A DNA stretch of 64,000 nt, from contig JADLGE010000083.1 of the NCBI GenBank assembly GCA_020849475.1, forward strand, positions 62,001 through 126,000, in the 5' to 3' direction. The position numbers and the translations under genes were made by a program. This DNA is from Gammaproteobacteria bacterium (lineage in GTDB: Bacteria; Pseudomonadota; Gammaproteobacteria; Ga0077536). Shown here one piece after another: positions 1 through 64,000 of the stretch. The notes beneath the pieces were generated by a model. That model was not told the DNA's origin. It worked only from the letters and a program-made list of their open reading frames with translations, and searched no databases. The stretch's first letter is position 1, and every line of letters begins with the position of its first letter.

Positions 1-1098
1 GTGGCCGGCGATGTGAGCGGTGAAGAAGGCACGGTGCCCGTCCTCGAGACCGCGCTGGTGGTCTCCGACGGTATCGATTTCGCCACCGTCGCGCGCGAGG
101 GCGATGTGCTCGATGGTGGCACCGTGTTCGACATCGACTTCAACGCTGACCCGACCGGGCCGTCCAATGGTTTCGACGATCTCGGACGCGTCGCCTACCA
201 GGTGACCTACGCGAACGGCGTGCGCGCCATCAACGTGTGGACGCCACGCGCCCTGTGGCGCGGCAGCTTCGCGCCGCCCGATGGCGAAGCGCAGTGGGAC
301 GACGCGCACAACTGGCGTTTCGGCATGCTGCCCGGCGCGGCGCAGGATGCCGATATCGTCACTACCGGCGGTGTCATCCATGGCCCGGGCCACGACACCA
401 CGCTGGCCTCGCTGACGGTGGGCGGCTCCACCCGTCTGCTACTCGGCAGCGGTGGACTCGGCACCATCGGTGGCTTGGCCATTGGCGCCGACGCGAGTGT
501 AGAAGGTGGCGGCGCGGTGTCCGGACCGGTCTCCAATGAGGGCGCCATCCATGTCACGCCGGGCCACGCGCTGACCATGAACGGCGAACTCGTGAACGGC
601 GGTGAAATCCGCGTCGACGCTGTCGCCACTGTGCGCTTTGCGGGCGGCTATGCCGGCAGCGGCTTCATCAGCGGCGCGGGCGCCAGCCTGTTCGAAGGTG
701 GGCTCAGACCCGGCGACAGCCCGACGCTCATGCAGGTCGAAGGCGATATGGTGCTCGGCGACGCCAATGAGACCGTGCTCGAAATCGCCGGGCTGGCGCG
801 CGGCATGCAGTACGACGCGCTGGACGTCGGCGGTCATCTCACGCTCGGCGGCTCGCTGCGTATTGCGCTGCTGGACGGCTTCCAACTGGCCGCGGGGCAG
901 AGCTTCCTGCTGTTCGATGCCGGATTGCTGGACGGTGGCTTCGCTGACCTGCTGCTGCCCGAAATTGATGGCCTGACGCTCGCCTGGGGGCGTGACTCGC
1001 ACAGTCTGCGGCTCTCGGTGCAGGCGGTGCCGGTGCCGGACATGGCCTGGATGTTCGCCGCTGTTGCCTTGTGGATGCACCGCCGCCGGCGCCCTTGA
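1..1098 (+). CDS. C-terminal part of a repeat-rich exported protein with PEP-CTERM-like tail (5' truncated)
   Basis: The reading frame is open from the first base, so the true start probably lies outside the window; the GTG at position 1 need not be a start. The 365 visible residues begin with a region resembling the beta-propeller-like repeats of choice-of-anchor proteins (VAREGD and FDDLGRVAYQVTY segments). A glycine- and valine-rich stretch of beta-helix or autotransporter-passenger character follows. The tail reads VPVPD, then a hydrophobic segment (MAWMFAAVALWM), then HRRRRP. That is the layout of a PEP-CTERM sorting signal, although the exact Pro-Glu-Pro is replaced by Pro-Val-Pro-Asp. 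It is probably exported and processed by an exosortase/archaeosortase-type system, which is an inference because no exosortase gene lies in this window. Function unknown. Confidence 0.55.
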   Translation: MAGDVSGEEGTVPVLETALVVSDGIDFATVAREGDVLDGGTVFDIDFNADPTGPSNGFDDLGRVAYQVTYANGVRAINVWTPRALWRGSFAPPDGEAQWDDAHNWRFGMLPGAAQDADIVTTGGVIHGPGHDTTLASLTVGGSTRLLLGSGGLGTIGGLAIGADASVEGGGAVSGPVSNEGAIHVTPGHALTMNGELVNGGEIRVDAVATVRFAGGYAGSGFISGAGASLFEGGLRPGDSPTLMQVEGDMVLGDANETVLEIAGLARGMQYDALDVGGHLTLGGSLRIALLDGFQLAAGQSFLLFDAGLLDGGFADLLLPEIDGLTLAWGRDSHSLRLSVQAVPVPDMAWMFAAVALWMHRRRRP

Positions 1099-1231
1099 GG
1101 CCGGTGGGGCGTCGCGGTTCTCCATCCTTGGCCATGGCGGTCGCTAACGGCTGACGGTCTGCCGCGTCACGGCGCATGCTCGAACTGTCGGGCCGCGGCC
1201 CGGGTTTCGCCCTGCATGGGCACTATCTTCT

Positions 1232-1238
1232 GGAGGTG
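1232..1238 (+). promoter_or_regulatory. Strong Shine-Dalgarno site of the selenoprotein gene
   Basis: GGAGGTG lies 7 bases before the ATG at 1246. It fixes the start of the AhpD-like gene. No comparable site precedes the in-frame GTG at 1582, which argues that the part after the UGA is not a separately translated gene. Confidence 0.75.
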
Positions 1239-1245
1239 AATTGAC

Positions 1246-1839
1246 ATGACATCATCGAAATCACGCGAAGCCTGGGTCGAGATCCCGGGCCCGGCGAGCC
1301 ACAGTGAGCAGGCCGGCCCCTATGACTTCGGCTTCGTGCCGGCCATGGGACGGCTGCTGGCGGCTCATCCGCTCATCGGCCCGGCCTTCATGGCGCTCTA
1401 TGGCGCCGTCATGTTCGCCCCAGACGGCGCACTCAGCCGCGGTGAGCGTGAATTCGTCGCAGGCGTGGCCGCCGCTGCGCAGGGCTGCACCTACTGAACC
1501 GAGTCCCATACAGAATTCCTCCGTGTCGAGGGAGAAAGCCTGGAACTCGCGCAAGCCATCAAGCATCGGCGTTGGCGTGAAGTGGTCGACCTGACCGCCC
1601 GCCAGCGTGCGCTGGGTGAGCTCGCGGAAAAACTGTCGGCGACGCCGACCCGCATGCTGGAGCGTGACTGGCAGCCGTTGCGTGATCTCGGGTTCGATGA
1701 CCGGGCGTGCCTGGAAGTCGCGCACATCGTCGGTATCTTCAACCACCTCACGCGGCTTGCCGACGGACTGGGGCTCGAGCTCGACGCCGCCACGCGGGCC
1801 GCTGCCGAGTCGGGTGTGGCGCTGCGACGTCCGGACTGA
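1246..1839 (+). CDS. AhpD-like / peroxidase-related selenoprotein, UGA (Sec) at codon 84
   Basis: The frame has one internal TGA at 1495-1497 and then continues in the same frame to the stop ending at 1839, giving 197 residues if UGA is read as selenocysteine. Both halves match one family, the carboxymuconolactone decarboxylase-fold 'uncharacterized peroxidase-related enzymes': an N-terminal AWVEIP...MGRLLAAHPLIGPAFMALY and a C-terminal WQPLRDLGFDDRACLEVAHIVGIFNHLTRLADGLG. The UGA replaces the second cysteine of the redox motif: C81-T-Y-U84-T-E-S-H88. Spacing to E69, C81, U84 and H88 equals that of the M. tuberculosis AhpD active site (E118, C130, C133, H137). It is expected to be a thiol/selenol peroxidase or disulfide reductase in the cytoplasm. 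A hairpin fitting bacterial SECIS rules follows the UGA. The alternative is a nonsense mutation or base error in a Cys homologue, but UGA exactly at the catalytic Cys makes that unlikely. The Sec machinery genes are not in this window. Confidence 0.82.
1501..1548 (+). promoter_or_regulatory. Candidate bacterial SECIS element (bSECIS) inside the AhpD-like gene
   Basis: Directly after the UGA the mRNA can fold with upper stem 1516-1521 (UUCCUC) paired to 1528-1533 (GAGGGA), 6 bp with one G-U, closing the 6-nt loop CGUGUC at 1522-1527. The loop begins 25 nt after the UGA and has G as its second base, which fits the published bSECIS rules (loop 3-14 nt, G among its first two bases, 16-37 nt from UGA). 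A lower stem is also possible: 1501-1506 (GAGUCC) with 1542-1548 (GG-A-ACUC, one bulged A). SelB binding is inferred. Confidence 0.68.
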
Positions 1840-1882
1840 TACGTGCCTATCCCTGGCCGGCGAGGCCGCCGCGCGGCGCGGC

Positions 1883-3253
1883 CTACGGCGGGTGAGACGT
1901 CGAGAAAGCGCCACGCCACGCGGCCGCGGGGTGAGGAGCCTGCAGGCGGTCGTGACCGAAGAGCTTGCGACGCAGGCTGCCGGGCTGGTAGCCCGTGGCC
2001 GCGAGGCCGCGCCGGCGCAGCACCGGCATCAAGTGTTCGATGAATTCGATGTAGCTGCCAGGGATGACAGCATTGATGACGTTGATGCCGGCGATGCCTG
2101 CCGCCTGCCAGACGGCGAGCTGGTCGGCGATGCCCTCGGGGGTGCCGCTCACGCGGCTGCTGCGGCTGGCCAAGAGGCCGATGTCGCGCACCGTCGGCAC
2201 ACGCCCGTGAACGCTCGCGCGCACCCAGTCGAGCAAACTCTGCGCGCCTTCAGTGTGCAAGGTGTCGATGGGGCGATCGAGTGCGTCCACTTCTAGGTCT
2301 ATGCCCATCACGCCGCCGAGATGGGAGATCATCGCCTCGTGGTCGATGGCCTCGTCGAGTTCGCGGTCGCGCCGCGCGACCTCTGCCTCGGTGCTGCCGA
2401 TGATGAATGACAGACCCTGGAAGAACTTGATGGCGTCCGCCGCACGGCCATAGGCGGTAAGGCGCGCACGGATGGCTGCGATGGCCTGCGCCGCCAATGC
2501 CGGCGCCGGCGCCATCAGGAACACCGCCTCGGCATGGCGCGCCGCGAAATCCATGCCGGCCGGCGACGAACCGGCCTGGAACAGGAGCGGCGTGCGCTGC
2601 GGTGATGGCGTCACCAGGTGCGGCCCTTCGACGCGATAGCGCGGCCCGCGGTGATTGATTCGGTGCACTTTGTCCGGGTCGGCGTGCACGCCGCGCGTGC
2701 GATCGGCGAGCAGCGCGCCGTCGTCCCACGAGCCCTCCCACAGTTTGTACACCACTTCCATGTATTCCTCGGCCCACGCGTAGCGTTCGTCGTGGGGCGT
2801 GAGGTCGTCATGACCGAAGTTGCGTGCGCCATTGGCGAGCCCGTTGGTGACAATGTTCCAGGCAATGCGTCCCTGGCTTGCGTGGTCCAGGGTCGAGAGC
2901 TTGCGTGCGAAAGAGAAGGGATGGTCCTGCACGATGCTGCTGGTGATGGCCAGGCCGAGGTGCTCGGTGTGGCTCGCTAGCGCGGACAGGATGACCGCCG
3001 GGTCGTTGCTCGGGATCTGCAGCCCGGCTTTGATCGGGCGCCGGAAAGAGGCGTCGGGCGGACCGTAAACCCCGTGTACGTCGGCAAAAAAGATCACGTC
3101 GAAACGGCCGCGCTCGAGGGTCTTGACCAGCTCGACCCACAGCGCGAGCGCGTTGAAATCCAGCTGCTGACCATCGTCGCGTCGCCACAGGCCATGCAGT
3201 ATGTGAGAGGCCGTGTTCATGACGAACGCGGAGTAAAGCAGTGGTTGCGGCAC
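1883..3253 (-). CDS. LLM-class flavin-dependent monooxygenase, NtaA/SnaA/DszA type
   Basis: A 456-residue TIM-barrel flavin monooxygenase of the nitrilotriacetate/desulfurization (NtaA/SnaA/SoxA/DszA) branch of the bacterial luciferase superfamily, which uses FMNH2 supplied by a separate reductase. Family marks visible are LYSAFVMNTASHILHGLWR near the N-terminus, FDVIFFADVHGVYG, DPAVILSALASHTEHLGLAITSS, the phosphate-binding RIAWNIVTN, FGHDDLTPHDERYAWAEEYMEVVYKLWEGSW and PLLFQAGSSPAGMDFAARHAEAVF. The start is GTG with GGAGA about 7 bases upstream. Substrate cannot be told from sequence; relatives act on aminopolycarboxylates, sulfur heterocycles or alkanesulfonates. No reductase gene is adjacent. 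It is convergent with the selenoprotein gene, whose stop lies only 43 bases away. Confidence 0.85.
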   Translation of the reverse strand: MPQPLLYSAFVMNTASHILHGLWRRDDGQQLDFNALALWVELVKTLERGRFDVIFFADVHGVYGPPDASFRRPIKAGLQIPSNDPAVILSALASHTEHLGLAITSSIVQDHPFSFARKLSTLDHASQGRIAWNIVTNGLANGARNFGHDDLTPHDERYAWAEEYMEVVYKLWEGSWDDGALLADRTRGVHADPDKVHRINHRGPRYRVEGPHLVTPSPQRTPLLFQAGSSPAGMDFAARHAEAVFLMAPAPALAAQAIAAIRARLTAYGRAADAIKFFQGLSFIIGSTEAEVARRDRELDEAIDHEAMISHLGGVMGIDLEVDALDRPIDTLHTEGAQSLLDWVRASVHGRVPTVRDIGLLASRSSRVSGTPEGIADQLAVWQAAGIAGINVINAVIPGSYIEFIEHLMPVLRRRGLAATGYQPGSLRRKLFGHDRLQAPHPAAAWRGAFSTSHPP

Positions 3254-3406
3254 GACTGTCTCCTGGGTGCGGAAGCGTCTGCAGTCTAGCCCGGTTTACC
3301 GTGCCCGTGGCGCGCGGCCGCCAGGTTCGCGACCGCCCCGGGGGGGCGTGGTCGAGCGTCGACGATAATTGGCTTGTGTCCCCGGCAGCGGGGCGGCAGC
3401 GCGCAT

Positions 3407-4921
3407 TCATCGCGACACTGCACGCCGGTCCAGCGCACGAAAGGACACCGCCTCCGCGATATGCGATTCATCGATTTCATCGGCCTCTGCAAGGTCGGCG
3501 ATGGTCAGGGCAACGCGCAAAATCTTGTGATAGCCACGCGCACTCAAGCCGAGTTTTTCCAGGGCATGGGCAAGCAGCCGCCGCGCTTCCTCGCGCAGCC
3601 TGCAGCGGGCAAGGAGCTCAGGGCCAGGCAGGCTGCCGTTGGTCACGCCTTGTCGGGCTATCTGCACACTGCGCGAATGTTCTACCCGTGCACGCACCGC
3701 TGCGCTGCCTTCTGCGCGTGTTTCGGGCACTTCCAGCAATTCCTCGGTCTGGCGCGGCACTTCCACGTGCAGATCGATGCGTTCCGCGAGCGGCCCTGAA
3801 ATGCGCGCACGGTAGGCGGTGACGCGTTCCGGGGTACAAATGCATTGCTTGCGCGTATCGCCATGAAAGCCGCAAGGACAGGGATTCATGGCCGCCACCA
3901 GCAGGAAGCTGGCCGGAAAGCGCACTGAGCGGGCGGCCCGCGCCACCGTGATATGGCCGGCCTCGAGCGGCTCGCGCAGCGCTTCGAGGGCGCGCCGTTC
4001 GAACTCCGGCAGTTCATCCATGAACAACACGCCATGATGGGCGAGCGAGATCTCGCCCGGGCGCGGCACGCGTCCGCCGCCAACCAGGGCCACCGCCGAG
4101 GCTGAATGGTGTGGCGCGCGAAACGGCGGCGCGCGCCAGTCATCGAGGCGTGAGGCTTGCGCGGCAATGGAATGGATGGCCGCAACGGCCAGTGCCTGCT
4201 CTTCGCTCAGTGGCGGTAGAAGTCCCGGTACGCGCATGGCGAGCATGGTCTTGCCCGTGCCGGGCGGACCAATGAGCAGCAGGTTGTGGCCGCCGCAGGC
4301 GGCGATTTCCAAGGCGCGCCGGGCGCGAGGTTGACCAATGACATCTGCCAGGTCGGGCAGGCTGGCGGCGCTGCGCGCGCGCTTGGGCACGGTATGAGCC
4401 GGTAAACGGGCCTGGCCCTGCAGGTGCATGCAGACCGCCTGCAAGCTGTGCGCGGCCCGCACTTCGACGCCTTCGATGAGGGCGGCCTCGTCGGCGTCCG
4501 CGCCCGCCACGAATACGGCGTGGCCCACATCGCGCGCGGCCAGCGCCGCCGCCAGCGTGGTGCCGACGGCGCGCAGGCCGCCATCCAGGGCCAGCTCGCC
4601 GATGAACTCGGCGTTAGCCAGTGCTGCCGTGGGGATTTGATGGGAGGCGGCGAGTATGCCGATGGCGATCGCCAGATCGAAGCGCGTGCCTTCCTTGGGA
4701 ATATCGCCGGGCGCGAGGTTGACGGTGATACGCCGCTGCGGGAAGTCGAATCCAGAATTGATCAGCGCCGAGCGCACCCGCTCGCGACTTTCCCTGACGG
4801 CGGTTTCCGGCAGCCCGACGATGGTGAACGACGGCAGACCGTTGGAGAGATGGGTTTCGACACAGATGGCCAAGGCATCCATGCCGTCCTGGCAACGGGT
4901 ATAGGCGAGCGCGATGGACAT
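3407..4921 (-). CDS. comM: YifB/ComM family Mg-chelatase-like AAA+ ATPase
   Basis: 504 residues from the ATG at 4921, chosen because AGGGA stands just upstream and homologues begin MSIALAYTR; an in-frame codon 27 bases upstream is less likely. The N-terminal ChlI-like domain (MDALAICVETHLSNGLPSFTIVGLPETAVRESRERVRSAL) is followed by the AAA+ core with Walker A GPPGTGKTML and Walker B-type MDELPEF. A C-terminal Mg-chelatase-type region carries CPCGFHGD and the sensor segment LSARGYHKILRVALTIADL. ComM acts as a hexameric helicase promoting branch migration during natural transformation in Vibrio and Acinetobacter; that role is inferred here. Confidence 0.93.
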   Translation of the reverse strand: MSIALAYTRCQDGMDALAICVETHLSNGLPSFTIVGLPETAVRESRERVRSALINSGFDFPQRRITVNLAPGDIPKEGTRFDLAIAIGILAASHQIPTAALANAEFIGELALDGGLRAVGTTLAAALAARDVGHAVFVAGADADEAALIEGVEVRAAHSLQAVCMHLQGQARLPAHTVPKRARSAASLPDLADVIGQPRARRALEIAACGGHNLLLIGPPGTGKTMLAMRVPGLLPPLSEEQALAVAAIHSIAAQASRLDDWRAPPFRAPHHSASAVALVGGGRVPRPGEISLAHHGVLFMDELPEFERRALEALREPLEAGHITVARAARSVRFPASFLLVAAMNPCPCGFHGDTRKQCICTPERVTAYRARISGPLAERIDLHVEVPRQTEELLEVPETRAEGSAAVRARVEHSRSVQIARQGVTNGSLPGPELLARCRLREEARRLLAHALEKLGLSARGYHKILRVALTIADLAEADEIDESHIAEAVSFRALDRRAVSR

Positions 4922-5030
4922 GCTTTCCCTGCAAATTCGACCCCGCATCCTGCGAGGTAGGTGGGTGACACTACGACGTCGGTCAGTCTAGCGAAGCCAG
5001 ACGGCGCGCGTCGAATGAAATCTCGCGGCG

Positions 5031-5282
5031 TCAGGTGAGCGGCGCGCCCGTCTCCCGTTCCGCGATCTGCTTTTCGAGTCGGTCCAGTTTCTCGCGCGTG
5101 CGCCGCAGCAGCGCGCTCTGCGCGTCGAATTCTTCCCGCGTCACCACGTCCATGCGCGCGAGGCTCGCTTCCAGCACCGCCTTGACGTTGGTCTTGAACT
5201 CGGCGCGCAGTGCAGCCAGGTCCGCAGGGAGCAGTGCGCCGATGCGTTCGCTCATGGCTTCGATGGTCTTCAAATCAATCAC
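5031..5282 (-). CDS. ubiK: Ubiquinone biosynthesis accessory factor UbiK (BMFP domain)
   Basis: 83 residues from a GTG start at 5282, with GGGAGA about 8 bases upstream; the frame stays open further upstream, but family members start MIDxKxIE. The body IEAMSERIGALLPADLAALRAEFKTNVKAVLEASLARMDVVTREEFDAQSALLRRTREKLDRLEKQIAE is the BMFP/YqiC signature. It has an amphipathic N-terminal helix and a C-terminal trimeric coiled coil. UbiK works with UbiJ in aerobic coenzyme Q synthesis at the inner membrane. Its position beside yifB/comM, and often next to glnK, is common in proteobacteria. Confidence 0.9.
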   Translation of the reverse strand: MIDLKTIEAMSERIGALLPADLAALRAEFKTNVKAVLEASLARMDVVTREEFDAQSALLRRTREKLDRLEKQIAERETGAPLT

Positions 5283-5423
5283 GACATGTCTCCCGCGTGT
5301 CAGGCAAGCGTAAAGCGCACTTGCGCAAGCCGCCAGCCCTGAAAATCGCACCGCAGCAGTGCAATCCCGGGCGAACTGCTTCGCGGTGGTGCGCTCGTCT
5401 TCGAAAGTTCATCACATTTTCTC

Positions 5424-5450
5424 AGATCTTTCATTACAAAGATCTTGTAA
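5424..5450 (+). promoter_or_regulatory. Nested inverted repeats in the torF-glnK-amtB upstream region
   Basis: AGATCTTT (5424-5431) and AAAGATCT (5438-5445) form a perfect 8+8 bp inverted repeat around a 6-bp spacer. Overlapping it, TTACAA (5434-5439) and TTGTAA (5445-5450) form a 6+6 repeat. The stretch is AT-rich against a GC-rich background and lies 31-57 bp upstream of the sigma-54-like promoter. It could be a regulator-binding or IHF/enhancer region. Binding is not demonstrated. Confidence 0.45.
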
Positions 5451-5480
5451 CTATAAAATTTTAAATTATTATTTCATCCA

Positions 5481-5496
5481 TGGCACACATGGTGCA
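5481..5496 (+). promoter_or_regulatory. Sigma-54-type promoter for torF-glnK-amtB
   Basis: TGGCAC-N5-GTGCA matches the -24/-12 consensus TGGCAC-N5-TTGCA with one mismatch and correct spacing of the invariant GG and GC. It stands about 100 bases before the torF start, in front of P-II and ammonium-transporter genes that are classic NtrC/sigma-54 targets. The same bases are partly palindromic (GCAC-N5-GTGC) and could instead be half of an NtrC site. Confidence 0.6.
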
Positions 5497-5581
5497 TACG
5501 TTGGTCAACGGCTTTTTCCGGCTGCTCCCAGGAGCGCCAGGAAAGCGACCAGTCTTTGAAAGTCCGGAGGAAACGAAAGTG

Positions 5582-6397
5582 ATGAATAAGCTCAGTGCAA
5601 TTGGCGCGGCCGTCGCGCTGGCAAGTGTGGCAATGGGTGCGACCGCGGAAGAGGCTTCTTCGCCTCATGTGTTCGCCGCCAACGTCGCCTTGACCACCAA
5701 CTACATGTTCCGTGGCATTACCCAGACCGACAACGGTCCGGCCATCCAGGGCGGTTTCGACTACCAGTACACCCCGGTCGGCTTCTACGCTGGCGCGTGG
5801 GCTTCGAACGTTGAACTGGCGGTGCCGAACAGTGCGGCCATCAGCACCAACAATCGAGCGTCGGTGGAACTCGACTACTACGGCGGCTTCGCGGGCGCTC
5901 TGGCCAATGGCGTGGGTTGGGACATCGGCGGCATCTACTACTCCTACCCGGGGCAGAACGAAGACGGCAAGCTCATCAAGAACGGCGTGGTGACATCCGC
6001 TGGCGCCGACTACGACTACGCCGAAGTCTATTTGAAGACGAGCTACGCCTTCACCGGCGTCACCTACAGCCCGACCGTCAAGGGCGGCGTGTACTACTCG
6101 CCGGAATATTTCGGTGAAGATGGCGACAGCGTGTACGGCTTCGGCACGTTCGGCGTGACCCTGCCCTATGACGTCGGCCTGTCGGCCACGGTCGGCTACC
6201 TGACGGTTGACGGTGACAAGACCACCGGCCTCATCGATGGTTACGACTATGTCCACTATTCGATCGGCGTGAGCAAGGCGGTTGGCAAGCTCAACCTCAA
6301 CCTGTCGTGGAACGACGCCGACGGCGGCTGCACCGACGTGACCGGCAAGGCTGGCATGTGCGAAGGCGTGGTCTTCGCAGTTTCCAGCGCCTGGTAA
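5582..6397 (+). CDS. TorF-family putative porin
   Basis: 271 residues from the ATG at 5582, preceded by GGAGGAAA; an in-frame ATG at 5480 is rejected because the likely promoter overlaps it and the signal peptide would be buried. The signal peptide is MNKLSAIGAAVALASVAMGATAEE. The mature part opens with NVALTTNYMFRGITQTDNGPAIQGGFDYQY, the hallmark of the 'gcw_chp' TorF family, and alternates beta strands to a terminal aromatic (SSAW), as expected for an outer-membrane barrel. Such genes often sit before glnK-amtB, and a role in uptake of nitrogen compounds is inferred from that context. Confidence 0.88.
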   Translation: MNKLSAIGAAVALASVAMGATAEEASSPHVFAANVALTTNYMFRGITQTDNGPAIQGGFDYQYTPVGFYAGAWASNVELAVPNSAAISTNNRASVELDYYGGFAGALANGVGWDIGGIYYSYPGQNEDGKLIKNGVVTSAGADYDYAEVYLKTSYAFTGVTYSPTVKGGVYYSPEYFGEDGDSVYGFGTFGVTLPYDVGLSATVGYLTVDGDKTTGLIDGYDYVHYSIGVSKAVGKLNLNLSWNDADGGCTDVTGKAGMCEGVVFAVSSAW

Positions 6398-6449
6398 GTC
6401 GGCGGTCGTATCCGCTGGCTCGACGAGCCGTTATTCTTAATTGACTTAG

Positions 6450-6863
<414 letters not shown>

Positions 6864-7169
6864 GCGCAGCGCGCTCGGCGTGATGCAAGCGTGCCGGGAC
6901 AACTGAATTCGAATAAATAATCAAATCCGGCCGGCCTGTTCTGGTCCGGCCGCGATAGCGAACCATACTGCAGTCGTGCAACCTGGGCGGACGCACGACA
7001 GGGCAAGGTGATTTGCACAGGCGGTGTCAGCGGCGCGGCATCACGGCAAGCGATCATTGAGATTTGCCGGCTGAAGCGTCACCACCGCACACGGACTCAC
7101 CCAACAACACTGCCAGTCGCACGGCAGCGGTGAGTCACCAATAACAATAGATCTCTGGGGAGGACTCCC
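6864..7169 (+). other. glnK-amtB intergenic region with hairpins
   Basis: 306 bases without a recognisable gene. A stem 6928-6934/6946-6952 (7 bp, 11-nt loop) follows glnK. Nearer amtB lies a compound hairpin described separately. The amtB Shine-Dalgarno sequence is GGGGAGGA. I see no T-run terminator and no clear second sigma-54 promoter. Confidence 0.6.
7094..7136 (+). promoter_or_regulatory. Two-tier hairpin in the amtB leader
   Basis: GACTCACC (7094-7101) pairs perfectly with GGTGAGTC (7129-7136). Inside it CTGCC (7110-7114) pairs with GGCAG (7123-7127) around the 8-nt loop AGTCGCAC. The structure ends about 17 bases before the amtB Shine-Dalgarno sequence, so it could influence translation or transcript stability. 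No known riboswitch is recognised. Confidence 0.4.
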
Positions 7170-8447
7170 ATGTCGCGCATTCTGCTTGGGTTGATTCTGG
7201 CAGCGCTGCCATGGGTGGCAAGCGCCGAGGGCGTGAACAGCGGCGACGGCGCGTGGTTGCTGACCGCCACGGCGCTGGTCTTGTTCATGACCCTGCCCGG
7301 CCTCGCGCTGTTCTACGGCGGCCTGGTGCGCGCCAAGAACGTGCTGTCGATACTCATGCAGTGCTTCGCACTGACTTGCATGGTTACCCTCCTGTGGGTG
7401 GTGGCGGGCTACGGACTCGCGTTTGGCGACGGCGGCGCCTGGAACAAATTCATCGGCGGCGGCAAGTTCCTGCTCGCCGGTATCACGCGCGACAGCGTGA
7501 GCGGCACTGTTCCCGAGTCGGTGTTTCTCATGTTCCAGATGACGTTCGCGATCATCACCCCTGCGCTGGTGGTCGGTGGCTATGCCGAGCGCATGAAGTT
7601 TTCCGCGGTGCTGGTGTTCAGCACATTGTGGTTGATGCTGGTTTACGTGCCGGTGTGCCACTGGGTATGGGGCAATGGCTGGCTCATGCAGATGGGATTG
7701 CTGGATTTCGCCGGCGGCACGGTAGTGCATATCAATGCCGGTGTCGCATCGCTGGTGGCGGCGCTGCTGCTCGGCAACCGGCGCGGGTTTCCGCAAAGTG
7801 CCATGCCCCCCCACAACCTCACCATGACGGTGACCGGGGCCTCGATGCTGTGGGTCGGGTGGTTCGGTTTCAACGCCGGCAGCGCGGTGGCGGTCAACGG
7901 TGACGCTGGTATGGCGATGCTGGTGACACACATCGCCGCGGCGGCTGGCTCGTTGTCGTGGATGGCCATCGAATGGTTCAAGCACGGCAAGCCCAGTGTG
8001 CTCGGCATCGTGACGGGCATGGTGGCTGGCCTCGGAACGATCACCCCGGCTTCCGGCGTGGCCGGCCCGATGGGCGCCCTTGCCATTGGCCTGACGGCCG
8101 GCGTGGTCTGTTATCTCAGCACGCAACTCGTCAAGCGCGTGCTGCGCATCGACGACTCGCTGGACGTTTTCCCTGTCCACGGCGTCGGCGGCATACTCGG
8201 GACTTTCCTTGCGGGTGTGGTGGTGTCGGCGGATTTTGGCGGCAAGGGCCTCGCCGAAGGTGTCACTCTCGGGCACCAGATGACCGTGCAGCTCATCGGT
8301 ATCGTCAGCATCGGTCTGTACTGCGCGTTGCTGACCTTCATCCTGCTCAAGGTGACGCAGGCCTTGGTCGGTCTGCGGGTCGCGCCCGAGACCGAGACCG
8401 AAGGTCTCGATTTGGGTGAGCACGACGAGCGCGGCTACATACTGTAG
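7170..8447 (+). CDS. amtB: Ammonium transporter AmtB
   Basis: 425 residues with a cleavable signal peptide (MSRILLGLILAALPWVASAEG) followed by about 11 membrane helices, as in E. coli AmtB. Visible family segments are FYGGLVRAKNVLSILMQCF, TFAIITPALVVGGYAERMKFSA, the pore histidine regions VVHINAGVASLVAALLLG and FPVHGVGGILGTFLAGV, and GWFGFNAGS. It conducts NH3/NH4+ across the inner membrane as a trimer gated by GlnK. ATG follows GGGGAGGA. Last gene of the torF-glnK-amtB unit. Confidence 0.96.
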   Translation: MSRILLGLILAALPWVASAEGVNSGDGAWLLTATALVLFMTLPGLALFYGGLVRAKNVLSILMQCFALTCMVTLLWVVAGYGLAFGDGGAWNKFIGGGKFLLAGITRDSVSGTVPESVFLMFQMTFAIITPALVVGGYAERMKFSAVLVFSTLWLMLVYVPVCHWVWGNGWLMQMGLLDFAGGTVVHINAGVASLVAALLLGNRRGFPQSAMPPHNLTMTVTGASMLWVGWFGFNAGSAVAVNGDAGMAMLVTHIAAAAGSLSWMAIEWFKHGKPSVLGIVTGMVAGLGTITPASGVAGPMGALAIGLTAGVVCYLSTQLVKRVLRIDDSLDVFPVHGVGGILGTFLAGVVVSADFGGKGLAEGVTLGHQMTVQLIGIVSIGLYCALLTFILLKVTQALVGLRVAPETETEGLDLGEHDERGYIL

Positions 8448-8459
8448 GCATTCGGCGCG

Positions 8460-8489
8460 CATGATGTCGCGCTGTCCTGCGACATCATG
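8460..8489 (+). terminator. Stem-loop at the end of the glnK-amtB operon
   Basis: CATGATGTCGC (8460-8470) and GCGACATCATG (8479-8489) form a perfect 11-bp stem with an 8-nt loop, 13 bases after the amtB stop. No T-run follows, so it may be a 3'-end stabilising hairpin or an operator rather than an intrinsic terminator. Confidence 0.5.
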
Positions 8490-8719
8490 TGCTCCAATTG
8501 CGGCCCCGTCGGGGTGCTGCGCGACAACAAAGCCGTTCCCATGATTTGCGGAGTCGGCATACAATGCTGGCCAGTGATCGCGCAGCGGATGGGCCTTGCT
8601 GGCGCGGTCCGACGCCGCGACTTTTTCCGTCACTGCCTTCGCCGAAAAGGCGGTCGCGGAGACTCAGGACCGCAGTTCTCATCAAGCAGCCCAGGCGTTC
8701 ATCCGAGCAGTCAAAATCC

Positions 8720-9781
8720 ATGGCAGACGGTCAACTCGTAGACAAGAACATCCTCAAGACGCTGGTTCCACCCAATGCGCTCAATGCCGAGAACTTCCAG
8801 GAGCTCTCGGGCAAGGCATTCATCGAGGAAGTTGGTCCTGGCAAAGTCATCTTCAAATCCGGCGACGTCGACCGCAAGACGGTCTACCTGCTGGAAGGCG
8901 AAATCACCCTGGCCGACGATGCCGGCGGCGTGACAGTGGTCCGCGGCGGTTCCGATGTCGCCAAGCACCCGCTTTCCAATACCCAGCCACGCAAGCAGAC
9001 CGCGCGCACCAAGTCCCCTTGCAAGATCACGCGTTTCGACAGCGACCTGCTCGACATCCTTTTGACCTGGGACCAGCTCTCGGGCATCGAAGTCAACGAA
9101 ATCATCCTCGGCGAAGGCGAAGATGATGCCGATTGCGACTGGATGACCCGCATTCTGCAATCACAGGCTTTTCTGCAAGTGCCGCCGGCCAATATCCAGG
9201 CGATGTTCATGCGTATGCAGGAACTGCCGGTACGCGCTGGCGACGTGGTCATCAAGCAGGGTGACGACGGCGATTTCTACTACATCATCAAGCACGGTCG
9301 GGCGAAGGTGACGCGTGCGTCCAAGACCGGCACCGATTTGGTGCTGGCGACGCTCAAGGACGGTGATGCCTTCGGCGAGGAAGCGTTGCTGTCGGAAGCC
9401 AAGCGCAACGCCAATATCACCATGGAGACCGACGGCACCCTGATGCGTCTGTCCAAGGAAAATTTCAACGCGTTGCTGAAAGAACCCATGCTCAACTGGT
9501 TGAGCCTGGACGAGGCCAAGGAGCGTGTCGCCAAGGGCGCCAAGCTGCTCGATGTGAGGCTCGAGAGCGAGCACTCGAACAATGGCATCCCGGGCAGCCT
9601 GAATATTCCGCTGTTCATGCTCAGGTTGAAGACCGACAGTCTCAACCCCGATGTCCCCTACATCGTCTATTGCGATACCGGCAGGCGCAGTTCGGCGGCG
9701 GCCTTCCTGCTGGGTGAACGTGGCTTCGAGACCTACGTCCTGCAGGGTGGCCTCATGGAGCAGACGCCTGGCGCGGCCTGA
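8720..9781 (+). CDS. Tandem cyclic-nucleotide-binding-like domains fused to rhodanese
   Basis: 353 residues from the ATG at 8720 (MADGQLVDKN); an upstream in-frame extension has no family-like sequence. Residues ~20-125 look like a degenerate cNMP-binding beta-roll (GKVIFKSGDVDRKTVYLLEGEITLAD) without a phosphate-binding cassette. Residues ~140-255 are a complete one, with the cassette DAFGEEALLSEAKRNANI. Residues ~265-350 are a rhodanese domain with active-site loop YCDTGRRSSAAAFLL containing the catalytic Cys. No DNA-binding domain is present, so it is not a CRP-type regulator. It may couple cAMP/cGMP level to sulfur transfer or redox control; that is an inference. Followed by aroE after 5 bases, so probably co-transcribed. 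Confidence 0.8.
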   Translation: MADGQLVDKNILKTLVPPNALNAENFQELSGKAFIEEVGPGKVIFKSGDVDRKTVYLLEGEITLADDAGGVTVVRGGSDVAKHPLSNTQPRKQTARTKSPCKITRFDSDLLDILLTWDQLSGIEVNEIILGEGEDDADCDWMTRILQSQAFLQVPPANIQAMFMRMQELPVRAGDVVIKQGDDGDFYYIIKHGRAKVTRASKTGTDLVLATLKDGDAFGEEALLSEAKRNANITMETDGTLMRLSKENFNALLKEPMLNWLSLDEAKERVAKGAKLLDVRLESEHSNNGIPGSLNIPLFMLRLKTDSLNPDVPYIVYCDTGRRSSAAAFLLGERGFETYVLQGGLMEQTPGAA

Positions 9782-9786
9782 TCTCC

Positions 9787-10644
9787 GTGGCTGAATGGTT
9801 TCACCGGACTGTCGGAGTCCCCTATTACTGCGTGGTCGGCAGCCCCGTCGCCCATAGCAAGTCGCCGCTCATCCACGCCGCATTTGCCGCCCAGTGCGGC
9901 ATTGACCTGGTCTACGAGAAAGTTGAAGTCGCGCCGGGCTGTCTGTCGGCGGCGCTGGCCGAATTCCGCGCTGTCGGTGGCCGGGGACTCAATGTCACCG
10001 TGCCACTCAAGGAAGAGGCCTGGGCCCTGGCCGACGTGCGCATGCCACGTGCGGCGCGCGCTGGCGCCGCCAACACCCTGTGGTTTGAAGACGAAAAGCT
10101 CATCGCGGACAACACCGATGGCCTGGGGCTGGTGCGCGATCTGGAGATCAATCACGGCGCGCCGCTGGCCGGTAAGCGCATTGCCCTGCTCGGCGCCGGC
10201 GGTGCGTCCATGGGGGTGCTGCCGGCGCTCCTGGACGCGCAACCGTCGCGGGTGCTGATCACCAATCGGACCCTGGCGCGCGCCGAGCGACTGGCTGCAA
10301 GCCATGCCGATAGTGGCCGTGTGGAAGTCCTGCCGTGGGGCGCCGCCGCAACTGAAGCCTGCGATATCGTCATCAACGGCACATCGCTCAGCTTGCAGGG
10401 GCAGACGCCCAACCTCCACTCAAGCCTGCTAGACGGCAGGACCCTGTGCTACGACATGATGTACGGCGCGCAACCGACCCACTTCATGGAATGGGCGGCC
10501 GAGCGCGGCGCGGCGCGTGTGCTGGACGGCCTCGGCATGCTGGTCGAACAGGCTGCCGCGGCATTTTCGATCTGGAACGGTCAGCAACCCCACACGGCAC
10601 CGGTCATCACCATGGTGCGTGAACGGATCGCCGCAGGCACCTGA
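9787..10644 (+). CDS. aroE: Shikimate dehydrogenase
   Basis: 285 residues from a GTG start. VVGSPVAHSKSPLIHAAFA binds shikimate, GLNVTVPLKEEA carries the catalytic Lys, ANTLWF and DNTDGLGLVRDL follow, and the NADP-binding Rossmann loop is LLGAGGASMGVLPALL with the NRT motif (ITNRTLARAERLA). It reduces 3-dehydroshikimate to shikimate with NADPH in aromatic amino-acid synthesis. It directly follows the cNMP/rhodanese gene with only 5 bases between. Confidence 0.95.
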   Translation: MAEWFHRTVGVPYYCVVGSPVAHSKSPLIHAAFAAQCGIDLVYEKVEVAPGCLSAALAEFRAVGGRGLNVTVPLKEEAWALADVRMPRAARAGAANTLWFEDEKLIADNTDGLGLVRDLEINHGAPLAGKRIALLGAGGASMGVLPALLDAQPSRVLITNRTLARAERLAASHADSGRVEVLPWGAAATEACDIVINGTSLSLQGQTPNLHSSLLDGRTLCYDMMYGAQPTHFMEWAAERGAARVLDGLGMLVEQAAAAFSIWNGQQPHTAPVITMVRERIAAGT

Positions 10645-11100
10645 GCCAAGCCCCCCGCAGCTGCGGACTTTCGGCCACCCAAAAATATTTACTGCGTGAC
10701 CGCTGACAAGCCTTGCAAATGCCGCCGAAAGCAAGTCCGAAACAAGCTCGCAAGCCCTTGCGCGGTCGATGTTATGCACACCAGCATCCACCACTCTCAA
10801 ATTGTTCGGCACTTATCGAATTTTGCCGCGATTCAACAATAGATAATAAATTTAAATAATTGATTTTTATAAAATAGTGTTTAAATTGGCTAATTCTTGG
10901 CCAATTCGATTGGAATCGCTATCAGGGCATTGGATCGCCCCATCTGGACGCCGCTCATACACAGGGTTATCCACAGAATCTGTGGGTAACGTAGTCGTCA
11001 CATTTGGATGTCGCAGCGCACCAGGCAGCGCTGCACTGAAGGCGAGAATCGCGCGCCTTGTGGTGCCGATACCACGCCGCCGCTGCGCCGCGGCCAAAGG
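10645..11100 (+). other. AT-rich intergenic region with DnaA-box-like sites between aroE and ksgA
   Basis: 456 bases between convergent genes, no credible gene. It opens with the palindrome CCGCAGCTGCGG (10655-10666), possibly a terminator stem. DnaA-type 9-mers stand at 10772-10780 (TTATGCACA), 10967-10975 (TTATCCACA, perfect consensus) and, on the other strand, 10981-10989 (TTACCCACA). Between them lies an unusually AT-rich stretch (about 10795-10910) ending in two imperfect direct repeats TTGGCTAATTC/TTGGCCAATTC. It could be a DnaA-titration site, an origin-like or a regulatory region; convergent flanking genes are not what one expects of a chromosomal origin. Confidence 0.55.
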
Positions 11101-11889
11101 TCAGCGGTGGGTGACTTCCGCCAGCCGCACGAAGTCGGCCACGCTGAGTTGTTCGGCGCGTGCGCCGGGGTTGATCCCGGCCGCCGCGAACGCCGCGCTG
11201 TCGATGTGACCGCGCAGCGCGTTGGCCACGGTCTTGCGGCGAGCTGAAAAGGCCAGGCGCACGACATCCGCCAGCCATTGCTCAAACCCTTCGTCCAGCT
11301 GGCGACCATGGGGAATGAGCTCCACCACGCTGGAATCCACTTTGGGGGGCGGACGGAAGCTGTCCGGGCCGATGTCGAGAATGGAACGCACCTGGCAACG
11401 TCGCTGCACCATCACGCTCAGGCGACCATAGCTGTGGCTGCCTTCCACGGCCGCCATCCGCTCCGCCACCTCGCGTTGCACCATCACTACCAGCCGCGAA
11501 AAAGTCTGGGCGTGGGCCAGCAGCAGCATGATGAGCGGGGTGGAGATGTTATAGGGCAGATTGCCCACCACCTTCCAGCCACCCACTACTGGTGGCAGCG
11601 CGCCGAAGTCGAATTTCAGGACGTCGCCGCTGTGCAGGCGGAAATTTGCCGCTTTCTCGAACCGGCGAGTCAGTCTCGTCACCAGGTCGCGATCGATTTC
11701 GATGGCCAGCAGTTCGGCGCCCGTGGCGACCAATTGACCAGTCAGAACTCCTTCGCCAGGACCAATCTCGATGACGTGCTCGCCGGGACGGGCATCGGTA
11801 CAGCGGATGATGGTGTCGACGGCGTAGGCGTCGATGAGAAAGTGCTGGCCGAAACGCTTGCGCGCCGGCGCGCTGTCATGACGCTCCAT
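11101..11889 (-). CDS. rsmA: 16S rRNA (adenine1518/1519-N6)-dimethyltransferase
   Basis: 262 residues from the ATG at 11889 (MERHDSAPARKRFGQHFL). The open frame continues upstream inside pdxA, but only this start fits the family. The S-adenosylmethionine site is HVIEIGPGEGVLTGQL and the catalytic motif IV is NLPYNIS. RsmA (KsgA) dimethylates two adenines in helix 45 late in 30S assembly. It overlaps the 3' end of pdxA by 14 bases and is the last gene of the minus-strand lptD-surA-pdxA-rsmA unit; the apaG/apaH genes that follow in E. coli are missing. Confidence 0.95.
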   Translation of the reverse strand: MERHDSAPARKRFGQHFLIDAYAVDTIIRCTDARPGEHVIEIGPGEGVLTGQLVATGAELLAIEIDRDLVTRLTRRFEKAANFRLHSGDVLKFDFGALPPVVGGWKVVGNLPYNISTPLIMLLLAHAQTFSRLVVMVQREVAERMAAVEGSHSYGRLSVMVQRRCQVRSILDIGPDSFRPPPKVDSSVVELIPHGRQLDEGFEQWLADVVRLAFSARRKTVANALRGHIDSAAFAAAGINPGARAEQLSVADFVRLAEVTHR

Positions 11890-12904
11890 GACACTTCCGC
11901 GCCTGGGCCAGCGCCGTGGCCAGTTCAATGGCGGCCTCGAGACTGCCAACGCGGCTACCTGCTTTGCCGGCCAGCGACAGCGCGGTGCCGTGGTCGACCG
12001 AAGTGCGCACGATGGGCAGACCGAAAGTGACATTGACGGATTCACCAAAGCCCACTGCCTTGAGGGCGGCTAGGCCTTGATCGTGGTACATGGCGACGAT
12101 GGCGTCGTAGCCCTGGCGCTGCTCGGCCGTGAACGCCGTGTCGGCAGGGATGGGGCCCTCGACAGACCAGCCACGCGCCCGCATCTCGTCGACCGCCGGT
12201 CGAATTTCATCGTCGTCCTCATAGCCCAGGTGACGATTTTCTCCGGCGTGGGGATTGAGGCCGCACACCGCGATGCGCGGCGCCGCGATACCGAATTGTT
12301 CGCGTAACTGGCGATGGATGATTGCGACCGTCGCTACCACCCGCGCGCGGGTGATGAGTGCGGGCACCTTGCGCAAGGCAACGTGGGTCGTGACCAGGCC
12401 AACACGCAATTCACCGGCGACCAGCACCATCACCGGCAGTGGCGCCGCGAGGCGCTCGGCCAGGTATTCGGTGTGACCGGAAAACGGTATGCCCGCTTCG
12501 TTGATGATGGATTTCTGTACCGGGCCGGTGACCAGCCCATCCAGTGCGCCACTGGCACAGGCATCGCAGGCGGCATCGAGGCAGTCGAGTACGTAGCGTG
12601 CGTTGTGCGCGTCGAGGTGACCGGGGGTCGTGGGCGTCGCGCAGCGCAGCGGGAAGACCTGCAAAACACCGGCGGGAACGTCATCGAGCGCCGCTGGCGC
12701 GTGCACCTCGCGCAGCTCGACCGTGACGCCAAGCGCGGCAGCACGTGCCGCCAACAGGGTGGGGTCGGCAAAGCACAGGATCCGGGCGCGACCGGCATGA
12801 TGTTGAGCGAGCGCCAGCGCCAGATCCGGCCCGATTCCGGCCGGTTCGCCCGGCGTCAGCGCCAAGCGGATGGGCGCGAGGCTATTTATTGCGATATTCG
12901 ACAT
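11876..12904 (-). CDS. pdxA: 4-hydroxythreonine-4-phosphate dehydrogenase
   Basis: 342 residues. LALTPGEPAGIGPDLALALA at the N-terminus, GLVTGPVQKSIINEAGIPFSGHTEYLAE with metal and substrate residues, GLNPHAGENRHLGYEDDDEI and YHDQGLAALKAVGFGESVNVTFGLPIVRTSVDHGTAL are all family signatures. It oxidises 4-phosphohydroxy-L-threonine on the DXP-dependent pyridoxal phosphate route, which needs the DXP made by Dxs, also in this window. It overlaps surA by 23 bases and rsmA by 14, so translation is probably coupled. Confidence 0.96.
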   Translation of the reverse strand: MSNIAINSLAPIRLALTPGEPAGIGPDLALALAQHHAGRARILCFADPTLLAARAAALGVTVELREVHAPAALDDVPAGVLQVFPLRCATPTTPGHLDAHNARYVLDCLDAACDACASGALDGLVTGPVQKSIINEAGIPFSGHTEYLAERLAAPLPVMVLVAGELRVGLVTTHVALRKVPALITRARVVATVAIIHRQLREQFGIAAPRIAVCGLNPHAGENRHLGYEDDDEIRPAVDEMRARGWSVEGPIPADTAFTAEQRQGYDAIVAMYHDQGLAALKAVGFGESVNVTFGLPIVRTSVDHGTALSLAGKAGSRVGSLEAAIELATALAQARKCHGAS

Positions 12905-14177
12905 AGGCCTCGTCGCGCAGGCTACGCAACCAGGTTTGCTGTCTTTCCTGCATCTTCTGCTCGCGGATGGCGCGGCGTGCGCTGGCGCGCTTCACTTCCT
13001 CGGTGCCGTCGTACTCGCGCACATCGGTGACCTGCAGAATATGCAGACCAAACTCGCTGCGGAACGGCTCGCTGACCACGCCTATCGGGCTCTGCTTCAT
13101 CACTTCTTCGAATTCCGGCACCATCTGGCCCTTGCTCACCCAGCCGAGCTCGCCGCCCTTGAGGGCCGAACCTCGGTCGTCCGAGTTGGTGCGCGCCAAC
13201 TGTGCGAAATCCGCGCCGCCTTCGATACGCATTTTGAGTTGCAAGAGGCGATCCCGGGCCTGCTGATTGGTGACCAGCGCGTTGGGCTTGATCAGGATGT
13301 GCCGCACCTTGTGCTGCTCGACCATGATCTTTTCGCCGCTGCGTTTATCCACCAATTTGACGATGTGATAACCGCTGGGGCTGGTGATGATGCCGCTGTT
13401 CTCGCCAATCTTCATGGTGCTGACCGCGTCGGCGAACAGCGAGGGGATCTCCGCGCCTTTGCGCCAGCCGAGATCACCTTTTTCGAGAGCCTGCTGGCCA
13501 TCGGACACACGCAGCGCGATGTCACCGAAATCCTCGCCCGCGTCGATGCGGCGCAGCGCATCATCGGCCTTGTCACGTGCCGCTTTCAGTTCCGCCTCGC
13601 TGGCGCCGCTGGGAATCGTGATGAGGATATGGGAGAGCCGGTACTCGAGTTCAGATTCGCTGCCACTCGCCTGATTACGAAGGAAATTCTCAATTTCCTG
13701 ATCGGACACCTTGATGCGATTTTCGACTTCTTCGTGGCGCAGCTTGGCGATCAGGATCTGTTGACCAATCTGCTCGCGGAAGCGCGCGAACGTGATGCCT
13801 TCCGATTCGATGATTTTCTCGAACTGCGGCAGTTCGAGCTTGTTGCGCTTGGCGATGTCAGTGACCGCGCGGGTCAGTTCCTTGTCGGTGACCTTGATGC
13901 CGGCCTGGGCCGCGACCTGGGCCTGGATCTTCTCCAGAACCAAGCGTTCCAGCACCTGGCGTTCAAGCACCGTGGTCGGCGGCATCTCGGTGTGTTGCTG
14001 GCGCAGGGCGTCACGCACCCGCTCGGCCTGCTCGTCGAGCTCGCTCTGCATGACGACGTCCTCATCGACCACCGCGATGATGCGGTCCAGTTCGACGGCC
14101 TGCACCTGACCGATAAACAGCAGGGCAGCCGCACTAACAATTCGTCGCAGGCGATGGAATTTGAGGGTTTCAAGCAT
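12882..14177 (-). CDS. surA: Periplasmic chaperone and peptidyl-prolyl isomerase SurA
   Basis: 431 residues from the ATG at 14177. A signal peptide (LKFHRLRRIVSAAALLFIGQVQAVELD) is followed by the SurA N-domain (DRIIAVVDEDVVMQSELDEQ), which binds unfolded outer-membrane proteins. Two parvulin domains are visible: YRLSHILITIPSG and KVRHILIKPNALV starts, with GDLGWRKGAEIPSLF and GELGWVSKGQMVPEF. The length equals E. coli SurA (428). It acts in the periplasm and hands barrels, LptD among them, to the BAM complex; lptD lies directly upstream in the same unit. Confidence 0.95.
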   Translation of the reverse strand: MLETLKFHRLRRIVSAAALLFIGQVQAVELDRIIAVVDEDVVMQSELDEQAERVRDALRQQHTEMPPTTVLERQVLERLVLEKIQAQVAAQAGIKVTDKELTRAVTDIAKRNKLELPQFEKIIESEGITFARFREQIGQQILIAKLRHEEVENRIKVSDQEIENFLRNQASGSESELEYRLSHILITIPSGASEAELKAARDKADDALRRIDAGEDFGDIALRVSDGQQALEKGDLGWRKGAEIPSLFADAVSTMKIGENSGIITSPSGYHIVKLVDKRSGEKIMVEQHKVRHILIKPNALVTNQQARDRLLQLKMRIEGGADFAQLARTNSDDRGSALKGGELGWVSKGQMVPEFEEVMKQSPIGVVSEPFRSEFGLHILQVTDVREYDGTEEVKRASARRAIREQKMQERQQTWLRSLRDEAYVEYRNK

Positions 14178-14356
14178 GGGGATACACGGGTACCAGATCG
14201 GATTCGGCGGCTGTCTTCGAGCCAGGACCACGGAAGGGCATCGGCACTGGCGAAGACGGTGACCGCGCGGCGGGCGCAATTGTAACCCAAGGATTGCGGC
14301 TTGCGGCCGCCCGTGAGCACCCCCCGTCGTCAGCCAGGGTCGGGGTCAGCCAGGGC

Positions 14357-16639
14357 TTATTCGAAGGGATCTTCGTAGCCGGGGATGCCCCGATGCAGCA
14401 CCGAGCCGGACTTCTTGCCGATACCGCCCAGTCCACGGAACTGGAATTGCAGAAAGAAGCCATTATCGAATTCACCCTCGGCGTTGCGCAGGAAGCGGCG
14501 GCCAACGAAACGCACGCCCCAGCAGCAGCTTTCGTATTCGACGCCGGCCAGGGTTTCAAGTGAGCGCTGCTCCTGCACCGAGTAGTTCCACCGCCCGACC
14601 AGGGCGATGTTGTCGGTGACCGGCCAACGCATCGAGAAATCGGTCTGTTGAATGTCACTGATGGCACGACGAAAGCGATAGCTGAAATTCAATACCGTAT
14701 CGAGGTCGGGCCGGTAACGCAGCGTCGCCGCCGCCAGTTCAGTGCGGGAATCGTGCGGATCCCACTGCAGAACGCCGCGCGCCGTCCAGTCCTCGATGAC
14801 GTTGGTCGCGACCTCGGAAATCAACTCTGACGTACCCGAGGTCTGCGGACCCTCGTTGCCAAGTTCGACCTCACGGTCACGAAAGTAATAAATCTGACCG
14901 ACGCTGACGCGATAGGTTTCGCGTCCGCTTTCGGCATCGATCATGCGCGAGGTGACCGCGGTCGCGACCTGGTTGGCGTCCGCCACGCGGTCCTGGCCCG
15001 AGAAGCGGTTGTCGCGGAACAGGTTGCGGAATGAAACACTGAAGTTGCCGCTGTCGAAGCGCGGGATGTCGTCCTGCTGCACCTTTGGCACCAGCAGGTA
15101 GTAGATCCGCGGCTCGAAGGTCTGGATGTGTTCGCTCTCAAAAAAATTCAGACGCCGCTCGAAATACACGTTCGAATCGACGCTGAAAATGGGCACCGTG
15201 CGCGACAGCCGGTCATCAAACCGCGCCTTCGGATCGTCCAGAAAATATTCGGATCGCATCACCGCTATCTTGGGCGTGATGTTCATGTAAGGACGCACGA
15301 ACGGATAGGCCAGCGCTGGAGTCACGTCGATGCGCCCGCCGGTTACGCTGGCATCGCGATCAAAATACGTGGTGTCGGCCTTGAGCATCGGCAGCAGGCC
15401 GAAATAGCGGGCGCGGGTGCGGCCGTCGAAAGCGAGTTGCGGCAGGCGGCGGTAGGGGCCGCTGCCGGCGGGCAGCGTGTTGTCGATGGTCTGATAGCTC
15501 TGTGCCACGCCGCGTATGCGGTAGGTGCCGCCGTTGTAGAAAAAATCCGCACGCCGGTCGAGGAAGCGCTGGCTGGTGGCCGCGATGCTGCTGCCGAAGT
15601 CCTCGAAATACTGGTCGTCCGACACGTTGTTGAAAATCACGCGCAGGCGACCGCGGTCATTGAGCATCTTCTGGCGGTGCCGGAACGAGATCAGCGAGCG
15701 CGATTCGTCGTCCTTCAAGCGGTCGCTCGGCAGGTATTCGACATCGAGCTGGCCGTCGTACTGCGTGCCCAGGTAGCGATATTGGCCGTTCAGCATCACG
15801 CCTCTGTCGGTCAGTCCGCGCGGCGTCAGCGTGGCGTCCTGGTTCGGCGCGATGTCCCAGTAGTAGGGCAATTGCACGTCGAAGCCCGACTGGTTGGTGT
15901 TGCCGAAAGTGGGCGACAGAAAGCCCGACTTGCGCTTGTCGCTGATGGGGAAATTGACGTAAGGGAAGTAAAACACCGGCACGTCGTAGACACGCAGAAT
16001 GGCGTTACGCGCCGAACCGCGTTCAGAGGCATGGTCGAGCCGAATGCGCGAAGCGGACACCCGCCAGGCCTCGTCGGATAGCGGGCAGGTCGAGTAGTCG
16101 ACCCCTTTCAGAATCGTGACCTTGGCATCCGAGTCGTTGCGCATGCTGCGCGCGTGGCCACGGCCATGGCCGTCGTGCACCCAGTAGTCGCCATCGCGCA
16201 GGCGCGAAACGCCGTTGCCCATATCGTACAGGGCTTCGGCGCCAGCCCACACCATGGTGCTGTCCCACAGCCGCGCGCGCCCTTCGGCGGCAAACGTATC
16301 GTGTTCGCGATCGTAGGTGACGACGTCGGCGCTGAGGGCCTGTCCGGCGCGTATGACTTCGACATCGCCGGAAAACTGACTCAATCCGTCCTTCAACACC
16401 CGCACGGCATCGGCCCGCACCTCGGTGCTGTCGGTGTCGGTATTGCTAGCGCCATAAGGCGGCGCGATGGGCACCATGGTGGCCGGCGGGCATAGCCGCC
16501 ATTTGTAATCGTTACTGCGCTTTTCGAGAATTCCGGCGCGAGCGGGGCCGCACCAGGCAAGCACGAGGGCTGCCACCAGGACGAGCGAGGCCACGGGCGC
16601 GGCCGCGGCCTGCGCACGCGAGGAGATTATTTTTATCAT
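14357..16639 (-). CDS. lptD: LPS-assembly outer-membrane protein LptD
   Basis: 760 residues with an N-terminal signal segment (VASLVLVAALVLAWCGPARAG). An OstA/LptA-like beta-jellyroll follows (DAVRVLKDGLSQFSGDVEVIRAGQALSADVVTYDREHDTFAAEG). A long beta-barrel begins at FYFPYVNFPISDKRKSGFLSPTFGNTNQSGFDVQLPYYWDIAPNQDATLTPR and ends with YESCCWGVRFVGRRFL. The adjacent cysteines are those that form the inter-domain disulfides. It places LPS in the outer leaflet with LptE. First gene of the lptD-surA-pdxA-rsmA unit. Confidence 0.96.
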   Translation of the reverse strand: MIKIISSRAQAAAAPVASLVLVAALVLAWCGPARAGILEKRSNDYKWRLCPPATMVPIAPPYGASNTDTDSTEVRADAVRVLKDGLSQFSGDVEVIRAGQALSADVVTYDREHDTFAAEGRARLWDSTMVWAGAEALYDMGNGVSRLRDGDYWVHDGHGRGHARSMRNDSDAKVTILKGVDYSTCPLSDEAWRVSASRIRLDHASERGSARNAILRVYDVPVFYFPYVNFPISDKRKSGFLSPTFGNTNQSGFDVQLPYYWDIAPNQDATLTPRGLTDRGVMLNGQYRYLGTQYDGQLDVEYLPSDRLKDDESRSLISFRHRQKMLNDRGRLRVIFNNVSDDQYFEDFGSSIAATSQRFLDRRADFFYNGGTYRIRGVAQSYQTIDNTLPAGSGPYRRLPQLAFDGRTRARYFGLLPMLKADTTYFDRDASVTGGRIDVTPALAYPFVRPYMNITPKIAVMRSEYFLDDPKARFDDRLSRTVPIFSVDSNVYFERRLNFFESEHIQTFEPRIYYLLVPKVQQDDIPRFDSGNFSVSFRNLFRDNRFSGQDRVADANQVATAVTSRMIDAESGRETYRVSVGQIYYFRDREVELGNEGPQTSGTSELISEVATNVIEDWTARGVLQWDPHDSRTELAAATLRYRPDLDTVLNFSYRFRRAISDIQQTDFSMRWPVTDNIALVGRWNYSVQEQRSLETLAGVEYESCCWGVRFVGRRFLRNAEGEFDNGFFLQFQFRGLGGIGKKSGSVLHRGIPGYEDPFE

Positions 16640-16742
16640 TTAACGCAGTGATGCGTAGGGTGAATCAGCGTAGGGCTAAAAATCGCACAGTTTCCCAACC
16701 GCAGCAACACGCACCGCTACGGGTCGTGGTCGATGACCGAAG

Positions 16743-17363
16743 TCAGTGCGTTCCCTTGGGGGCGGGCGACGAGGCGGCCTGGATGCCGGCGTCCAGGCGC
16801 GACAGTGCGGCGAGGCCATCGTCGGCCTGCAACACCGCCACTTTGGTGGCGGCAGGCACCGGCAGAAGTTCCGCCAGGCGGTAGGCCACCCACAGTGCGC
16901 TGCCCAGTTGCAGTTCCCGATAGGGAAGATGTTCGGCATTGGCCGTGAAGATGTCCTGCAACAGGCTGGGCAGGTAGGCGAGGTCGGTCGGCACGGTGTG
17001 ATCGGTCGCCGGCGGCACCGGCACGATGTCGGCGACGGTCAGGCCGTCAGTCTGTATGCCATGCTGCTCGACCCGAAATCTTTCAGTGCCCAGCACCCGC
17101 ACATGCAGGAGCCCGTCAGCGCCCTTGTCGAAGGATTCGATGGCCGTCAGCGTGCCGAAGGGAAAGAAATCAGCCGGCGCGCCAACCTCGCGTCCGAGCC
17201 GTATCGGCACGATGCCGAAAGGGCGCTTGTGGCGCAGCGAGGCGCTGATCATGTCGAGATAGCGCGCCTCGAAAATACGCAGCGGCAACAGGCTGCCCGG
17301 ATACAGTACGGTCTGCAGCGGGAACAGCGGCACGTCGCGGGCCTGATCGGCGACCGTGCTCAT
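16743..17363 (-). CDS. Stand-alone Lon N-terminal (substrate-binding) domain protein
   Basis: 206 residues. VPLFPLQTVLYPGSLLPLRIFEARYLDMI is the start of the Lon LAN/PUA-like domain, and the rest (FGIVPI, VRVLGTERFRV, helical C-terminus) fits single-domain Lon-N proteins. No AAA+ or protease domain follows, so it is not Lon itself. Proteins of this type are widespread and poorly understood; a role in protein quality control is only a guess. Its ATG overlaps the mpl stop codon (ATGA), showing translational coupling to mpl. Confidence 0.88.
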   Translation of the reverse strand: MSTVADQARDVPLFPLQTVLYPGSLLPLRIFEARYLDMISASLRHKRPFGIVPIRLGREVGAPADFFPFGTLTAIESFDKGADGLLHVRVLGTERFRVEQHGIQTDGLTVADIVPVPPATDHTVPTDLAYLPSLLQDIFTANAEHLPYRELQLGSALWVAYRLAELLPVPAATKVAVLQADDGLAALSRLDAGIQAASSPAPKGTH

Positions 17364-18721
17364 GGCCGTTGCTCGAGCGCGGCGAGCAGCCGTGCATGGA
17401 CATTCTCAAAGGCGCCATTGCTCATCACCAGCAAGGCGTCGTCTGCATGCGCCCAGTTCGAAACCGCCGTCACCAGTGCGGCGCTGTCGGTGAAGATGTG
17501 ATGGTCGGGGAGCGCTGCGAACGCCGCGTTGATATCCCAGGGCAGATCGGGCGGTGCGAGGATGGCGGTGCGGTCGGCGCCGGCAAACGCGCCAGCCAGG
17601 ATGTCGCGATGCACGCCCATGCGCATGGTGTTGGAGCGCATCTCGCTGACTGCGATCAGCCGCCCGGGCGCGGTGACCCGCGGCCGCAGCGCGGCGATGG
17701 TCGCGGCGATCGCTGTCGGGTGGTGCGCGAAGTCGTCGAACACGCTGACGCCCTTGATGCAGCCGCGCAATTCGAGACGCCGTTTGACGTTGGCGAAGTC
17801 GTGCAGTGCAGCCAGCGCCTGCGCCGGCGTCAGGCCGACATCGGCGACGGCGACCATCGCCGCCGCGACGTTATGTGCGTTATGCCCACCCAGCAACGGG
17901 CTGACGCCTTGCACATGCTCGCCCGCGGGCGTCGTCACGGACAGCATGCCGCTCGCGCCGTCATAGTCATAACGCCATGCCGCATCCGCGCCTTCGCCAA
18001 AGCGTGTAACGCGCGACCACGCGCCCATCTCCAGCAAGGCGTCGATGGCTTCATCCGGCGTCGGGCAGACGATCAGCGCTTCGCGCGGCAGGGTGCGAAT
18101 GAGGTGATGGAACTGGCGTTTGATGGCGTCGAGATCGGCAAAGATGTCGGCGTGGTCGAATTCAAGATTGTTGACTATCAGCGTGCCTGGCGCGTAGTGC
18201 ACGAACTTCGAACGCTTGTCGAAAAACGCGGTGTCATATTCGTCGGCTTCGACCACGAAAAATTTGCCGTGGCCGAGACGCGCCGAGACGCCAAAATTTT
18301 CCATCACGCCTCCGACCAGAAAGCCGGGTTCCATCCCGCCATGCTCCAGCATCCAGGTGACGATGCTGGTCACGGTGGTCTTGCCGTGGGTGCCGGCGAC
18401 TGCGATCACATGGCGATGGCGCAGCACTTCTTCATACAACCACGCCGGACCCGAGGTGTAGCGCAGCCGATTGCTCAACACATATTCGACGCTGGGATTA
18501 CCGCGCGACAGCGCGTTGCCGATGATGACCATGTCCGGTGCCGGGTCCAGCGCGGCGGCGTCGTAGCCGTTGTATACGGCGACCCCCAGTTCATCCAACT
18601 GGTCGCTCATCGGCGGATACAGGTGGGCATCGGCGCCGGTCACGCGATGGCCCATTTCAACGGCGAGTCGCGCGATACCGGCCATGAAGGTGCCGCCGAT
18701 CCCGAGGATGTGAATATGCAT
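17360..18721 (-). CDS. mpl: UDP-MurNAc : L-Ala-gamma-D-Glu-meso-DAP tripeptide ligase
   Basis: 453 residues of the Mur ligase family. MHIHILGIGGTFMAGIARLAVEMGHRVTGAD is the N-terminal nucleotide-substrate domain, AVAGTHGKTTVTSIVTWMLEHGG the ATP P-loop, VVEADEYDTAFFDKRSKFVHY the Mpl-specific central region and GGHNAHNVAAAMVAV / FDDFAHHPTAIAATIAALR the C-terminal parts. It reattaches recycled tripeptide to UDP-MurNAc in cell-wall recycling. It is followed, with a 4-base overlap, by the Lon-N-domain gene. Confidence 0.95.
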   Translation of the reverse strand: MHIHILGIGGTFMAGIARLAVEMGHRVTGADAHLYPPMSDQLDELGVAVYNGYDAAALDPAPDMVIIGNALSRGNPSVEYVLSNRLRYTSGPAWLYEEVLRHRHVIAVAGTHGKTTVTSIVTWMLEHGGMEPGFLVGGVMENFGVSARLGHGKFFVVEADEYDTAFFDKRSKFVHYAPGTLIVNNLEFDHADIFADLDAIKRQFHHLIRTLPREALIVCPTPDEAIDALLEMGAWSRVTRFGEGADAAWRYDYDGASGMLSVTTPAGEHVQGVSPLLGGHNAHNVAAAMVAVADVGLTPAQALAALHDFANVKRRLELRGCIKGVSVFDDFAHHPTAIAATIAALRPRVTAPGRLIAVSEMRSNTMRMGVHRDILAGAFAGADRTAILAPPDLPWDINAAFAALPDHHIFTDSAALVTAVSNWAHADDALLVMSNGAFENVHARLLAALEQRP

Positions 18722-18736
18722 GGCGTGAGCTGTCCG

Positions 18737-19261
18737 TCAGGCTGCGGCAACGCCGAGCAGGGCGTCGGCGAGCATGAAAACTTTATTGAGGAGCAAGGCG
18801 TAGCCGAACGCAAACAGCAGGCCGGCAAGAAACCAGGTGCCGGTCGCGTGCCGCAGAATGTGCGCGATGACGAGCAGGTTGAGCAGGAAATTCACGCGCA
18901 ACAGCGCAAGGCCGAGATCGGCGGGCAAGACGGGCGCGAGCACCATGGTCAGAAGCGCCACCGCGCCGAGCAGGGTGCCGCAGCCCATCATGGCGGTCAT
19001 GGTCTGGGTGAGGCGGCGACCGTAAGAAAGCAGGAACAGCAGGATGAAGGTCAGTGCGAACAGCACCAGCGTTTCCAGCACCGCTTTGAAAAGTGCCTGC
19101 GACAGCGGCGATTCCAGGCCGTAGATCACGACCGACAACACCATGTTGCCGGCGGTAGTGGCTGCCAGCAGCACGGTTGAGCGTGGCAGATCCTGTGGCG
19201 CGAATTGAAAGATGCAGATGCCGCCGAAAGCGCGCAGCAGCGCCCACAGTGCGCGCAACAT
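18737..19261 (-). CDS. Hypothetical multi-pass inner-membrane protein
   Basis: 174 residues from an ATG at 19261; the open frame runs further upstream only as an antisense-like extension inside ispG, rich in Arg and Gln and unlike a real protein. The protein has four to five hydrophobic segments (about residues 28-48, 62-82, 90-112, 120-138, 143-163) and no motif I recognise. It is 26 bases downstream of ispG and 15 upstream of mpl, so it belongs to that transcript. Function unknown. Confidence 0.72.
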   Translation of the reverse strand: MLRALWALLRAFGGICIFQFAPQDLPRSTVLLAATTAGNMVLSVVIYGLESPLSQALFKAVLETLVLFALTFILLFLLSYGRRLTQTMTAMMGCGTLLGAVALLTMVLAPVLPADLGLALLRVNFLLNLLVIAHILRHATGTWFLAGLLFAFGYALLLNKVFMLADALLGVAAA

Positions 19262-19287
19262 ACTGTGCTGTCCGCTGCGAGGCTGAC

Positions 19288-20553
19288 TCAAGCCGCCGAC
19301 GCGTCTTCCTTGGCAGTGAGCGGCGCGCTCTGGCCATAGCGGGCATCGACGTAGGAATTGAGAATTGCCTTGAATTCGTTGGCGATGTTGTCGCCGCGCA
19401 AGGTGGTGAATTTCTCGCCGTCGACGAACACCGGCGCGGACGGCGCTTCGCCGGTGCCGGGCAGACTGATGCCGATGTCGACGTGTTTGCTTTCGCCCGG
19501 GCCGTTGACCACGCAGCCCATCACCGCCAGCGTCATCGACTCGACGCCCGGATAGGTCTTGGCCCAGGCCGGCATCTGCGTACGCACGTAGGCCTGGATG
19601 TCGCCAGCCAATTCCTGGAACACAGTGCTGGTGGTGCGTCCGCAACCCGGGCAGGCCGTGACCAGCGGAGTGAACGAACGCATGCCCATGGTCTGCAACA
19701 GTTCCTGCGCGACGATGACTTCCTTGGTGCGGTCGCCGCCCGGTTCCGGCGTCAGCGACACGCGAATGGTGTCGCCTATGCCGCGTTGCAGGAGGATGCC
19801 CATGGCGGCGGCCGACGCCACCATGCCTTTCGAGCCCATACCGGCCTCGGTCAAGCCGAGATGCAGGGCGTAATCACAGCGTGACGCGAGTTCGGTGTAG
19901 ACCGCGATCAAGTCCTGAACGTCACTGACCTTGCACGAGAGGATGATGCGATTGCGCGGCAGACCGATTTCCTCGGCCTTGGCGGCGCTGTTCAGCGCCG
20001 ACAGTATCAGCGCCTCGCGCGTGACTGCCTTGACGTCGCGCGGCTCGGCGAGCTTGGCGTTGTCGTCCATCATCTGCGCGACCAATGAAGGATCGAGACT
20101 GCCCCAGTTGACGCCGATGCGCACCGGCTTGTCGCGCGCGATGGCGACTTCGATCATGGTCGCGAACTGGTTGTCCTTCTTGCGCCCGAAACCGACATTG
20201 CCGGGATTGATGCGGTATTTCGCCAGCGCCTGCGCGCAATCGGGATACTTGGTGAGCAGCAGATGGCCGTTGTAATGAAAGTCACCGACCAGTGGTACAC
20301 GGCAGCCCATGGCGTCGAGCAGATCGCGGATGCGCGCCACCTGGCGCGCGGCGTCTTCGGTGTTGACCGTGATACGCACCAGTTCCGATCCGGCAGCGGC
20401 CAGCGCCTGCACCTGCTTGGCGGTGCCCAGTGCATCGGCGGTGTCGGTATTGGTCATCGATTGCACCACCACCGGTGCATCGCCGCCGACGGTGATGTCG
20501 CCGATCTGCACCGGCACACTGTGATGACGCTGGTACCCGGCTTCTGAAATCAT
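19288..20553 (-). CDS. ispG: (E)-4-hydroxy-3-methylbut-2-enyl-diphosphate synthase
   Basis: 421 residues from the ATG at 20553; homologues start near [30 protein letters not shown]. Visible are the TIM-barrel part ([10 protein letters not shown]) and the [4Fe-4S] domain with CPGCGRTTS and CVVNGPGE supplying three cysteines. The length exceeds the 372-residue E. coli enzyme because of inserted segments near the C-terminal half, as in beta- and some other proteobacteria. It makes HMBPP in the MEP isoprenoid pathway whose first enzyme, Dxs, is encoded at 57.3 kb; it may feed hopanoid synthesis. Confidence 0.95.
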
Positions 20554-20643
20554 GATGAGGCTCTGCTTAAAAACGTGGATGCGAACGGCGCCGGAAATTC
20601 TACAGTAGCATGGCGGAGGCGCCATAGCGGCGAGGGCGAAAAC

Positions 20644-21561
20644 ATGCGAACAGGCATCGATTTGGGCGGCACGAAAATCGAAGTCGCGGTGCTCGGCGAG
20701 GACGACCGCACCATTGTGCGTGAGCGCGTGCTGACACCACGCCACGACTACCACGCGATCTGTGACACGATCGCAAACCTGGTGCTGGACGCCGAACGCG
20801 CCCTGGGCAGGCGCGGCACGGTCGGTGTTGCGATTCCCGGCGCGGCGTCGCCGAGCAGTGGACTGGTCAAGAACGCAAATACCGTATGCCTGATAGGGAA
20901 TCCCCTCGAGGCCGATCTCTCACGCCGTCTCGCGCGTCCGGTGCGACTTGAGAACGATGCCAATTGCTTCGTGGTGTCGGAAGCGGCTGACGGCGCTGCC
21001 GCCGGCGCGCACAGCGTATTCGGTGTGATCATCGGCACCGGCTGTGGCGGTGGACTGTATCTCAACGGTGCGCCCATCCGTGGCGCCAACGGCATTGCCG
21101 GCGAATGGGGCCACAACCCTGTGCCGTGGCCGCGCAGCGGGCGCCCGCCGCGGCCTTGCTATTGCGGCCGCACCGATTGCATCGAAGGCTATCTGTCAGG
21201 GCCCGGCCTGACGTTCACCTATAACGAGCTGGGTCCGGCCCAGCGCGCCACCGTGCAGGCCATCGCCGACGCCGCCGCGCAGGGCGAGGCCCAGGCGCAG
21301 CGCGCACTGGACATGCATCGCGAGCAACTGGCCGTTGCGCTTGGCACCATCATCAATGTGTTCGACCCCGAAGTGATCGTGCTCGGCGGTGGTTTGTCCA
21401 ATTTGCCGGGCATTGCCGCCGATGTCAGTCGGCGTCTGCCGCCCTATGTGTTCGGACCGGAATTCGAAAGTCGCGTGGTGACGGCCGTTCACGGCGACAG
21501 CAGCGGTGTGCGCGGCGCGGCGTGGTTGTGGTCGAAAGCGGAAGCGGCGGATTTTCGCTAA
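20644..21561 (+). CDS. ROK-family sugar kinase (fructokinase/NagK-like)
   Basis: 305 residues from the ATG at 20644, with GAGGG 9 bases upstream. The N-terminal ATP phosphate-1 loop is [14 protein letters not shown] and the ROK signature [36 protein letters not shown] zinc-binding [18 protein letters not shown] follows, with the adenosine loop [10 protein letters not shown]. The EWGH region suggests a hexose or N-acetylhexosamine kinase. The exact sugar cannot be decided. Divergent from ispG. Confidence 0.88.
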
Positions 21562-21616
21562 GGCGCGCGCGGTCGAAGTTGTGCCGTTCTTGCGCTCATG
21601 CGCGAGGCCCGGGCAT

Positions 21617-21634
21617 CTGTGACCACAATCACAG
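21617..21634 (+). promoter_or_regulatory. CRP/FNR-superfamily operator, perfect dyad
   Basis: CTGTGACCACAATCACAG is a perfect palindrome of half-sites around a 6-base spacer and equals the CRP consensus TGTGA-N6-TCACA. Its centre (21625.5) lies about 41.5 bases before the transcription start predicted from the -10 box at 21655-21660 (TAGACT), the geometry of a class II CRP-activated promoter. No annotated gene starts downstream on this strand before msrB, so it probably drives the small RNA. Confidence 0.65.
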
Positions 21635-21666
21635 CAGGGTGAGGGGGCGGCTCCTAGACTCCCTTG

Positions 21667-21762
21667 GAAGTCGCAGGAAGACCCTCAACCAGTCTCTGTT
21701 TGACGAGCTCGGTGGACGCCCACCCCCCCCAAACCCCAGGGCGCGCACCGGGCTTTTTTTTG
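21667..21762 (+). ncRNA. Candidate CRP-controlled small RNA with C-rich terminator loop
   Basis: A transcript starting near 21667 would end in a terminator. The stem AGCTCGGTG (21706-21714) pairs with CACCGGGCT (21746-21754) over 9 bp with one G-U, and the T-run 21754-21762 comes straight after. Inside it CGCCC (21717-21721) pairs with GGGCG (21739-21743), exposing the loop ACCCCCCCCAAACCCCA. No ORF fits. A roughly 95-nt RNA with an unpaired C-rich loop is typical of sRNAs that pair with G-rich ribosome-binding sites. It lies between the ROK kinase (+) and the response regulator (-). Expression and targets are inferred only. Confidence 0.58.
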
Positions 21763-21812
21763 CCTGTCGTGCGCGCGCCCAAGCGGCGTGCAAGGGGAGG
21801 AGCGTCAGCGCG

Positions 21813-22505
21813 TCAGTTGACGGCCGTCTTTTCCAGCCGATAGCCGTGCTGATAAATCGATGACAGTTTCCAGCCGGTGTCAGGCGCCAGCGCCAGCTTC
21901 GAGCGAATGCGGCTGACGTGGGTGTCGACGGTGCGGGTATTGATGTCGGGATTGCGACCCCACACGCTTTCCAGGATATGGGCGCGCGACAACACGCGAC
22001 CGATATTGCGGAACAGGAACACGATCAGCTCGTATTCTTTCTGCGTGACTTCAATGCGCTCGCCGCTGCGCTGAATCTGGTGGTTGCCGAGGTCGATGAG
22101 GAACGGCTCGTATTCTATGGTGGTCTGGGCATCGTCGACGCTGGCCGCGCGGCGCACCACCGCGGTGATGCGTGCCACCAGCTCGCGTTGCTTGGCCGGC
22201 TTGACCACGTAGTCGTCCGCGCCTTGTTCCAGAGCACGCACGATGTCGTCTTCTTCATCCTTGGCGGTCACGAACACCACCGGAATGGGCCAGTCGAAAT
22301 TCTCGCGCACCCAGCGCAGCACTTCGAAACCGTCCATGTCGGGCACCATCCAGTCGAGGATCAGTGCGTCGTAGCTGTCGTGCTTGATATTGCGCACGAA
22401 AGCTTTCCCGGTATCGAAGTGTTCGCAGGTATGACCGGCAGCCTTCAACCATTCGGTAAACAAGGCGGCTTGGTCCTGATCATCTTCTAGCAGTGCGACC
22501 CTCAC
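21813..22505 (-). CDS. OmpR/PhoB-family response regulator
   Basis: 230 residues from a GTG at 22505, with AGGAGA 7 bases upstream. The receiver domain has the acidic pair E7-D8-D9, the phospho-acceptor D51 (LILDWMVPDMDG), the T/S segment PVVFVTAKDEED and the Lys in VVKPAKQRELVARI. A winged-helix output domain follows (VTQKEYELIVFLFRNIGRVLSRAHILESVWG...RTVDTHVSRIRSKL). No histidine kinase gene is adjacent, so it is an orphan here. Target unknown. It is transcribed away from msrB. Confidence 0.92.
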   Translation of the reverse strand: MRVALLEDDQDQAALFTEWLKAAGHTCEHFDTGKAFVRNIKHDSYDALILDWMVPDMDGFEVLRWVRENFDWPIPVVFVTAKDEEDDIVRALEQGADDYVVKPAKQRELVARITAVVRRAASVDDAQTTIEYEPFLIDLGNHQIQRSGERIEVTQKEYELIVFLFRNIGRVLSRAHILESVWGRNPDINTRTVDTHVSRIRSKLALAPDTGWKLSSIYQHGYRLEKTAVN

Positions 22506-22717
22506 ATGACTTCTCCTGGCTGTCGGTTCTGTGCGGCGAACTGGGCGGCGCAGACTCCTTGGCGGCAGGCGCACAGGAATCTTTATTTTTTCGGGTCAAG
22601 AACGGTCTTATCATACCGTCTCCATCAGGGGCCGGGAACGGTTTCAGAGCGCCTCGAGCATGCTCCATAGCAGCCCTCCCACAACCCATTGCCAACCCTC
22701 ATAAGGCGCAAATCACC

Positions 22718-23119
22718 ATGAGCAAGATCACCAAGACCGAGCAGCAATGGCGCGAGTCGCTGTCAGCGGAAGAATTCGCGGTATGTCGCCAGCAGGCCAC
22801 GGAGCCGCCTTTCAGTGGCCGCTATTACAAGCTCAAGGACGACGGCATCTACCGCTGCGTGTGCTGCGATGCCGAACTGTTCAGCTCCGAGCATAAATAT
22901 GATTCGGGCTCGGGCTGGCCGAGCTTCTGGCAGGGAGTGGATGAAGGCCGCTTGCGGCTGCGCTCCGACAACAGCCACGGCATGGTGCGTACCGAAGTGG
23001 TGTGCGCGGCCTGCGACGCGCACCTGGGACACGTCTTTGATGACGGTCCGCGCCCGACCTGCAAGCGCTACTGCATCAACTCCGTGTCGCTCAAGTTCGA
23101 TCCTAAGTCTTCTGCGTGA
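22718..23119 (+). CDS. msrB: Peptide-methionine (R)-S-oxide reductase
   Basis: 133 residues from the ATG at 22718. Two zinc CxxC pairs (CVCCDAELF and CAACDAHLGH), GSGWPSFW and the catalytic RYCINSVSLKF are the complete MsrB signature. The catalytic residue is Cys, not selenocysteine. It reduces methionine-R-sulfoxide using thioredoxin. Its 3' end overlaps the convergent cysG by 17 bases. Confidence 0.96.
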   Translation: MSKITKTEQQWRESLSAEEFAVCRQQATEPPFSGRYYKLKDDGIYRCVCCDAELFSSEHKYDSGSGWPSFWQGVDEGRLRLRSDNSHGMVRTEVVCAACDAHLGHVFDDGPRPTCKRYCINSVSLKFDPKSSA

Positions 23120-24506
23120 TGGCCTGCTCGAACCATTGCAGCCGCTCGCGCAGGCCGACCACTGCGCCGACGATGATCAGCAGCGGCGACTGACAGCCGG
23201 CCTCCGCGACCAGCGCCGGCAGGGTCGTGAGCGTGCCGCTGACCACGCGCTGAGCCAGGGTGGTGCCGCGCTCGACCACGGCGGCCGGCATGGTGCTATC
23301 CATGCCGGCGCGCTGCAGGCTCGCGCAAATTGTGTCGAGATTGCTGGCGCCCATGTAGAACACCAGCGTCTGCTGGGGTCGCACCAGGCCTGCCCAGTCA
23401 GGCTCACCGCCGTCGGCGCGGTGATGGCCGGTGACGAACGCGCAGCTTTGGGCGAGATCGCGATGGGTAAGAGGAATACCGGCGTAGGCCGCACAGCCAA
23501 GAGCGGCGGTGATGCCGGGCACCACCTGAAACGCCACGCCGGCCGCCGCCAGCTCCTCGATTTCCTCACCGCCACGCCCGAACACAAACGGATCACCGCC
23601 TTTGAGCCGCGCGGCGCGCTTGCCGGCGCGCGCCAGACGCACCAGCAGCTGATTGATTTCATGCTGGGGCAGGGCATGGCGGTCACGTGACTTGCCGACA
23701 TAAATCCGCTCCGCGTCACGCCGGCACAAGTCGACGATGGTGTCGCCTATCAGCCGGTCGTAGACCACCACATCGGCGTTCTGCATGAGGCGCAGGGCGC
23801 GAAAGGTGAGCAAGTCCGGATCGCCCGGCCCGGTGCCTATCAGATAGACCTCGCCTTCAGGCGGTCGCGCCGTCTCCACTGCGGCGAGTCCCCGTTCGAT
23901 GTTGGCCAAGGCCTCGGCGCGCCGTCCGGCGAACATCAATTCCGCGGCTGGCCCCTCGAGCGTGCGCTCCCAGAAACGCCGACGCGCCACGCCGTCAGGC
24001 ACCGTCTGGCGCACGCGCTCGCGCAGCGCCCCCAACAGATTCGCGAGTTCGCCGTAAGCTTGCGGGATCAGCGATTCGAGCTTGGCGCGCAGCATGCGCG
24101 CCAGCACCGGCGCATTGCCGCCAGTGCCGATGGCTATCACGACAGGCGAGCGGTCGACGATGGAGGGCATGACCACGTTGCCGACCTCGGGCTGGTCGAC
24201 CACGTTGACCGGTACACCCGCGCGCTGCGCGGCGGCGGCGACCTGTTCATTCACGCCCGGCGCATCGGTGGCGGCGATGACCAGCGCCGCGCCGTCGACA
24301 TCGGCATCGACGAAGGCGCGCCTAAGGGCCACGACCTGACCGCTGGCTGCGAGACGCAATAACTCCTCGCTCAAGGCGGGCGCAATGACGTCGACCTTGG
24401 CGCCGGCACGCAACAGCAAGGCGAGTTTGCGTTCAGCGACATGCCCGCCGCCCACCACCACGCAGCGGCGTTCGCGCAGGGACATGAAAATGGGCAGGAA
24501 ATCCAT
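23103..24506 (-). CDS. cysG: Siroheme synthase (trifunctional CysG)
   Basis: 467 residues from the ATG at 24506 (MDFLPIFMSLRERRCVVVGGGHVAERKL). The N-terminal part is precorrin-2 dehydrogenase/sirohydrochlorin ferrochelatase with the NAD-binding VVGGGHVAERK. From about residue 220 the uroporphyrinogen-III C-methyltransferase domain follows (VYLIGTGPGDPDLLTFRALRLMQNADVVVYDRLI, RLKGGDPFVFGRGGEE, VVPGITAALGCAAYAGIPLTHRDLAQS). It makes siroheme for sulfite and nitrite reductases. No sulfur-assimilation genes are adjacent. Confidence 0.95.
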   Translation of the reverse strand: MDFLPIFMSLRERRCVVVGGGHVAERKLALLLRAGAKVDVIAPALSEELLRLAASGQVVALRRAFVDADVDGAALVIAATDAPGVNEQVAAAAQRAGVPVNVVDQPEVGNVVMPSIVDRSPVVIAIGTGGNAPVLARMLRAKLESLIPQAYGELANLLGALRERVRQTVPDGVARRRFWERTLEGPAAELMFAGRRAEALANIERGLAAVETARPPEGEVYLIGTGPGDPDLLTFRALRLMQNADVVVYDRLIGDTIVDLCRRDAERIYVGKSRDRHALPQHEINQLLVRLARAGKRAARLKGGDPFVFGRGGEEIEELAAAGVAFQVVPGITAALGCAAYAGIPLTHRDLAQSCAFVTGHHRADGGEPDWAGLVRPQQTLVFYMGASNLDTICASLQRAGMDSTMPAAVVERGTTLAQRVVSGTLTTLPALVAEAGCQSPLLIIVGAVVGLRERLQWFEQAITQKT

Positions 24507-24645
24507 CGCGCGCGTAGCGTGACCAGCGGGGAGACAGGTCATGGCAGTATAACAGCGCGTCGCGAGTCTCGGTCCCCGGATTGCCCCGGAACACGCGTGA
24601 GCCTGGCGACGCACCGCCACATGAACGGTCAAAGAGAAGCAGGCT

Positions 24646-25227
24646 ATGAGCACCGAGAGGCGACGTTATTTCCGTATCGACGACAGCGCCTTGATCAAGT
24701 ATCGCGGCCTCGCGCTTGCGGAACTCGATGCAGCGCGCGCGCAACTTGCCGCGCACCACGTGCAAGCCGACAACCTGCGCACCGCGCTTGAGCCGCTCGA
24801 TGCACGTATCGCCGAGATGATGCCGGCGCTCAGACGCGAAAGTCGTGTGCTGGCCGAAGCCATCGAACTCATCAATCGCAAGCTCGGCCTACTGGGCGCC
24901 GCGTTGGTCACATGCCACGGCGCCGGCGGCGGTGAGACGCGCGACGAACACGAGCCGCGCAGCGTGAACCTGAGCGGCGGCGGCATCGCCTTGCGGGCCC
25001 GCCAGGCGCTGCCCGCCGGTAGCTGGCTGCTGATTGACCTTGTGCTGCTGCCGGCCAATCACGCGCTGCGCGCCATCGGCCGTGTGACGGATGTGCGTTG
25101 TCGCGGAGAGGATGCAGTGATGGGGATCGAGTTCGAAGGGCTGCGCGAAGCGGATCGCGACGCCCTCACGAGCCATGTGCTGCGCACCCAGGCGCAACGC
25201 CTGCGCGAGGGACGCGAACGGAAGTGA
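24646..25227 (+). CDS. PilZ-domain protein, probable c-di-GMP effector
   Basis: 193 residues. It begins MSTERRRYFRIDDSALIKYR, giving the Arg-rich first c-di-GMP motif, and carries the second motif (D/N)xSxxG as NLSGGG in RSVNLSGGGIALRARQALPAGSWLLIDLVL. Between them sits an inserted helical, probably coiled-coil segment (residues ~25-85), so the domain is split. GIEFEGLREADRDALTSHVLR closes the fold. It presumably links c-di-GMP to motility, adhesion or envelope behaviour. Divergent from cysG. Confidence 0.82.
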   Translation: MSTERRRYFRIDDSALIKYRGLALAELDAARAQLAAHHVQADNLRTALEPLDARIAEMMPALRRESRVLAEAIELINRKLGLLGAALVTCHGAGGGETRDEHEPRSVNLSGGGIALRARQALPAGSWLLIDLVLLPANHALRAIGRVTDVRCRGEDAVMGIEFEGLREADRDALTSHVLRTQAQRLREGRERK

Positions 25228-25233
25228 TGCGGC

Positions 25234-25800
25234 TCAGGCGCGCGGCAGGGTGACGCCCAACTGGCCCTGGTATTTGCCGCCGCGATCGCGGTATGACACT
25301 TCGCAAGGTTCATCGGACTGCAGGAAGATGACCTGCGCCACGCCCTCATTGGCGTAAATCTTGGCGGGCAGCGGCGTGGTGTTGGAGAACTCCAGCGTCA
25401 CATGACCTTCCCATTCCGGCTCGAGCGGCGTGACGTTGACGATGATGCCACAGCGCGCATAGGTCGATTTGCCGAGACAGATGGTCAGGATATCGCGCGG
25501 GATGCGGAAGAATTCCACCGTGCGCGCCAACGCAAAGGAGTTGGGCGGAATCACGCACACTTCGCTGTGCACGTCGACGAAACTCGCAGAATCGAAGTTC
25601 TTCGGGTCGACTATCGTCGCGTTGATATTGGTGAAGATCTTGAATTCCGGCGCACAGCGCAGATCGTAACCATAGCTCGACGTGCCATAGGAGATCACTT
25701 TGTGGCCGTTGATCTCCCGCACCTGGTTGGGCTCAAACGGCTCAATCAGGCCATGGGACTCCGCCATTCGCCTGATCCAGGCATCCGATTTGACCGGCAT
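25234..25800 (-). CDS. dcd: dCTP deaminase
   Basis: 188 residues, the family's full length. [108 protein letters not shown] includes the catalytic Glu in the GHVTLEFSN motif. It deaminates dCTP to dUTP on the way to dTMP. Just 33 bases downstream of mrp on the same strand. Confidence 0.96.
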
Positions 25801-25833
25801 AGCCTTCCGTCTCCGCGCGCGCGCCGCGCTCTA

Positions 25834-26916
25834 TTAAGTGTTTTGAATGACAATCTTGGGGAATTTCGCCGAGAAGTCGCGTGCCCGCAGGGCGAGCTTG
25901 GCGGCTACCCGCCGCGCGATTTCACGGTACATGCCCGCCACCTGCGACTCCGGCGCGATGGCGACCGTCGGCCGACCATTGTCCACGGCCTCGCGAATGG
26001 TGATGTCGAGCGGCAGCGAACCGATCAGATCGACGCCGTACTGGGTGGCCATCGACTGGCCGCCACCACTGCCGAAGATGTGCTCGGCATGACCGCAGTT
26101 GCTGCAGATGTGCACGCTCATGTTCTCGACGATGCCGAGCACCGGCACGTTGACCTTCTCGAACATCTTGAGCGCCTTGCGGGCGTCGAGCAGGGCGATG
26201 TCCTGCGGCGTGGTCACGATCACGGCGCCGGACACCGGAATTTTCTGGCACAGGGTCAACTGAATGTCACCGGTGCCGGGCGGCAGGTCGATGACGAGGT
26301 AGTCGAGGTCGTGCCAGTTGGTATCGGAGAGCAGCTGTTCCAGCGCGCCGGTCACCATCGGGCCACGCCAGATCATGGGCGTGTCTTCTTCAATGAGATT
26401 GCCGATGGAGATGGTCTGCAGCCCGTAGCTGACGCGCGGCTCCATGGATTTGCCGTCGCGGCTCTCGGGGCGTCCGCCGCTCGCCAGCATGCGCGTCTGG
26501 CTCGGGCCGTAGATGTCGGCATCCAGCACGCCGACCTTGCCACCTTCCTGCTGCAGGGCCAGCGCGAGGTTGGCGGCGGTGGTCGATTTGCCCACGCCGC
26601 CCTTGCCTGAGGCGATGGCGATGATGTTGCGGATCTGCGGCAGCGGCTTGGTGCCTTTCTGCACTTCGCGCGCGACGATTTTCGAGGTGATTTCGAAATT
26701 CGCCGCGACCCCGGCCTTGGCCAGCACTTCGCGCAGGCGGCCCTCGAGTTCGGCCGCATAGCGCGCCACGGGAAAGCCGAGTTCGATTTTGACCGTGGCC
26801 GGTGAGGCCTCGGCGTCGATGGCCACTACGGCCCCGGCGGTGACCAGATCCTGGCCGAGATACGGGTCTATGTCGGCGCCGAGTGCGGCGCGGATGGTTT
26901 GTTCTGTATGGTTCAT
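25834..26916 (-). CDS. apbC: Mrp/ApbC-type iron-sulfur cluster carrier ATPase
   Basis: 360 residues from the ATG at 26916; 9 codons of upstream open frame do not look coding. An N-terminal MIP18/DUF59 domain (residues ~1-90) is followed by the ParA-like NTPase with deviant Walker A ASGKGGVGKSTTAANLALAL, DADIYGPSQ, DYLVIDLPPGTGDIQLTL and the cluster-binding CSNCG. It loads [4Fe-4S] clusters onto apoproteins in the cytoplasm; many Fe-S enzymes lie in this window. Divergent from metG, a common arrangement in gammaproteobacteria. Confidence 0.95.
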   Translation of the reverse strand: MNHTEQTIRAALGADIDPYLGQDLVTAGAVVAIDAEASPATVKIELGFPVARYAAELEGRLREVLAKAGVAANFEITSKIVAREVQKGTKPLPQIRNIIAIASGKGGVGKSTTAANLALALQQEGGKVGVLDADIYGPSQTRMLASGGRPESRDGKSMEPRVSYGLQTISIGNLIEEDTPMIWRGPMVTGALEQLLSDTNWHDLDYLVIDLPPGTGDIQLTLCQKIPVSGAVIVTTPQDIALLDARKALKMFEKVNVPVLGIVENMSVHICSNCGHAEHIFGSGGGQSMATQYGVDLIGSLPLDITIREAVDNGRPTVAIAPESQVAGMYREIARRVAAKLALRARDFSAKFPKIVIQNT

Positions 26917-26979
26917 GGCAGTACTTTCGCGAGAGGCCGGCATTCTACACCAGCAATGGCCGCGCCCGTCGCCGAACCC

Positions 26980-26985
26980 TATAAT
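26980..26985 (+). promoter_or_regulatory. -10 box of the metG promoter
   Basis: TATAAT, a perfect consensus -10, stands 32 bases before the metG start and downstream of the divergent mrp gene. The -35 position holds only a weak match. Confidence 0.5.
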
Positions 26986-27017
26986 TCGCGGCTTATTTCC
27001 CTGCGAACCAAGAGGCT

Positions 27018-29075
27018 ATGACCGCCACACGCCAGATTCTGGTCACCAGTGCCCTGCCCTATGCCAACGGCCCCATTCACATCGGCCATCTGGTCGAATA
27101 CATCCAGACCGACATCTGGGTGCGCTTTCAGAAACTGCGCGGCCATGAGTGTCACTACGTGTGCGCCGACGACGCCCACGGCACGCCCATCATGCTGCGC
27201 GCCGAGCAGGAGGGCATCACGCCCGAGCAGTTGATTGCACGCATCGCCGCGGCCCACCAGCGCGACTTCGCCGATTTCAACGTCGCCTTCGACAACTACT
27301 ACTCGACCCATTCGCCGGAAAACCGCGCCATCGCCGAGACCATCTACACGCGGTTGCGCGACGGCGGCTACATCGCCAAGCGCGCCATCCGCCAGGCGTT
27401 CGACCCGGTCAAGCAGATGTTCCTGCCAGATCGCTTCATTCGCGGCACCTGCCCGAAGTGCAAGTCGGCCGACCAGTACGGTGACTCGTGCGAAGTGTGT
27501 GGCGCGACCTACGCACCGACCGACCTCATCGATGCGGTGTCGGCGCTGTCCGGCGTTACGCCGGAACTCAAGGAATCAGAACACCTGTTCTTCCGTCTCG
27601 GCGCTTTTGAAGACGTGCTGCGCCAATGGCTCAAGAACAACGACCTGCAAAGCGGCATCGTCAACAAGCTCAACGAATGGTTCGAAGCGGGGCTGCAGGA
27701 TTGGGACATCTCGCGCGACGCGCCGTATTTCGGTTTCGAGATCCCGGATCATCCCGGCAAGTATTTCTACGTGTGGCTGGATGCACCCATCGGCTACTTC
27801 GCGAGTTTCAGGAATTACTGCGCGCGCAGCGGCGTCGACTTCGAGCATTTCGTCGGCCCCGACAGCAGCACCGAGCTCTACCATTTCATCGGCAAGGACA
27901 TCATGTACTTCCATACATTGTTCTGGCCGGCGATGTTGAAGGGCGCGGGCTTCCGTCTGCCGAGCAATGTGTTCGTGCATGGCTTCCTGACCGTTGATGG
28001 TTTGAAGATGTCGAAGTCGCGCGGCACCTTCATCACCGCGCGCACCTATCTCGATCATCTGAACCCCGAGTACCTGCGCTATTACTTCGCGGCCAAACTG
28101 GGCTCGGCCATCGAGGACATCGATCTCAATCTCGAAGACTTCGAACTGCGCGTCAACGCGGACCTGGTCGGCAAGATAGTCAACATCGCCAGCCGTTGCG
28201 CCGGCTTCATCACCAAGCGCTTCGACGGTCGCCTGGCCGATACGCTGGACGATGCTGACCTCGTGGCCGAACTGCAGGCGGCGGCGGACGGCCTGGCCGG
28301 CTGCTACGAGGCGCGCGAATACAGCCGTGCGATGCGCGACATCATGGCGCTCGCCGACCGCGCCAATCAGTACATCGACCGTCGCGCGCCGTGGGTCATT
28401 GCCAAGGACAGCGCGCGCGACGCCGAACTGCAGGCGGTGTGCAGCATGGGCATTTTCCTGTTCCGCATCCTGCTCATCTATTTGAAGCCGGTGCTGCCGG
28501 CCACCGCCGCGCGCGCCGAAGCGTTTCTGGGCGGCGGCGCCTTGTGCTGGGCCGATGTGAACACGCTGCCGCTAGGCGCCAGCATCAATAAATTCGAACC
28601 GCTCATGCAGCGTGTGGATAGGGAGAAAATCAATCTCATGGTGGAAGCAAGCAAAGAACAGCAGCCGGCCCAGGCGGTTGCTCCCGCACCGGCAAGCACG
28701 CCGGCCAAGAGCGAAGCGCCAGCCAAGGTCGAAGCGGCTAGCGATAGTCAGACTATAAGCATCGACGACTTTGCCAAGGTCGATTTGCGCATCGCGCGGG
28801 TGGTCGAAGCCAAGGCCGTGGAGGGCGCCGACAAACTGGTGCAACTCACCCTCGACATCGGCACCGAACAGCGCAATGTGTTCGCCGGCATCAAGGCCGC
28901 CTATGCGCCCGAGGCACTGGTCGGTCGCCACGTGGTGATGGTGGCCAACCTTGCGCCACGCAAGATGCGCTTCGGTGTGTCCGAAGGCATGGTGCTGGCC
29001 GCCGGCCCCGGCGGCTCGGACCTGTTCCTGCTCGGTGTCGACAGCGGCGCCGAGGCCGGTCAGCGCGTCAAGTAA
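27018..29075 (+). CDS. metG: Methionyl-tRNA synthetase
   Basis: 685 residues. The class I signature HIGH is in [15 protein letters not shown], the zinc knuckle is [18 protein letters not shown] and the KMSKS loop is [10 protein letters not shown]. After the anticodon-binding helical domain, an Ala/Pro-rich linker (~residues 545-575) leads to the C-terminal EMAPII-like tRNA-binding dimerisation domain ([31 protein letters not shown]). It is the long MetRS1 form. ATG follows AGAGG closely. Confidence 0.97.
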
Positions 29076-29090
29076 GCGCTGGCACGAAAC

Positions 29091-29684
29091 ATGGGCAGCG
29101 CGGCAGGCAGCGGCACGATGAATCTCATCGCTGCGGTCGATGCCCTGCTGCCGCAAACCCAATGCCGCCGCTGCGGATACGACGGCTGCCTTCCCTACGC
29201 CGAGGCCTTGGTGACGCACCAGGCTTCGACGGCTCTGTGTCCACCGGGCGGCGAGGCGACTCGCCAACGCCTGGTTCAATTACTGAAGCGCGATGACGAG
29301 GCGGAGCTTCTGACGCCCGAGCCGTCGCGCATTGCCGAAATCCGCGAGAGCGACTGCATCGGTTGCCGCCAGTGCCTGGACGTGTGCCCGGTGGACGCCA
29401 TCATCGGCGCCGCCGGGCGCATGCATACGATCTACAACGCGTGGTGCACGGGCTGCGAACTGTGCGTGCCGGTGTGCCCGACGGATTGCATCACCCTGCC
29501 GTTACGCAGTGACGCGGCGCCGAGCGCGGACGACAACCGCGCACGCCATGCGCGCCGCGCCGCGCGGCTCGATGGTCGTCACGAGTTGCGTCGCGCACCG
29601 GCCCTGGTCGAAGTCGGGTCGCCGGCGGAAGACCTGCGGGCCGCGGTGCTGGCCGCGGTCACGCGCAAACGGGGCGGCGCATGA
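29091..29684 (+). CDS. RnfB/RsxB-like ferredoxin protein without membrane anchor
   Basis: 197 residues, or 188 if translation begins at the ATG at 29118. The Fe-S (DUF) domain reads LLPQTQCRRCGYDGCLPYAEAL, matching RnfB QCGYPGC. Two [4Fe-4S] motifs follow: CIGCRQCLDVCPVDAI and CTGCELCVPVCPTDCI. Unlike E. coli RsxB it lacks the N-terminal transmembrane helix and no other rnf genes are adjacent, so it may not work in a complete Rnf complex. It overlaps nth by 4 bases; rnf/rsx-nth linkage is conserved in many proteobacteria. Confidence 0.85.
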   Translation: MGSAAGSGTMNLIAAVDALLPQTQCRRCGYDGCLPYAEALVTHQASTALCPPGGEATRQRLVQLLKRDDEAELLTPEPSRIAEIRESDCIGCRQCLDVCPVDAIIGAAGRMHTIYNAWCTGCELCVPVCPTDCITLPLRSDAAPSADDNRARHARRAARLDGRHELRRAPALVEVGSPAEDLRAAVLAAVTRKRGGA

Positions 29685-30325
29685 ACAAGGCCAACAAGGC
29701 GGAGTTCTTTCGACGTCTGGCGGCACGTGATCCTGCGCCCAGGACCGAGCTCGAATACCACACGCCGTTTCAATTGCTGATTGCGGTCCTGCTGTCGGCG
29801 CAGGCCACCGACGTCAGCGTCAACAAGGCCACCCGTACGCTGTACCAGGCCGCGCCCGATGCCGCGGCGATGCTGACGCTGGGCGTGGCCGGCGTCAAAA
29901 GCCATATCCGCAACATCGGCCTGTTCAACACCAAGGCCGAGAATGTCATCAAGACCTGCCGCATTCTGCTCGATGAACATGGCGGCGAAGTGCCACGCGA
30001 TCGCGCCGCGCTGGAAGCTCTGCCAGGGGTCGGGCGCAAGACTGCCAACGTGGTGTTGAACGTCGCTTTCGGCGAGCCGACCATCGCCGTCGACACGCAT
30101 ATCTTCCGCGTCGGCAATCGCACCAGGCTGGCGCCCGGCAAGACGCCGCTGGCGGTCGAGCAGGCGCTGTTGCGCGCGGTGCCTGGTGAGTACCAGTTGC
30201 ATGCCCATCACTGGCTGATACTGCACGGCCGCTATGTATGCACAGCGCGCAAGCCCCATTGCGCCGAGTGCGTGGTGGCGGATTTGTGCGAGTGGCGTGA
30301 CAAGCGCAAATATCTCGATGCGTGA
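29681..30325 (+). CDS. nth: Endonuclease III (DNA glycosylase/AP lyase)
   Basis: 214 residues. The HhH motif LPGVGRKTANVVLNVAFGEPTIAVDTHIFRV contains the catalytic Lys and, further on, Asp. The C-terminal [4Fe-4S] loop is CTARKPHCAECVVADLC. It removes oxidised pyrimidines in base-excision repair. Translationally coupled to the rnfB-like gene. Confidence 0.96.
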   Translation: MNKANKAEFFRRLAARDPAPRTELEYHTPFQLLIAVLLSAQATDVSVNKATRTLYQAAPDAAAMLTLGVAGVKSHIRNIGLFNTKAENVIKTCRILLDEHGGEVPRDRAALEALPGVGRKTANVVLNVAFGEPTIAVDTHIFRVGNRTRLAPGKTPLAVEQALLRAVPGEYQLHAHHWLILHGRYVCTARKPHCAECVVADLCEWRDKRKYLDA

Positions 30326-30362
30326 TTGGCGCACCTCGGTCCCGCGCTGGTAGAGTGCAACC

Positions 30363-30788
30363 ATGTTCGTTGAATCACGCGACCAGTCCCGGCAATTCTT
30401 TTTCGTGGTGTGGGAGAAAATGGCCCGCGGCGAGGCGTTGTCACCGCTGGAAGCCTTGATTGCCGAAGTGATACGCGCGCATCCCGAATACCATGTCGTG
30501 CTGGGGCAGGGCGAGCGCGCGCTCGAGCGTGACTTTGGCGCGGGCGACACCAATCCGTTTCTGCACATGGGCCTGCACGTGGCCCTGATTGAACAATTGC
30601 AAACCGACCGGCCCGCCGGTATCACCGCGCTCTACAAACAACTCGTCAGCCAGGCGTCGCACGACGTGCACGGACTCGAGCATCGCATCATGGAACAACT
30701 GGCCGGTGCGCTGTGGGCCGCCAGTCAGCGCGGCGGCATGCCCGACGAGCAGGATTACCTGGCGCGCCTTAGCGCCTTGCTCAGATGA
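30363..30788 (+). CDS. DUF1841 family protein
   Basis: 141 residues. FVESRDQSRQFFFVVWEKMARGEALSPLEALIAEVIRAHPEYH and NPFLHMGLHVALIEQLQTDRPAGI are the family's conserved segments. Members are small, helical, restricted mainly to proteobacteria and typically follow nth. Function unknown. Its stop overlaps the start of the next gene by 4 bases. Confidence 0.88.
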   Translation: MFVESRDQSRQFFFVVWEKMARGEALSPLEALIAEVIRAHPEYHVVLGQGERALERDFGAGDTNPFLHMGLHVALIEQLQTDRPAGITALYKQLVSQASHDVHGLEHRIMEQLAGALWAASQRGGMPDEQDYLARLSALLR

Positions 30789-32485
30789 GCGAAGCGGCGC
30801 CACCGAAGTTGCGGGAGGCGCCGGAGCTCGCTGCCAGTTTTCTCGCCGACCTCACCCAGGAGTTCGCCAGCTCGCTCGACATCGACGAGACGCTCAAGAA
30901 CGCCATCGACCGCTTCATGGTGCACCTCGATGCCGAAGCGGCATCGATATTCCTGCTCGAGGACGACGACACGACCCTGGTGTGTCGCGAATGCGCGGGG
31001 CCGGTCGATATCCGCGGCCTGCGCCTGGCGGCGGACCAGGGCATCGTCGGTCAGACCGTGGCGCGCGTTGAGCCGCGCATCGTGCGCGATGTGGCCGAGG
31101 ACGCAAGCTTCGCCGCCAAGGTCGATGCCGATTCCGGTTTTGCCACGCGCTCCATCCTGTGTGTGCCGCTGGCGGTGCGCGGTCGCTGTCTGGGCGCGCT
31201 GGAACTGCTCAACAAACGTGGCGGCGACGGGCTCTTCGAGCGTAACGATCTCGAGCTTGCCAGCGTGGTGGCGGCGGCCGCCGCGCTCGCCATCCACAAT
31301 GCGCGCATGGCGGCCGCGCTGGTCGAACAGGAACGGGTGCGCAAGGAACTCGAACTCGCGCGCCACATCCAGGAAAGCCTGCTGCCGCCGCGTGAAGGCG
31401 CCGAGTTCGCGGTGCATGGTGTGAATATCCCGGCGCGCGAAGTCTCGGGTGATTTCTACGACTTCATGCCCTTGGCCGATGGGCGCGTGTACTTTGCGCT
31501 GGCCGATGTCTCGGGCAAGGGCATGAACGCCGCCCTGCTGATGGCCAAGACCACCAGCCTGTTGCGCTGCCTGGCCAAGAGCGCCACCAGCGCCGGCGCT
31601 TTGCTGCACGAGGTCAACAACGAGATCTGCGAGCGCAGCACCCTCGGCATGTTCGTGACCGTGGTGGCCGGTTTTCTCGAGCCACGCTCGGGCCAGGTGG
31701 AACTCGCCAACGCCGGTCACCACCCGGCGCTGCTGCGCGGCGCCGACGGCAGCCTGCGCAGCTACGCCGCGGGCGCGCCGCCGCTGGGCGTACTGGCCGA
31801 TATCGACTTTCCCGGCGAGCGCATCGCTCTCGATGGCGGCACCCTGTACCTCTACACCGATGGCATCAGCGAGAGCATCTCGGCCGACGGCGCCGAACTG
31901 GGCGTGCTGGGCCTGTCGGCGTTGTTCAGTGACGCCGCGCCGCTGTCGGCAGCGCTGAGACTCGACGCAGTGGTTGCCGCGTGGCGGGCGGCGGGCTATC
32001 GCTCCCACGATGACATCACGCTCATGCTGGTCGAGGTGCCGAAGGCGGACGCTACGCGCAGCGAAGCATTGAACTGGCGCTTCACCGCCGACGCCATGCA
32101 GTTGAAGCCGATGCGTGAGCGGGTGCGCGAGCTCGGACTGGCGAGCGGCTGGTCGGACAAGCTGACGGGCGACCTCGTGCTCGCCATCAACGAAGCGTGC
32201 ATGAACATCATCGAGCACGCCTACGGGCCGGATAACGCGGGTGAAATCGTGCTGGAGATCCTTAATAATGAAAACGAAGTTGAAATCGTTCTGACCGATT
32301 TTGCCGCGCCCATCGAGCTCGACGCCATCCACGGGCGCGCGCTGGAAGACGTGCGCCCGGGCGGCCTCGGCACGCATTTCATGAGCACCATCATGGACAG
32401 CTTGAGCTATACGCATCTCGCGACCCGCCCAGGCAACGTGTTGCGCATGCGCAAGCGTCTGGAAAAAGCTGCGACGGACTGCTGA
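30785..32485 (+). CDS. GAF / SpoIIE-type phosphatase / RsbW-type kinase partner-switching protein
   Basis: 566 residues in three domains. Residues ~20-175 are a GAF sensor (DIDETLKNAIDRFMVHLDAEAASIFLLE...). Residues ~190-415 are a PP2C-type SpoIIE phosphatase with metal aspartates in REVSGDFYDFMPL, LADVSGKGMNAALLMAK, YTDGISES and SHDDITLMLVE. Residues ~425-560 are a GHKL ATPase of anti-sigma kinase type with N-box LAINEACMNIIEHAYG and a glycine-rich GGLGTHFMSTIMD. Having both activities against a STAS protein in one chain is a recognised variant. The likely substrate is the STAS protein encoded next. Stimulus for GAF unknown. Its start overlaps the DUF1841 stop by 4 bases. Confidence 0.88.
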   Translation: MSEAAPPKLREAPELAASFLADLTQEFASSLDIDETLKNAIDRFMVHLDAEAASIFLLEDDDTTLVCRECAGPVDIRGLRLAADQGIVGQTVARVEPRIVRDVAEDASFAAKVDADSGFATRSILCVPLAVRGRCLGALELLNKRGGDGLFERNDLELASVVAAAAALAIHNARMAAALVEQERVRKELELARHIQESLLPPREGAEFAVHGVNIPAREVSGDFYDFMPLADGRVYFALADVSGKGMNAALLMAKTTSLLRCLAKSATSAGALLHEVNNEICERSTLGMFVTVVAGFLEPRSGQVELANAGHHPALLRGADGSLRSYAAGAPPLGVLADIDFPGERIALDGGTLYLYTDGISESISADGAELGVLGLSALFSDAAPLSAALRLDAVVAAWRAAGYRSHDDITLMLVEVPKADATRSEALNWRFTADAMQLKPMRERVRELGLASGWSDKLTGDLVLAINEACMNIIEHAYGPDNAGEIVLEILNNENEVEIVLTDFAAPIELDAIHGRALEDVRPGGLGTHFMSTIMDSLSYTHLATRPGNVLRMRKRLEKAATDC

Positions 32486-32526
32486 CCATGGGTAGCGCTG
32501 GCGCGTATCAAAGAGACGTCTGAGTC

Positions 32527-32859
32527 ATGTCTTATCAAGTACAACAGGAAAGCGGCTACGCCATCGTGTGCCTGTCCGGCGATGTCGACCTGTCCTGTTC
32601 TCCCGAAGCGCGCAAGACCATTCTGGCCAGCTTGAGTCGCGGCCAGCACACCTTGGTGGATTTGAGCGCGGTGTCGTACATCGACAGCTCGGGCGTCGCG
32701 AGCCTGGTGGAAGGCTTCCAGACCGCGCGCAGGAAATCCCTGCGCTTTGGCCTCATCGGCGTCAGTGCGGCGGCCCTGGGCGTGCTCGAACTGGCGCGCC
32801 TCGACAAAGTGTTCCCGATACACGCCACCCTTGCCGCGCGTCTCGAGGCGGATGGCTGA
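32527..32859 (+). CDS. STAS-domain protein, anti-sigma-factor-antagonist / MlaB-like
   Basis: 110 residues, one STAS domain. The phosphorylation loop is YIDSSGVASLVEGF: serines 54 and 55 in D-S-S-G match the site used in SpoIIAA and RsbV. In E. coli a STAS protein (MlaB) is a subunit of the MlaFEDB lipid ABC transporter. Here the gene overlaps mlaE by 8 bases and follows the phosphatase/kinase gene by 41 bases, so it sits between a partner-switching regulator and a transporter. Its role may be either or both. Confidence 0.88.
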   Translation: MSYQVQQESGYAIVCLSGDVDLSCSPEARKTILASLSRGQHTLVDLSAVSYIDSSGVASLVEGFQTARRKSLRFGLIGVSAAALGVLELARLDKVFPIHATLAARLEADG

Positions 32860-33667
32860 GGGCGCGCGCCCCGCGCTGTTCGTCGCGCTCGAGCGTCTCG
32901 GCCGCGTCTCGGTCGAACTCGTCGAAGAATTCGGTTATTACCTCGCGCTGTGCGTCGAATGTGTGTACTGGCTGGCGATGGGCACGCTGCGGCGTCAGCC
33001 GGTGCGCGTGTCGGCGACCGTGCAGCAGATGGTCGAAGTCGGCCTCGCCGGCCTGCCCATCATCTTCATGTTGTCCTTTGCCATTGGCGTGATGCTCGCC
33101 ATCCAGGGCATCCACACCTTGAAGCAGTTCGGCGCGCAGACCCAGGTGGTGCTCGGCATCGCCCTGTCGGTGACCCGTGAATTCGGCCCGCTCATGACCG
33201 GCATCGTGGTGGCGGGACGCTCGGGCTCGTCGCTCGCGGCGCGTATCGGCACCATGAGCATCAACCAGGAAATCGACGCCCTGCGCGTGATGGGCATCAA
33301 CCCGGTGCGCTACCTGGTGGCGCCGGTGATGGTCGCGATGCTGATCATGATGCCGCTCATGGCCTTGTTCGCCGATTTCGCCGCGTTGTTCGGCGGCGCC
33401 CTGTTCTGCAAGCTCGAACTTGGTTTGAGCTATCGCGCATTCTGGGATCAGACGGTCAATTTCCTGGCCGTCGACGACATCATGCAGGGACTGGCCAAAA
33501 GCGTGGTGTTCGCGCTGGTGGTGGCGCTGGTCGGCGTCAGCAACGGCTTTTCGGTGACGGGCGGCGCTGACGGACTGGGGCGCGCCACCACGCGCGCGGT
33601 GGTGCTGTCGATTTCCTATATCGTGCTGACCGACATGTTCTTCACTTATTTCCTGAATCGCGGATGA
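32852..33667 (+). CDS. mlaE: MlaE-family lipid ABC transporter permease
   Basis: 271 residues from the ATG at 32852, which overlaps the STAS gene; the open frame upstream is antisense-like and ignored. The MlaE signature region GLPIIFMLSFAIGVMLAIQGIHTLKQFGAQTQVVLGIALSVTREFGPLMTGIVVAGRSGSSLAARIGTMSINQEIDALRVMGINPVRYLVAPVMVA is complete, with five hydrophobic helices. It is the inner-membrane channel of an MCE/Mla transporter moving phospholipid between membranes. Four-base overlap with the ATPase gene. Confidence 0.94.
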   Translation: MAEGARPALFVALERLGRVSVELVEEFGYYLALCVECVYWLAMGTLRRQPVRVSATVQQMVEVGLAGLPIIFMLSFAIGVMLAIQGIHTLKQFGAQTQVVLGIALSVTREFGPLMTGIVVAGRSGSSLAARIGTMSINQEIDALRVMGINPVRYLVAPVMVAMLIMMPLMALFADFAALFGGALFCKLELGLSYRAFWDQTVNFLAVDDIMQGLAKSVVFALVVALVGVSNGFSVTGGADGLGRATTRAVVLSISYIVLTDMFFTYFLNRG

Positions 33668-34449
33668 CGGCCGCCATCGAGGTTCGCGACCTCGTCACCC
33701 ACTATGGGTCGCGGCTGATACTCGATCATGTCGCGCTCGAGGTCGGCAGCGGCGAGATCATGGTCATCATGGGCGGCAGCGGCTCGGGCAAGAGCACGCT
33801 GCTGCGCCATCTGCTCGGCTTGAATCGCCCCACCAGCGGCTCCATCAAACTGCTCGGACAAGACATCACCACCGCCAGCGCGGCCGAGATGCACGCCCTG
33901 CGCCGGAACATGGGGGTGTCGTTCCAGGGCGGTGCGCTGTTTGGTTCGATGAGCGTGCTGGAGAACGTGATGCTGCCGCTGCGCGAGCACACCGAACTCG
34001 ACGAACAGACCATGGCCATCATGGCGCGCATGAAACTCGAAGTGGTGAGTCTCGGCGGCCTTGGCCATCTGCTGCCGTCGCAGCTGTCGGGCGGCATGAT
34101 CAAGCGCGCGGCGCTGGCGCGCGCCATTGTGATGGATCCGAAACTGCTGTTTTTTGACGAGCCCTCGGCCGGCCTCGACCCGGTGGTGTCGGCCGAACTC
34201 GACGAGCTCATCTTGAAGCTGCGCGACAGCATGCGCATGTCGATTGTGGTGGTGACCCATGAACTCGACAGCGCTTTCAAGATAGCGGATCGCATCACGG
34301 TGCTCGATCATGGCAGAATCCTTTTGACGGGCACGGTGGCGGAAGTCAGGAATTCCTCCAATCAACGCGTCCAGGATCTTCTGAACCGTCGACCAAGACA
34401 GGAAGAAATCGATGCCGATGCCTATCTGCGCCGTTTGACGGGGGGCTGA
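33664..34449 (+). CDS. mlaF: MlaF-family lipid ABC transporter ATPase
   Basis: 261 residues. Walker A GGSGSGKSTLLRHLLGL, Q-loop VSFQGGALF, ABC signature LSGGMIKRAALARAI, Walker B LLFFDEPSAGLDPV and H-loop VTHEL are all present. Partner of the MlaE permease just upstream (4-base overlap) and energiser of the MCE complex. It contains the typical MlaF C-terminal extension region after the H-loop. Confidence 0.95.
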   Translation: MTAAIEVRDLVTHYGSRLILDHVALEVGSGEIMVIMGGSGSGKSTLLRHLLGLNRPTSGSIKLLGQDITTASAAEMHALRRNMGVSFQGGALFGSMSVLENVMLPLREHTELDEQTMAIMARMKLEVVSLGGLGHLLPSQLSGGMIKRAALARAIVMDPKLLFFDEPSAGLDPVVSAELDELILKLRDSMRMSIVVVTHELDSAFKIADRITVLDHGRILLTGTVAEVRNSSNQRVQDLLNRRPRQEEIDADAYLRRLTGG

Positions 34450-34478
34450 ATGCGGCGCATGAGGCGAATCGAATCAGC

Positions 34479-35489
34479 ATGAAGCGGGACAGCATCAACT
34501 ACCTCGCGGTCGGCAGCTTCGTGCTGGCGATGGGCGTGGCGCTGGCGGTGCTGCTGTTCGCGGTGACCGGTCGCGGCGGCGCGTCCGACACCTACTATGT
34601 CATCTATGACAACGTCGCCGGTCTCAACTTCGGCACCGGTGTGTTCTTCGAGGGCTATCGCATCGGCCAGGTCGAAGCCATCACGCCCGAGCCGCAGGCC
34701 GCCGGCATGCGCTACAAGCTCGAATTGAGTGTGCGCTCGGGCTGGAAGATCCCGAGCGACAGCGTCGCGACGGTGGCCGCCTCTGGCCTCATCTCGGCGG
34801 TCACCATCGACATTCAGCAAGGCCAGTCGAGCGCCGCGCTCAAGCCCGGCGAAGTCATCGAAGGCCGCGCGCAGACCGACCTGTTCTCGGTGCTCAACCA
34901 GGCAGCCAACGATTTCCGCAGCTTGTCGCAGGACGGCCTCATGCCGGTGCTGAAGAATCTCGATACGCGCATCAGCGCGGTGACCGACGAGATCTTGAAA
35001 TTCCGCCATGACGATCTGACGCCGCTGGTGACCATGTTGCACGAACGTCTGGACAAGGAAGTGCTGGGCGGCACCATCTCCATCATCAAACAATTGGATG
35101 AAAGCGCGCGCGGCCTCACGACCATGTTTGGCGAAGCCAACCAGGCTCATGTCAAAGACATCCTCATCCACGTCGATGGTGTGGCGGTGAACCTCAACGA
35201 ACTCGTGACGCGCGTCGAAAGCAGTCGCGCCGAAGCTGACAAACTGCTGGTGGCGCTCGACAAGCTGGTGGCCGACAACCGCGGTGGCGTCAACGCCAGC
35301 GTCACTTCCGCCCAGGTGTCGATGCGCGAACTTAAGGTGGCATTGAAGACCGTCAACGAGCATCTCGCGCAGATTCTCGTCAATCTCGAAGGCGGCAGCC
35401 GCAACATGAACGAATTCGCGCGCACCATCCGCGGTAATCCGGGGCGTCTCCTGCGCAACGCCGAAAGCACGGAGCCCGGACAAAAATGA
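34479..35489 (+). CDS. mlaD: MlaD/MCE-domain lipid-binding protein
   Basis: 336 residues: one N-terminal transmembrane helix (LAVGSFVLAMGVALAVLLFAV), one MCE domain (DTYYVIYDNVAGLNFGTGVFFEGYRIGQVEAITPE...KIPSDSVATVAASGLISAVTIDI) and a long helical, coiled-coil-prone C-terminal part (~residues 140-320). That makes it nearly twice as long as E. coli MlaD (183). It probably forms the hexameric ring, with a needle-like extension across the periplasm. Overlaps the lipoprotein gene by 4 bases. Confidence 0.92.
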   Translation: MKRDSINYLAVGSFVLAMGVALAVLLFAVTGRGGASDTYYVIYDNVAGLNFGTGVFFEGYRIGQVEAITPEPQAAGMRYKLELSVRSGWKIPSDSVATVAASGLISAVTIDIQQGQSSAALKPGEVIEGRAQTDLFSVLNQAANDFRSLSQDGLMPVLKNLDTRISAVTDEILKFRHDDLTPLVTMLHERLDKEVLGGTISIIKQLDESARGLTTMFGEANQAHVKDILIHVDGVAVNLNELVTRVESSRAEADKLLVALDKLVADNRGGVNASVTSAQVSMRELKVALKTVNEHLAQILVNLEGGSRNMNEFARTIRGNPGRLLRNAESTEPGQK

Positions 35490-36079
35490 CGCGCCCGTTG
35501 CGTATGGGCCTGCTGCTGTTCGGCCTCGCGACGCTGCTGGCCTGTGGCGGCACGCCGCACAAGGACAGCTTCTATCGTCTGCCGGTGGTCGAGACTGGCG
35601 AGGGGCAAGCCGCAATCAGCGATGGCCCTATCATCTACATCCCGCCTTTCGATGCCGATGGACTGCACGGCGAACGCGCGCTGGTGTACGCCCATGATGA
35701 TGGCACGAGCCTCGAACAGTACACTTACCACTATTGGGCCGACAGTCCGCGCCTGCTGTTGCAGCAGGCCCTGGCGGCGCGCGTGCGGGGGACGCGGCGC
35801 GTGGTGACGACGCCGAGCGCGGAAGCGGGCTATACCTTGCGCGGTCGCATCGTGCGTCTGGAGGTCCAGGACACCGGTAAGGGCGCGACGGCCGAGGTCG
35901 GTCTTGAGTTCGAGCTGTCGCCTGTCGATACAGACGTGCCGGTGTTCTCGCGCAGCGTCAAACGCAGCGTGGCGCTCGGCAACGAGGATATCAGCGCGCG
36001 CGTCGGTGCTCTGGCGACAGCGGCGCAAGATGCCCTGGCGAGCGTGGTCGAAGATTTGAACGGGTTTTGGGGGCGCTAG
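35486..36079 (+). CDS. ABC-type transport auxiliary lipoprotein (PqiC/LAM-like)
   Basis: 197 residues with a lipoprotein signal (MGLLLFGLATLLACGG, lipobox LLAC) and the auxiliary-component fold SFYRLPVVE...IIYIPPFDADGL...YTYHYWADSPRLLLQQALAARV. The SFYRL and HYWxDSP segments are typical of MCE-linked auxiliary lipoproteins. It is expected on the inner face of the outer membrane, receiving the MlaD needle. Last gene of the STAS-mlaEFD unit. Confidence 0.85.
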   Translation: MTRPLRMGLLLFGLATLLACGGTPHKDSFYRLPVVETGEGQAAISDGPIIYIPPFDADGLHGERALVYAHDDGTSLEQYTYHYWADSPRLLLQQALAARVRGTRRVVTTPSAEAGYTLRGRIVRLEVQDTGKGATAEVGLEFELSPVDTDVPVFSRSVKRSVALGNEDISARVGALATAAQDALASVVEDLNGFWGR

Positions 36080-36192
36080 ACCGGCACGCAAGCGGCCGTC
36101 TGGTGAGGTGAATGCCAGCGGGTGGGCCAATGCGGCGCATCCGCCATGGGCGCGGGCCGCCAGTGCGGGCCCACACTTGAGGAGCGCAGGGC

Positions 36193-38436
36193 GTGGGGGC
36201 AGTACTCGCTAAATTAAAAGACAACTGGTCCCGCGTCGCGATGAGCGCCGCGGTGCTGGCGCTGTTCCTGGTTCACGCGACCGACACCTGGCGCTTTGAA
36301 TTCATCGAACAGATGGAAAATCTGGCTTATGACAGCCATCTCGAAGTCACCATGCCGCGCACCGTCGATGACAGCGTGGTGATTGTCGACATCGATGAGA
36401 CCAGTCTCACTGCGGAAGGGCGCTGGCCGTGGTCGCGCGACAAGCTTGCCCATCTGCTCGACCGCCTGTTCCAGCAGTACAAGATCAAACTGGTCGGTTT
36501 CGACATCGTGTTCGCCGAACCAGATGAAAGCTCGGGTTTGAAAACCCTCGAGCGGCTGGCGAAGAACGATCTCGCCGGCAACCAGGATTTCGTCAATCGC
36601 TTGGACGTCATTCGTCCGCAGCTCGATTACGACGGCATCTTTGCCGAGACCATGCAGAAGTACAACGTGGTGCTCGGCTACTACTTCAACTTCGACAGTG
36701 AAGACGAGGTGGCCAAGATAGGCGAACTGCCCGAGCCCTTGTTCGACAAGAGCGATTTTCAGGGCAAGGCCGTGCAGTTCCTGACGGCGACCGGCTTTGG
36801 CGGCAACATCAAGGCGCTGCAGGCCAGCGCGCTCGGTGCCGGCCACTTCACTCAGCAACCGGATCGCGACGGTGTGGTACGGCGCGTGCCGATGCTGGTG
36901 CGTTACAACGACCGCTACTACGGCTCGCTGTCGCTGGAGATGGTGAGGCGGGTGTTGGGAGTGGATGCCATCACCACGCGTTTTGAAAAGCCCTTGTTCG
37001 AGGCGCGTGGCTATCCGGGGCTCGAGTGGTTGCTGGTCGGCAATGCCGGCGTGCCGGTGGACAAGAACGTCAAGACACTGGTGCCGTTTCGCGGCCCCAA
37101 GGGCAGCTTTCATTACGTGCCGGCGACCGACGTGCTGAACGGCAAGGCTGATCCCGCGCTCCTCAATGACAAGATAGTGCTGATCGGGACCAGCGCGCCG
37201 GTCCTGCTCGATCTGCGCGCCACGCCGATGGAAGAGGCTTATCCCGGAGTCGAGGTCCACGCCAACCTGATTGCCGGCATTTTGAGCGGCAGGATGCTGG
37301 AGTTCCCGGCCTACACCATGGGCGCTGAAGTGCTGATGCTGCTGGCCGTCGGTATCGGCATGATACTCGGCGGTGTGTTGCTGAGCCCGCTCAACACCAC
37401 GCTGTTCACCTTGGTCGGCATCATGGTCTATATCGCCTTCAACCACCTGGTATGGGCTTTTGGCCACACGGTGCTGCCGCTGGCGTCCGGCATCATGATG
37501 GCCCTGACCATGTTTCTCTTGAACATGTCCTATGGCTACTTCGTCGAGACCAGAGGCAAGCGCCAGATCACCGGGCTGTTCGGTCAGTACGTGCCGCCGG
37601 AACTGGTCGACGAGATGGCCAAGGCGCCCACTCAGTATTCGCTGGCGGCGGAAAGCCGCGAACTGACGGTGCTGTTTTCCGACGTGCGTGGTTTCACGAC
37701 CATTTCCGAAGGGCTCAAACCCGAGGATCTGGCCGATCTCATGAACCAGTTCCTGTCACCCATGACGGAGGTCATCCACCACTGTCGCGGCACCATCGAC
37801 AAATACATGGGCGACGCCATCATGGCCTTCTGGGGCGCGCCGCTGGCGGACGGTGAGCATGCGCGCCACGCGCTTGAGGCGGCGATGGAGATGATCGTCA
37901 AACTCGACGACATCAACGCCCAGTTCAAGTCGCGCGGCTGGCCAGAGATCAACATCGGCGTGGGCCTGAACACCGGTCTCATGAACGTCGGCAACATGGG
38001 CTCGTCGTTCCGCATGGCGTACACCGTCATTGGCGACGCGGTGAATCTCGGTTCGCGCCTCGAGGGTTTGACCAAGAAATACGGCGTGCGCCTGATTGTC
38101 AGCGAAACCACCAAGGACGCGGTGCCGGAATACGCCTACCGCGAACTGGACCGCGTGCGGGTCAAGGGCAAAGCCAAACCGGTGGCTATCTACGAGCCGC
38201 TGGGGCTGGCCGAACAGCTCGACCCGCAGTGGAAGAAGGAATTGCGCCTGTTTGCTGAAACCATGCGGCTGTACCGCGCCCAGCAGTGGGACACCGCCGA
38301 ACTCAACTTCGTCAACCTGCAGCGCGGTTCGAAGTCACCGGCCTTGTACAAGGTCTACGCCGAGCGCGTCGCGCATTTCCGCAAGGCGCCGCCCGCGGCA
38401 GATTGGGATGGCGTGTTCGAGCACGAGAGCAAGTAA
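36193..38436 (+). CDS. CHASE2-domain class III adenylate/guanylate cyclase
   Basis: 747 residues from a GTG with GGAGCGCAGGG upstream. An N-terminal helix is followed by a periplasmic CHASE2 sensor (~residues 45-355; VVIVDIDETSLTAEGRWPWSRDKLAHLLDRLF and GVEVHANLIAGILSGRMLEFP), three membrane helices (~375-455) and a class III cyclase domain (~485-650). That domain has metal aspartates in FSDVRGFTTIS and GDAIMAFWGAP and transition-state residues in YTVIGDAVNLGSRLE. The product is probably cAMP. The C-terminus adds a short helical tail. It is convergent with the FHA-PP2C-kinase cluster, whose kinase has the same sensor type. Confidence 0.93.
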   Translation: MGAVLAKLKDNWSRVAMSAAVLALFLVHATDTWRFEFIEQMENLAYDSHLEVTMPRTVDDSVVIVDIDETSLTAEGRWPWSRDKLAHLLDRLFQQYKIKLVGFDIVFAEPDESSGLKTLERLAKNDLAGNQDFVNRLDVIRPQLDYDGIFAETMQKYNVVLGYYFNFDSEDEVAKIGELPEPLFDKSDFQGKAVQFLTATGFGGNIKALQASALGAGHFTQQPDRDGVVRRVPMLVRYNDRYYGSLSLEMVRRVLGVDAITTRFEKPLFEARGYPGLEWLLVGNAGVPVDKNVKTLVPFRGPKGSFHYVPATDVLNGKADPALLNDKIVLIGTSAPVLLDLRATPMEEAYPGVEVHANLIAGILSGRMLEFPAYTMGAEVLMLLAVGIGMILGGVLLSPLNTTLFTLVGIMVYIAFNHLVWAFGHTVLPLASGIMMALTMFLLNMSYGYFVETRGKRQITGLFGQYVPPELVDEMAKAPTQYSLAAESRELTVLFSDVRGFTTISEGLKPEDLADLMNQFLSPMTEVIHHCRGTIDKYMGDAIMAFWGAPLADGEHARHALEAAMEMIVKLDDINAQFKSRGWPEINIGVGLNTGLMNVGNMGSSFRMAYTVIGDAVNLGSRLEGLTKKYGVRLIVSETTKDAVPEYAYRELDRVRVKGKAKPVAIYEPLGLAEQLDPQWKKELRLFAETMRLYRAQQWDTAELNFVNLQRGSKSPALYKVYAERVAHFRKAPPAADWDGVFEHESK

Positions 38437-38484
38437 GAGGCTCAAGGGCGCCTTTGCATGCTGGACGCCTCGGCAAAGGCATTG

Positions 38485-38510
38485 GAATGTCAGACTTCAG
38501 TCTGACATTC
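38485..38510 (+). terminator. Perfect palindromic hairpin between convergent signalling genes
   Basis: GAATGTCAGACT (38485-38496) and AGTCTGACATTC (38499-38510) are exact reverse complements separated by 2 bases. It lies between the convergent cyclase and FHA genes, so a bidirectional terminator is the simplest reading, although neither side has a T-run. A second small GC stem sits near 38573-38590. The remaining 168-base gap shows nothing else. Confidence 0.5.
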
Positions 38511-38604
38511 GACGCGGAGTACGGAATTAAACGCGCGAATGATTTCGCACCTGCAGGAAATGCGGGAATACCCCCGCCGCGACCGCGGCGAGGGCTGAGA
38601 GGCG

Positions 38605-39357
38605 TTACTTAACGAGACTGAATTCCATCTTGATGCCGGCGAGTTCAATGATGTCGCCGTTCTTGATGGCATAGGCCTGCGGGCCTATCGGGGTGTTGTT
38701 CACCACCGGGAAGTTGTCGTTCTTGCCGTCGCCTTCGATGTGGGTCAGGAAGTAGCCCTGGGGACGACGCGAAATCACCGCCACCTGGGTGCCGGGCTTG
38801 CCAAGGGTGATGAGCGCCTTGGTCAGTTCCAGCTCCTTGCCGGCTATCGGGCCATTCAGAACGTGCAGCTTGGCCAACGGCATGCCGCCGCCAGGCACCG
38901 GTGCGATGGGCGCCACACGCGGCGAACCACCTGCGGTATGGTCCATGGCGGCGGGCGCGGGGGCCTTGGCTGCGGCCTTTTCGACCGCCTTGGCGGCTTC
39001 CACCGCGGCACTGGCCGAGCCCGGCCGGATGATCATGGTCTTTTCGAATTCTTCGTCGTCGGCGGTGGCATGCTCATTGATGTACTTGAGCTCGTGCTTG
39101 CCAAGACCGATCACGTCGCCGTTGCGCAGCGCGTGCTTCTTGACCAGCTTGCCGTTCACGTAAGTCCCGTTCGTGCTGCCGAGATCTTCCAGAAAGGAAT
39201 CGTCGAGAATCGTGATAATGAGTGCGTGCTTTCCGCTGACGGCCAGGTTGTCGATCTGGATATCGTTGTCGGGCTTGCGGCCGATGGATATCCGTTCCTT
39301 CCCTAGCTGGAATTCCCCTTGCACCGCCCCGTTCATGCTCAGAACCAACTTCGCCAT
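38605..39357 (-). CDS. FHA-domain protein (two FHA-like domains)
   Basis: 250 residues. The N-terminal FHA domain is canonical: ERISIGRKPDNDIQIDNLAVSGKHALI and LEDLGSTNGTYVNGKLV hold the phosphothreonine-binding Arg, Ser, His and Asn. An Ala/Pro-rich linker (~115-160) leads to a second, degenerate FHA-like domain (KLHVLNGPIAGKELELTKALITLGKPGTQVAVISRRPQGYFLTHIEG). It contains phosphorylatable threonine EKTMI before the linker. It should bind phosphothreonine products of the kinase encoded in the same unit. Confidence 0.9.
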   Translation of the reverse strand: MAKLVLSMNGAVQGEFQLGKERISIGRKPDNDIQIDNLAVSGKHALIITILDDSFLEDLGSTNGTYVNGKLVKKHALRNGDVIGLGKHELKYINEHATADDEEFEKTMIIRPGSASAAVEAAKAVEKAAAKAPAPAAMDHTAGGSPRVAPIAPVPGGGMPLAKLHVLNGPIAGKELELTKALITLGKPGTQVAVISRRPQGYFLTHIEGDGKNDNFPVVNNTPIGPQAYAIKNGDIIELAGIKMEFSLVK

Positions 39358-39370
39358 TGTTCTGTCCTAT

Positions 39371-40201
39371 TCAGCTGCCCTTTTTCAGAAAGCTATTGAA
39401 TTTAGCCATGATCCCCGCCTGGCCATTCGACGGGTTATGCGGTCGTACCAGCACAACGGATACGTTGTCCTTGCCGCCATTTTGATTCGCCAGTCGGACC
39501 AGTTCAGTGGCCGCTTCGACAAGATTAGCACTATATTTACTTAGGGTTAAGTGAATTTCTTCATCATCTACCATATCATTGAGACCGTCCGAACAGAGCA
39601 GGTAAATCTCGCCTGCCTGCAAGTCCTGTTCCTGGACGTCCACCTCAACTGACTGCTCGATACCAAGCGCCCGCGTGACGAGATTCTTGGGCGTGTTCTC
39701 GGCAGCCTCCTCAGGTGTGAAGAAGCCCCGGTCTATCAGCTCCTGGATGAGCGAGTGATCGCGGGTAATCTGCTTGAATTCATTGCCCCGCAGGCGATAG
39801 ACCCGCGAATCGCCCACGTGCGCGATGCTGACCTTGTCACCGTGGTAGAAGACCACCACCACCGTGGTGCCCATGCCCTGGCACTGCGGCACTTCCTGGG
39901 CGGTACGAAAGACCTCGGCGTTGGCCTTGGCCACCGCGTCGCGGATGACCATGGTGGCGCGACTCAGGCCCGCACCACCGATCTTGGTGTTGGCATCGCC
40001 ATTGGCGACCCCGGCCCGCACTTCGTTCAGGATCAACTGCGCGGCAATGGCGCTCGCCACTTCGCCGGCTTTATAGCCGCCCATGCCATCAGCCACCACC
40101 GCCAGCCCCAGGGCCGTGTCGGTCACCGCGCTGTCTTCGTTGTGCGGACGCTTCAGACCGGTGTCCGAAATGTTCGCTACTTCGATGATGCCCTTGGCCA
40201 C
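39371..40201 (-). CDS. PP2C-family serine/threonine phosphatase
   Basis: 276 residues. Metal-binding motifs are present: SDTGLKRPHNEDS, VVADGMGGYKAGEVAS, VAHVGDSRVYRL, LCSDGLNDMVDDEEI and NGGKDNVSVVLV. Soluble PrpC/Stp1 type, removing phosphates placed by the neighbouring kinase. It is 13 bases from the FHA gene and 25 from the kinase gene on the same strand, forming a kinase-phosphatase-FHA operon. Confidence 0.94.
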   Translation of the reverse strand: MAKGIIEVANISDTGLKRPHNEDSAVTDTALGLAVVADGMGGYKAGEVASAIAAQLILNEVRAGVANGDANTKIGGAGLSRATMVIRDAVAKANAEVFRTAQEVPQCQGMGTTVVVVFYHGDKVSIAHVGDSRVYRLRGNEFKQITRDHSLIQELIDRGFFTPEEAAENTPKNLVTRALGIEQSVEVDVQEQDLQAGEIYLLCSDGLNDMVDDEEIHLTLSKYSANLVEAATELVRLANQNGGKDNVSVVLVRPHNPSNGQAGIMAKFNSFLKKGS

Positions 40202-40226
40202 GGCGTCTGGTCCTTCGTCCTTGGAA

Positions 40227-42770
40227 TCAGGCTGACTGGGTCTGCTTGGCGCAACGCTGGATGTCGCGTGCCATGTCGGCGCCGGTCTGGTAACGCTTGG
40301 TCGGGTCTTTCTCCAGCGCCTTGTCGATGATGGCCGAAATGCACGGCCGCTGCTTGGCCAATTCCGGCTTGAGGCTGGTCACTTCGATATGCGCTTCGTT
40401 GGCGATCTTGTACATGAGGGTCGCCATCGAATCCCCCTGGAAGGGCAGCTTGCCGGTGATCATCTGGTAGAACATCACGCCCAGCGAGAACAGATCCGAG
40501 CGGCCATCGACCTTCTTGCCCGACAACTGCTCGGGTGACATGTAGGACGGCGTACCGAGCACCATGCCGGTCTTGGTCTTGCTCGAATCGGTGATGCGCG
40601 CGATGCCGAAGTCGGTCAGCTTGACCTGCTTGGAATCGGGCTCATACATGATGTTGGCCGGCTTGATATCGCGATGCACGACGTTGTGCTTGTGCGCGTA
40701 ATCGAGCGCCATGGCGGCCTTGAAAATGATGCCCATCACGGTCGGCAGGGGCAGCAGGGTGTCGGGCTTGGTGTAACGCGCCAGGTCGTGGCCGGCCAGG
40801 AATTCCATGGCGATATAGGCCAGGTCGTGTTCTTCGCCGACGTCATAGATGCGCACGATGTTGGGTTGGTCGAGACGGCCGGCGGTCTCCGCTTCGCGGA
40901 AGAAGCGCTCTTTGACCTCGGTGAGTTCGTTGGCGTCGAATTCCTGCGATAAGGCCATGGTCTTGATGGCCACCACGCGGTTGATCTTGGGATCCTTGCC
41001 GAGATACACCACGCCCATCGCGCCCTTGCCGAGTTCCTTTTCCACCTCGTAGCGACCGAGCATCGGCTTGGAGATGCTGCCGTCCAGCAAAATGGTGCTG
41101 GCAGCGGTGGCGGCAGCCGCCGAGCCGCCGATGATGACGGTGTCGTTGAGCTGCTTGGCGCGGTTGACCTTGTTGCGGATGTCGCGGAAGTTCGGATCCT
41201 TGGCGGCGATGTACTCGTAGGCGGCGCCGGCCTTGTTGAACTGACGCTTGCGTTCGAAATCGCCGGCCAGGATGTAAACCGCTTCCAGCAGGCTTTCATC
41301 CACCGGGCAGCGGCGGAAATATTCCAGCGCCATGTCGAGCTCGCCTTCCTTCTGGAACTTGAGTGCGAGCTGCTTGTTGCTCTGCGCCGAATCGTAATCA
41401 AGTCGGCGCTTGGTCGCTTCGGTGACCAGGAAGCGCTTGGTGGTCAACAGCACATGGCCGACCACCAGCAAGGTGGCCGCACCCATGAGCTTCAGCCAGA
41501 TGGCCTGCGAGGCCATCAAGCCGATTTCGGTCGCGAACACCACCACGAACAGACCCAGGCTGACCAGCGCCGCGGGGCCGGCATTGAGCTTCGGCAGCAG
41601 CGCGATGAGGTAGGCCGCCACCAGCGCCAGGATCAGCAGTTCGGTCAAGAACGCCCATGAGGGCGAAATGAAGAAATTTTCGTTGAGGATACTGGCGACG
41701 GTGTGCGCCATGATCTGCACCGGGCTGACCGGCTTGTCGCCGACCGGCACGTGGAAAGACGAACCCAGGCCAAAAGCGGTGGCACCGATAAGGACGATTT
41801 TGTCCTTGAAATTTTCCATCGGCACGGCGCCCTGCTGGACGTCGTAGAAAGAATAGATATCGAACGGCGGCCGGTCGCCCTGGCGATTGCCGTAGAAGAA
41901 AGTGTTCATGCTGAGCGACAGGTCGGTCTTGATCTTGAGGTTGCCGAGCTGAACGCTGTCGCCGAGATTGACCTTGATGTCCTCGGCTTTGAGATTGTGA
42001 TAAGCGGCCGCAATCATGAGCGACTGCGAGGGATAGAAGGCGCCGTAGTATTCGACCACCAACGGTTCGAAGCGGATGCCGCCGTCGACGTCGGGCGGTG
42101 TCAGCAGATGGCCGATACCGCGCGCCGCGCTGCCGATGACGGGAATCGGCGAATCGGCGAGCACGGTCTGGATCGGCATCGGGAAGTCGCCCGTCGGGTC
42201 GACCACCTTGTCTTCCTTGATGGCGTTATGCAGGACGTAGTCGGGCAGCGCTTTGTCGGGCTTGCCTACCGGCTCACCCGGGGTGAACTGCATGCCGAGC
42301 ACGACATTGCCGGCCTGTTTGAAAGAATTACCCAGTACGGTGTCGGTATCGAGCGCGAGTTCGGCGGCCGCGAATTTCTGGTTCAGGGCATCGACTGAAA
42401 CGCCGGCCTGGGCCAGTTTTTCGGTTTCGGTGCGGAACTCGCGTATCCAGTCGAGACCCGGTGGGACTTCAGGTTCGGAGTAGATGACGGTGGAGCCAAT
42501 GGTCTTGGCGCCGGCGCCGGCCAGCTTGTCGATCATCGCGGCGTGAATCTTGCGCGACCATGGCCAGCGACCGATGTTCTGGATGCTCTTGTCGTCGATG
42601 GCGACCACGACGACCTTGTTGCCGGGATCGCGCGACGACATCCTGACCCCGAGGTCGTAGGCGTCCCGCTCCAGGCTCTCAAGTAGTGGCACACGCCCCC
42701 ACGCGAGGAAAAACACGAAGGACAGGGCGGCGCCGACAAACCAGTCGGATTTCCAGAACGCTTTATTCAT
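40227..42770 (-). CDS. CHASE2-domain transmembrane serine/threonine protein kinase
   Basis: 847 residues. An N-terminal helix is followed by a periplasmic CHASE2 sensor (~residues 40-365; VVVVAIDDKSIQNIGRWPWSRKIHAAMIDKLAGAGAKTIGSTVIYSEPE), membrane helices (~370-445), a helical, TPR-like segment and the eukaryotic-like kinase (~572-840). The kinase has P-loop LGKGAMGVVYLG, VAIKTM, HRDIKPANIMY, LTDFGIARI and GTPSYMSPEQL. All catalytic residues are present. The stimulus is unknown. First gene of the kinase-PP2C-FHA operon. Confidence 0.93.
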   Translation of the reverse strand: MNKAFWKSDWFVGAALSFVFFLAWGRVPLLESLERDAYDLGVRMSSRDPGNKVVVVAIDDKSIQNIGRWPWSRKIHAAMIDKLAGAGAKTIGSTVIYSEPEVPPGLDWIREFRTETEKLAQAGVSVDALNQKFAAAELALDTDTVLGNSFKQAGNVVLGMQFTPGEPVGKPDKALPDYVLHNAIKEDKVVDPTGDFPMPIQTVLADSPIPVIGSAARGIGHLLTPPDVDGGIRFEPLVVEYYGAFYPSQSLMIAAAYHNLKAEDIKVNLGDSVQLGNLKIKTDLSLSMNTFFYGNRQGDRPPFDIYSFYDVQQGAVPMENFKDKIVLIGATAFGLGSSFHVPVGDKPVSPVQIMAHTVASILNENFFISPSWAFLTELLILALVAAYLIALLPKLNAGPAALVSLGLFVVVFATEIGLMASQAIWLKLMGAATLLVVGHVLLTTKRFLVTEATKRRLDYDSAQSNKQLALKFQKEGELDMALEYFRRCPVDESLLEAVYILAGDFERKRQFNKAGAAYEYIAAKDPNFRDIRNKVNRAKQLNDTVIIGGSAAAATAASTILLDGSISKPMLGRYEVEKELGKGAMGVVYLGKDPKINRVVAIKTMALSQEFDANELTEVKERFFREAETAGRLDQPNIVRIYDVGEEHDLAYIAMEFLAGHDLARYTKPDTLLPLPTVMGIIFKAAMALDYAHKHNVVHRDIKPANIMYEPDSKQVKLTDFGIARITDSSKTKTGMVLGTPSYMSPEQLSGKKVDGRSDLFSLGVMFYQMITGKLPFQGDSMATLMYKIANEAHIEVTSLKPELAKQRPCISAIIDKALEKDPTKRYQTGADMARDIQRCAKQTQSA

Positions 42771-42859
42771 CCGGTCATCAGGTCTAGCGAGTCAAAGAGA
42801 TTCGCCATGTTACCTTCCTTTGTATTGAGAAAATAGGCAGATAGAACCGCGTTTTAACA

Positions 42860-43378
42860 CTAGTCGCAGGAGTCGGCGACGGCTTGGCGCGCTTTGTCCA
42901 TCACGGCTCTGTACTCAGCGGCGTTGAGCGCGCGTCGCTGGCCATCGGCGCTGCGCTCGTACAGGACGTTGATGCGCTCGGCCTGACTCTTGCGGGCCTG
43001 GGCGCGCGCGCAGGCCTGCGCGCGGCGCTCAGCAGCCGCGAGTGCGGCGGCATGCGATGCCTCGCGCGCCTGGCGATCCTTGGTATAGCTGTCGAGTATC
43101 TGGCGCAGACGTTCCTGACGGACTTCATTAGCGGCCGCGGCCGGCCCGCTCCGTATGGTCACGCTTTGGGCATTGCTCGCGGCGTCCGGCGGTTTGTCGC
43201 CAAAATGAAGATGACCGTCGCGGTCCTTCCATTTGTAGATCTCGGCGGCAGAGAGCTGGCCATGGGGCAGGCTGAACTGCAGTGCCATGACGAGCGCCAT
43301 GCGCAAAACGGCGACTTTGCTCAGGCGCGCTCGGCCGCTTGCTGAGTGGAGCACGGGAATATTTCCTGATTCGCCCAT
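42860..43378 (-). CDS. DUF4124-domain exported protein
   Basis: About 172 residues. The DUF4124 motif is AEIYKWKDRDGHLHFGDKPPD, followed by a long Ala/Arg/Gln-rich helical tail. A hydrophobic segment MALVMALQFSLPHGQLSA just before it is a likely signal peptide, so the true start may be the ATG at 43300 rather than 43378; neither has a convincing ribosome site. DUF4124 proteins are periplasmic and of unknown function. Confidence 0.7.
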   Translation of the reverse strand: MGESGNIPVLHSASGRARLSKVAVLRMALVMALQFSLPHGQLSAAEIYKWKDRDGHLHFGDKPPDAASNAQSVTIRSGPAAAANEVRQERLRQILDSYTKDRQAREASHAAALAAAERRAQACARAQARKSQAERINVLYERSADGQRRALNAAEYRAVMDKARQAVADSCD

Positions 43379-43666
43379 GACCACTTTGCGTCGCGCTCCG
43401 TCCTGGCGGCCTAAGTCTTTGTAGTGACAGCGTAAACCACTATAGCGGCGGCAGGCGGTGCGGATTTGAGGGTAGCGCGCAGCGATGGCTAACTAGGAAC
43501 ACGGTGCGCATTCAGCAACGCACCTGCCGCCGCCAGGGAAGGCAGCGTCCACATCGATACGGGGTGCGGACAGGCGGCGGACCAGGGGGCGTCCAAGGAC
43601 GGGCGCCTCCTGGCCCACTTCAGCGGGCGGCTGGCCGTGCGCGAGGCGAACGGCCAGTGTTTGAAC
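43379..43666 (+). other. Intergenic region with a long inverted repeat upstream of fdxA's 3' end
   Basis: About 288 bases without a credible gene. GCGGCGGCAGG (43445-43455) plus TGCG (43459-43462) can pair with CGCA (43519-43522) plus CCTGCCGCCGC (43523-43533): 15 bp with one 3-base bulge, enclosing about 56 bases. Apart from this potential RNA structure I see nothing definite. Confidence 0.4.
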
Positions 43667-43990
43667 TCAGCGCTCGAGCAGGTCGAGCTTGCCGGGCTTG
43701 CCTTTCCAGTCGTCGGCGTCGCCGGCCGGGTCTTTCATTTCGCTGATCACCGGCCACTGCTTGGCCAGTTCAGCATTGAGCCCCAGGTACTGCTGTTCGT
43801 CGTCCGTCAGGTCGTCCTCCGACTTGATGGCCTCGGCCGGGCATTCCGGCTCGCACCGCGTGCAATCGATACATTCATCCGGGTCAATCACGAGCATGTT
43901 CGGGCCTTCGTGAAAGCAGTCGACCGGGCACACCTCGACACAGTCCGTGTACTTGCACTTGATACAGTTTTCTACAACAACAAACGTCAT
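43667..43990 (-). CDS. fdxA: 7Fe ferredoxin FdxA ([3Fe-4S][4Fe-4S])
   Basis: 107 residues. [55 protein letters not shown] is the Azotobacter FdI type, in which the first motif coordinates the 3Fe cluster. A helical C-terminal tail ([27 protein letters not shown]) is typical. It follows mutS on the same strand, a conserved gammaproteobacterial pair. Electron partner unknown. Confidence 0.95.
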
Positions 43991-44055
43991 GGCTGCTCTT
44001 CGTCAAAAATTCGGAGGTCGGCATTATATCTGCGCGCCGCGCGCTGCCAAACACT

Positions 44056-46611
44056 TCATGAGCGCTCGATGAGCGCGCGCAGGCGATAGAGCGTTTCCAG
44101 CGCCTCGCGCGGCGTCAGGGAATCGGGGTCAAGCTCGCGCAGGGCCTCCAAGGCCGGGTGCGGGCGCTCGAACAGCGGCAGTTGCGGCAGCTCTGGGTGG
44201 GTGCTTTGCGAGTGCCGCCGTTCGAGGGTGTCGAGCAGGGTGCGGGCGCGGGCGATGACGGCGTTCGGCACGCCCGCGCGGCGTGCGACGGCAATGCCGA
44301 AGCTGCGTGAGGCCGGTCCTTCGCTGACGCTGTGCATGAACACCACGTCCTCGCCATGTTCGAGCGCGTCGAGTCGCACATTGGCCACTGCCGGCACTTC
44401 GTCGGCCAGTGCGGTCAACTCAAAATAATGGGTCGCGAACAGGGTGAAGGCACGATTTTTTGTCGCCAGGTGCTCGGCCGCGGCCCACGCCAGTGACATG
44501 CCGTCGTAGGTGCTGGTGCCGCGTCCGATCTCGTCGACGATGACCAGGCTCGCGGCCGTGGCATGGTGCAGGATGTTGGCGGTCTCGGCCATTTCCACCA
44601 TGAACGTGCTCTGGCCGCCGGCCAGGTTGTCGCCGGCGCCGATGCGCGAATAGATGGCGTCGATGGGGCCCATGAGCGCCGCCTGCGCCGGCACGAAGCT
44701 GCCGATGTGGGCGAGCAGGGTGATGAGCGCGGCCTGGCGCATATAGGTCGACTTGCCGCCCATGTTGGGGCCAGTGATCAGCAGCAGGCGGCGCTCGTCG
44801 TGGAGTTCTAGATCGTTGGCGACAAATGGCGTGTGCTGGAACTGTTCCACCAGCGGGTGGCGGCCAGCACTGATACTCAGGCGTGGCTCGTCGCAGAACT
44901 CCGGAGCGCACAGCCCAAGGCTCTCGGCGCGTTCGGCGAAACTCGTCAGCACATCCAGTTCCGCCAGCGCGGCGCTGGTGGCCTGCAGGCCGCGCACTTC
45001 GGGCAGAAGTTCTATCAAGAGGCTTTCGTACAGTTCGCGTTCGCGGCGCAGGGCGCGGTCGGCCGCCGTCAAAATGTGGGTTTCAAAGCCTTTGAGTTCG
45101 GGCGTGATATAGCGCTCGACGCCTTTCAAGGTCTGGCGGCGCGTGTAGTCGGCCGGCGCGCGCTCGGCCTGGGCTCGGCTTATCTCAATGTAGTAGCCGT
45201 GCACGCGGTTGTAACCGACCTTGAGATTGGCGATGCCGCTGCGCTCGCGCTCGCGCTGTTCCAGCGCCACCAGGAAGGCGTCGGCATCGGCGCTGGCGTT
45301 ACGCAGTTCATCCAGTTCGCGGTCATAGCCGGGCGCCAGTACGCCACCGTCACGGATGAGATGCGGCGGCGCTTCCACCAGCGCCAGTTCGAGTCGCGCA
45401 CGCACCGCAGGCATCTCATCAATGCTGGCGCGCAGTTCGTCGAGACGCGGGCTCGTGTCCTCGACCAGCAATTGACGAATCTCGGGCAGCGCGCCGAGTG
45501 CATCGCGCAGACGTGCAAGATCCCGCGGCCGCGCGGTGCCCAAGGCGACACGGGTGACGATGCGTTCGATGTCATGCACCCGCCGCAAGGTGCTGCGCAA
45601 GGCGGCCAGATCGTGTCGCGCCAACAGCATCGTGACCGCCTGCTGACGATTCTTGAGGGTGGTGTGACAGCGCAGCGGTCTGTGCAGCCAGCGGCGCAGG
45701 AGTCGCCCGCCCATGGCAGTGCGGGTGGTGTCGAACACGGCTATCAAGGTGTGCGTGTCATCGCCCGACAGCGCGCGGCTGATCTCCAGATTGCGGCGCG
45801 TGGCAGGATCGAGATGCAGGGCATCCTGCGGACGTTCGACCGCCACTGCCAGTACATGGCCCAGGGCGCCGCCGTGCATCTCCTGGCTGTAGGTCAGCAC
45901 TGCGCCGGCGGCCGCCACTGCCAGTTCGAGATCCGCGCAGCCGAAGCCGTGCAGGCTGTCGACGCCAAATTGTCCGCACAAGCGCCGTTGCGCGGTCGCC
46001 AGATCGAAACGCCAGGCCGGCAGGGCCTGGGCGCGCGCCGCCCAGGTGGTCGGCACCTGCGCGCGTTGCTCGTCGGCGACCAGCAGTTCGGCCGGCTGCA
46101 GACGCTCGAGCTCTGCTTCCAGTGCGGCGGGGCTGTCGGGTTCGCAGACCAGGAAACGCCCGGCGCTGACGTCCAGCCACGCCAGGCCGCAGCGTTCGCC
46201 GCGGAAGGCGAGCGCCGCAATCAAGGTGTCCTGGCGCGCTTCCAGCAGCGACTCGTCGGTGACCGTGCCCGGCGTCAGAATGCGTGTGACCTTGCGTGCC
46301 ACCGGCCCGCGCGATTCCGCCGGGTCGCCAATCTGCTCGCATACGGCCACCGACACGCCGAGTTTCAACAAGCGTGCGAGGTAAGGGTCGGCGGCATGCG
46401 CCGGCACGCCGGCCAGCGGTATGGGCTGGCCGTCGCTGAAGCCGCGCGCGGTCAGGGTCAAGTCCAGCAACTGCGCGGCGCGCTTGGCGTCGTCGAAGAA
46501 CAGCTCGTAGAAATCGCCCATGCGATAGAACAGCAGCGTATCGGGATGCTCGGCCTTGATGCCGAGGAACTGCTGCATGACAGGCGAGTGGGCGGCTTTG
46601 TCGGTGGCCAT
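44056..46611 (-). CDS. mutS: DNA mismatch repair protein MutS
   Basis: 851 residues. The mismatch-reading N-terminus [25 protein letters not shown] carries the Phe-x-Glu motif (DFYEL). Connector and clamp domains follow, then the ATPase with Walker [42 protein letters not shown] and [14 protein letters not shown]. The length equals that of E. coli MutS (853). It recognises mispairs and recruits MutL. Divergent from htpG. Confidence 0.97.
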
Positions 46612-46796
46612 GGCGCGAATCTTGGGCGGCGCGCCGCATGGCGCACTGACAGGCGTTCCTCGAACGATGCGGTCGCAGGGGTGCGACCATGGGGCGCTAT
46701 GGTAGCGCGGCCGCCAGCCCGGCGTGCAAAGGACTTGAAATCAACGGCGCGCGCCCATAGTTTGCCCGCCTCATTCACGCTACTGGCGAGGACACC

Positions 46797-48665
46797 ATGG
46801 CGCTCGACACTGCCAAAGAACAACGGGGCTTCCAGTCGGAAGTCACCCAGCTACTCGATCTCGTCATCAATTCTCTATACAGCAACCGCGAAATCTTTCT
46901 GCGCGAACTCGTCTCGAACGCAGCCGACGCGGCCGACAAGCTGCGCTTCGCGGCGCTGTCCGATGACAGTCTGTACGAGAACGACGCAGAGCTCGCCATC
47001 GAGCTCGAATTCGATGCCGACGCGGCCACCATCACGGTGCGCGACAACGGCATCGGCATGACCCGCGACGAGGCGACCGAACATCTCGGCACCATCGCCA
47101 AATCCGGCACCCGTGAATTCTTCGGCAAGCTGTCGGGCGACGCACGCGCCGATTCGCAGCTCATCGGCCAGTTCGGCGTCGGCTTCTATGCGGCCTTCAT
47201 CGTCGCAGACAAGGTCACGGTCACCTCGCGCAAGGCCGGCCACAAGAACGAAGAAGGAGTGCGCTGGGAATCGGAAGGCAAGGGCGAGTTCACGGTCGAG
47301 ACCGTGACTGCCAAGCGTCGCGGCACCGAAATCGTTCTGCACTTGAAAGAGGACGCCAAGGATCTCGCCAACGAATATCGCCTGCGCGAGATCTGCAAGC
47401 GTTATTCAGATCACATCTCGGTGCCGATCAAGATGGAGAAGAGCGGCGACGAGACGGGCTGGGAAACCGTTAATCAGGCCACCGCGCTGTGGCGCCGCTC
47501 CAAGAACGAAATCTCCGACGAGGAATATAAAGAGTTCTACAAGCACGTTTCCCACGACTTCAGCGATCCGACCAGTTGGCTGCATTCGAAAGTCGAGGGC
47601 AAGAACGAATACACCACGCTGTTCTACCTGCCGGCGCGCGCGCCGTTCGATTTGTGGGACCGTGAGGTCAAGCACGGCGTCAAACTCTACGTGCAGCGCG
47701 TCTTCATCATGGATGACGCGGAAAAGCTCATGCCGCGCTACCTGCGTTTCGTGCGCGGCGTCATCGATACGAACGACCTGCCGCTCAACGTGTCGCGCGA
47801 AATCCTGCAGCACAACAAGACCCTCGAAACCATCCGCGCGGCGTCGGTCAAGAAGGTGCTGGGCATGATAGAGACGCTGGCGGAAGGCGAGAACTACGCA
47901 GCGTTCTGGGAAGCGTTTGGCCGCGTGCTGAAGGAAGGCGTGATCGAGGATTACGCCAATCGTGAGCGCATCGCCAAACTGCTGCGCTTTGCCAGCACCC
48001 ATACCGACACCGACACCCAGGACGTCAGCCTCGCCGCCTACGTGGCGCGCATGAAGGAAGGCCAGGACGCCATCTACTACATCGTCGCGGATGGTTTCTC
48101 CACCGCGCGCAACAGTCCGCATCTCGAATACTTCCGCAAGCAGGGCATCGAAGTGCTGCTCATGCACGAGCCCATCGACGAGTGGCTGGTCACGCATCTG
48201 TCGGAGTTCGACGGCAAGCAACTGAAGTCGGTGGTGCATGGTGACATCAAGGCCGCCGACGAAACCGGCGAGGACAAATCGCAGGATGAGGAAGTCAGCC
48301 CGCTCTTGAAGCGCATCAAGGGTGCGCTCGACGCGCGTGTCGAGGATGTGAAGCGCAGCCAGCGCCTGACCAGTTCGCCGGCCTGCCTGGTGTCGGCTGA
48401 CGCCGCCATGAGCGCCAACCTCGAGCGTCTCCTGAAAGCGGCCGGCCAGGATGTGCCGGCTGCCAAGCGCATTCTCGAACTCAACGTCGAGCATCCCATG
48501 ATCAAGTTCATGGACGGCATGCAGGACGAACAGCAGTTTGCCAACTGGGCGAGCCTGTTGTTCGAGCAATCGATACTCGCCGAAGGCGGCAAGCTCGACG
48601 ACCCGGCGGGCTTCGTCAAACGCATGAATGACGTGGTGCTCGAACTGGCCGCCACGCGTGGCTGA
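46797..48665 (+). CDS. htpG: Hsp90-family chaperone HtpG
   Basis: 622 residues from the ATG at 46797, with GAGGA upstream. The ATP-binding GHKL domain has YSNREIFLRELVSNAADAADKLRF, VRDNGIGMTRDEATEHLGTIAKSGT and GQFGVGFYAAF. The middle domain has LPARAPFDLWDREVKHGVKLYVQRVFIMD, with the conserved LPLNVSREILQ. The C-terminal dimerisation domain follows. ATP-dependent chaperone of the cytoplasm. Its last codons overlap the prmB start. Confidence 0.97.
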   Translation: MALDTAKEQRGFQSEVTQLLDLVINSLYSNREIFLRELVSNAADAADKLRFAALSDDSLYENDAELAIELEFDADAATITVRDNGIGMTRDEATEHLGTIAKSGTREFFGKLSGDARADSQLIGQFGVGFYAAFIVADKVTVTSRKAGHKNEEGVRWESEGKGEFTVETVTAKRRGTEIVLHLKEDAKDLANEYRLREICKRYSDHISVPIKMEKSGDETGWETVNQATALWRRSKNEISDEEYKEFYKHVSHDFSDPTSWLHSKVEGKNEYTTLFYLPARAPFDLWDREVKHGVKLYVQRVFIMDDAEKLMPRYLRFVRGVIDTNDLPLNVSREILQHNKTLETIRAASVKKVLGMIETLAEGENYAAFWEAFGRVLKEGVIEDYANRERIAKLLRFASTHTDTDTQDVSLAAYVARMKEGQDAIYYIVADGFSTARNSPHLEYFRKQGIEVLLMHEPIDEWLVTHLSEFDGKQLKSVVHGDIKAADETGEDKSQDEEVSPLLKRIKGALDARVEDVKRSQRLTSSPACLVSADAAMSANLERLLKAAGQDVPAAKRILELNVEHPMIKFMDGMQDEQQFANWASLLFEQSILAEGGKLDDPAGFVKRMNDVVLELAATRG

Positions 48666-49554
48666 GGCGGCCGCGCCGCTCACCGCGCGCGCCCTGATAG
48701 ACAGCGCGGCGCGACGTTTCCGTCGCGCCAGGCTGTATTACGGACACGGCACCGACAACGCCGTGGATGAGGCGGCCTTCCTGGTGCTGCATGGACTGGG
48801 ACTGCCGCCCGATGCCGGCGATGCCTTGCTCGATCAAGCGCTGACAGCCGAAGCCCGCGCCGCCGCCGAGCACTTGGTGCAGGCGCGCCTGACGCGGCGC
48901 TGTCCGGCGGCCTATCTCACCCACCGTATGTGGTTTGCCGGGCATGAGTTCTATGTCGACGAGCGCGTGCTGGTGCCGCGTTCGCCGCTCGCGGAATTGA
49001 TCCATCAACAGTTCGTGCCGTGGCTGGCGCCGGGCGCGGTCAAACGCGTCCTCGACATCGGCACCGGCAGCGGCTGTATCGCGTTGGCCTGTGCGCTGGC
49101 TTTTCCCGCCGCGGAAGTCGATGCGACCGACCTCAGCGCCGATGCGTTGGCGGTCGCGACCATCAATCGCGCCCGTCATGCTCTCGAGTCGCGCGTGCGT
49201 CTCATCGAAGCCGATCTGTTCCCGGCCGATGGCGGTCGCTACGACCTCATCGTCAGCAATCCGCCCTACGTACCGGCTACGCGCATGACCGACCTGCCCG
49301 AGGAATATCTGCAGGAGCCGGCCATGGCGCTGGTCTCGGGTGAGGAAGGATTCAATTGTGTCGACGGCATACTCGCGCGGGCTGCCGAGCACTTGACCGA
49401 TGACGGTGTGCTGGTGGTTGAGGTCGGCGAGATAGCGGAGGCCGTGGATGAGCGCTATGCCCACCTACCGCTCACCTGGCTCGAGTTCGAGCACGGTGGC
49501 GAAGGCGTGTTCGTGATCTCGCGTGAGGATCTGCTGGGCGCGACCGGCAAATGA
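48658..49554 (+). CDS. prmB: Ribosomal protein L3 glutamine-N5 methyltransferase
   Basis: 298 residues from a GTG at 48658, inside the last codons of htpG (8-base overlap). The PrmB-specific N-terminal helical domain (RARLYYGHGTDNAVDEAAFLVLHGLGL) precedes a Rossmann methyltransferase with SAM loop VLDIGTGSGCIALACA and catalytic NPPY in DLIVSNPPYVPATRM. RFLVPRSP-like YVDERVLVPRSPLAELI separates it from PrmC. It methylates a Gln in ribosomal protein L3. Upstream of aroC, as usual in gammaproteobacteria. Confidence 0.94.
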   Translation: MAEAAAPLTARALIDSAARRFRRARLYYGHGTDNAVDEAAFLVLHGLGLPPDAGDALLDQALTAEARAAAEHLVQARLTRRCPAAYLTHRMWFAGHEFYVDERVLVPRSPLAELIHQQFVPWLAPGAVKRVLDIGTGSGCIALACALAFPAAEVDATDLSADALAVATINRARHALESRVRLIEADLFPADGGRYDLIVSNPPYVPATRMTDLPEEYLQEPAMALVSGEEGFNCVDGILARAAEHLTDDGVLVVEVGEIAEAVDERYAHLPLTWLEFEHGGEGVFVISREDLLGATGK

Positions 49555-49613
49555 GCCGCATGCGCACCGGCGTGATGAGTCAGTCGCACGACTTTGCCTG
49601 CTAGAATGCCGCC

Positions 49614-50717
49614 ATGGCCGGTAATACGATTGGTAAACTGTTTTCTCTCTCCACCGCGGGCGAAAGTCACGGTCCAGGCTATGTCGCTATAGTCGACGGC
49701 TGCCCGCCGGGACTCGCGCTCAGCGAGGCGGATCTGCAATTCGATTTGGACCGGCGCAAGCCCGGCCAGTCACGCCACACCACGCAACGGCGTGAGGAAG
49801 ACAAGGTGCGCATCCTGTCGGGCGTGTTCGAGGGCCGCACCACCGGCACTTCGATAGGCCTGCTCATCGAGAACACCGATCAGAAGTCCAAGGACTACTC
49901 CAACATCCAGGACAAATTCCGTCCTGGCCATGCCGACTACACCTACATCCAGAAATACGGTGTGCGCGATTATCGCGGCGGCGGGCGCTCGTCGGCGCGC
50001 GAGACCTGCATGCGCGTCGCGGCCGGCGCCATCGCCAAGAAATACCTGCGCGAAGCCTGCGGCGTTGAAGTGCGCGGCTACCTCGCGCAACTCGGTCCCT
50101 TGCGGCTGGCCTGCGAAGATCTCGGCGCCGTCGACAGCAATCCGTTCTTCTGCGCCGAGCCGGCGCGCGTGCCGGAACTCGAGGCCTACATGGATGCCCT
50201 GCGCAAGGAAGGCGATTCCATCGGCGCGCGGGTGACGGTGGTGGCCTGCGGTCTGCCGCCGGGCTGGGGCGAGCCGGTGTTCGACCGGCTCGATGCCGAT
50301 CTCGCCAAGGCGCTCATGAGCATCAACGCGGTGCGCGCGGTGGAAATCGGCGACGGCTTCGCGGTGGTCGAACAGAAGGGCAGTGAGCATCGAGATGCGA
50401 TGTCACCGCGTGGCTTCGCCAGCAATCATGCCGGCGGCATTCTGGGCGGCATTTCCACCGGCCAGGACATCATCGCCAGCATCGCCCTGAAACCGACGTC
50501 GAGCATTCGACTCGATGGCGAAACCATAGACATGGACGGTGAGCCGGCGTCGATCGTGACCCTCGGGCGGCATGACCCCTGCGTCGGCATTCGCGCCGTG
50601 CCGATAGCCGAAGCGATGGTGGCGCTGGTGCTGATTGATCACCTGCTGCGCCAGCGCGGACAGAACGCCGACGTCGAAGTCCGCACACCGATCATCACCC
50701 GCGATTCTTCGCGCTGA
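49614..50717 (+). CDS. aroC: Chorismate synthase
   Basis: 367 residues. [98 protein letters not shown] and the C-terminal [10 protein letters not shown]...[18 protein letters not shown] contain the FMN- and EPSP-binding residues. Last shared step of aromatic amino-acid synthesis; aroE of the same pathway is at 9.8 kb. Confidence 0.97.
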
Positions 50718-50727
50718 GTCGTCGCGC

Positions 50728-51822
50728 ATGACGCCTGAAGACAAGGGCAACAGCGTGCGCGCGACGCTGGATGAGCCAGCCGTCGCGACGCTGGTGGCGC
50801 GCGTGAAGGCCGCCGCCGCGAACAACACACCGCTACGCATCCAGGGCGGCGGCAGCAAGTCTTTTTATGGCCGCAGTCTCAAGGGCGAGACGCTGGATAC
50901 GCGCGAGTTGCACGGCATCGTGGCCTACGAACCGACTGAACTCGTCATCACCGCGCGCGCCGGCACGCCGCTCGCGGTGATTGAAGAGACGCTCGCCAGC
51001 CACAACCAGATGCTCGGATTCGAGCCGCCGCATTTTGACGGCGGCGCGACCATCGGCGGCGCGGTGGCCAGCGGCTTGTCGGGCCCGGCGCGGCCGTATC
51101 ACGGCGCAGCCCGTGATTTCGTGCTGGGCGTTGATGTCATCGATGGACGCGGTGAACTGCTGAGCTTCGGTGGTCAGGTCATGAAGAACGTGGCCGGCTT
51201 CGACGTCGCGCGCCTACTGGCCGGGTCGCTCGGCACCTTGGGTGTGCTGGTGCAGGTCTCGCTGCGCGTGCTGCCGCGCCCGCGCGTGCAGCGCACGTTG
51301 TTGTGGCGACTCACCCACGCACAGGCACTGCAACGCATGATGGATCTCGCGGCGGCGCCATGGCCGATCACCGCCATGTGTTACGACGGCGAGCTGTTGC
51401 GCCTGCGCGCCGCCGGCAGCGACGAGGCCGTGTCCCACGCCTGCGCCGAACTCGCGCCCGACATCGAGAGTGACGATGTCGATTATTGGCGCGATCTGCG
51501 CGATCTGCGCTTAAGGTTTTTTGCCGATGACCCGCGACCGGTGTGGCGCATGAGTGTGCCGCCGGCCGCGCCCGACGCGCTCGGCGCCGACGCGGTGCTG
51601 CATGACTGGGGCGGTGCGCAACGCTGGTTGCATGCCGAGCTCGACGACATCACTGTGCGCGAACACGCCGCCGCTCTCGGTGGCCATGCCACCTGTTTCG
51701 CGGTGAGTGACGCGCCCTTCGCGGCGCCCGCCGCGCCGCTGCGCGCGCTCATGCAGCGCGTGAAACGCGGACTCGATCCCAAGGGCATATTCAATCCCGG
51801 CCGTCTGTACGACTGGTTGTAA
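50728..51822 (+). CDS. glcE: Glycolate oxidase FAD-binding subunit GlcE
   Basis: 364 residues from the ATG at 50728, 10 bases after aroC. The FAD-binding type 4 domain reads PLRIQGGGSKSFYGR, GIVAYEPTELVITARAGTPLAVIEETL and GATIGGAVASGLSGPARPYHGAARDFVLGVDVIDGRGELLSFGGQVMKNVAGFDVARLLAGSLGTLGVL. The C-terminus RGLDPKGIFNPGRLY is characteristic. With GlcD and GlcF it forms the membrane-associated glycolate dehydrogenase. No glcD is adjacent, although glcD-glcE-glcF is the usual order, so the large subunit must be elsewhere. Confidence 0.93.
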   Translation: MTPEDKGNSVRATLDEPAVATLVARVKAAAANNTPLRIQGGGSKSFYGRSLKGETLDTRELHGIVAYEPTELVITARAGTPLAVIEETLASHNQMLGFEPPHFDGGATIGGAVASGLSGPARPYHGAARDFVLGVDVIDGRGELLSFGGQVMKNVAGFDVARLLAGSLGTLGVLVQVSLRVLPRPRVQRTLLWRLTHAQALQRMMDLAAAPWPITAMCYDGELLRLRAAGSDEAVSHACAELAPDIESDDVDYWRDLRDLRLRFFADDPRPVWRMSVPPAAPDALGADAVLHDWGGAQRWLHAELDDITVREHAAALGGHATCFAVSDAPFAAPAAPLRALMQRVKRGLDPKGIFNPGRLYDWL

Positions 51823-51828
51823 GAGCCC

Positions 51829-53043
51829 ATGCGCAGTCTTTTGAATGATCGATTGCGTGACGACCCGCTGGCGACCGAAGCGGCGGATATCGTGCGTTCC
51901 TGCGTGCATTGCGGATTCTGCAATGCCACCTGCCCGACTTACCAGGTGACCGGCGACGAGCGCGACGGGCCGCGCGGTCGCATCTATCTCATGAAGTCGT
52001 GGCTGGAAGCCGACGCCGCCGGCGCCACCACGCAGGCCCATCTCGAACGTTGTCTTTTATGCCGTAATTGCGAGACCACCTGCCCGTCGGGTGTGCGTTA
52101 TGGGCGGCTGTTGGATCTCGTGCGGCCACGCGTCAACGAGACGGTGGGATTGACGCCCTGGCAGCGCGCGACCCGCGCCTTGCTGAAAAACGTGATTCCC
52201 TATCCACGCCGTTGGCGCGCAGCGGTGACGATGGGACGTTGGTTGCGACCGCTGTTGCCGGCCGCGATCAAGCGGCTCTACGCATTGTCCGATGTGCCGC
52301 CCGCGTTCAAGCCCGCCCTGCATGCGCGTCGCGTGCTGTTGCTCGGCGGCTGCGCGCAGTCGGTGCTCAATCCCGCCATCGATGCCGCCGCGCTGCGCGT
52401 GTTCGATGCCATCGGTATTGGTCTTGATCGCATACCCGGTGTCGACTGTTGCGGCGCCCTGCCTTATCACCTCGGCGACGAGCCGGTGGCGGTGCGCATC
52501 GCCAAGGCCAACATCGACGCGTGGTGGCCGGCCATTGAAGCTGGCGCTGAGGCGGTGATGGCGACCTCCTCGGGTTGCGGTCTGCAATTGCGCGATTACG
52601 GGCAATTGCTGGCGCACGATGCGCATTACGGACCGCGCGCCGCGCGATTGGTGTCGCTGGTGCGCGACCCTCTGGAGTTGGTGGACGCGTCGTCACTGCG
52701 CGACCGGGTGCGTGGCGCCGGACAGTGCGTTGCCGTGCAGACGCCCTGCACGCTGCAGCATGGTCAGCGTCTCGGCGGTCGCATCGAACCCTTGCTGCGC
52801 GCCCTCGGCTGGGAAATCGCGCCGGCCAATGAAGGCCATCTATGCTGTGGTTCGGCCGGCAGTTACTCGGTGTTGCAGCCCGGCATGTCCACCACGCTGC
52901 GTGAACGCAAGCTCGGCAATCTCATGGCCGCGCAGCCGACGGCCATCGTCACGGCCAATATCGGCTGTCAGCTGCACCTCGCGGCGCAGGCCGAAGTGCC
53001 GGTCAAACATTGGTTGGAAGTGCTGGCAACGGCCCTGGATTGA
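51829..53043 (+). CDS. glcF: Glycolate oxidase iron-sulfur subunit GlcF
   Basis: 404 residues. Two [4Fe-4S] motifs CVHCGFCNATCPTYQ and CLLCRNCETTCPSGVRYG are followed by two CCG domains (GVDCCGALPYHLGDE and HLCCGSAGSYSVLQP) that form further cluster/heterodisulfide-type sites. It relays electrons from glycolate to quinone. Six bases after glcE. Confidence 0.94.
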   Translation: MRSLLNDRLRDDPLATEAADIVRSCVHCGFCNATCPTYQVTGDERDGPRGRIYLMKSWLEADAAGATTQAHLERCLLCRNCETTCPSGVRYGRLLDLVRPRVNETVGLTPWQRATRALLKNVIPYPRRWRAAVTMGRWLRPLLPAAIKRLYALSDVPPAFKPALHARRVLLLGGCAQSVLNPAIDAAALRVFDAIGIGLDRIPGVDCCGALPYHLGDEPVAVRIAKANIDAWWPAIEAGAEAVMATSSGCGLQLRDYGQLLAHDAHYGPRAARLVSLVRDPLELVDASSLRDRVRGAGQCVAVQTPCTLQHGQRLGGRIEPLLRALGWEIAPANEGHLCCGSAGSYSVLQPGMSTTLRERKLGNLMAAQPTAIVTANIGCQLHLAAQAEVPVKHWLEVLATALD

Positions 53044-53109
53044 GCCGTTACCGAGGCCGCGAACCAGGACGGCTCGCGGCGCAAACTCAGCGCCTCGGCG
53101 CAGCGTGTC

Positions 53110-53868
53110 TCAATAGACCCGCAGTACCGCGGCGTCACCCTGACCTTCGATGTAATCCTCGTAGCCGTCGCCGGGCGGGTTGCCATCGTAGATGTCGTAT
53201 TCACGCTGCTGGCGCCAGGCTTCGCGCACGAAGGTATAAGGATCGAGTGCAGCCTGGTCGCGTATGCGGGTCGCATCGAGCAGGTTGGCGCGGGTATTGA
53301 CCGCGCTCACCACGCCGGCCGGAATAGTCACGACCGACGCGAAGTAGGTCAACGGGTTCAGGAACATGTCCATCACCGGCGAGCCGATGTCGCGGAATGA
53401 GCTCGGCCCCATCAAGGGCAGCATGAGGTAAGCGCCTTCCTTTGCGCCCCACTTGCCGAAGGTCTGACCAAGGTCTTCGTTGTGCTGCTTAAGGCCCATG
53501 CTGGTGGCCGGGTCGAAGAGGCCGCCGACACCGATGGTGCTGTTGACCAGGAAACGGCCCGAGTCGGAAGCGGTCTGGGTGAACTTGCCTTGCAACAGAT
53601 CGTTGGCGATGGTGTTCAGGTAGCCGGTGTTATCAAAGAAATTGGTGATGCCGTTGCGGACCGGGTCGGGCGTGTACTGCGCGTATTTCTTGGCCACCGG
53701 CTCGACGAAATGTTTGTCGAGGGTGTCGTTGAACGTATAGAACTTGCGGTTCATGTTCTCATAGGGGTCGCCGCCATTCTTGGCCGCGTCATTCGACGCG
53801 CAGCCGGTGACGGCTAGCAGCACGGCAGTCGCGGCAAGCAGGCGCGACAGGACACTGAACTCAGTCAT
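53110..53868 (-). CDS. mlaA: MlaA/VacJ outer-membrane lipoprotein
   Basis: 252 residues from the ATG at 53868. The lipobox is LLAVTGCASN. DPYENMNRKFYTFNDTLDKHFVEPVAKKYAQYTPDPVRNGITNFFDN and FGKWGAKEGAYLMLPLMGPSSFRDIGSPVMDMFLNPLTYF are MlaA signatures. It removes mislocalised phospholipid from the outer leaflet of the outer membrane and passes it to MlaC, whose gene lies 84 bases upstream in the same unit. Confidence 0.95.
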   Translation of the reverse strand: MTEFSVLSRLLAATAVLLAVTGCASNDAAKNGGDPYENMNRKFYTFNDTLDKHFVEPVAKKYAQYTPDPVRNGITNFFDNTGYLNTIANDLLQGKFTQTASDSGRFLVNSTIGVGGLFDPATSMGLKQHNEDLGQTFGKWGAKEGAYLMLPLMGPSSFRDIGSPVMDMFLNPLTYFASVVTIPAGVVSAVNTRANLLDATRIRDQAALDPYTFVREAWRQQREYDIYDGNPPGDGYEDYIEGQGDAAVLRVY

Positions 53869-53952
53869 GTTGAAAGTTCCGCAGGCTTGGGTATTCAGTA
53901 AGAATATTGCCACATTCGTTGCTGATCCGCACTACGGCCAGACGCCGTCGGC

Positions 53953-54555
53953 TTACGAACCTTGACTCATGTCGGCTACCTTCTTTTCCAGGCGTTTGAT
54001 TAATGAATCAAAGCCTTCGCTCTTGATAACGGCCGTGTAATCGGCGCGCTTGAGGGACAGGTCCGAAACGCCCTGGGCAACGACGTTCATGATGAGCCAT
54101 TGGCCGTTGGTTTGACGCAACAAATAATTCAACGGCACCGGTTCGCCCTCGGTCGGGCGCAGGGTGGTGCGGACGATCAGCGCATCGTGATCTGCCTCGC
54201 TGCCCTCGGTCTGGAATTTCTCCCCCGAAAAGCTGGAGAAATTGCTGGCATAAGTCGCCACGCTGAGTTTCTTGAAGACCTCGATGAAGCGCGCCTTCTG
54301 CTCGTCGCTGGCCGCTTTCCAATGGCGGCCGGTGACGATGCGGCAAATCGAGTCGAAGTCGAAACTGCTGGTGATGACCGGTGCCAGCATCTCTTCGCGG
54401 CCCTTGAAGCCCGCCTTACTGCCGGCCTGCATGGCGCCGAGCAGGGATTCGTGAAGCTTCTCGACCACGGTCTTGGCGCCGGCATCGTCCGCCGCGGCGG
54501 CGAGACCCGACAGCAGCAGCAGGCTGGCGGCAAACAGGGACTTCAATAATTTCAT
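53953..54555 (-). CDS. mlaC: MlaC/Ttg2D-family periplasmic phospholipid carrier
   Basis: 200 residues with a signal peptide (MKLLKSLFAASLLLLSGLAAAADDA). The family core is FDFDSICRIVTGRHWKAASDEQKARFIEVFKKLSVATYASNFSSFSGEKFQ...LNYLLRQTNGQWLIMNVVAQGVSDLSLKRADYTAVIKSEGFDSLIKRLEKKV. It ferries phospholipid between MlaA and the MlaD complex encoded 19 kb away. Members linked to hopanoid genes are named HpnM; with hpnB and hpnH next door, that name is possible here. Confidence 0.93.
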   Translation of the reverse strand: MKLLKSLFAASLLLLSGLAAAADDAGAKTVVEKLHESLLGAMQAGSKAGFKGREEMLAPVITSSFDFDSICRIVTGRHWKAASDEQKARFIEVFKKLSVATYASNFSSFSGEKFQTEGSEADHDALIVRTTLRPTEGEPVPLNYLLRQTNGQWLIMNVVAQGVSDLSLKRADYTAVIKSEGFDSLIKRLEKKVADMSQGS

Positions 54556-54658
54556 GGCGACGTTCCTTTGCTGACCAGGCAGCTTGGCAGAGGCAGCTCC
54601 GCGGCTGCGAAGCGTGATGGCAACTTCATGGCTTGAGAGGGCAAGCCAGCGCGGTGGT

Positions 54659-55783
54659 TCAGTGGCCTTGAATCTTATCGTAGCTGCGACTCTTCCAGCG
54701 GCTGCGTTCGCCGGTCCAATAGCGCCACGCGGAGGTCCAGGTCATGGCCAGGAACAGACAGGCGGCGAGGCTCAAGGTCGGGATCCACTGCGGGCCGAGG
54801 CCGTAGAACTTGATGGTTGGACGGTAGGTCCAGCTCATCGCCGCCAGGGCCACCACCGCGGCGCTCACCGTTGCGAGGTCGCTGCTGAACAGACCGGCGA
54901 CTGGCGCTATGAAACTCAAACCCAGCATCAAGGTGCAGACCACCAGCAGGGCGTTCGAATAGCGCAACTGCGTGAAGGCGGTGCGCGCCACCATGTTCCA
55001 GATGTTGGCCAAGGTTTCGTAAGGGCGAATCGCTCGCACGTCGCGACTCAAGCCCAGCCAGGTGCGGCCCCCGTGGCGCTTGACGCGCTTGGCCAGCGTG
55101 CAGTCGTCGATGATCGCTTCACGCAGGGATTCAAAGCCGCCGATGGCTCGCAGCATGTCGGTGCGCAGCAACACACAGCCGCCGGCCGCCGCCGCTATCG
55201 GTGACCGCGGCCGATTGGACAGCGCGAAGGGATAGATGAGTTTGAAAAAATAGATGAAAGGCGGCAGCAGCAGCTTTTCAAAGGCATTGCCCATGTGCAG
55301 GCTCGCCATCACCGAGGCCAAGGCCAGGTCGTGCTGCTGCATGTGTGTCTTGAGCGCCGCCAGGGCGCGCGGCGCCAATTCGATGTCGGCATCGAGCAGC
55401 AAGGTGTAGGGCGTTTCGACCTGGGCCGAGGCCTGCTGCAGCGCCCACAGCTTGCCGCTCCAGCCGGCTGGCAAGGGGCTGCCGTCGAGCACCATGAGAT
55501 TGTCGAGGCCGACGCCGCGCGCCACGGCGCCGGTGCCATCACTGCTCTGGTCGTCGACCAGTACGATGCGCGCGATGTTGCCCTGGGCGGCGAGGGCGCG
55601 CAGCGTGGCGGCGATACAGCTTGCCTCGTCGCGGGCCGGGATCAGAACGGTGACATCGGCGAGATCGAGCGGGCCGAGGTCGGCAGGAATGTGCAGTCTC
55701 TCGGCGGTCGACCACGGTCGCCACGGCAGCACCAGCACGGTCAGCCACAGAAGGGCGGACAGGGCCGTGGCGGTCAGTAACAT
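54659..55783 (-). CDS. hpnB: Hopanoid-biosynthesis-associated glycosyltransferase HpnB
   Basis: 374 residues. An N-terminal helix is followed by a GT-A family 2 domain (VTVLIPARDEASCIAATLRALAAQGN, LVDDQSSDGTG, LLLDADIELAP, REAIIDDCTLAKRVKRHGGRTWLGL) and three C-terminal membrane helices. The arrangement and length match HpnB, a family 2 glycosyltransferase of hopanoid clusters. It may glycosylate a hopanoid or related isoprenoid lipid. Same strand as hpnH upstream. Confidence 0.9.
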   Translation of the reverse strand: MLLTATALSALLWLTVLVLPWRPWSTAERLHIPADLGPLDLADVTVLIPARDEASCIAATLRALAAQGNIARIVLVDDQSSDGTGAVARGVGLDNLMVLDGSPLPAGWSGKLWALQQASAQVETPYTLLLDADIELAPRALAALKTHMQQHDLALASVMASLHMGNAFEKLLLPPFIYFFKLIYPFALSNRPRSPIAAAAGGCVLLRTDMLRAIGGFESLREAIIDDCTLAKRVKRHGGRTWLGLSRDVRAIRPYETLANIWNMVARTAFTQLRYSNALLVVCTLMLGLSFIAPVAGLFSSDLATVSAAVVALAAMSWTYRPTIKFYGLGPQWIPTLSLAACLFLAMTWTSAWRYWTGERSRWKSRSYDKIQGH

Positions 55784-55848
55784 GGAGGGCTGTTCAATAC
55801 CGCAGGTCGCGCACCCGTGAGGCGCGCGCCGGCGTGTTCAAGAACGGC

Positions 55849-56979
55849 TCAGGCGACGCGTTTGGAACTGCAGCTCGAGCCGCTGCCGGCTTCCGCCGAC
55901 GCGACCAGGCGCGGCTTGGCCGCCTCTTCCTCGTAGGTGAAGGGCAGTTCTGGCGCCATCGGACCGTCGGTACGGGGCCCGAACAGTGCCACGCGCGCGG
56001 CCTTGAGCGGATGGGCGAAGGTGTCATCCACCGCCGTCATCTCATAGCCGCAGTGCATCATGCAGTTGTCGCACTTCGGATTGCGGCCGGTGCCGTACTT
56101 TTCCCACGGGGTGTCGTCGATGAGTGAGCGGTAGGTCGGTGCATAGCCTTCGCCGACCAACAGGTAGCAGGGCTTCTGCCAGCCGAACACATTACGTGTG
56201 ACGGCGCCCCACGGCGTGCACTCGTAGGTCTGGTTGCCGGCCAGGAAGTCGAGGTACATCGACGACTGGTTGTAGCGCCAGTTACGGCCCTTGCCCAGGC
56301 GGAAGATGTCGCGGAACAACTGCTTGCTGCGCTGACGGCCGAGGAACACATCCTGCTGCGGTGCGCGCTCGTAGTTGTAGCCCGGAGCAATGGTCACGCC
56401 TTCGAGGCCGAGCGCCATCATCTGGTCCATGAATTCGCCGACTTCCTCGGCGGTCTCGCCCTGGAACAAGGTGCAGTTGGCCGTCACGCGGAAGCCGCGG
56501 GCGAGGGCCTTCTTGATGACTTCGATGCACTTGTCGAACACACCCTGACGGCACACGGAGGCATCGTGGCGCTCACGGCCGCCGTCGAGGTGGATGGAGA
56601 AGGTCAGATAGGGGCTGGGTTCGAATTCGTCCATCTTCTTGTCGAGCAAGAGTGCATTGGTGCACAGGTAGACGAACTTCTTGCGCGCGATGAAGCCTTC
56701 GGCGATGCGCACGATGTCCTTGTGAATCAGCGGCTCGCCGCCGGCAATGGACACCACCGGCGCGCCACATTCATCGATAGCCTGCATGCAGTCTTCGAAC
56801 GACAAGCGCTTGTCGAGGATCTCGTCAGGGTAATCAATCTTGCCGCAGCCGGCACAGGCGAGATTGCAACGGAACAGGGGCTCCAACATCAGCACCAGTG
56901 GATAGCGCTTGTTACCCCGGAGCTTCTGCCCAAGGATATATCGACCCACGCGATACTGCTGAATGAGAGGAACGCCCAT
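55849..56979 (-). CDS. hpnH: Adenosyl-hopene transferase HpnH (radical SAM)
   Basis: 376 residues. MGVPLIQQYRVGRYILGQKLRGNKRYPLVLMLEPLFRCNLACAGCGK carries the radical-SAM CxxxCxxC at C38, C42 and C45. VVSIAGGEPLIHKDI and a C-terminal SPASM-like cysteine region (CDNCMMHCGYE) follow. HpnH joins 5'-deoxyadenosine to diploptene, the first step to C35 bacteriohopanepolyols. The squalene-hopene cyclase is not in this window. Divergent from dxs. Confidence 0.95.
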   Translation of the reverse strand: MGVPLIQQYRVGRYILGQKLRGNKRYPLVLMLEPLFRCNLACAGCGKIDYPDEILDKRLSFEDCMQAIDECGAPVVSIAGGEPLIHKDIVRIAEGFIARKKFVYLCTNALLLDKKMDEFEPSPYLTFSIHLDGGRERHDASVCRQGVFDKCIEVIKKALARGFRVTANCTLFQGETAEEVGEFMDQMMALGLEGVTIAPGYNYERAPQQDVFLGRQRSKQLFRDIFRLGKGRNWRYNQSSMYLDFLAGNQTYECTPWGAVTRNVFGWQKPCYLLVGEGYAPTYRSLIDDTPWEKYGTGRNPKCDNCMMHCGYEMTAVDDTFAHPLKAARVALFGPRTDGPMAPELPFTYEEEAAKPRLVASAEAGSGSSCSSKRVA

Positions 56980-57274
56980 GCTTTAACCCTATAAAATAAA
57001 CAGGAATTTCTTTTTGTGTTTCAAATAATTGCGGTTTGAATCACAATGGCGCGCAACCTTACTGTAATGAAACACGAAAGTACAGGCCCGTGGTCGGGAA
57101 TTGCTGCATTGCAGGGGGCGGGCAGCAACCGCATTCCGAGCCGCGTTTCGACGCCTTTTCAAGGCCTCGTCCGTACGTTCCCGGATGCCCGTTCCGGCTT
57201 GCAAGGTCCAGACCCGCTCCCCATAATTCACGGCCCGCCGCCGGGTTGCCTGTATCGGTGAGATTCGACGCTCC
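56980..57274 (+). other. Divergent hpnH/dxs promoter region
   Basis: 295 bases without a gene. The hpnH-proximal 80 bases are AT-rich. TTGTGTTTCAAA (57014-57025) and TTTGAATCACAA (57035-57046) make a 12+12 bp inverted repeat with one mismatched pair and a 9-bp spacer, a likely operator or hairpin for control of both genes. The rest is GC-rich and unremarkable. Confidence 0.45.
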
Positions 57275-59170
57275 ATGACACAAAGTTCTCATTACCCCCT
57301 GCTCGACAAGATTGACCTCCCGGCTGACCTCCGCGCCCTGCCCGAATCAGCCCTTCCGCAGGTGGCGGCCGAAGTCCGCGCCTTCCTGCTCGAATCGGTC
57401 AGTCAAAGCGGCGGCCACTTCGCCGCTGGCCTGGGCTCTGTCGAACTCACTGTCGCACTGCATTATCTGTACAACACACCCGAGGATCGCATCGTGTGGG
57501 ACGTTGGCCATCAGGCCTACCCGCACAAGATCCTGACCGGCCGTAAAGATCGCCTGCAGAGCATCCGTAAAGCTCATGGGCTCGCGCCGTTCCCGAAACG
57601 CGAAGAAAGCGTCTACGACACCTTCAGCGTCGGCCATTCCAGCACCTCGATCAGCGCCGCGTTGGGCATGGCCATCGCCGCCAAGCTCACCGGCTCCAAC
57701 CGTCGCGCGGTGGCAGTCATCGGCGATGGCGCGATGACCGCCGGTGTCGCCTTCGAAGCCTTGAACCACGCTGGCGACCTCAACACAGACCTGCTGGTGA
57801 TCCTGAACGACAACAACATGTCGATTTCGCCCAACGTCGGCGCGTTGTCGAACCGCTTCGCGCAGATCCTGTCGGGCAAGCTCTACACCACGGTGCGCGA
57901 AGGTAGCAAGAAAGTGCTGTCGCAGATGCCGTCGGTGTGGGAGCTGGCGCGGCGCGCCGAGGAACACGTCAAGGGCCTGATCGTGCCTGGCACGCTGTTC
58001 GAGGAATTCGGCTTCAACTACATCGGCCCCATCGACGGGCACGACATGGACGCGCTGCTGCACACCCTGCGCAACGTCCAGCAATTGCATGGCCCGCAGC
58101 TTCTGCATGTGATCACCAAGAAGGGCAAGGGTTATGCCCCGGCCGAGGCCGACCCGGTCAAGTATCACGGTGTCAGCCCTTTCGATCCGCATCAGGGCAT
58201 TGTGCCGTCCGCCAAGAAGAGCGCCATCAACTACTGCGATGTGTTCGGCAGCTGGGTGTGCGACATGGCCGCCAAGGACCGTCGTCTGGTCGCCATCACG
58301 CCGGCCATGCGCGAAGGCTCGGGCCTGGTGCGCTATGAGCGCGAATACCCGACGCGCTATTTCGACGTCGCGATTGCCGAGCAGCACAGCGTCAACGTCG
58401 CGGCCGGCATGGCCTGCGACGGCTTGAAGCCGGTCGTGGCCATCTATTCGACCTTCCTGCAGCGTGGTTACGATCAGGTCATCCACGACGTCGCCAACCA
58501 GAACCTGCCGGTCTTGTTTGCGCTCGATCGCGCCGGCCTGGTCGGGGCCGATGGCCCGACCCACAACGGCAGCTACGATATTTCTTTCATGCGCTGTCTG
58601 CCCAACATGACGGTCATGACGCCGTCGGACGAGAACGAATGCCGGCAGATGCTCTACACCGGCTTCATGCTCGACGGTCCGTCGGCGGTGCGTTATCCGC
58701 GCGGCACGGGGCCGGGCGTCGACATTCAGGAGGAGATGCAGGCGCTGCCGCTGGGCAAGGCCGAGTTGCGTCGCCGTGGCCGCCGCGTGGCGGTGCTGGT
58801 GTTCGGCGTGATGTTGGCGCCGGCGCTTGAAGTGGCGGAAAAGCTCGACCTCACGGTCGTCAACATGCGCTTCGTCAAACCGCTGGATGAGGCCATGGTG
58901 CTGGAGATGGCGCGCAGCCACGAATTGCTCGTGACGTTCGAGGAAAACGTGGTGGCGGGTGGCGCTGGCAGTGCGGTCAACGAATGCCTGGCAGCGCACG
59001 GCGAGAGCGTGGCGATTGCCAACTGCGGCTTGCCTGATCGCCTGATTCAGCACGGTTCGCGCGAAGAAATGCTGGTTGATGCCGGCCTCGATGCGGCCAG
59101 CTTCGAGCAGTTCGTGCGCGCGCGCATCGCCACGCTCGACGCACAGACGCCGGCGGCGCGCCGCGCCTGA
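57275..59170 (+). CDS. dxs: 1-deoxy-D-xylulose-5-phosphate synthase
   Basis: 631 residues. Thiamine-diphosphate motif [74 protein letters not shown] and transketolase-like [32 protein letters not shown] and RYPRGTG segments are all present. It condenses pyruvate and glyceraldehyde 3-phosphate to DXP, feeding isoprenoids (ispG at 19.3 kb) and pyridoxal phosphate (pdxA at 11.9 kb). Next to hpnH and hpnB, so it probably supplies hopanoid precursors. Confidence 0.96.
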
Positions 59171-59195
59171 AATCGGCAGGCGGCCGGCTAGCAGG

Positions 59196-60272
59196 CTAGG
59201 TCGCCAATACCTCTTCCAGGGCCCGGCACAGCCGGGCCATGTCGTCGGCGCTGATGTCTCCCATCGCGGAAATGCGGAACACCCGTTCCGACAGCGCCCC
59301 TTGACCTGCATAGATGATGAAGCCGCGCGCTTTCAGCGCGTCGTGCAGCGTCGGGTAGTCGCGACCCTCGGGCAGTTCAAACGCATGCAGAGCACAGGAC
59401 GTCTCGTCTGTCGCCAGCAGCGCGCGCACGTTCAGGCGGGCCAGCGTTGCCCGCACCGTCGCCATGCGCGACTGAAACAATTGCTGGCGGGCGGGCTGGC
59501 CGCCAGCCGCGAAGAATTCATCGAGCGCGGCATCCAGCGCATAGAAGGTCTGCACCGATTGCGTGAAGGGTGTGCCCTGACCATCCTGCTTGGCGAGGTA
59601 ATCGCGCAAATCGAAATACACCGAGCGTGATACCGCCGCCGCCGCGAGCGCCGCGCGGCGCAGCATCACGAACGCGGTGCCGGGCACACCGTGCAGGCAC
59701 TTGTTGGCGGTCGCCGCGCAGGCATCGATACCCCACGCTTCGAAATCGATGTCTTCAGCGCCAAAGCTGCTGACGCCGTCGAGCAACAGACGTGCACCGG
59801 TCTCCTTGCACACCGAAGCCAGCGCCGCCAGATCATTCAAGCGACCGGTGGTGGTCTCGTGATGGACCACCGCGACATGGCTGTGGGGCGTTGCGCGCAG
59901 CGCTGTGGCAATTGCTTCCAGATCGAGGCGCTCACCCCAAGGGGCGCGGATGCGCGTCGTGGCGATGCCGTAGGTTTCGGCGATGCGGCTCATGCGTTCG
60001 CCGTACACGCCGTTCTCGGCGACCAGCACTCGAGCGTCGCGCGGCACCAGGCTCGTGATCATCGCTTCCACCGCGGCGGTGCCGGAGCCGGTCAATAAAG
60101 TTGCGCCCCAGGCGTCGGCGGGCAGGTCATAGACCGCCATCAGCTTGCGTCGCAGGCCATCCTGCAGGGTCGCGAATTCCACTTCGCGATGGCATAGATC
60201 GGGGCCGAGCAGCGCGCTGCGTACGCGCTCGCTCAAGGTCACGGGGCCGGGATTGAGCAGAATGGTTTTCAT
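59196..60272 (-). CDS. phnW: 2-aminoethylphosphonate:pyruvate transaminase type PLP enzyme
   Basis: 358 residues of the PhnW class V aminotransferase family. LLNPGPVTLSERVRSALLGPDLCHREVEF at the N-terminus, GSGTAAVEAMITSLV, VVHHETTTGRLNDL, LLLDGVSSFGAEDIDFEAWGIDACAATANKCLHGVPGTAFVML with the PLP Lys in NKCLHG. It normally interconverts 2-aminoethylphosphonate and phosphonoacetaldehyde. Last in a minus-strand unit that makes phosphonoacetaldehyde, so here it probably runs in the amine-forming direction. It overlaps the upstream ppd gene by 4 bases. Confidence 0.92.
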   Translation of the reverse strand: MKTILLNPGPVTLSERVRSALLGPDLCHREVEFATLQDGLRRKLMAVYDLPADAWGATLLTGSGTAAVEAMITSLVPRDARVLVAENGVYGERMSRIAETYGIATTRIRAPWGERLDLEAIATALRATPHSHVAVVHHETTTGRLNDLAALASVCKETGARLLLDGVSSFGAEDIDFEAWGIDACAATANKCLHGVPGTAFVMLRRAALAAAAVSRSVYFDLRDYLAKQDGQGTPFTQSVQTFYALDAALDEFFAAGGQPARQQLFQSRMATVRATLARLNVRALLATDETSCALHAFELPEGRDYPTLHDALKARGFIIYAGQGALSERVFRISAMGDISADDMARLCRALEEVLAT

Positions 60273-61426
60273 GGCGCGCTGCCTATGTGTTGCATGAGGC
60301 GTGCGCGCACGGCCGGCGGTGTGATGGCCGGGCGCGGCAGGTCGTCGCGCGCGCCGGTCGCTATCTTCATGTGTATGAAGGCGCTGCCTGCCTGATCTCG
60401 AGCGGCGAGAAACTGCGTGAGTTCGTTCACATCGTCGCTGCGCATGACGCGCGCATAACCGCAGGCGGCGGCGACGCCGGCAAAGTCGGTGCAGGCGCTG
60501 ATCGTCGCTTGCGCGCCAGTCGAATCGTGGGCTTCGTTGTCGAGCACCAGGTGCGTGAGGTTCGGCGCGTTGTAGGCGCCGACGGTGGCAAGATTGCCCA
60601 TGCGCATGAGCGCGGCGCCATCGCCGTCCACCACCAGCACGCGCAAATCGGGGCGCGCGAGCGCCAGGCCGAGACCCAGGGACGACGCGCAGCCCATCGA
60701 GCCGACCATGTAGAAATGCTGGGGCCTGTCGGCCAGGGCGTATAACTCGCGTCCCGTAAAGCCGGTGGTGGCGATGACCACGCTCTGTGCGTCATCACTG
60801 GCGGCCAGCACCTCAGCCAGCGCGGCGCTGCGTGACGCACGCGCTGCCACGGCACGCGCGTGACCGCTGCCCTGCACGGCGACCGCGGCGCGCGGCATGG
60901 GCATGGCGCCAGCCGTCAAGGCGAACGGCTCGCAGCTGCCTTTCTGCATGATCAATGCGTAGGGCTCGGAGTGCGCGCGCATATGCGTGTCGATGTCGTC
61001 CAGCATGCCGTCGATGGCGGCGGCCTCACGCGGAAACGTCGCCCACGGTATGCCCATGGTCTCGAACAATTGTTCAGTGATGGTGCCCATCAAGGCGTGC
61101 TGTGGTTCGTCGCTGACGCCCGGCGCGCCGCGGTGAGTGCAGATCACCAGCACGGGAATGCCGAAGGTATGGGTCAAGGACGTCAGCGGACTGACGGCAT
61201 TACCGAGTCCCGAGTTCTGCATCATCGCTATCGAACGCTGGCCACCTAACCATGCCCCCGCGGCAATGGCCACCGCGTCGCCTTCATTGGCCGCGGACAG
61301 GTAGCGCAGGCCGTCGGCGCCGATCACGTAGTTGATGAAGGGCGTCAAAAATGAACAGGGCACGCCGGCGTAAACCTTGAAGCCGCGCCGCCCGGCCGCG
61401 TCGACGAAGTCGCGCGCATGAATCAT
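60269..61426 (-). CDS. aepY: Phosphonopyruvate decarboxylase
   Basis: 385 residues, thiamine-diphosphate-dependent. VYAGVPCSFLTPFINYVI, AANEGDAVAIAAGAWLGGQRSIAMMQNSGLGNAVSPLTSL and a C-terminal ThDP site VGSMGCASSLGLGLALARPDLRVLVVDGDGAALMRMGNLATVG are all typical. It removes CO2 from phosphonopyruvate to give phosphonoacetaldehyde, which makes the otherwise unfavourable PEP mutase reaction irreversible. 12 bases after the PEP mutase gene. Confidence 0.95.
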   Translation of the reverse strand: MIHARDFVDAAGRRGFKVYAGVPCSFLTPFINYVIGADGLRYLSAANEGDAVAIAAGAWLGGQRSIAMMQNSGLGNAVSPLTSLTHTFGIPVLVICTHRGAPGVSDEPQHALMGTITEQLFETMGIPWATFPREAAAIDGMLDDIDTHMRAHSEPYALIMQKGSCEPFALTAGAMPMPRAAVAVQGSGHARAVAARASRSAALAEVLAASDDAQSVVIATTGFTGRELYALADRPQHFYMVGSMGCASSLGLGLALARPDLRVLVVDGDGAALMRMGNLATVGAYNAPNLTHLVLDNEAHDSTGAQATISACTDFAGVAAACGYARVMRSDDVNELTQFLAARDQAGSAFIHMKIATGARDDLPRPAITPPAVRARLMQHIGSAP

Positions 61427-61438
61427 GACTACAGTTCC

Positions 61439-63094
61439 TCAGCGTTGGCCAGCGGTGAAACGCCCGGCCTGTTCCAGATCGCGAATCGAATTGACGTCGA
61501 GCCAATGTCCGTGAATGTAGATGACGCGCACCGGATGACCGCGCGCGACGATGTGATTGAGCAAATCGCCCATGCCGAGCCGATCAAAATCGGGGCTATC
61601 GGCCAGCGCATCCAAGGCGTTCTCCAGCCATTCACGGCCGCGCGCGCGGGTGCGCAGCATGCCTATCCAGCGGCCGTGGGCGGCGCCGTCAGCCGAATGC
61701 GCATCGGGAGAAATTCGCTCCAGCAGCACGTCCTGGCCCCACAGCGAACGATCGTCGGCAACGCTGCAATAGGCGTAATCAGGTTTGCCGCTGCTGGTGG
61801 CGCTGTTGTAATGGGAGTCGACCACCACTGTCAGGTCGCGATCCGATTCCATGAGGCCGCGCAGCACATAACTGCGGAAGAGCAGGTCGCCATACATCAC
61901 CACCATGTCGTCGCGGAATATCGGCCGCGCGCAATTGAGTGAGGTCAGCTCGCCGCTGTCGGCGTAGCGCGGGTTGTGCACGATGTCGATGCCGCCGACA
62001 TCGATGTGTTCGGCCTTGTAGCCGGCCACCACCGTCACCGAATCTATCTGCTGCTTGCGGCAGCGCTCGACCAGGCGTTTCAACAAGGGCTTGCCGTTGA
62101 CCGGCAGCATGACCTTGGGTCGTTCCTGCGTCAGGTCGTCCAGACCGTCGCCGCGCGTCGCGGCCAGGATTACCGCGCGCGTGTCGCGCCGCGACTCGTA
62201 AAGATAACGACGCTCGGCCTGCGCCAGTTCGTCGGCGCCCTGCAGACGAAAAATTTCCTTCACGCTCGCAATCTGATCTTCGACGGTGACCAGGGTCTGG
62301 TCGGCGTGAATCTGGCGCGCGGTCTCCTGCATCGCATCGACCGCGCTGCGAATGAGGTGGTTGGCCCAGATCACGAGACTCACACCGGCGTCGCGAAACA
62401 CCTGGGTCGGCGTGCTGTAGTACTTGGTCGGCACGATCACCAGCGGCGCGCGATTGGCCCACTCGCGTGCGAATTCGAGGATCTGCTCGGGCGTCGACCA
62501 TGCGCTGTGCACCAGGATCGCGTCCGCTCCGGCGGCGTGAAAGGCGCTCGCGCGGCGCAGCGCTTCGCGCGTGTCCCAGCCAGCGATATAGGCTTCGATG
62601 CGCGCCACCACGCAGAAGTCGTCATCGGTCTGCGAGTCCTTGCCGGCGGCAATCTTGCCGCAGAATTCATCGACGTCGGCCAGCTCCTGGCGCTCGCCGT
62701 CGATGAAGCTGTTGGTCTTGGGGAAGAGTTTGTCTTCGATACATACGCCGGCCACGCCGCGCTGTTCGAGCTTGCGCACCAGGCGGCGCATGTTGTTGAA
62801 GTTGCCGTAGCCGGTATCGCCGTCCAGCAGTATCGGGATGCGTGTGACGTCGGACATGAATTCGACCATGTCGACCACCTGCGTCCAGCTGGCTTCGTTG
62901 TTGTCGCGCACGCCGAACTGCGCCGACAGGGCGAGACCGCTGGCCCAGATGCCCTTGAAGCCCGCCTCTTCAACGATGCGCGCGCTGATGCCGTTGTGGG
63001 CTTCGAGAATGAATTCGAGCTCGCGACTGGCCAACAGTCGACGCAGCTGCGTGGTCTTGCGCATCACCGGCATGGCATCGTGGTCAGCGCCCAT
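61439..63094 (-). CDS. aepX: Phosphoenolpyruvate phosphomutase fused to a nucleotidyltransferase
   Basis: 551 residues. The first ~300 are PEP mutase: [40 protein letters not shown], metal/PEP region [13 protein letters not shown] and the diagnostic [11 protein letters not shown] (E120-D-K-x-F-P-K-x-N-S). From ~310 a second domain follows, like CTP-dependent sugar/choline nucleotidyltransferases ([64 protein letters not shown]). PEP mutase makes the C-P bond; the transferase may activate 2-aminoethylphosphonate as a CMP derivative for attachment to lipid or glycan (inference). The start may be the ATG of codon 8 or 11. It overlaps the upstream gene by 11 bases. Confidence 0.93.
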
Positions 63095-63824
63095 CTAGCA
63101 AGGGCAGCACATGTTGTTCGGCACGGATGAGATCCTCGGGGAAATCGATTTCCAGCCACGGCAGGCCGGTGATGTCTTCAACGCCAATGGCGAGTTCAGG
63201 GCGCAGCGCGAGATCGCGCAGCGCTTCTTCATGGGGCTCGGCGCGGCGGCCGTCGGCCACATAGGCGTCGAGCAGACGCGCCAGCAGCAGCGCGGTCGCG
63301 GCATCGAACTTGAAGAAGCCGACCGATTCGCCGATGCGATCATAGGCGAGACCGTCGGCCACGCGCTTGCGGAATTCAACGATGCGCGCGCCGGCCATGC
63401 ACAGCTTGACCGGTTCATCGCCGGGCGCGAAATCGCGATCCAGCAAATAGCAATTGCGCACCGGGCTCGTGACCAGTCGTCGCAGGATGTCAGCGTGGTA
63501 GAGCACATCGGCGTCCATCACCAGCACATCGTCACCACAGGCGAGCGTCGCGCGCGCACTCCACAGACTGAAGCTCGAACCCAGGGTGTAGAGCGGGTTG
63601 TAATGCAACAGCGTGGCAGGGCCGGGCAAGCTCCGCAGCGCGTCCGCAATCTGTTCTGACTCATGCCCCACGCACACCGTCAGGTTGTCGACGCCGCAGT
63701 CGAGGAGATTGCGGCAATGGCGTTCAAGCAGCGTCATGCCGCCGAATTCCAGCAGACACTTCGGCAGCGGCCGGCCCTGGTTCAGGCGTCGGCCGACGCC
63801 GGCGGCGAGGAGGATGGCGTGCAA
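63084..63824 (-). CDS. Stand-alone nucleotidyltransferase (LicC/choline-phosphate type)
   Basis: 246 residues starting with a TTG codon (TTG-CAC-GCC); no good ribosome site is seen, so coupling to the gene 9 bases upstream is likely. [56 protein letters not shown] is the nucleotide-binding half, and [21 protein letters not shown] carries the metal-binding DADV. The fold is that of phosphocholine or sugar-1-phosphate nucleotidyltransferases. It probably activates a phosphonate or alcohol phosphate for transfer. It is separate from, but similar in type to, the transferase domain of the PEP mutase fusion. Confidence 0.85.
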
Positions 63825-63833
63825 ACGCGTGGC

Positions 63834-64000
63834 TCAGGAACGCTTGGCGCCGGAGAACACCTGGCGAAAGCCGAAATAGGCGATGGCGTCCTTCATGTTG
63901 GAGACGAAGCGTCGCAGCGGATGCATGCCGAGCGTGGTCACGTATTCGAGCGTCAGCACCACGCGCCGCTCACCGGCGGCCGACGGCGTGACGCGATGCC
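63834..64000 (-). CDS. C-terminus of a gene in the phosphonate unit (5' part outside window)
   Basis: The last 55 codons of a minus-strand gene are visible and end at 63834. They read HRVTPSAAGERRVVLTLEYVT, then TLGMHPLRRFVSNMKDAIAYFGFRQVFSGAKRS. The HRVTP...GERRVVLTLEY pattern resembles the end of 2-oxoglutarate/Fe(II) oxygenases, where that His is the distal iron ligand, but this is a weak match on little sequence. The gene is upstream in the same operon as the nucleotidyltransferase and PEP mutase. Confidence 0.4.
   Translation of the reverse strand, partial: HRVTPSAAGERRVVLTLEYVTTLGMHPLRRFVSNMKDAIAYFGFRQVFSGAKRS

Follow-up and report, generated by a model that had tools for sequence, protein, structure and literature searches.

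The aminoethylphosphonate operon

The window analysed here is a stretch of 64,000 nucleotides, and its last part holds four open reading frames on the reverse strand (59196-63824) that form an uninterrupted operon, in which neighbouring genes overlap by 4 and 11 bases or stand 12 apart. The operon and its surroundings, including one gene that crosses the window end and one that lies past it, are as follows.

53110..53913, reverse strand: MlaA lipoprotein (PF04333)
53953..54555, reverse strand: MlaC-family lipid carrier (PF05494), probably HpnM-like, judging from its position
54659..55783, reverse strand: HpnB-like hopene-associated glycosyltransferase (TIGR03469, 372 bits, just below the cutoff of 379)
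55849..56979, reverse strand: HpnH, adenosyl-hopene transferase (TIGR03470, 549 bits, cutoff 225)
57275..59170, forward strand: dxs, 1-deoxy-D-xylulose-5-phosphate synthase (TIGR00204, 911 bits)
59196..60272, reverse strand: AEPT, 2-aminoethylphosphonate:pyruvate-type transaminase (TIGR03301, 384.5 bits, cutoff 360.8)
60269..61426, reverse strand: PPDC, phosphonopyruvate decarboxylase (TIGR03297, 443 bits, cutoff 312.5)
61439..63094, reverse strand: PEP mutase (residues ~11-299; TIGR02320, 397 bits, cutoff 319.6) fused to a MobA-like nucleotidyltransferase (residues ~305-551; PF12804)
63084..63824, reverse strand, TTG start: stand-alone PntC-like nucleotidyltransferase (PF12804)
63834..64583, reverse strand: 2OG-Fe(II) oxygenase, HalD type, 249 aa (PF23169/PF13640; L007:5835-6584), with its C-terminus, up to 64000, in the window
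L007:8816-9448, same contig, past the window end: CDP-alcohol phosphotransferase, a small membrane protein

2-Aminoethylphosphonate (AEP) contains a direct carbon-phosphorus bond. The PEP mutase, decarboxylase and transaminase all score above their curated cutoffs and make up, in one operon, the AEP biosynthesis set (Ppm-Ppd-AEPT), as the first-pass annotation had proposed for this position. The EDKxxxxxNS active-site motif of PEP mutase is present in the window's protein and kept at 81/81 loci, while the decarboxylase is kept at 73/81, the stand-alone nucleotidyltransferase at 72/81 and the transaminase at 66/81. That annotation had placed the system between 59196 and 64000; all four reading frames are found there, but the whole system extends on both sides. 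A scan for promoters and terminators gave no signal above chance.

The two nucleotidyltransferases, one of them fused to PEP mutase, were also recognized correctly, and they fit a cytidylyl activation of the phosphonate. The fusion protein matches PEP mutase (1m1b) and CTP:phosphocholine cytidylyltransferase (1jyk) in the PDB; its second domain carries a conserved variant loop, LAA[S/T]RG followed by PK, instead of LAAGxG. The stand-alone enzyme has the canonical LAAGxGxRL...PK loop and a top PDB match to the Treponema PntC fusion (6pd1, E 3.5e-11), and it is predicted from its fold, loop and kinship to PntC and LicC to be a PntC-type AEP cytidylyltransferase. The remark that the organism is not a known phosphonate producer carries little force, as pepM-nucleotidyltransferase fusions are common and this type occurs in many uncultured Gammaproteobacteria.

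The expectation that the operon continues past the window with an oxygenase is matched by the 249-aa 2OG-Fe(II) enzyme, whose facial triad (H136-x-D138...H196) and R207 are invariant. Its structural model (pLDDT 90) lies nearest to HalB/HalD and to a BesD hydroxylase homologue. We rejected a halogenase identity, which the HalD match might suggest, because the iron-binding aspartate is present (HxD...H, not HxG), and the enzyme is a predicted hydroxylase. Reading beyond 64000 for a CDP-alcohol transferase, as had been advised, uncovered the phosphotransferase listed above. It has the full DxxDGxxARx8GxxxDxxxD motif, which is present in 35/38 cluster members, and is modeled as a membrane-helical fold (pLDDT 92.9) that resembles, by Foldseek, the CDP-alcohol phosphotransferases AF2299 and CEPT1.

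A catabolic phosphonate operon was rejected, since PEP mutase and the decarboxylase are biosynthetic and the genome has no phosphonatase match above the family cutoff: the best PhnX candidate reached 45 bits against a TIGR01422 cutoff of 220, in a search that covered phosphonatase among the catabolic routes. The cluster is thus not catabolic-looking, in agreement with the original biosynthetic reading.

Hopanoid gene neighbourhood and its recurrence

The operon sits within a hopanoid cluster, with HpnA, HpnG, HpnL, the CDP-alcohol phosphotransferase and squalene synthase on one side and dxs, HpnH, HpnB, MlaC and MlaA on the other. The enzyme encoded by dxs supplies isoprenoid precursors, and its gene adjoins AEPT at most gammaproteobacterial loci. 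At the genome level the hopanoid set comprises a squalene synthase family member, squalene-hopene cyclase (791 bits), HpnH and HpnG, the last at 181 bits and so slightly under its cutoff of 187.

This layout repeats across Gammaproteobacteria, and the operons of Pandoraea and Nostocales are likewise flanked by hopanoid genes. Core hopanoid genes lie within about 10 kb of the operon in 40/49 non-cyanobacterial relatives and 11/31 cyanobacterial ones, and the hopanoid neighbours among relatives include HpnN, HpnR, HpnI and HpnJ; the other 20/31 cyanobacterial loci have no hopanoid gene in the flank. A chance neighbourhood in a single metagenome-assembled genome (MAG) was rejected, as the association recurs both among these 80 relatives and in a sample of genomes. 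Cyanobacterial PEP mutase fusion (PEPM) sequences nest inside the proteobacterial tree, and the cassette is as similar to the window's in cyanobacteria as in proteobacteria (PEPM 77 versus 76% identity), whereas identities are lower in cyanobacteria for HpnH (55 versus 75%) and HpnA (46 versus 66%). Together, the nesting and the contrast in identities indicate that a transferred cassette was re-paired with resident hopanoid genes.

The association was quantified in 229 class-level genomes. Hopene cyclase was present in 15/16 genomes with the PEPM fusion and in 18/213 without it (p = 1.3e-13), and the phosphotransferase, found in 15/229 genomes, all 15 with hopene cyclase, was distributed among the hopene-cyclase genomes as 14/15 with PEPM and 1/18 without (p = 2.6e-7); both p-values are too small, because the genomes share descent and represent about 11 families. 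The single PEPM-negative genome with a phosphotransferase (G008) is 75% complete, and its contigs end where the AEP genes would begin (L106, L108). The one fusion-bearing genome without hopene cyclase (G212) has a related fusion outside the cassette clade and also lacks the phosphotransferase. Two further cassette genomes (G466 and G472) both contain hopene cyclase, as predicted, and so do 9/9 genomes behind the named loci. Hopene cyclase is lacking in all three sample genomes whose PEP mutases are of another kind.

These distributions led us to reject two general roles for the phosphotransferase: it does not behave as a general hopanoid gene, being present in 1/18 hopene-cyclase genomes without the PEPM fusion, nor as a general phosphonate gene, since it was not seen in those class-level genomes that have a different PEP mutase. 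It adjoins HpnA, HpnN or HpnJ where PEPM lies elsewhere (L092, L096, L098, L100, L102), and AEPT where the hopanoid genes lie elsewhere (L107). In a cyanobacterial sample it was found in 3/194 genomes, a number that does not allow co-occurrence to be tested a second time.

A proposed pathway and competing explanations

On balance, with every link drawn from comparative genomics, we consider it fairly probable that the operon works together with its hopanoid neighbours in a single pathway, which attaches aminoethylphosphonate to a hopanoid as its head group. According to the enzyme families, PEP mutase would convert PEP to phosphonopyruvate, the decarboxylase would yield phosphonoacetaldehyde and the transaminase would produce AEP. 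The HalD-type 2OG hydroxylase would then hydroxylate the phosphonate, probably to 1-hydroxy-AEP, and the PntC-like nucleotidyltransferase, the fused domain or both would form a CMP-phosphonate. From this conjugate, the CDP-alcohol phosphotransferase may pass the phosphonyl group on to a hydroxyl in the side chain that HpnH and HpnG build on the hopanoid, and HpnL, HpnN and Mla-type proteins would carry the resulting 'phosphonohopanoid' to the outer membrane.

The first-pass annotation had the phosphonate transferred onto a lipid or polysaccharide; candidate genes for activation and transfer are indeed there, but the hopanoid setting had been missed. Because the operon lies inside a hopanoid cluster and the phosphotransferase follows hopanoid genes from lineage to lineage, the acceptor is likely to be a hopanoid and not just any lipid or polysaccharide. 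CDP-alcohol phosphotransferases commonly use diacylglycerol, and sequence does not reveal which acceptor an enzyme takes; both points count against a hopanoid acceptor. The hopanoid reading is also weakened by the 20/31 cyanobacterial loci without flanking hopanoid genes, by genome G212, by the location of the hopene cyclase on a separate contig of the window's genome (contig 79) and by the prior phosphonolipid reading of the Nostoc cluster (PMC5987646).

An ordinary glycerophosphonolipid would arise if diacylglycerol were the molecule to which the phosphotransferase hands (hydroxy-)AEP from its CMP conjugate, with the hopanoid genes adjoining since both products shape the outer membrane. Diacylglycerol is the substrate of CEPT1-like enzymes, CEPT1 and cholinephosphotransferase are among the lower-ranked matches of the phosphotransferase model, and a homologous Nostoc cluster has been published as a phosphonolipid cluster (PMC5987646). 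However, diacylglycerol is universal, and a glycerolipid product therefore predicts no hopanoid dependence, whereas all genomes in which the phosphotransferase was found have hopene cyclase (15/15, plus 2) and its gene is located among HpnA, HpnN, HpnG and HpnJ; we regard a glycerolipid product as unlikely. More doubtful still is that AEP decorates lipopolysaccharide or another polysaccharide of the cell surface, on the pattern of known phosphonoglycan clusters. A role in surface glycans or lipids is assumed for the majority of PEPM-nucleotidyltransferase fusions (PMC6697681), and HpnB and HpnI are glycosyltransferases, but those beside the operon are of hopanoid type only, its vicinity yielded no LicD-like or polysaccharide genes, and the transferase belongs to the membrane CDP-alcohol type.

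We give very little weight to a free or secreted phosphonate metabolite whose hopanoid placement is a historical accident held by linkage. The early AEP steps are common to phosphonate antibiotics and related MAGs share the synteny of parts of the block, yet the association recurs with other gene orders and with cassettes moved horizontally into cyanobacteria, and it persists where the AEP operon and the phosphotransferase occupy different contigs.

Significance and relation to known systems

Hopanoids are the bacterial 'sterol substitute', and no other bacterial molecular fossils are used as much; both their working in membranes and the organisms to which they are traced depend on their head groups. 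The head-group pathways of HpnG, HpnO and HpnI-K-J, whose products are bacteriohopanetetrol, aminotriol, and glucosamine and cyclitol-ether forms, share HpnH, HpnG, HpnA, HpnB, HpnL and HpnN with the window's cluster; they differ from it in its predicted C-P bonded head group, and no hopanoid with such a head group was found in the literature searched. With slightly less confidence than in the pathway itself, we propose that (hydroxy-)AEP-headed hopanoids are an unrecognised lipid class, made by a dedicated CDP-alcohol phosphotransferase in many uncultured Gammaproteobacteria, in Burkholderiaceae and in nitrogen-fixing cyanobacteria. If so, some hopanoids would be zwitterionic, phospholipid-like and phosphatase-resistant, soils and waters would have an added source of natural C-P compounds, and the travelling of AEP genes and a specific phosphotransferase with hopanoid genes would be explained. 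Culturable strains (Pandoraea, Nostoc) make the phosphonohopanoid prediction testable now.

The system resembles the Pnt (phosphonyl tailoring) pathway of Treponema denticola and Atopobium rimae in its AEP synthesis, Ppm-PF12804 fusion and PntC-like enzyme, and fusion to another domain, in nearly every case a nucleotidyltransferase, is seen in about 60% of Ppm proteins (PMC6697681). In contrast to the window's phosphotransferase tied to hopanoid genes, Pnt clusters contain LicD or glycosyltransferases for glycans, and hopanoids go unmentioned there (PMC6697681). A cluster of lichen Nostoc and Burkholderia has the same gene set, namely CDP-alcohol phosphotransferase, 2OG-Fe(II) oxygenase, NTP transferase, pepM, ppd, AEPT and hpnL (PMC5987646). 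The abbreviations in that paper include hydroxy-AEP, consistent with the pathway proposed there; it reads the Nostoc cluster as a phosphonolipid cluster and does not consider hopanoids, though hpnL is named in its figure. A report on Roseomonas, which gives no pathway, transferase or cross-lineage test, suggested an 'undiscovered terpene-phosphonate' from a pepM adjoining squalene-hopene cyclase (PMC8776678); by that paper's description, its pepM sits beside hopanoid genes, as in the window.

The AEP operon and its nucleotidyltransferases

Four minus-strand ORFs form a tight operon for 2-aminoethylphosphonate (AEP) at 59196-63824 of the window (G000:C83:62001-126000, on a contig that ends at 131949):

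59196-60272, minus strand, AEP transaminase
60269-61426, minus strand, phosphonopyruvate decarboxylase
61439-63094, minus strand, PEP mutase fused to a nucleotidyltransferase
63084-63824, minus strand, second nucleotidyltransferase, with the canonical LAAGxGxRL...PK loop

The transaminase, the decarboxylase and the PEP mutase each pass the NCBIfam curated cutoff for exact function. The first-pass annotation's AEP operon with two nucleotidyltransferases, one fused to PEP mutase, is confirmed, and its biosynthetic reading was right. The EDKxxxxxNS motif is present in the PEP mutase, whose match to PEP mutase 1m1b reaches E = 2e-131. Among solved structures, the second nucleotidyltransferase is nearest to the Treponema PntC fusion 6pd1; both PEP mutase-nucleotidyltransferase fusions and PntC, the AEP cytidylyltransferase, are already known (PMC6697681). 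The fused nucleotidyltransferase (61439-62200, residues 308-333) retains the PK lysine and may well be a specialised rather than an inactive enzyme. Because a loop conserved in relatives, LAA[S/T]RG, replaces its LAAGxG(xR), it may act on another substrate than PntC or serve another role.

Hopanoid genes around the cassette

The AEP operon lies within a hopanoid cluster, since hopanoid genes stand on both sides of it. One flank holds dxs, HpnH, HpnB, MlaC and MlaA, and the opposite flank continues past the window in locus L007 (contig positions 120000-131949; adding 57999 to an L007 position gives the window position):

L007:5835-6584, minus strand, 2OG-Fe(II) enzyme of 249 aa, next after the second nucleotidyltransferase
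L007:6608-7813, plus strand, divergent HpnL-like flippase-family protein
L007:7824-8984, minus strand, HpnA
L007:8816-9448, minus strand, CDP-alcohol phosphotransferase
L007:9498-10184, minus strand, HpnG
L007:10215-11300, minus strand, squalene synthase

The oxygenase suggested by the C-terminus visible at the window end is in place, and the CDP-alcohol transferase sought beyond 64000 is also present. The genome's hopene cyclase is on contig 79. Adjoining the hopanoid block at 49614-53043 are putative chorismate synthase-like and glycolate oxidase subunit-like (FAD, FeS) genes, labelled from sequence; an FeS protein of the latter kind (family c12, in 19 loci) follows MlaA in many relatives.

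Scanning genome contigs for the fusion confirmed 394 relatives, of which 80 were retained. Many Gammaproteobacteria share the order squalene synthase, HpnG, HpnN, CDP-alcohol phosphotransferase, HpnA, HpnL, oxygenase, nucleotidyltransferase, PEP mutase fusion, decarboxylase, transaminase, dxs, HpnH, HpnB, MlaC, MlaA. The cassette adjoins HpnR in Nitrococcus-like MAGs, HpnN, dxs and HpnH in Pandoraea, and HpnA, HpnH, HpnI and HpnJ in several Nostocales. Core hopanoid genes flank 40 of 49 non-cyanobacterial loci versus 11 of 31 cyanobacterial ones, with many loci ending at contig ends.

In the fusion-protein tree, cassette-type sequences form a single group (support 100/99), with cyanobacterial sequences nested within proteobacterial ones. 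Median identities to the window, cyanobacterial versus proteobacterial, are 77 and 76% for PEP mutase, 58 and 60% for the oxygenase and 55 and 59% for the phosphotransferase, but 55 and 75% for HpnH and 46 and 66% for HpnA. These comparisons suggest horizontal transfer of the cassette, followed by renewed settlement beside resident hopanoid genes.

Co-occurrence with hopene cyclase

Of 229 genomes sampled from the window's class, 16 carry the fusion, 33 hopene cyclase and 15 the phosphotransferase. Hopene cyclase is present in 15 of 16 fusion genomes versus 18 of 213 others (Fisher p = 1.3e-13), and among hopene-cyclase genomes the phosphotransferase is present in 14 of 15 that have the fusion and in 1 of 18 that lack it (p = 2.6e-7), p-values that ignore shared ancestry in positives from about ten families. 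All 15 phosphotransferase genomes have hopene cyclase and 14 have the fusion; HpnH was detected in 14 of 16 fusion genomes. Hopene cyclase is absent from all three genomes of this sample with other PEP mutases. The phylum-level sample added two whole-cassette genomes, G466 and G472, and hopene cyclase, predicted beforehand, is present in both; it occurs in 1 of 5 genomes with divergent fusions and no cassette, and in 9 of 9 genomes to which named loci belong, including some that have no hopanoid genes close to the cassette. A related fusion operon outside the cassette clade (L103, G212:C66:1-15000) probably serves another acceptor; its genome, which is complete, lacks hopene cyclase, HpnH and the phosphotransferase.

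The proposed joining enzyme and its product

Where fusion and hopanoid genes are on separate contigs, the phosphotransferase accompanies hopanoid genes in five genomes (SHC, HpnA and HpnN in L092; HpnJ in L096; HpnA in L098 and L100; HpnA and HpnN in L102) and AEP genes in one other (L107). A gene that occurs only together with both pathways, and lies next to one or the other, fits the profile expected of an enzyme that joins them. The phosphotransferase retains the whole catalytic motif, and its model (pLDDT 92.9) matches AF2299, inositol-phosphate enzymes and, at lower rank, human CEPT1.

In the oxygenase the HxD...H triad is intact; the folds closest to its model (pLDDT 90) are HalB/HalD and the hydroxylase homologue of BesD. 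PhnY-like (methylphosphonate hydroxylase) 2OG oxygenases lie near the cassette or HpnG at L049:8917-9678, L026:4414-5172, L024:693-1454, L056:303-1349 and L065:3100-3861. No HalD-type oxygenase was found in the flanks of L026 and L049, suggesting that the PhnY-like enzyme functionally replaces it there, which supports phosphonate hydroxylation as the oxygenase's likely role.

Enzyme families assign the steps from PEP through phosphonopyruvate and phosphonoacetaldehyde to AEP. In the proposed later steps, AEP would possibly be hydroxylated to 1-hydroxy-AEP, be activated as a CMP-phosphonate and be transferred to a putative hopanoid acceptor, giving a phosphonohopanoid. The same gene set as the window cassette's was interpreted in a lichen Nostoc as a phosphonolipid cluster (PMC5987646), and a terpene-phosphonate was suspected in Roseomonas, where pepM adjoins hopene cyclase (Acetobacteraceae survey, PMC8776678). 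On balance we favour a phosphonohopanoid as the product; a glycerophosphonolipid made in hopanoid producers seems unlikely, and glycan decoration and a free product together take up the small remainder. The hopanoid link is the larger point, beyond the confirmed AEP operon. No phosphonate-bearing hopanoid was described in the literature searched, a scope outside which most subscription journals and all preprints fall, and no word starting 'phosphon' occurs in the text of a 2025 alphaproteobacterial hopanoid study (PMC12583986).

Second phosphotransferase-like copies beside the oxygenase (L024:7775-8398, L056:7645-8412) lack the full catalytic motif and are possibly degenerate or regulatory duplicates. 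Directly upstream of the phosphotransferase, many Nostocales (L049:6648-8285, L039:3125-4792 and similar loci) encode a B12-binding radical SAM protein, weakly similar to PhpK-family P-methyltransferases, for which methylation of the phosphonate or of its CMP conjugate is a possible role.
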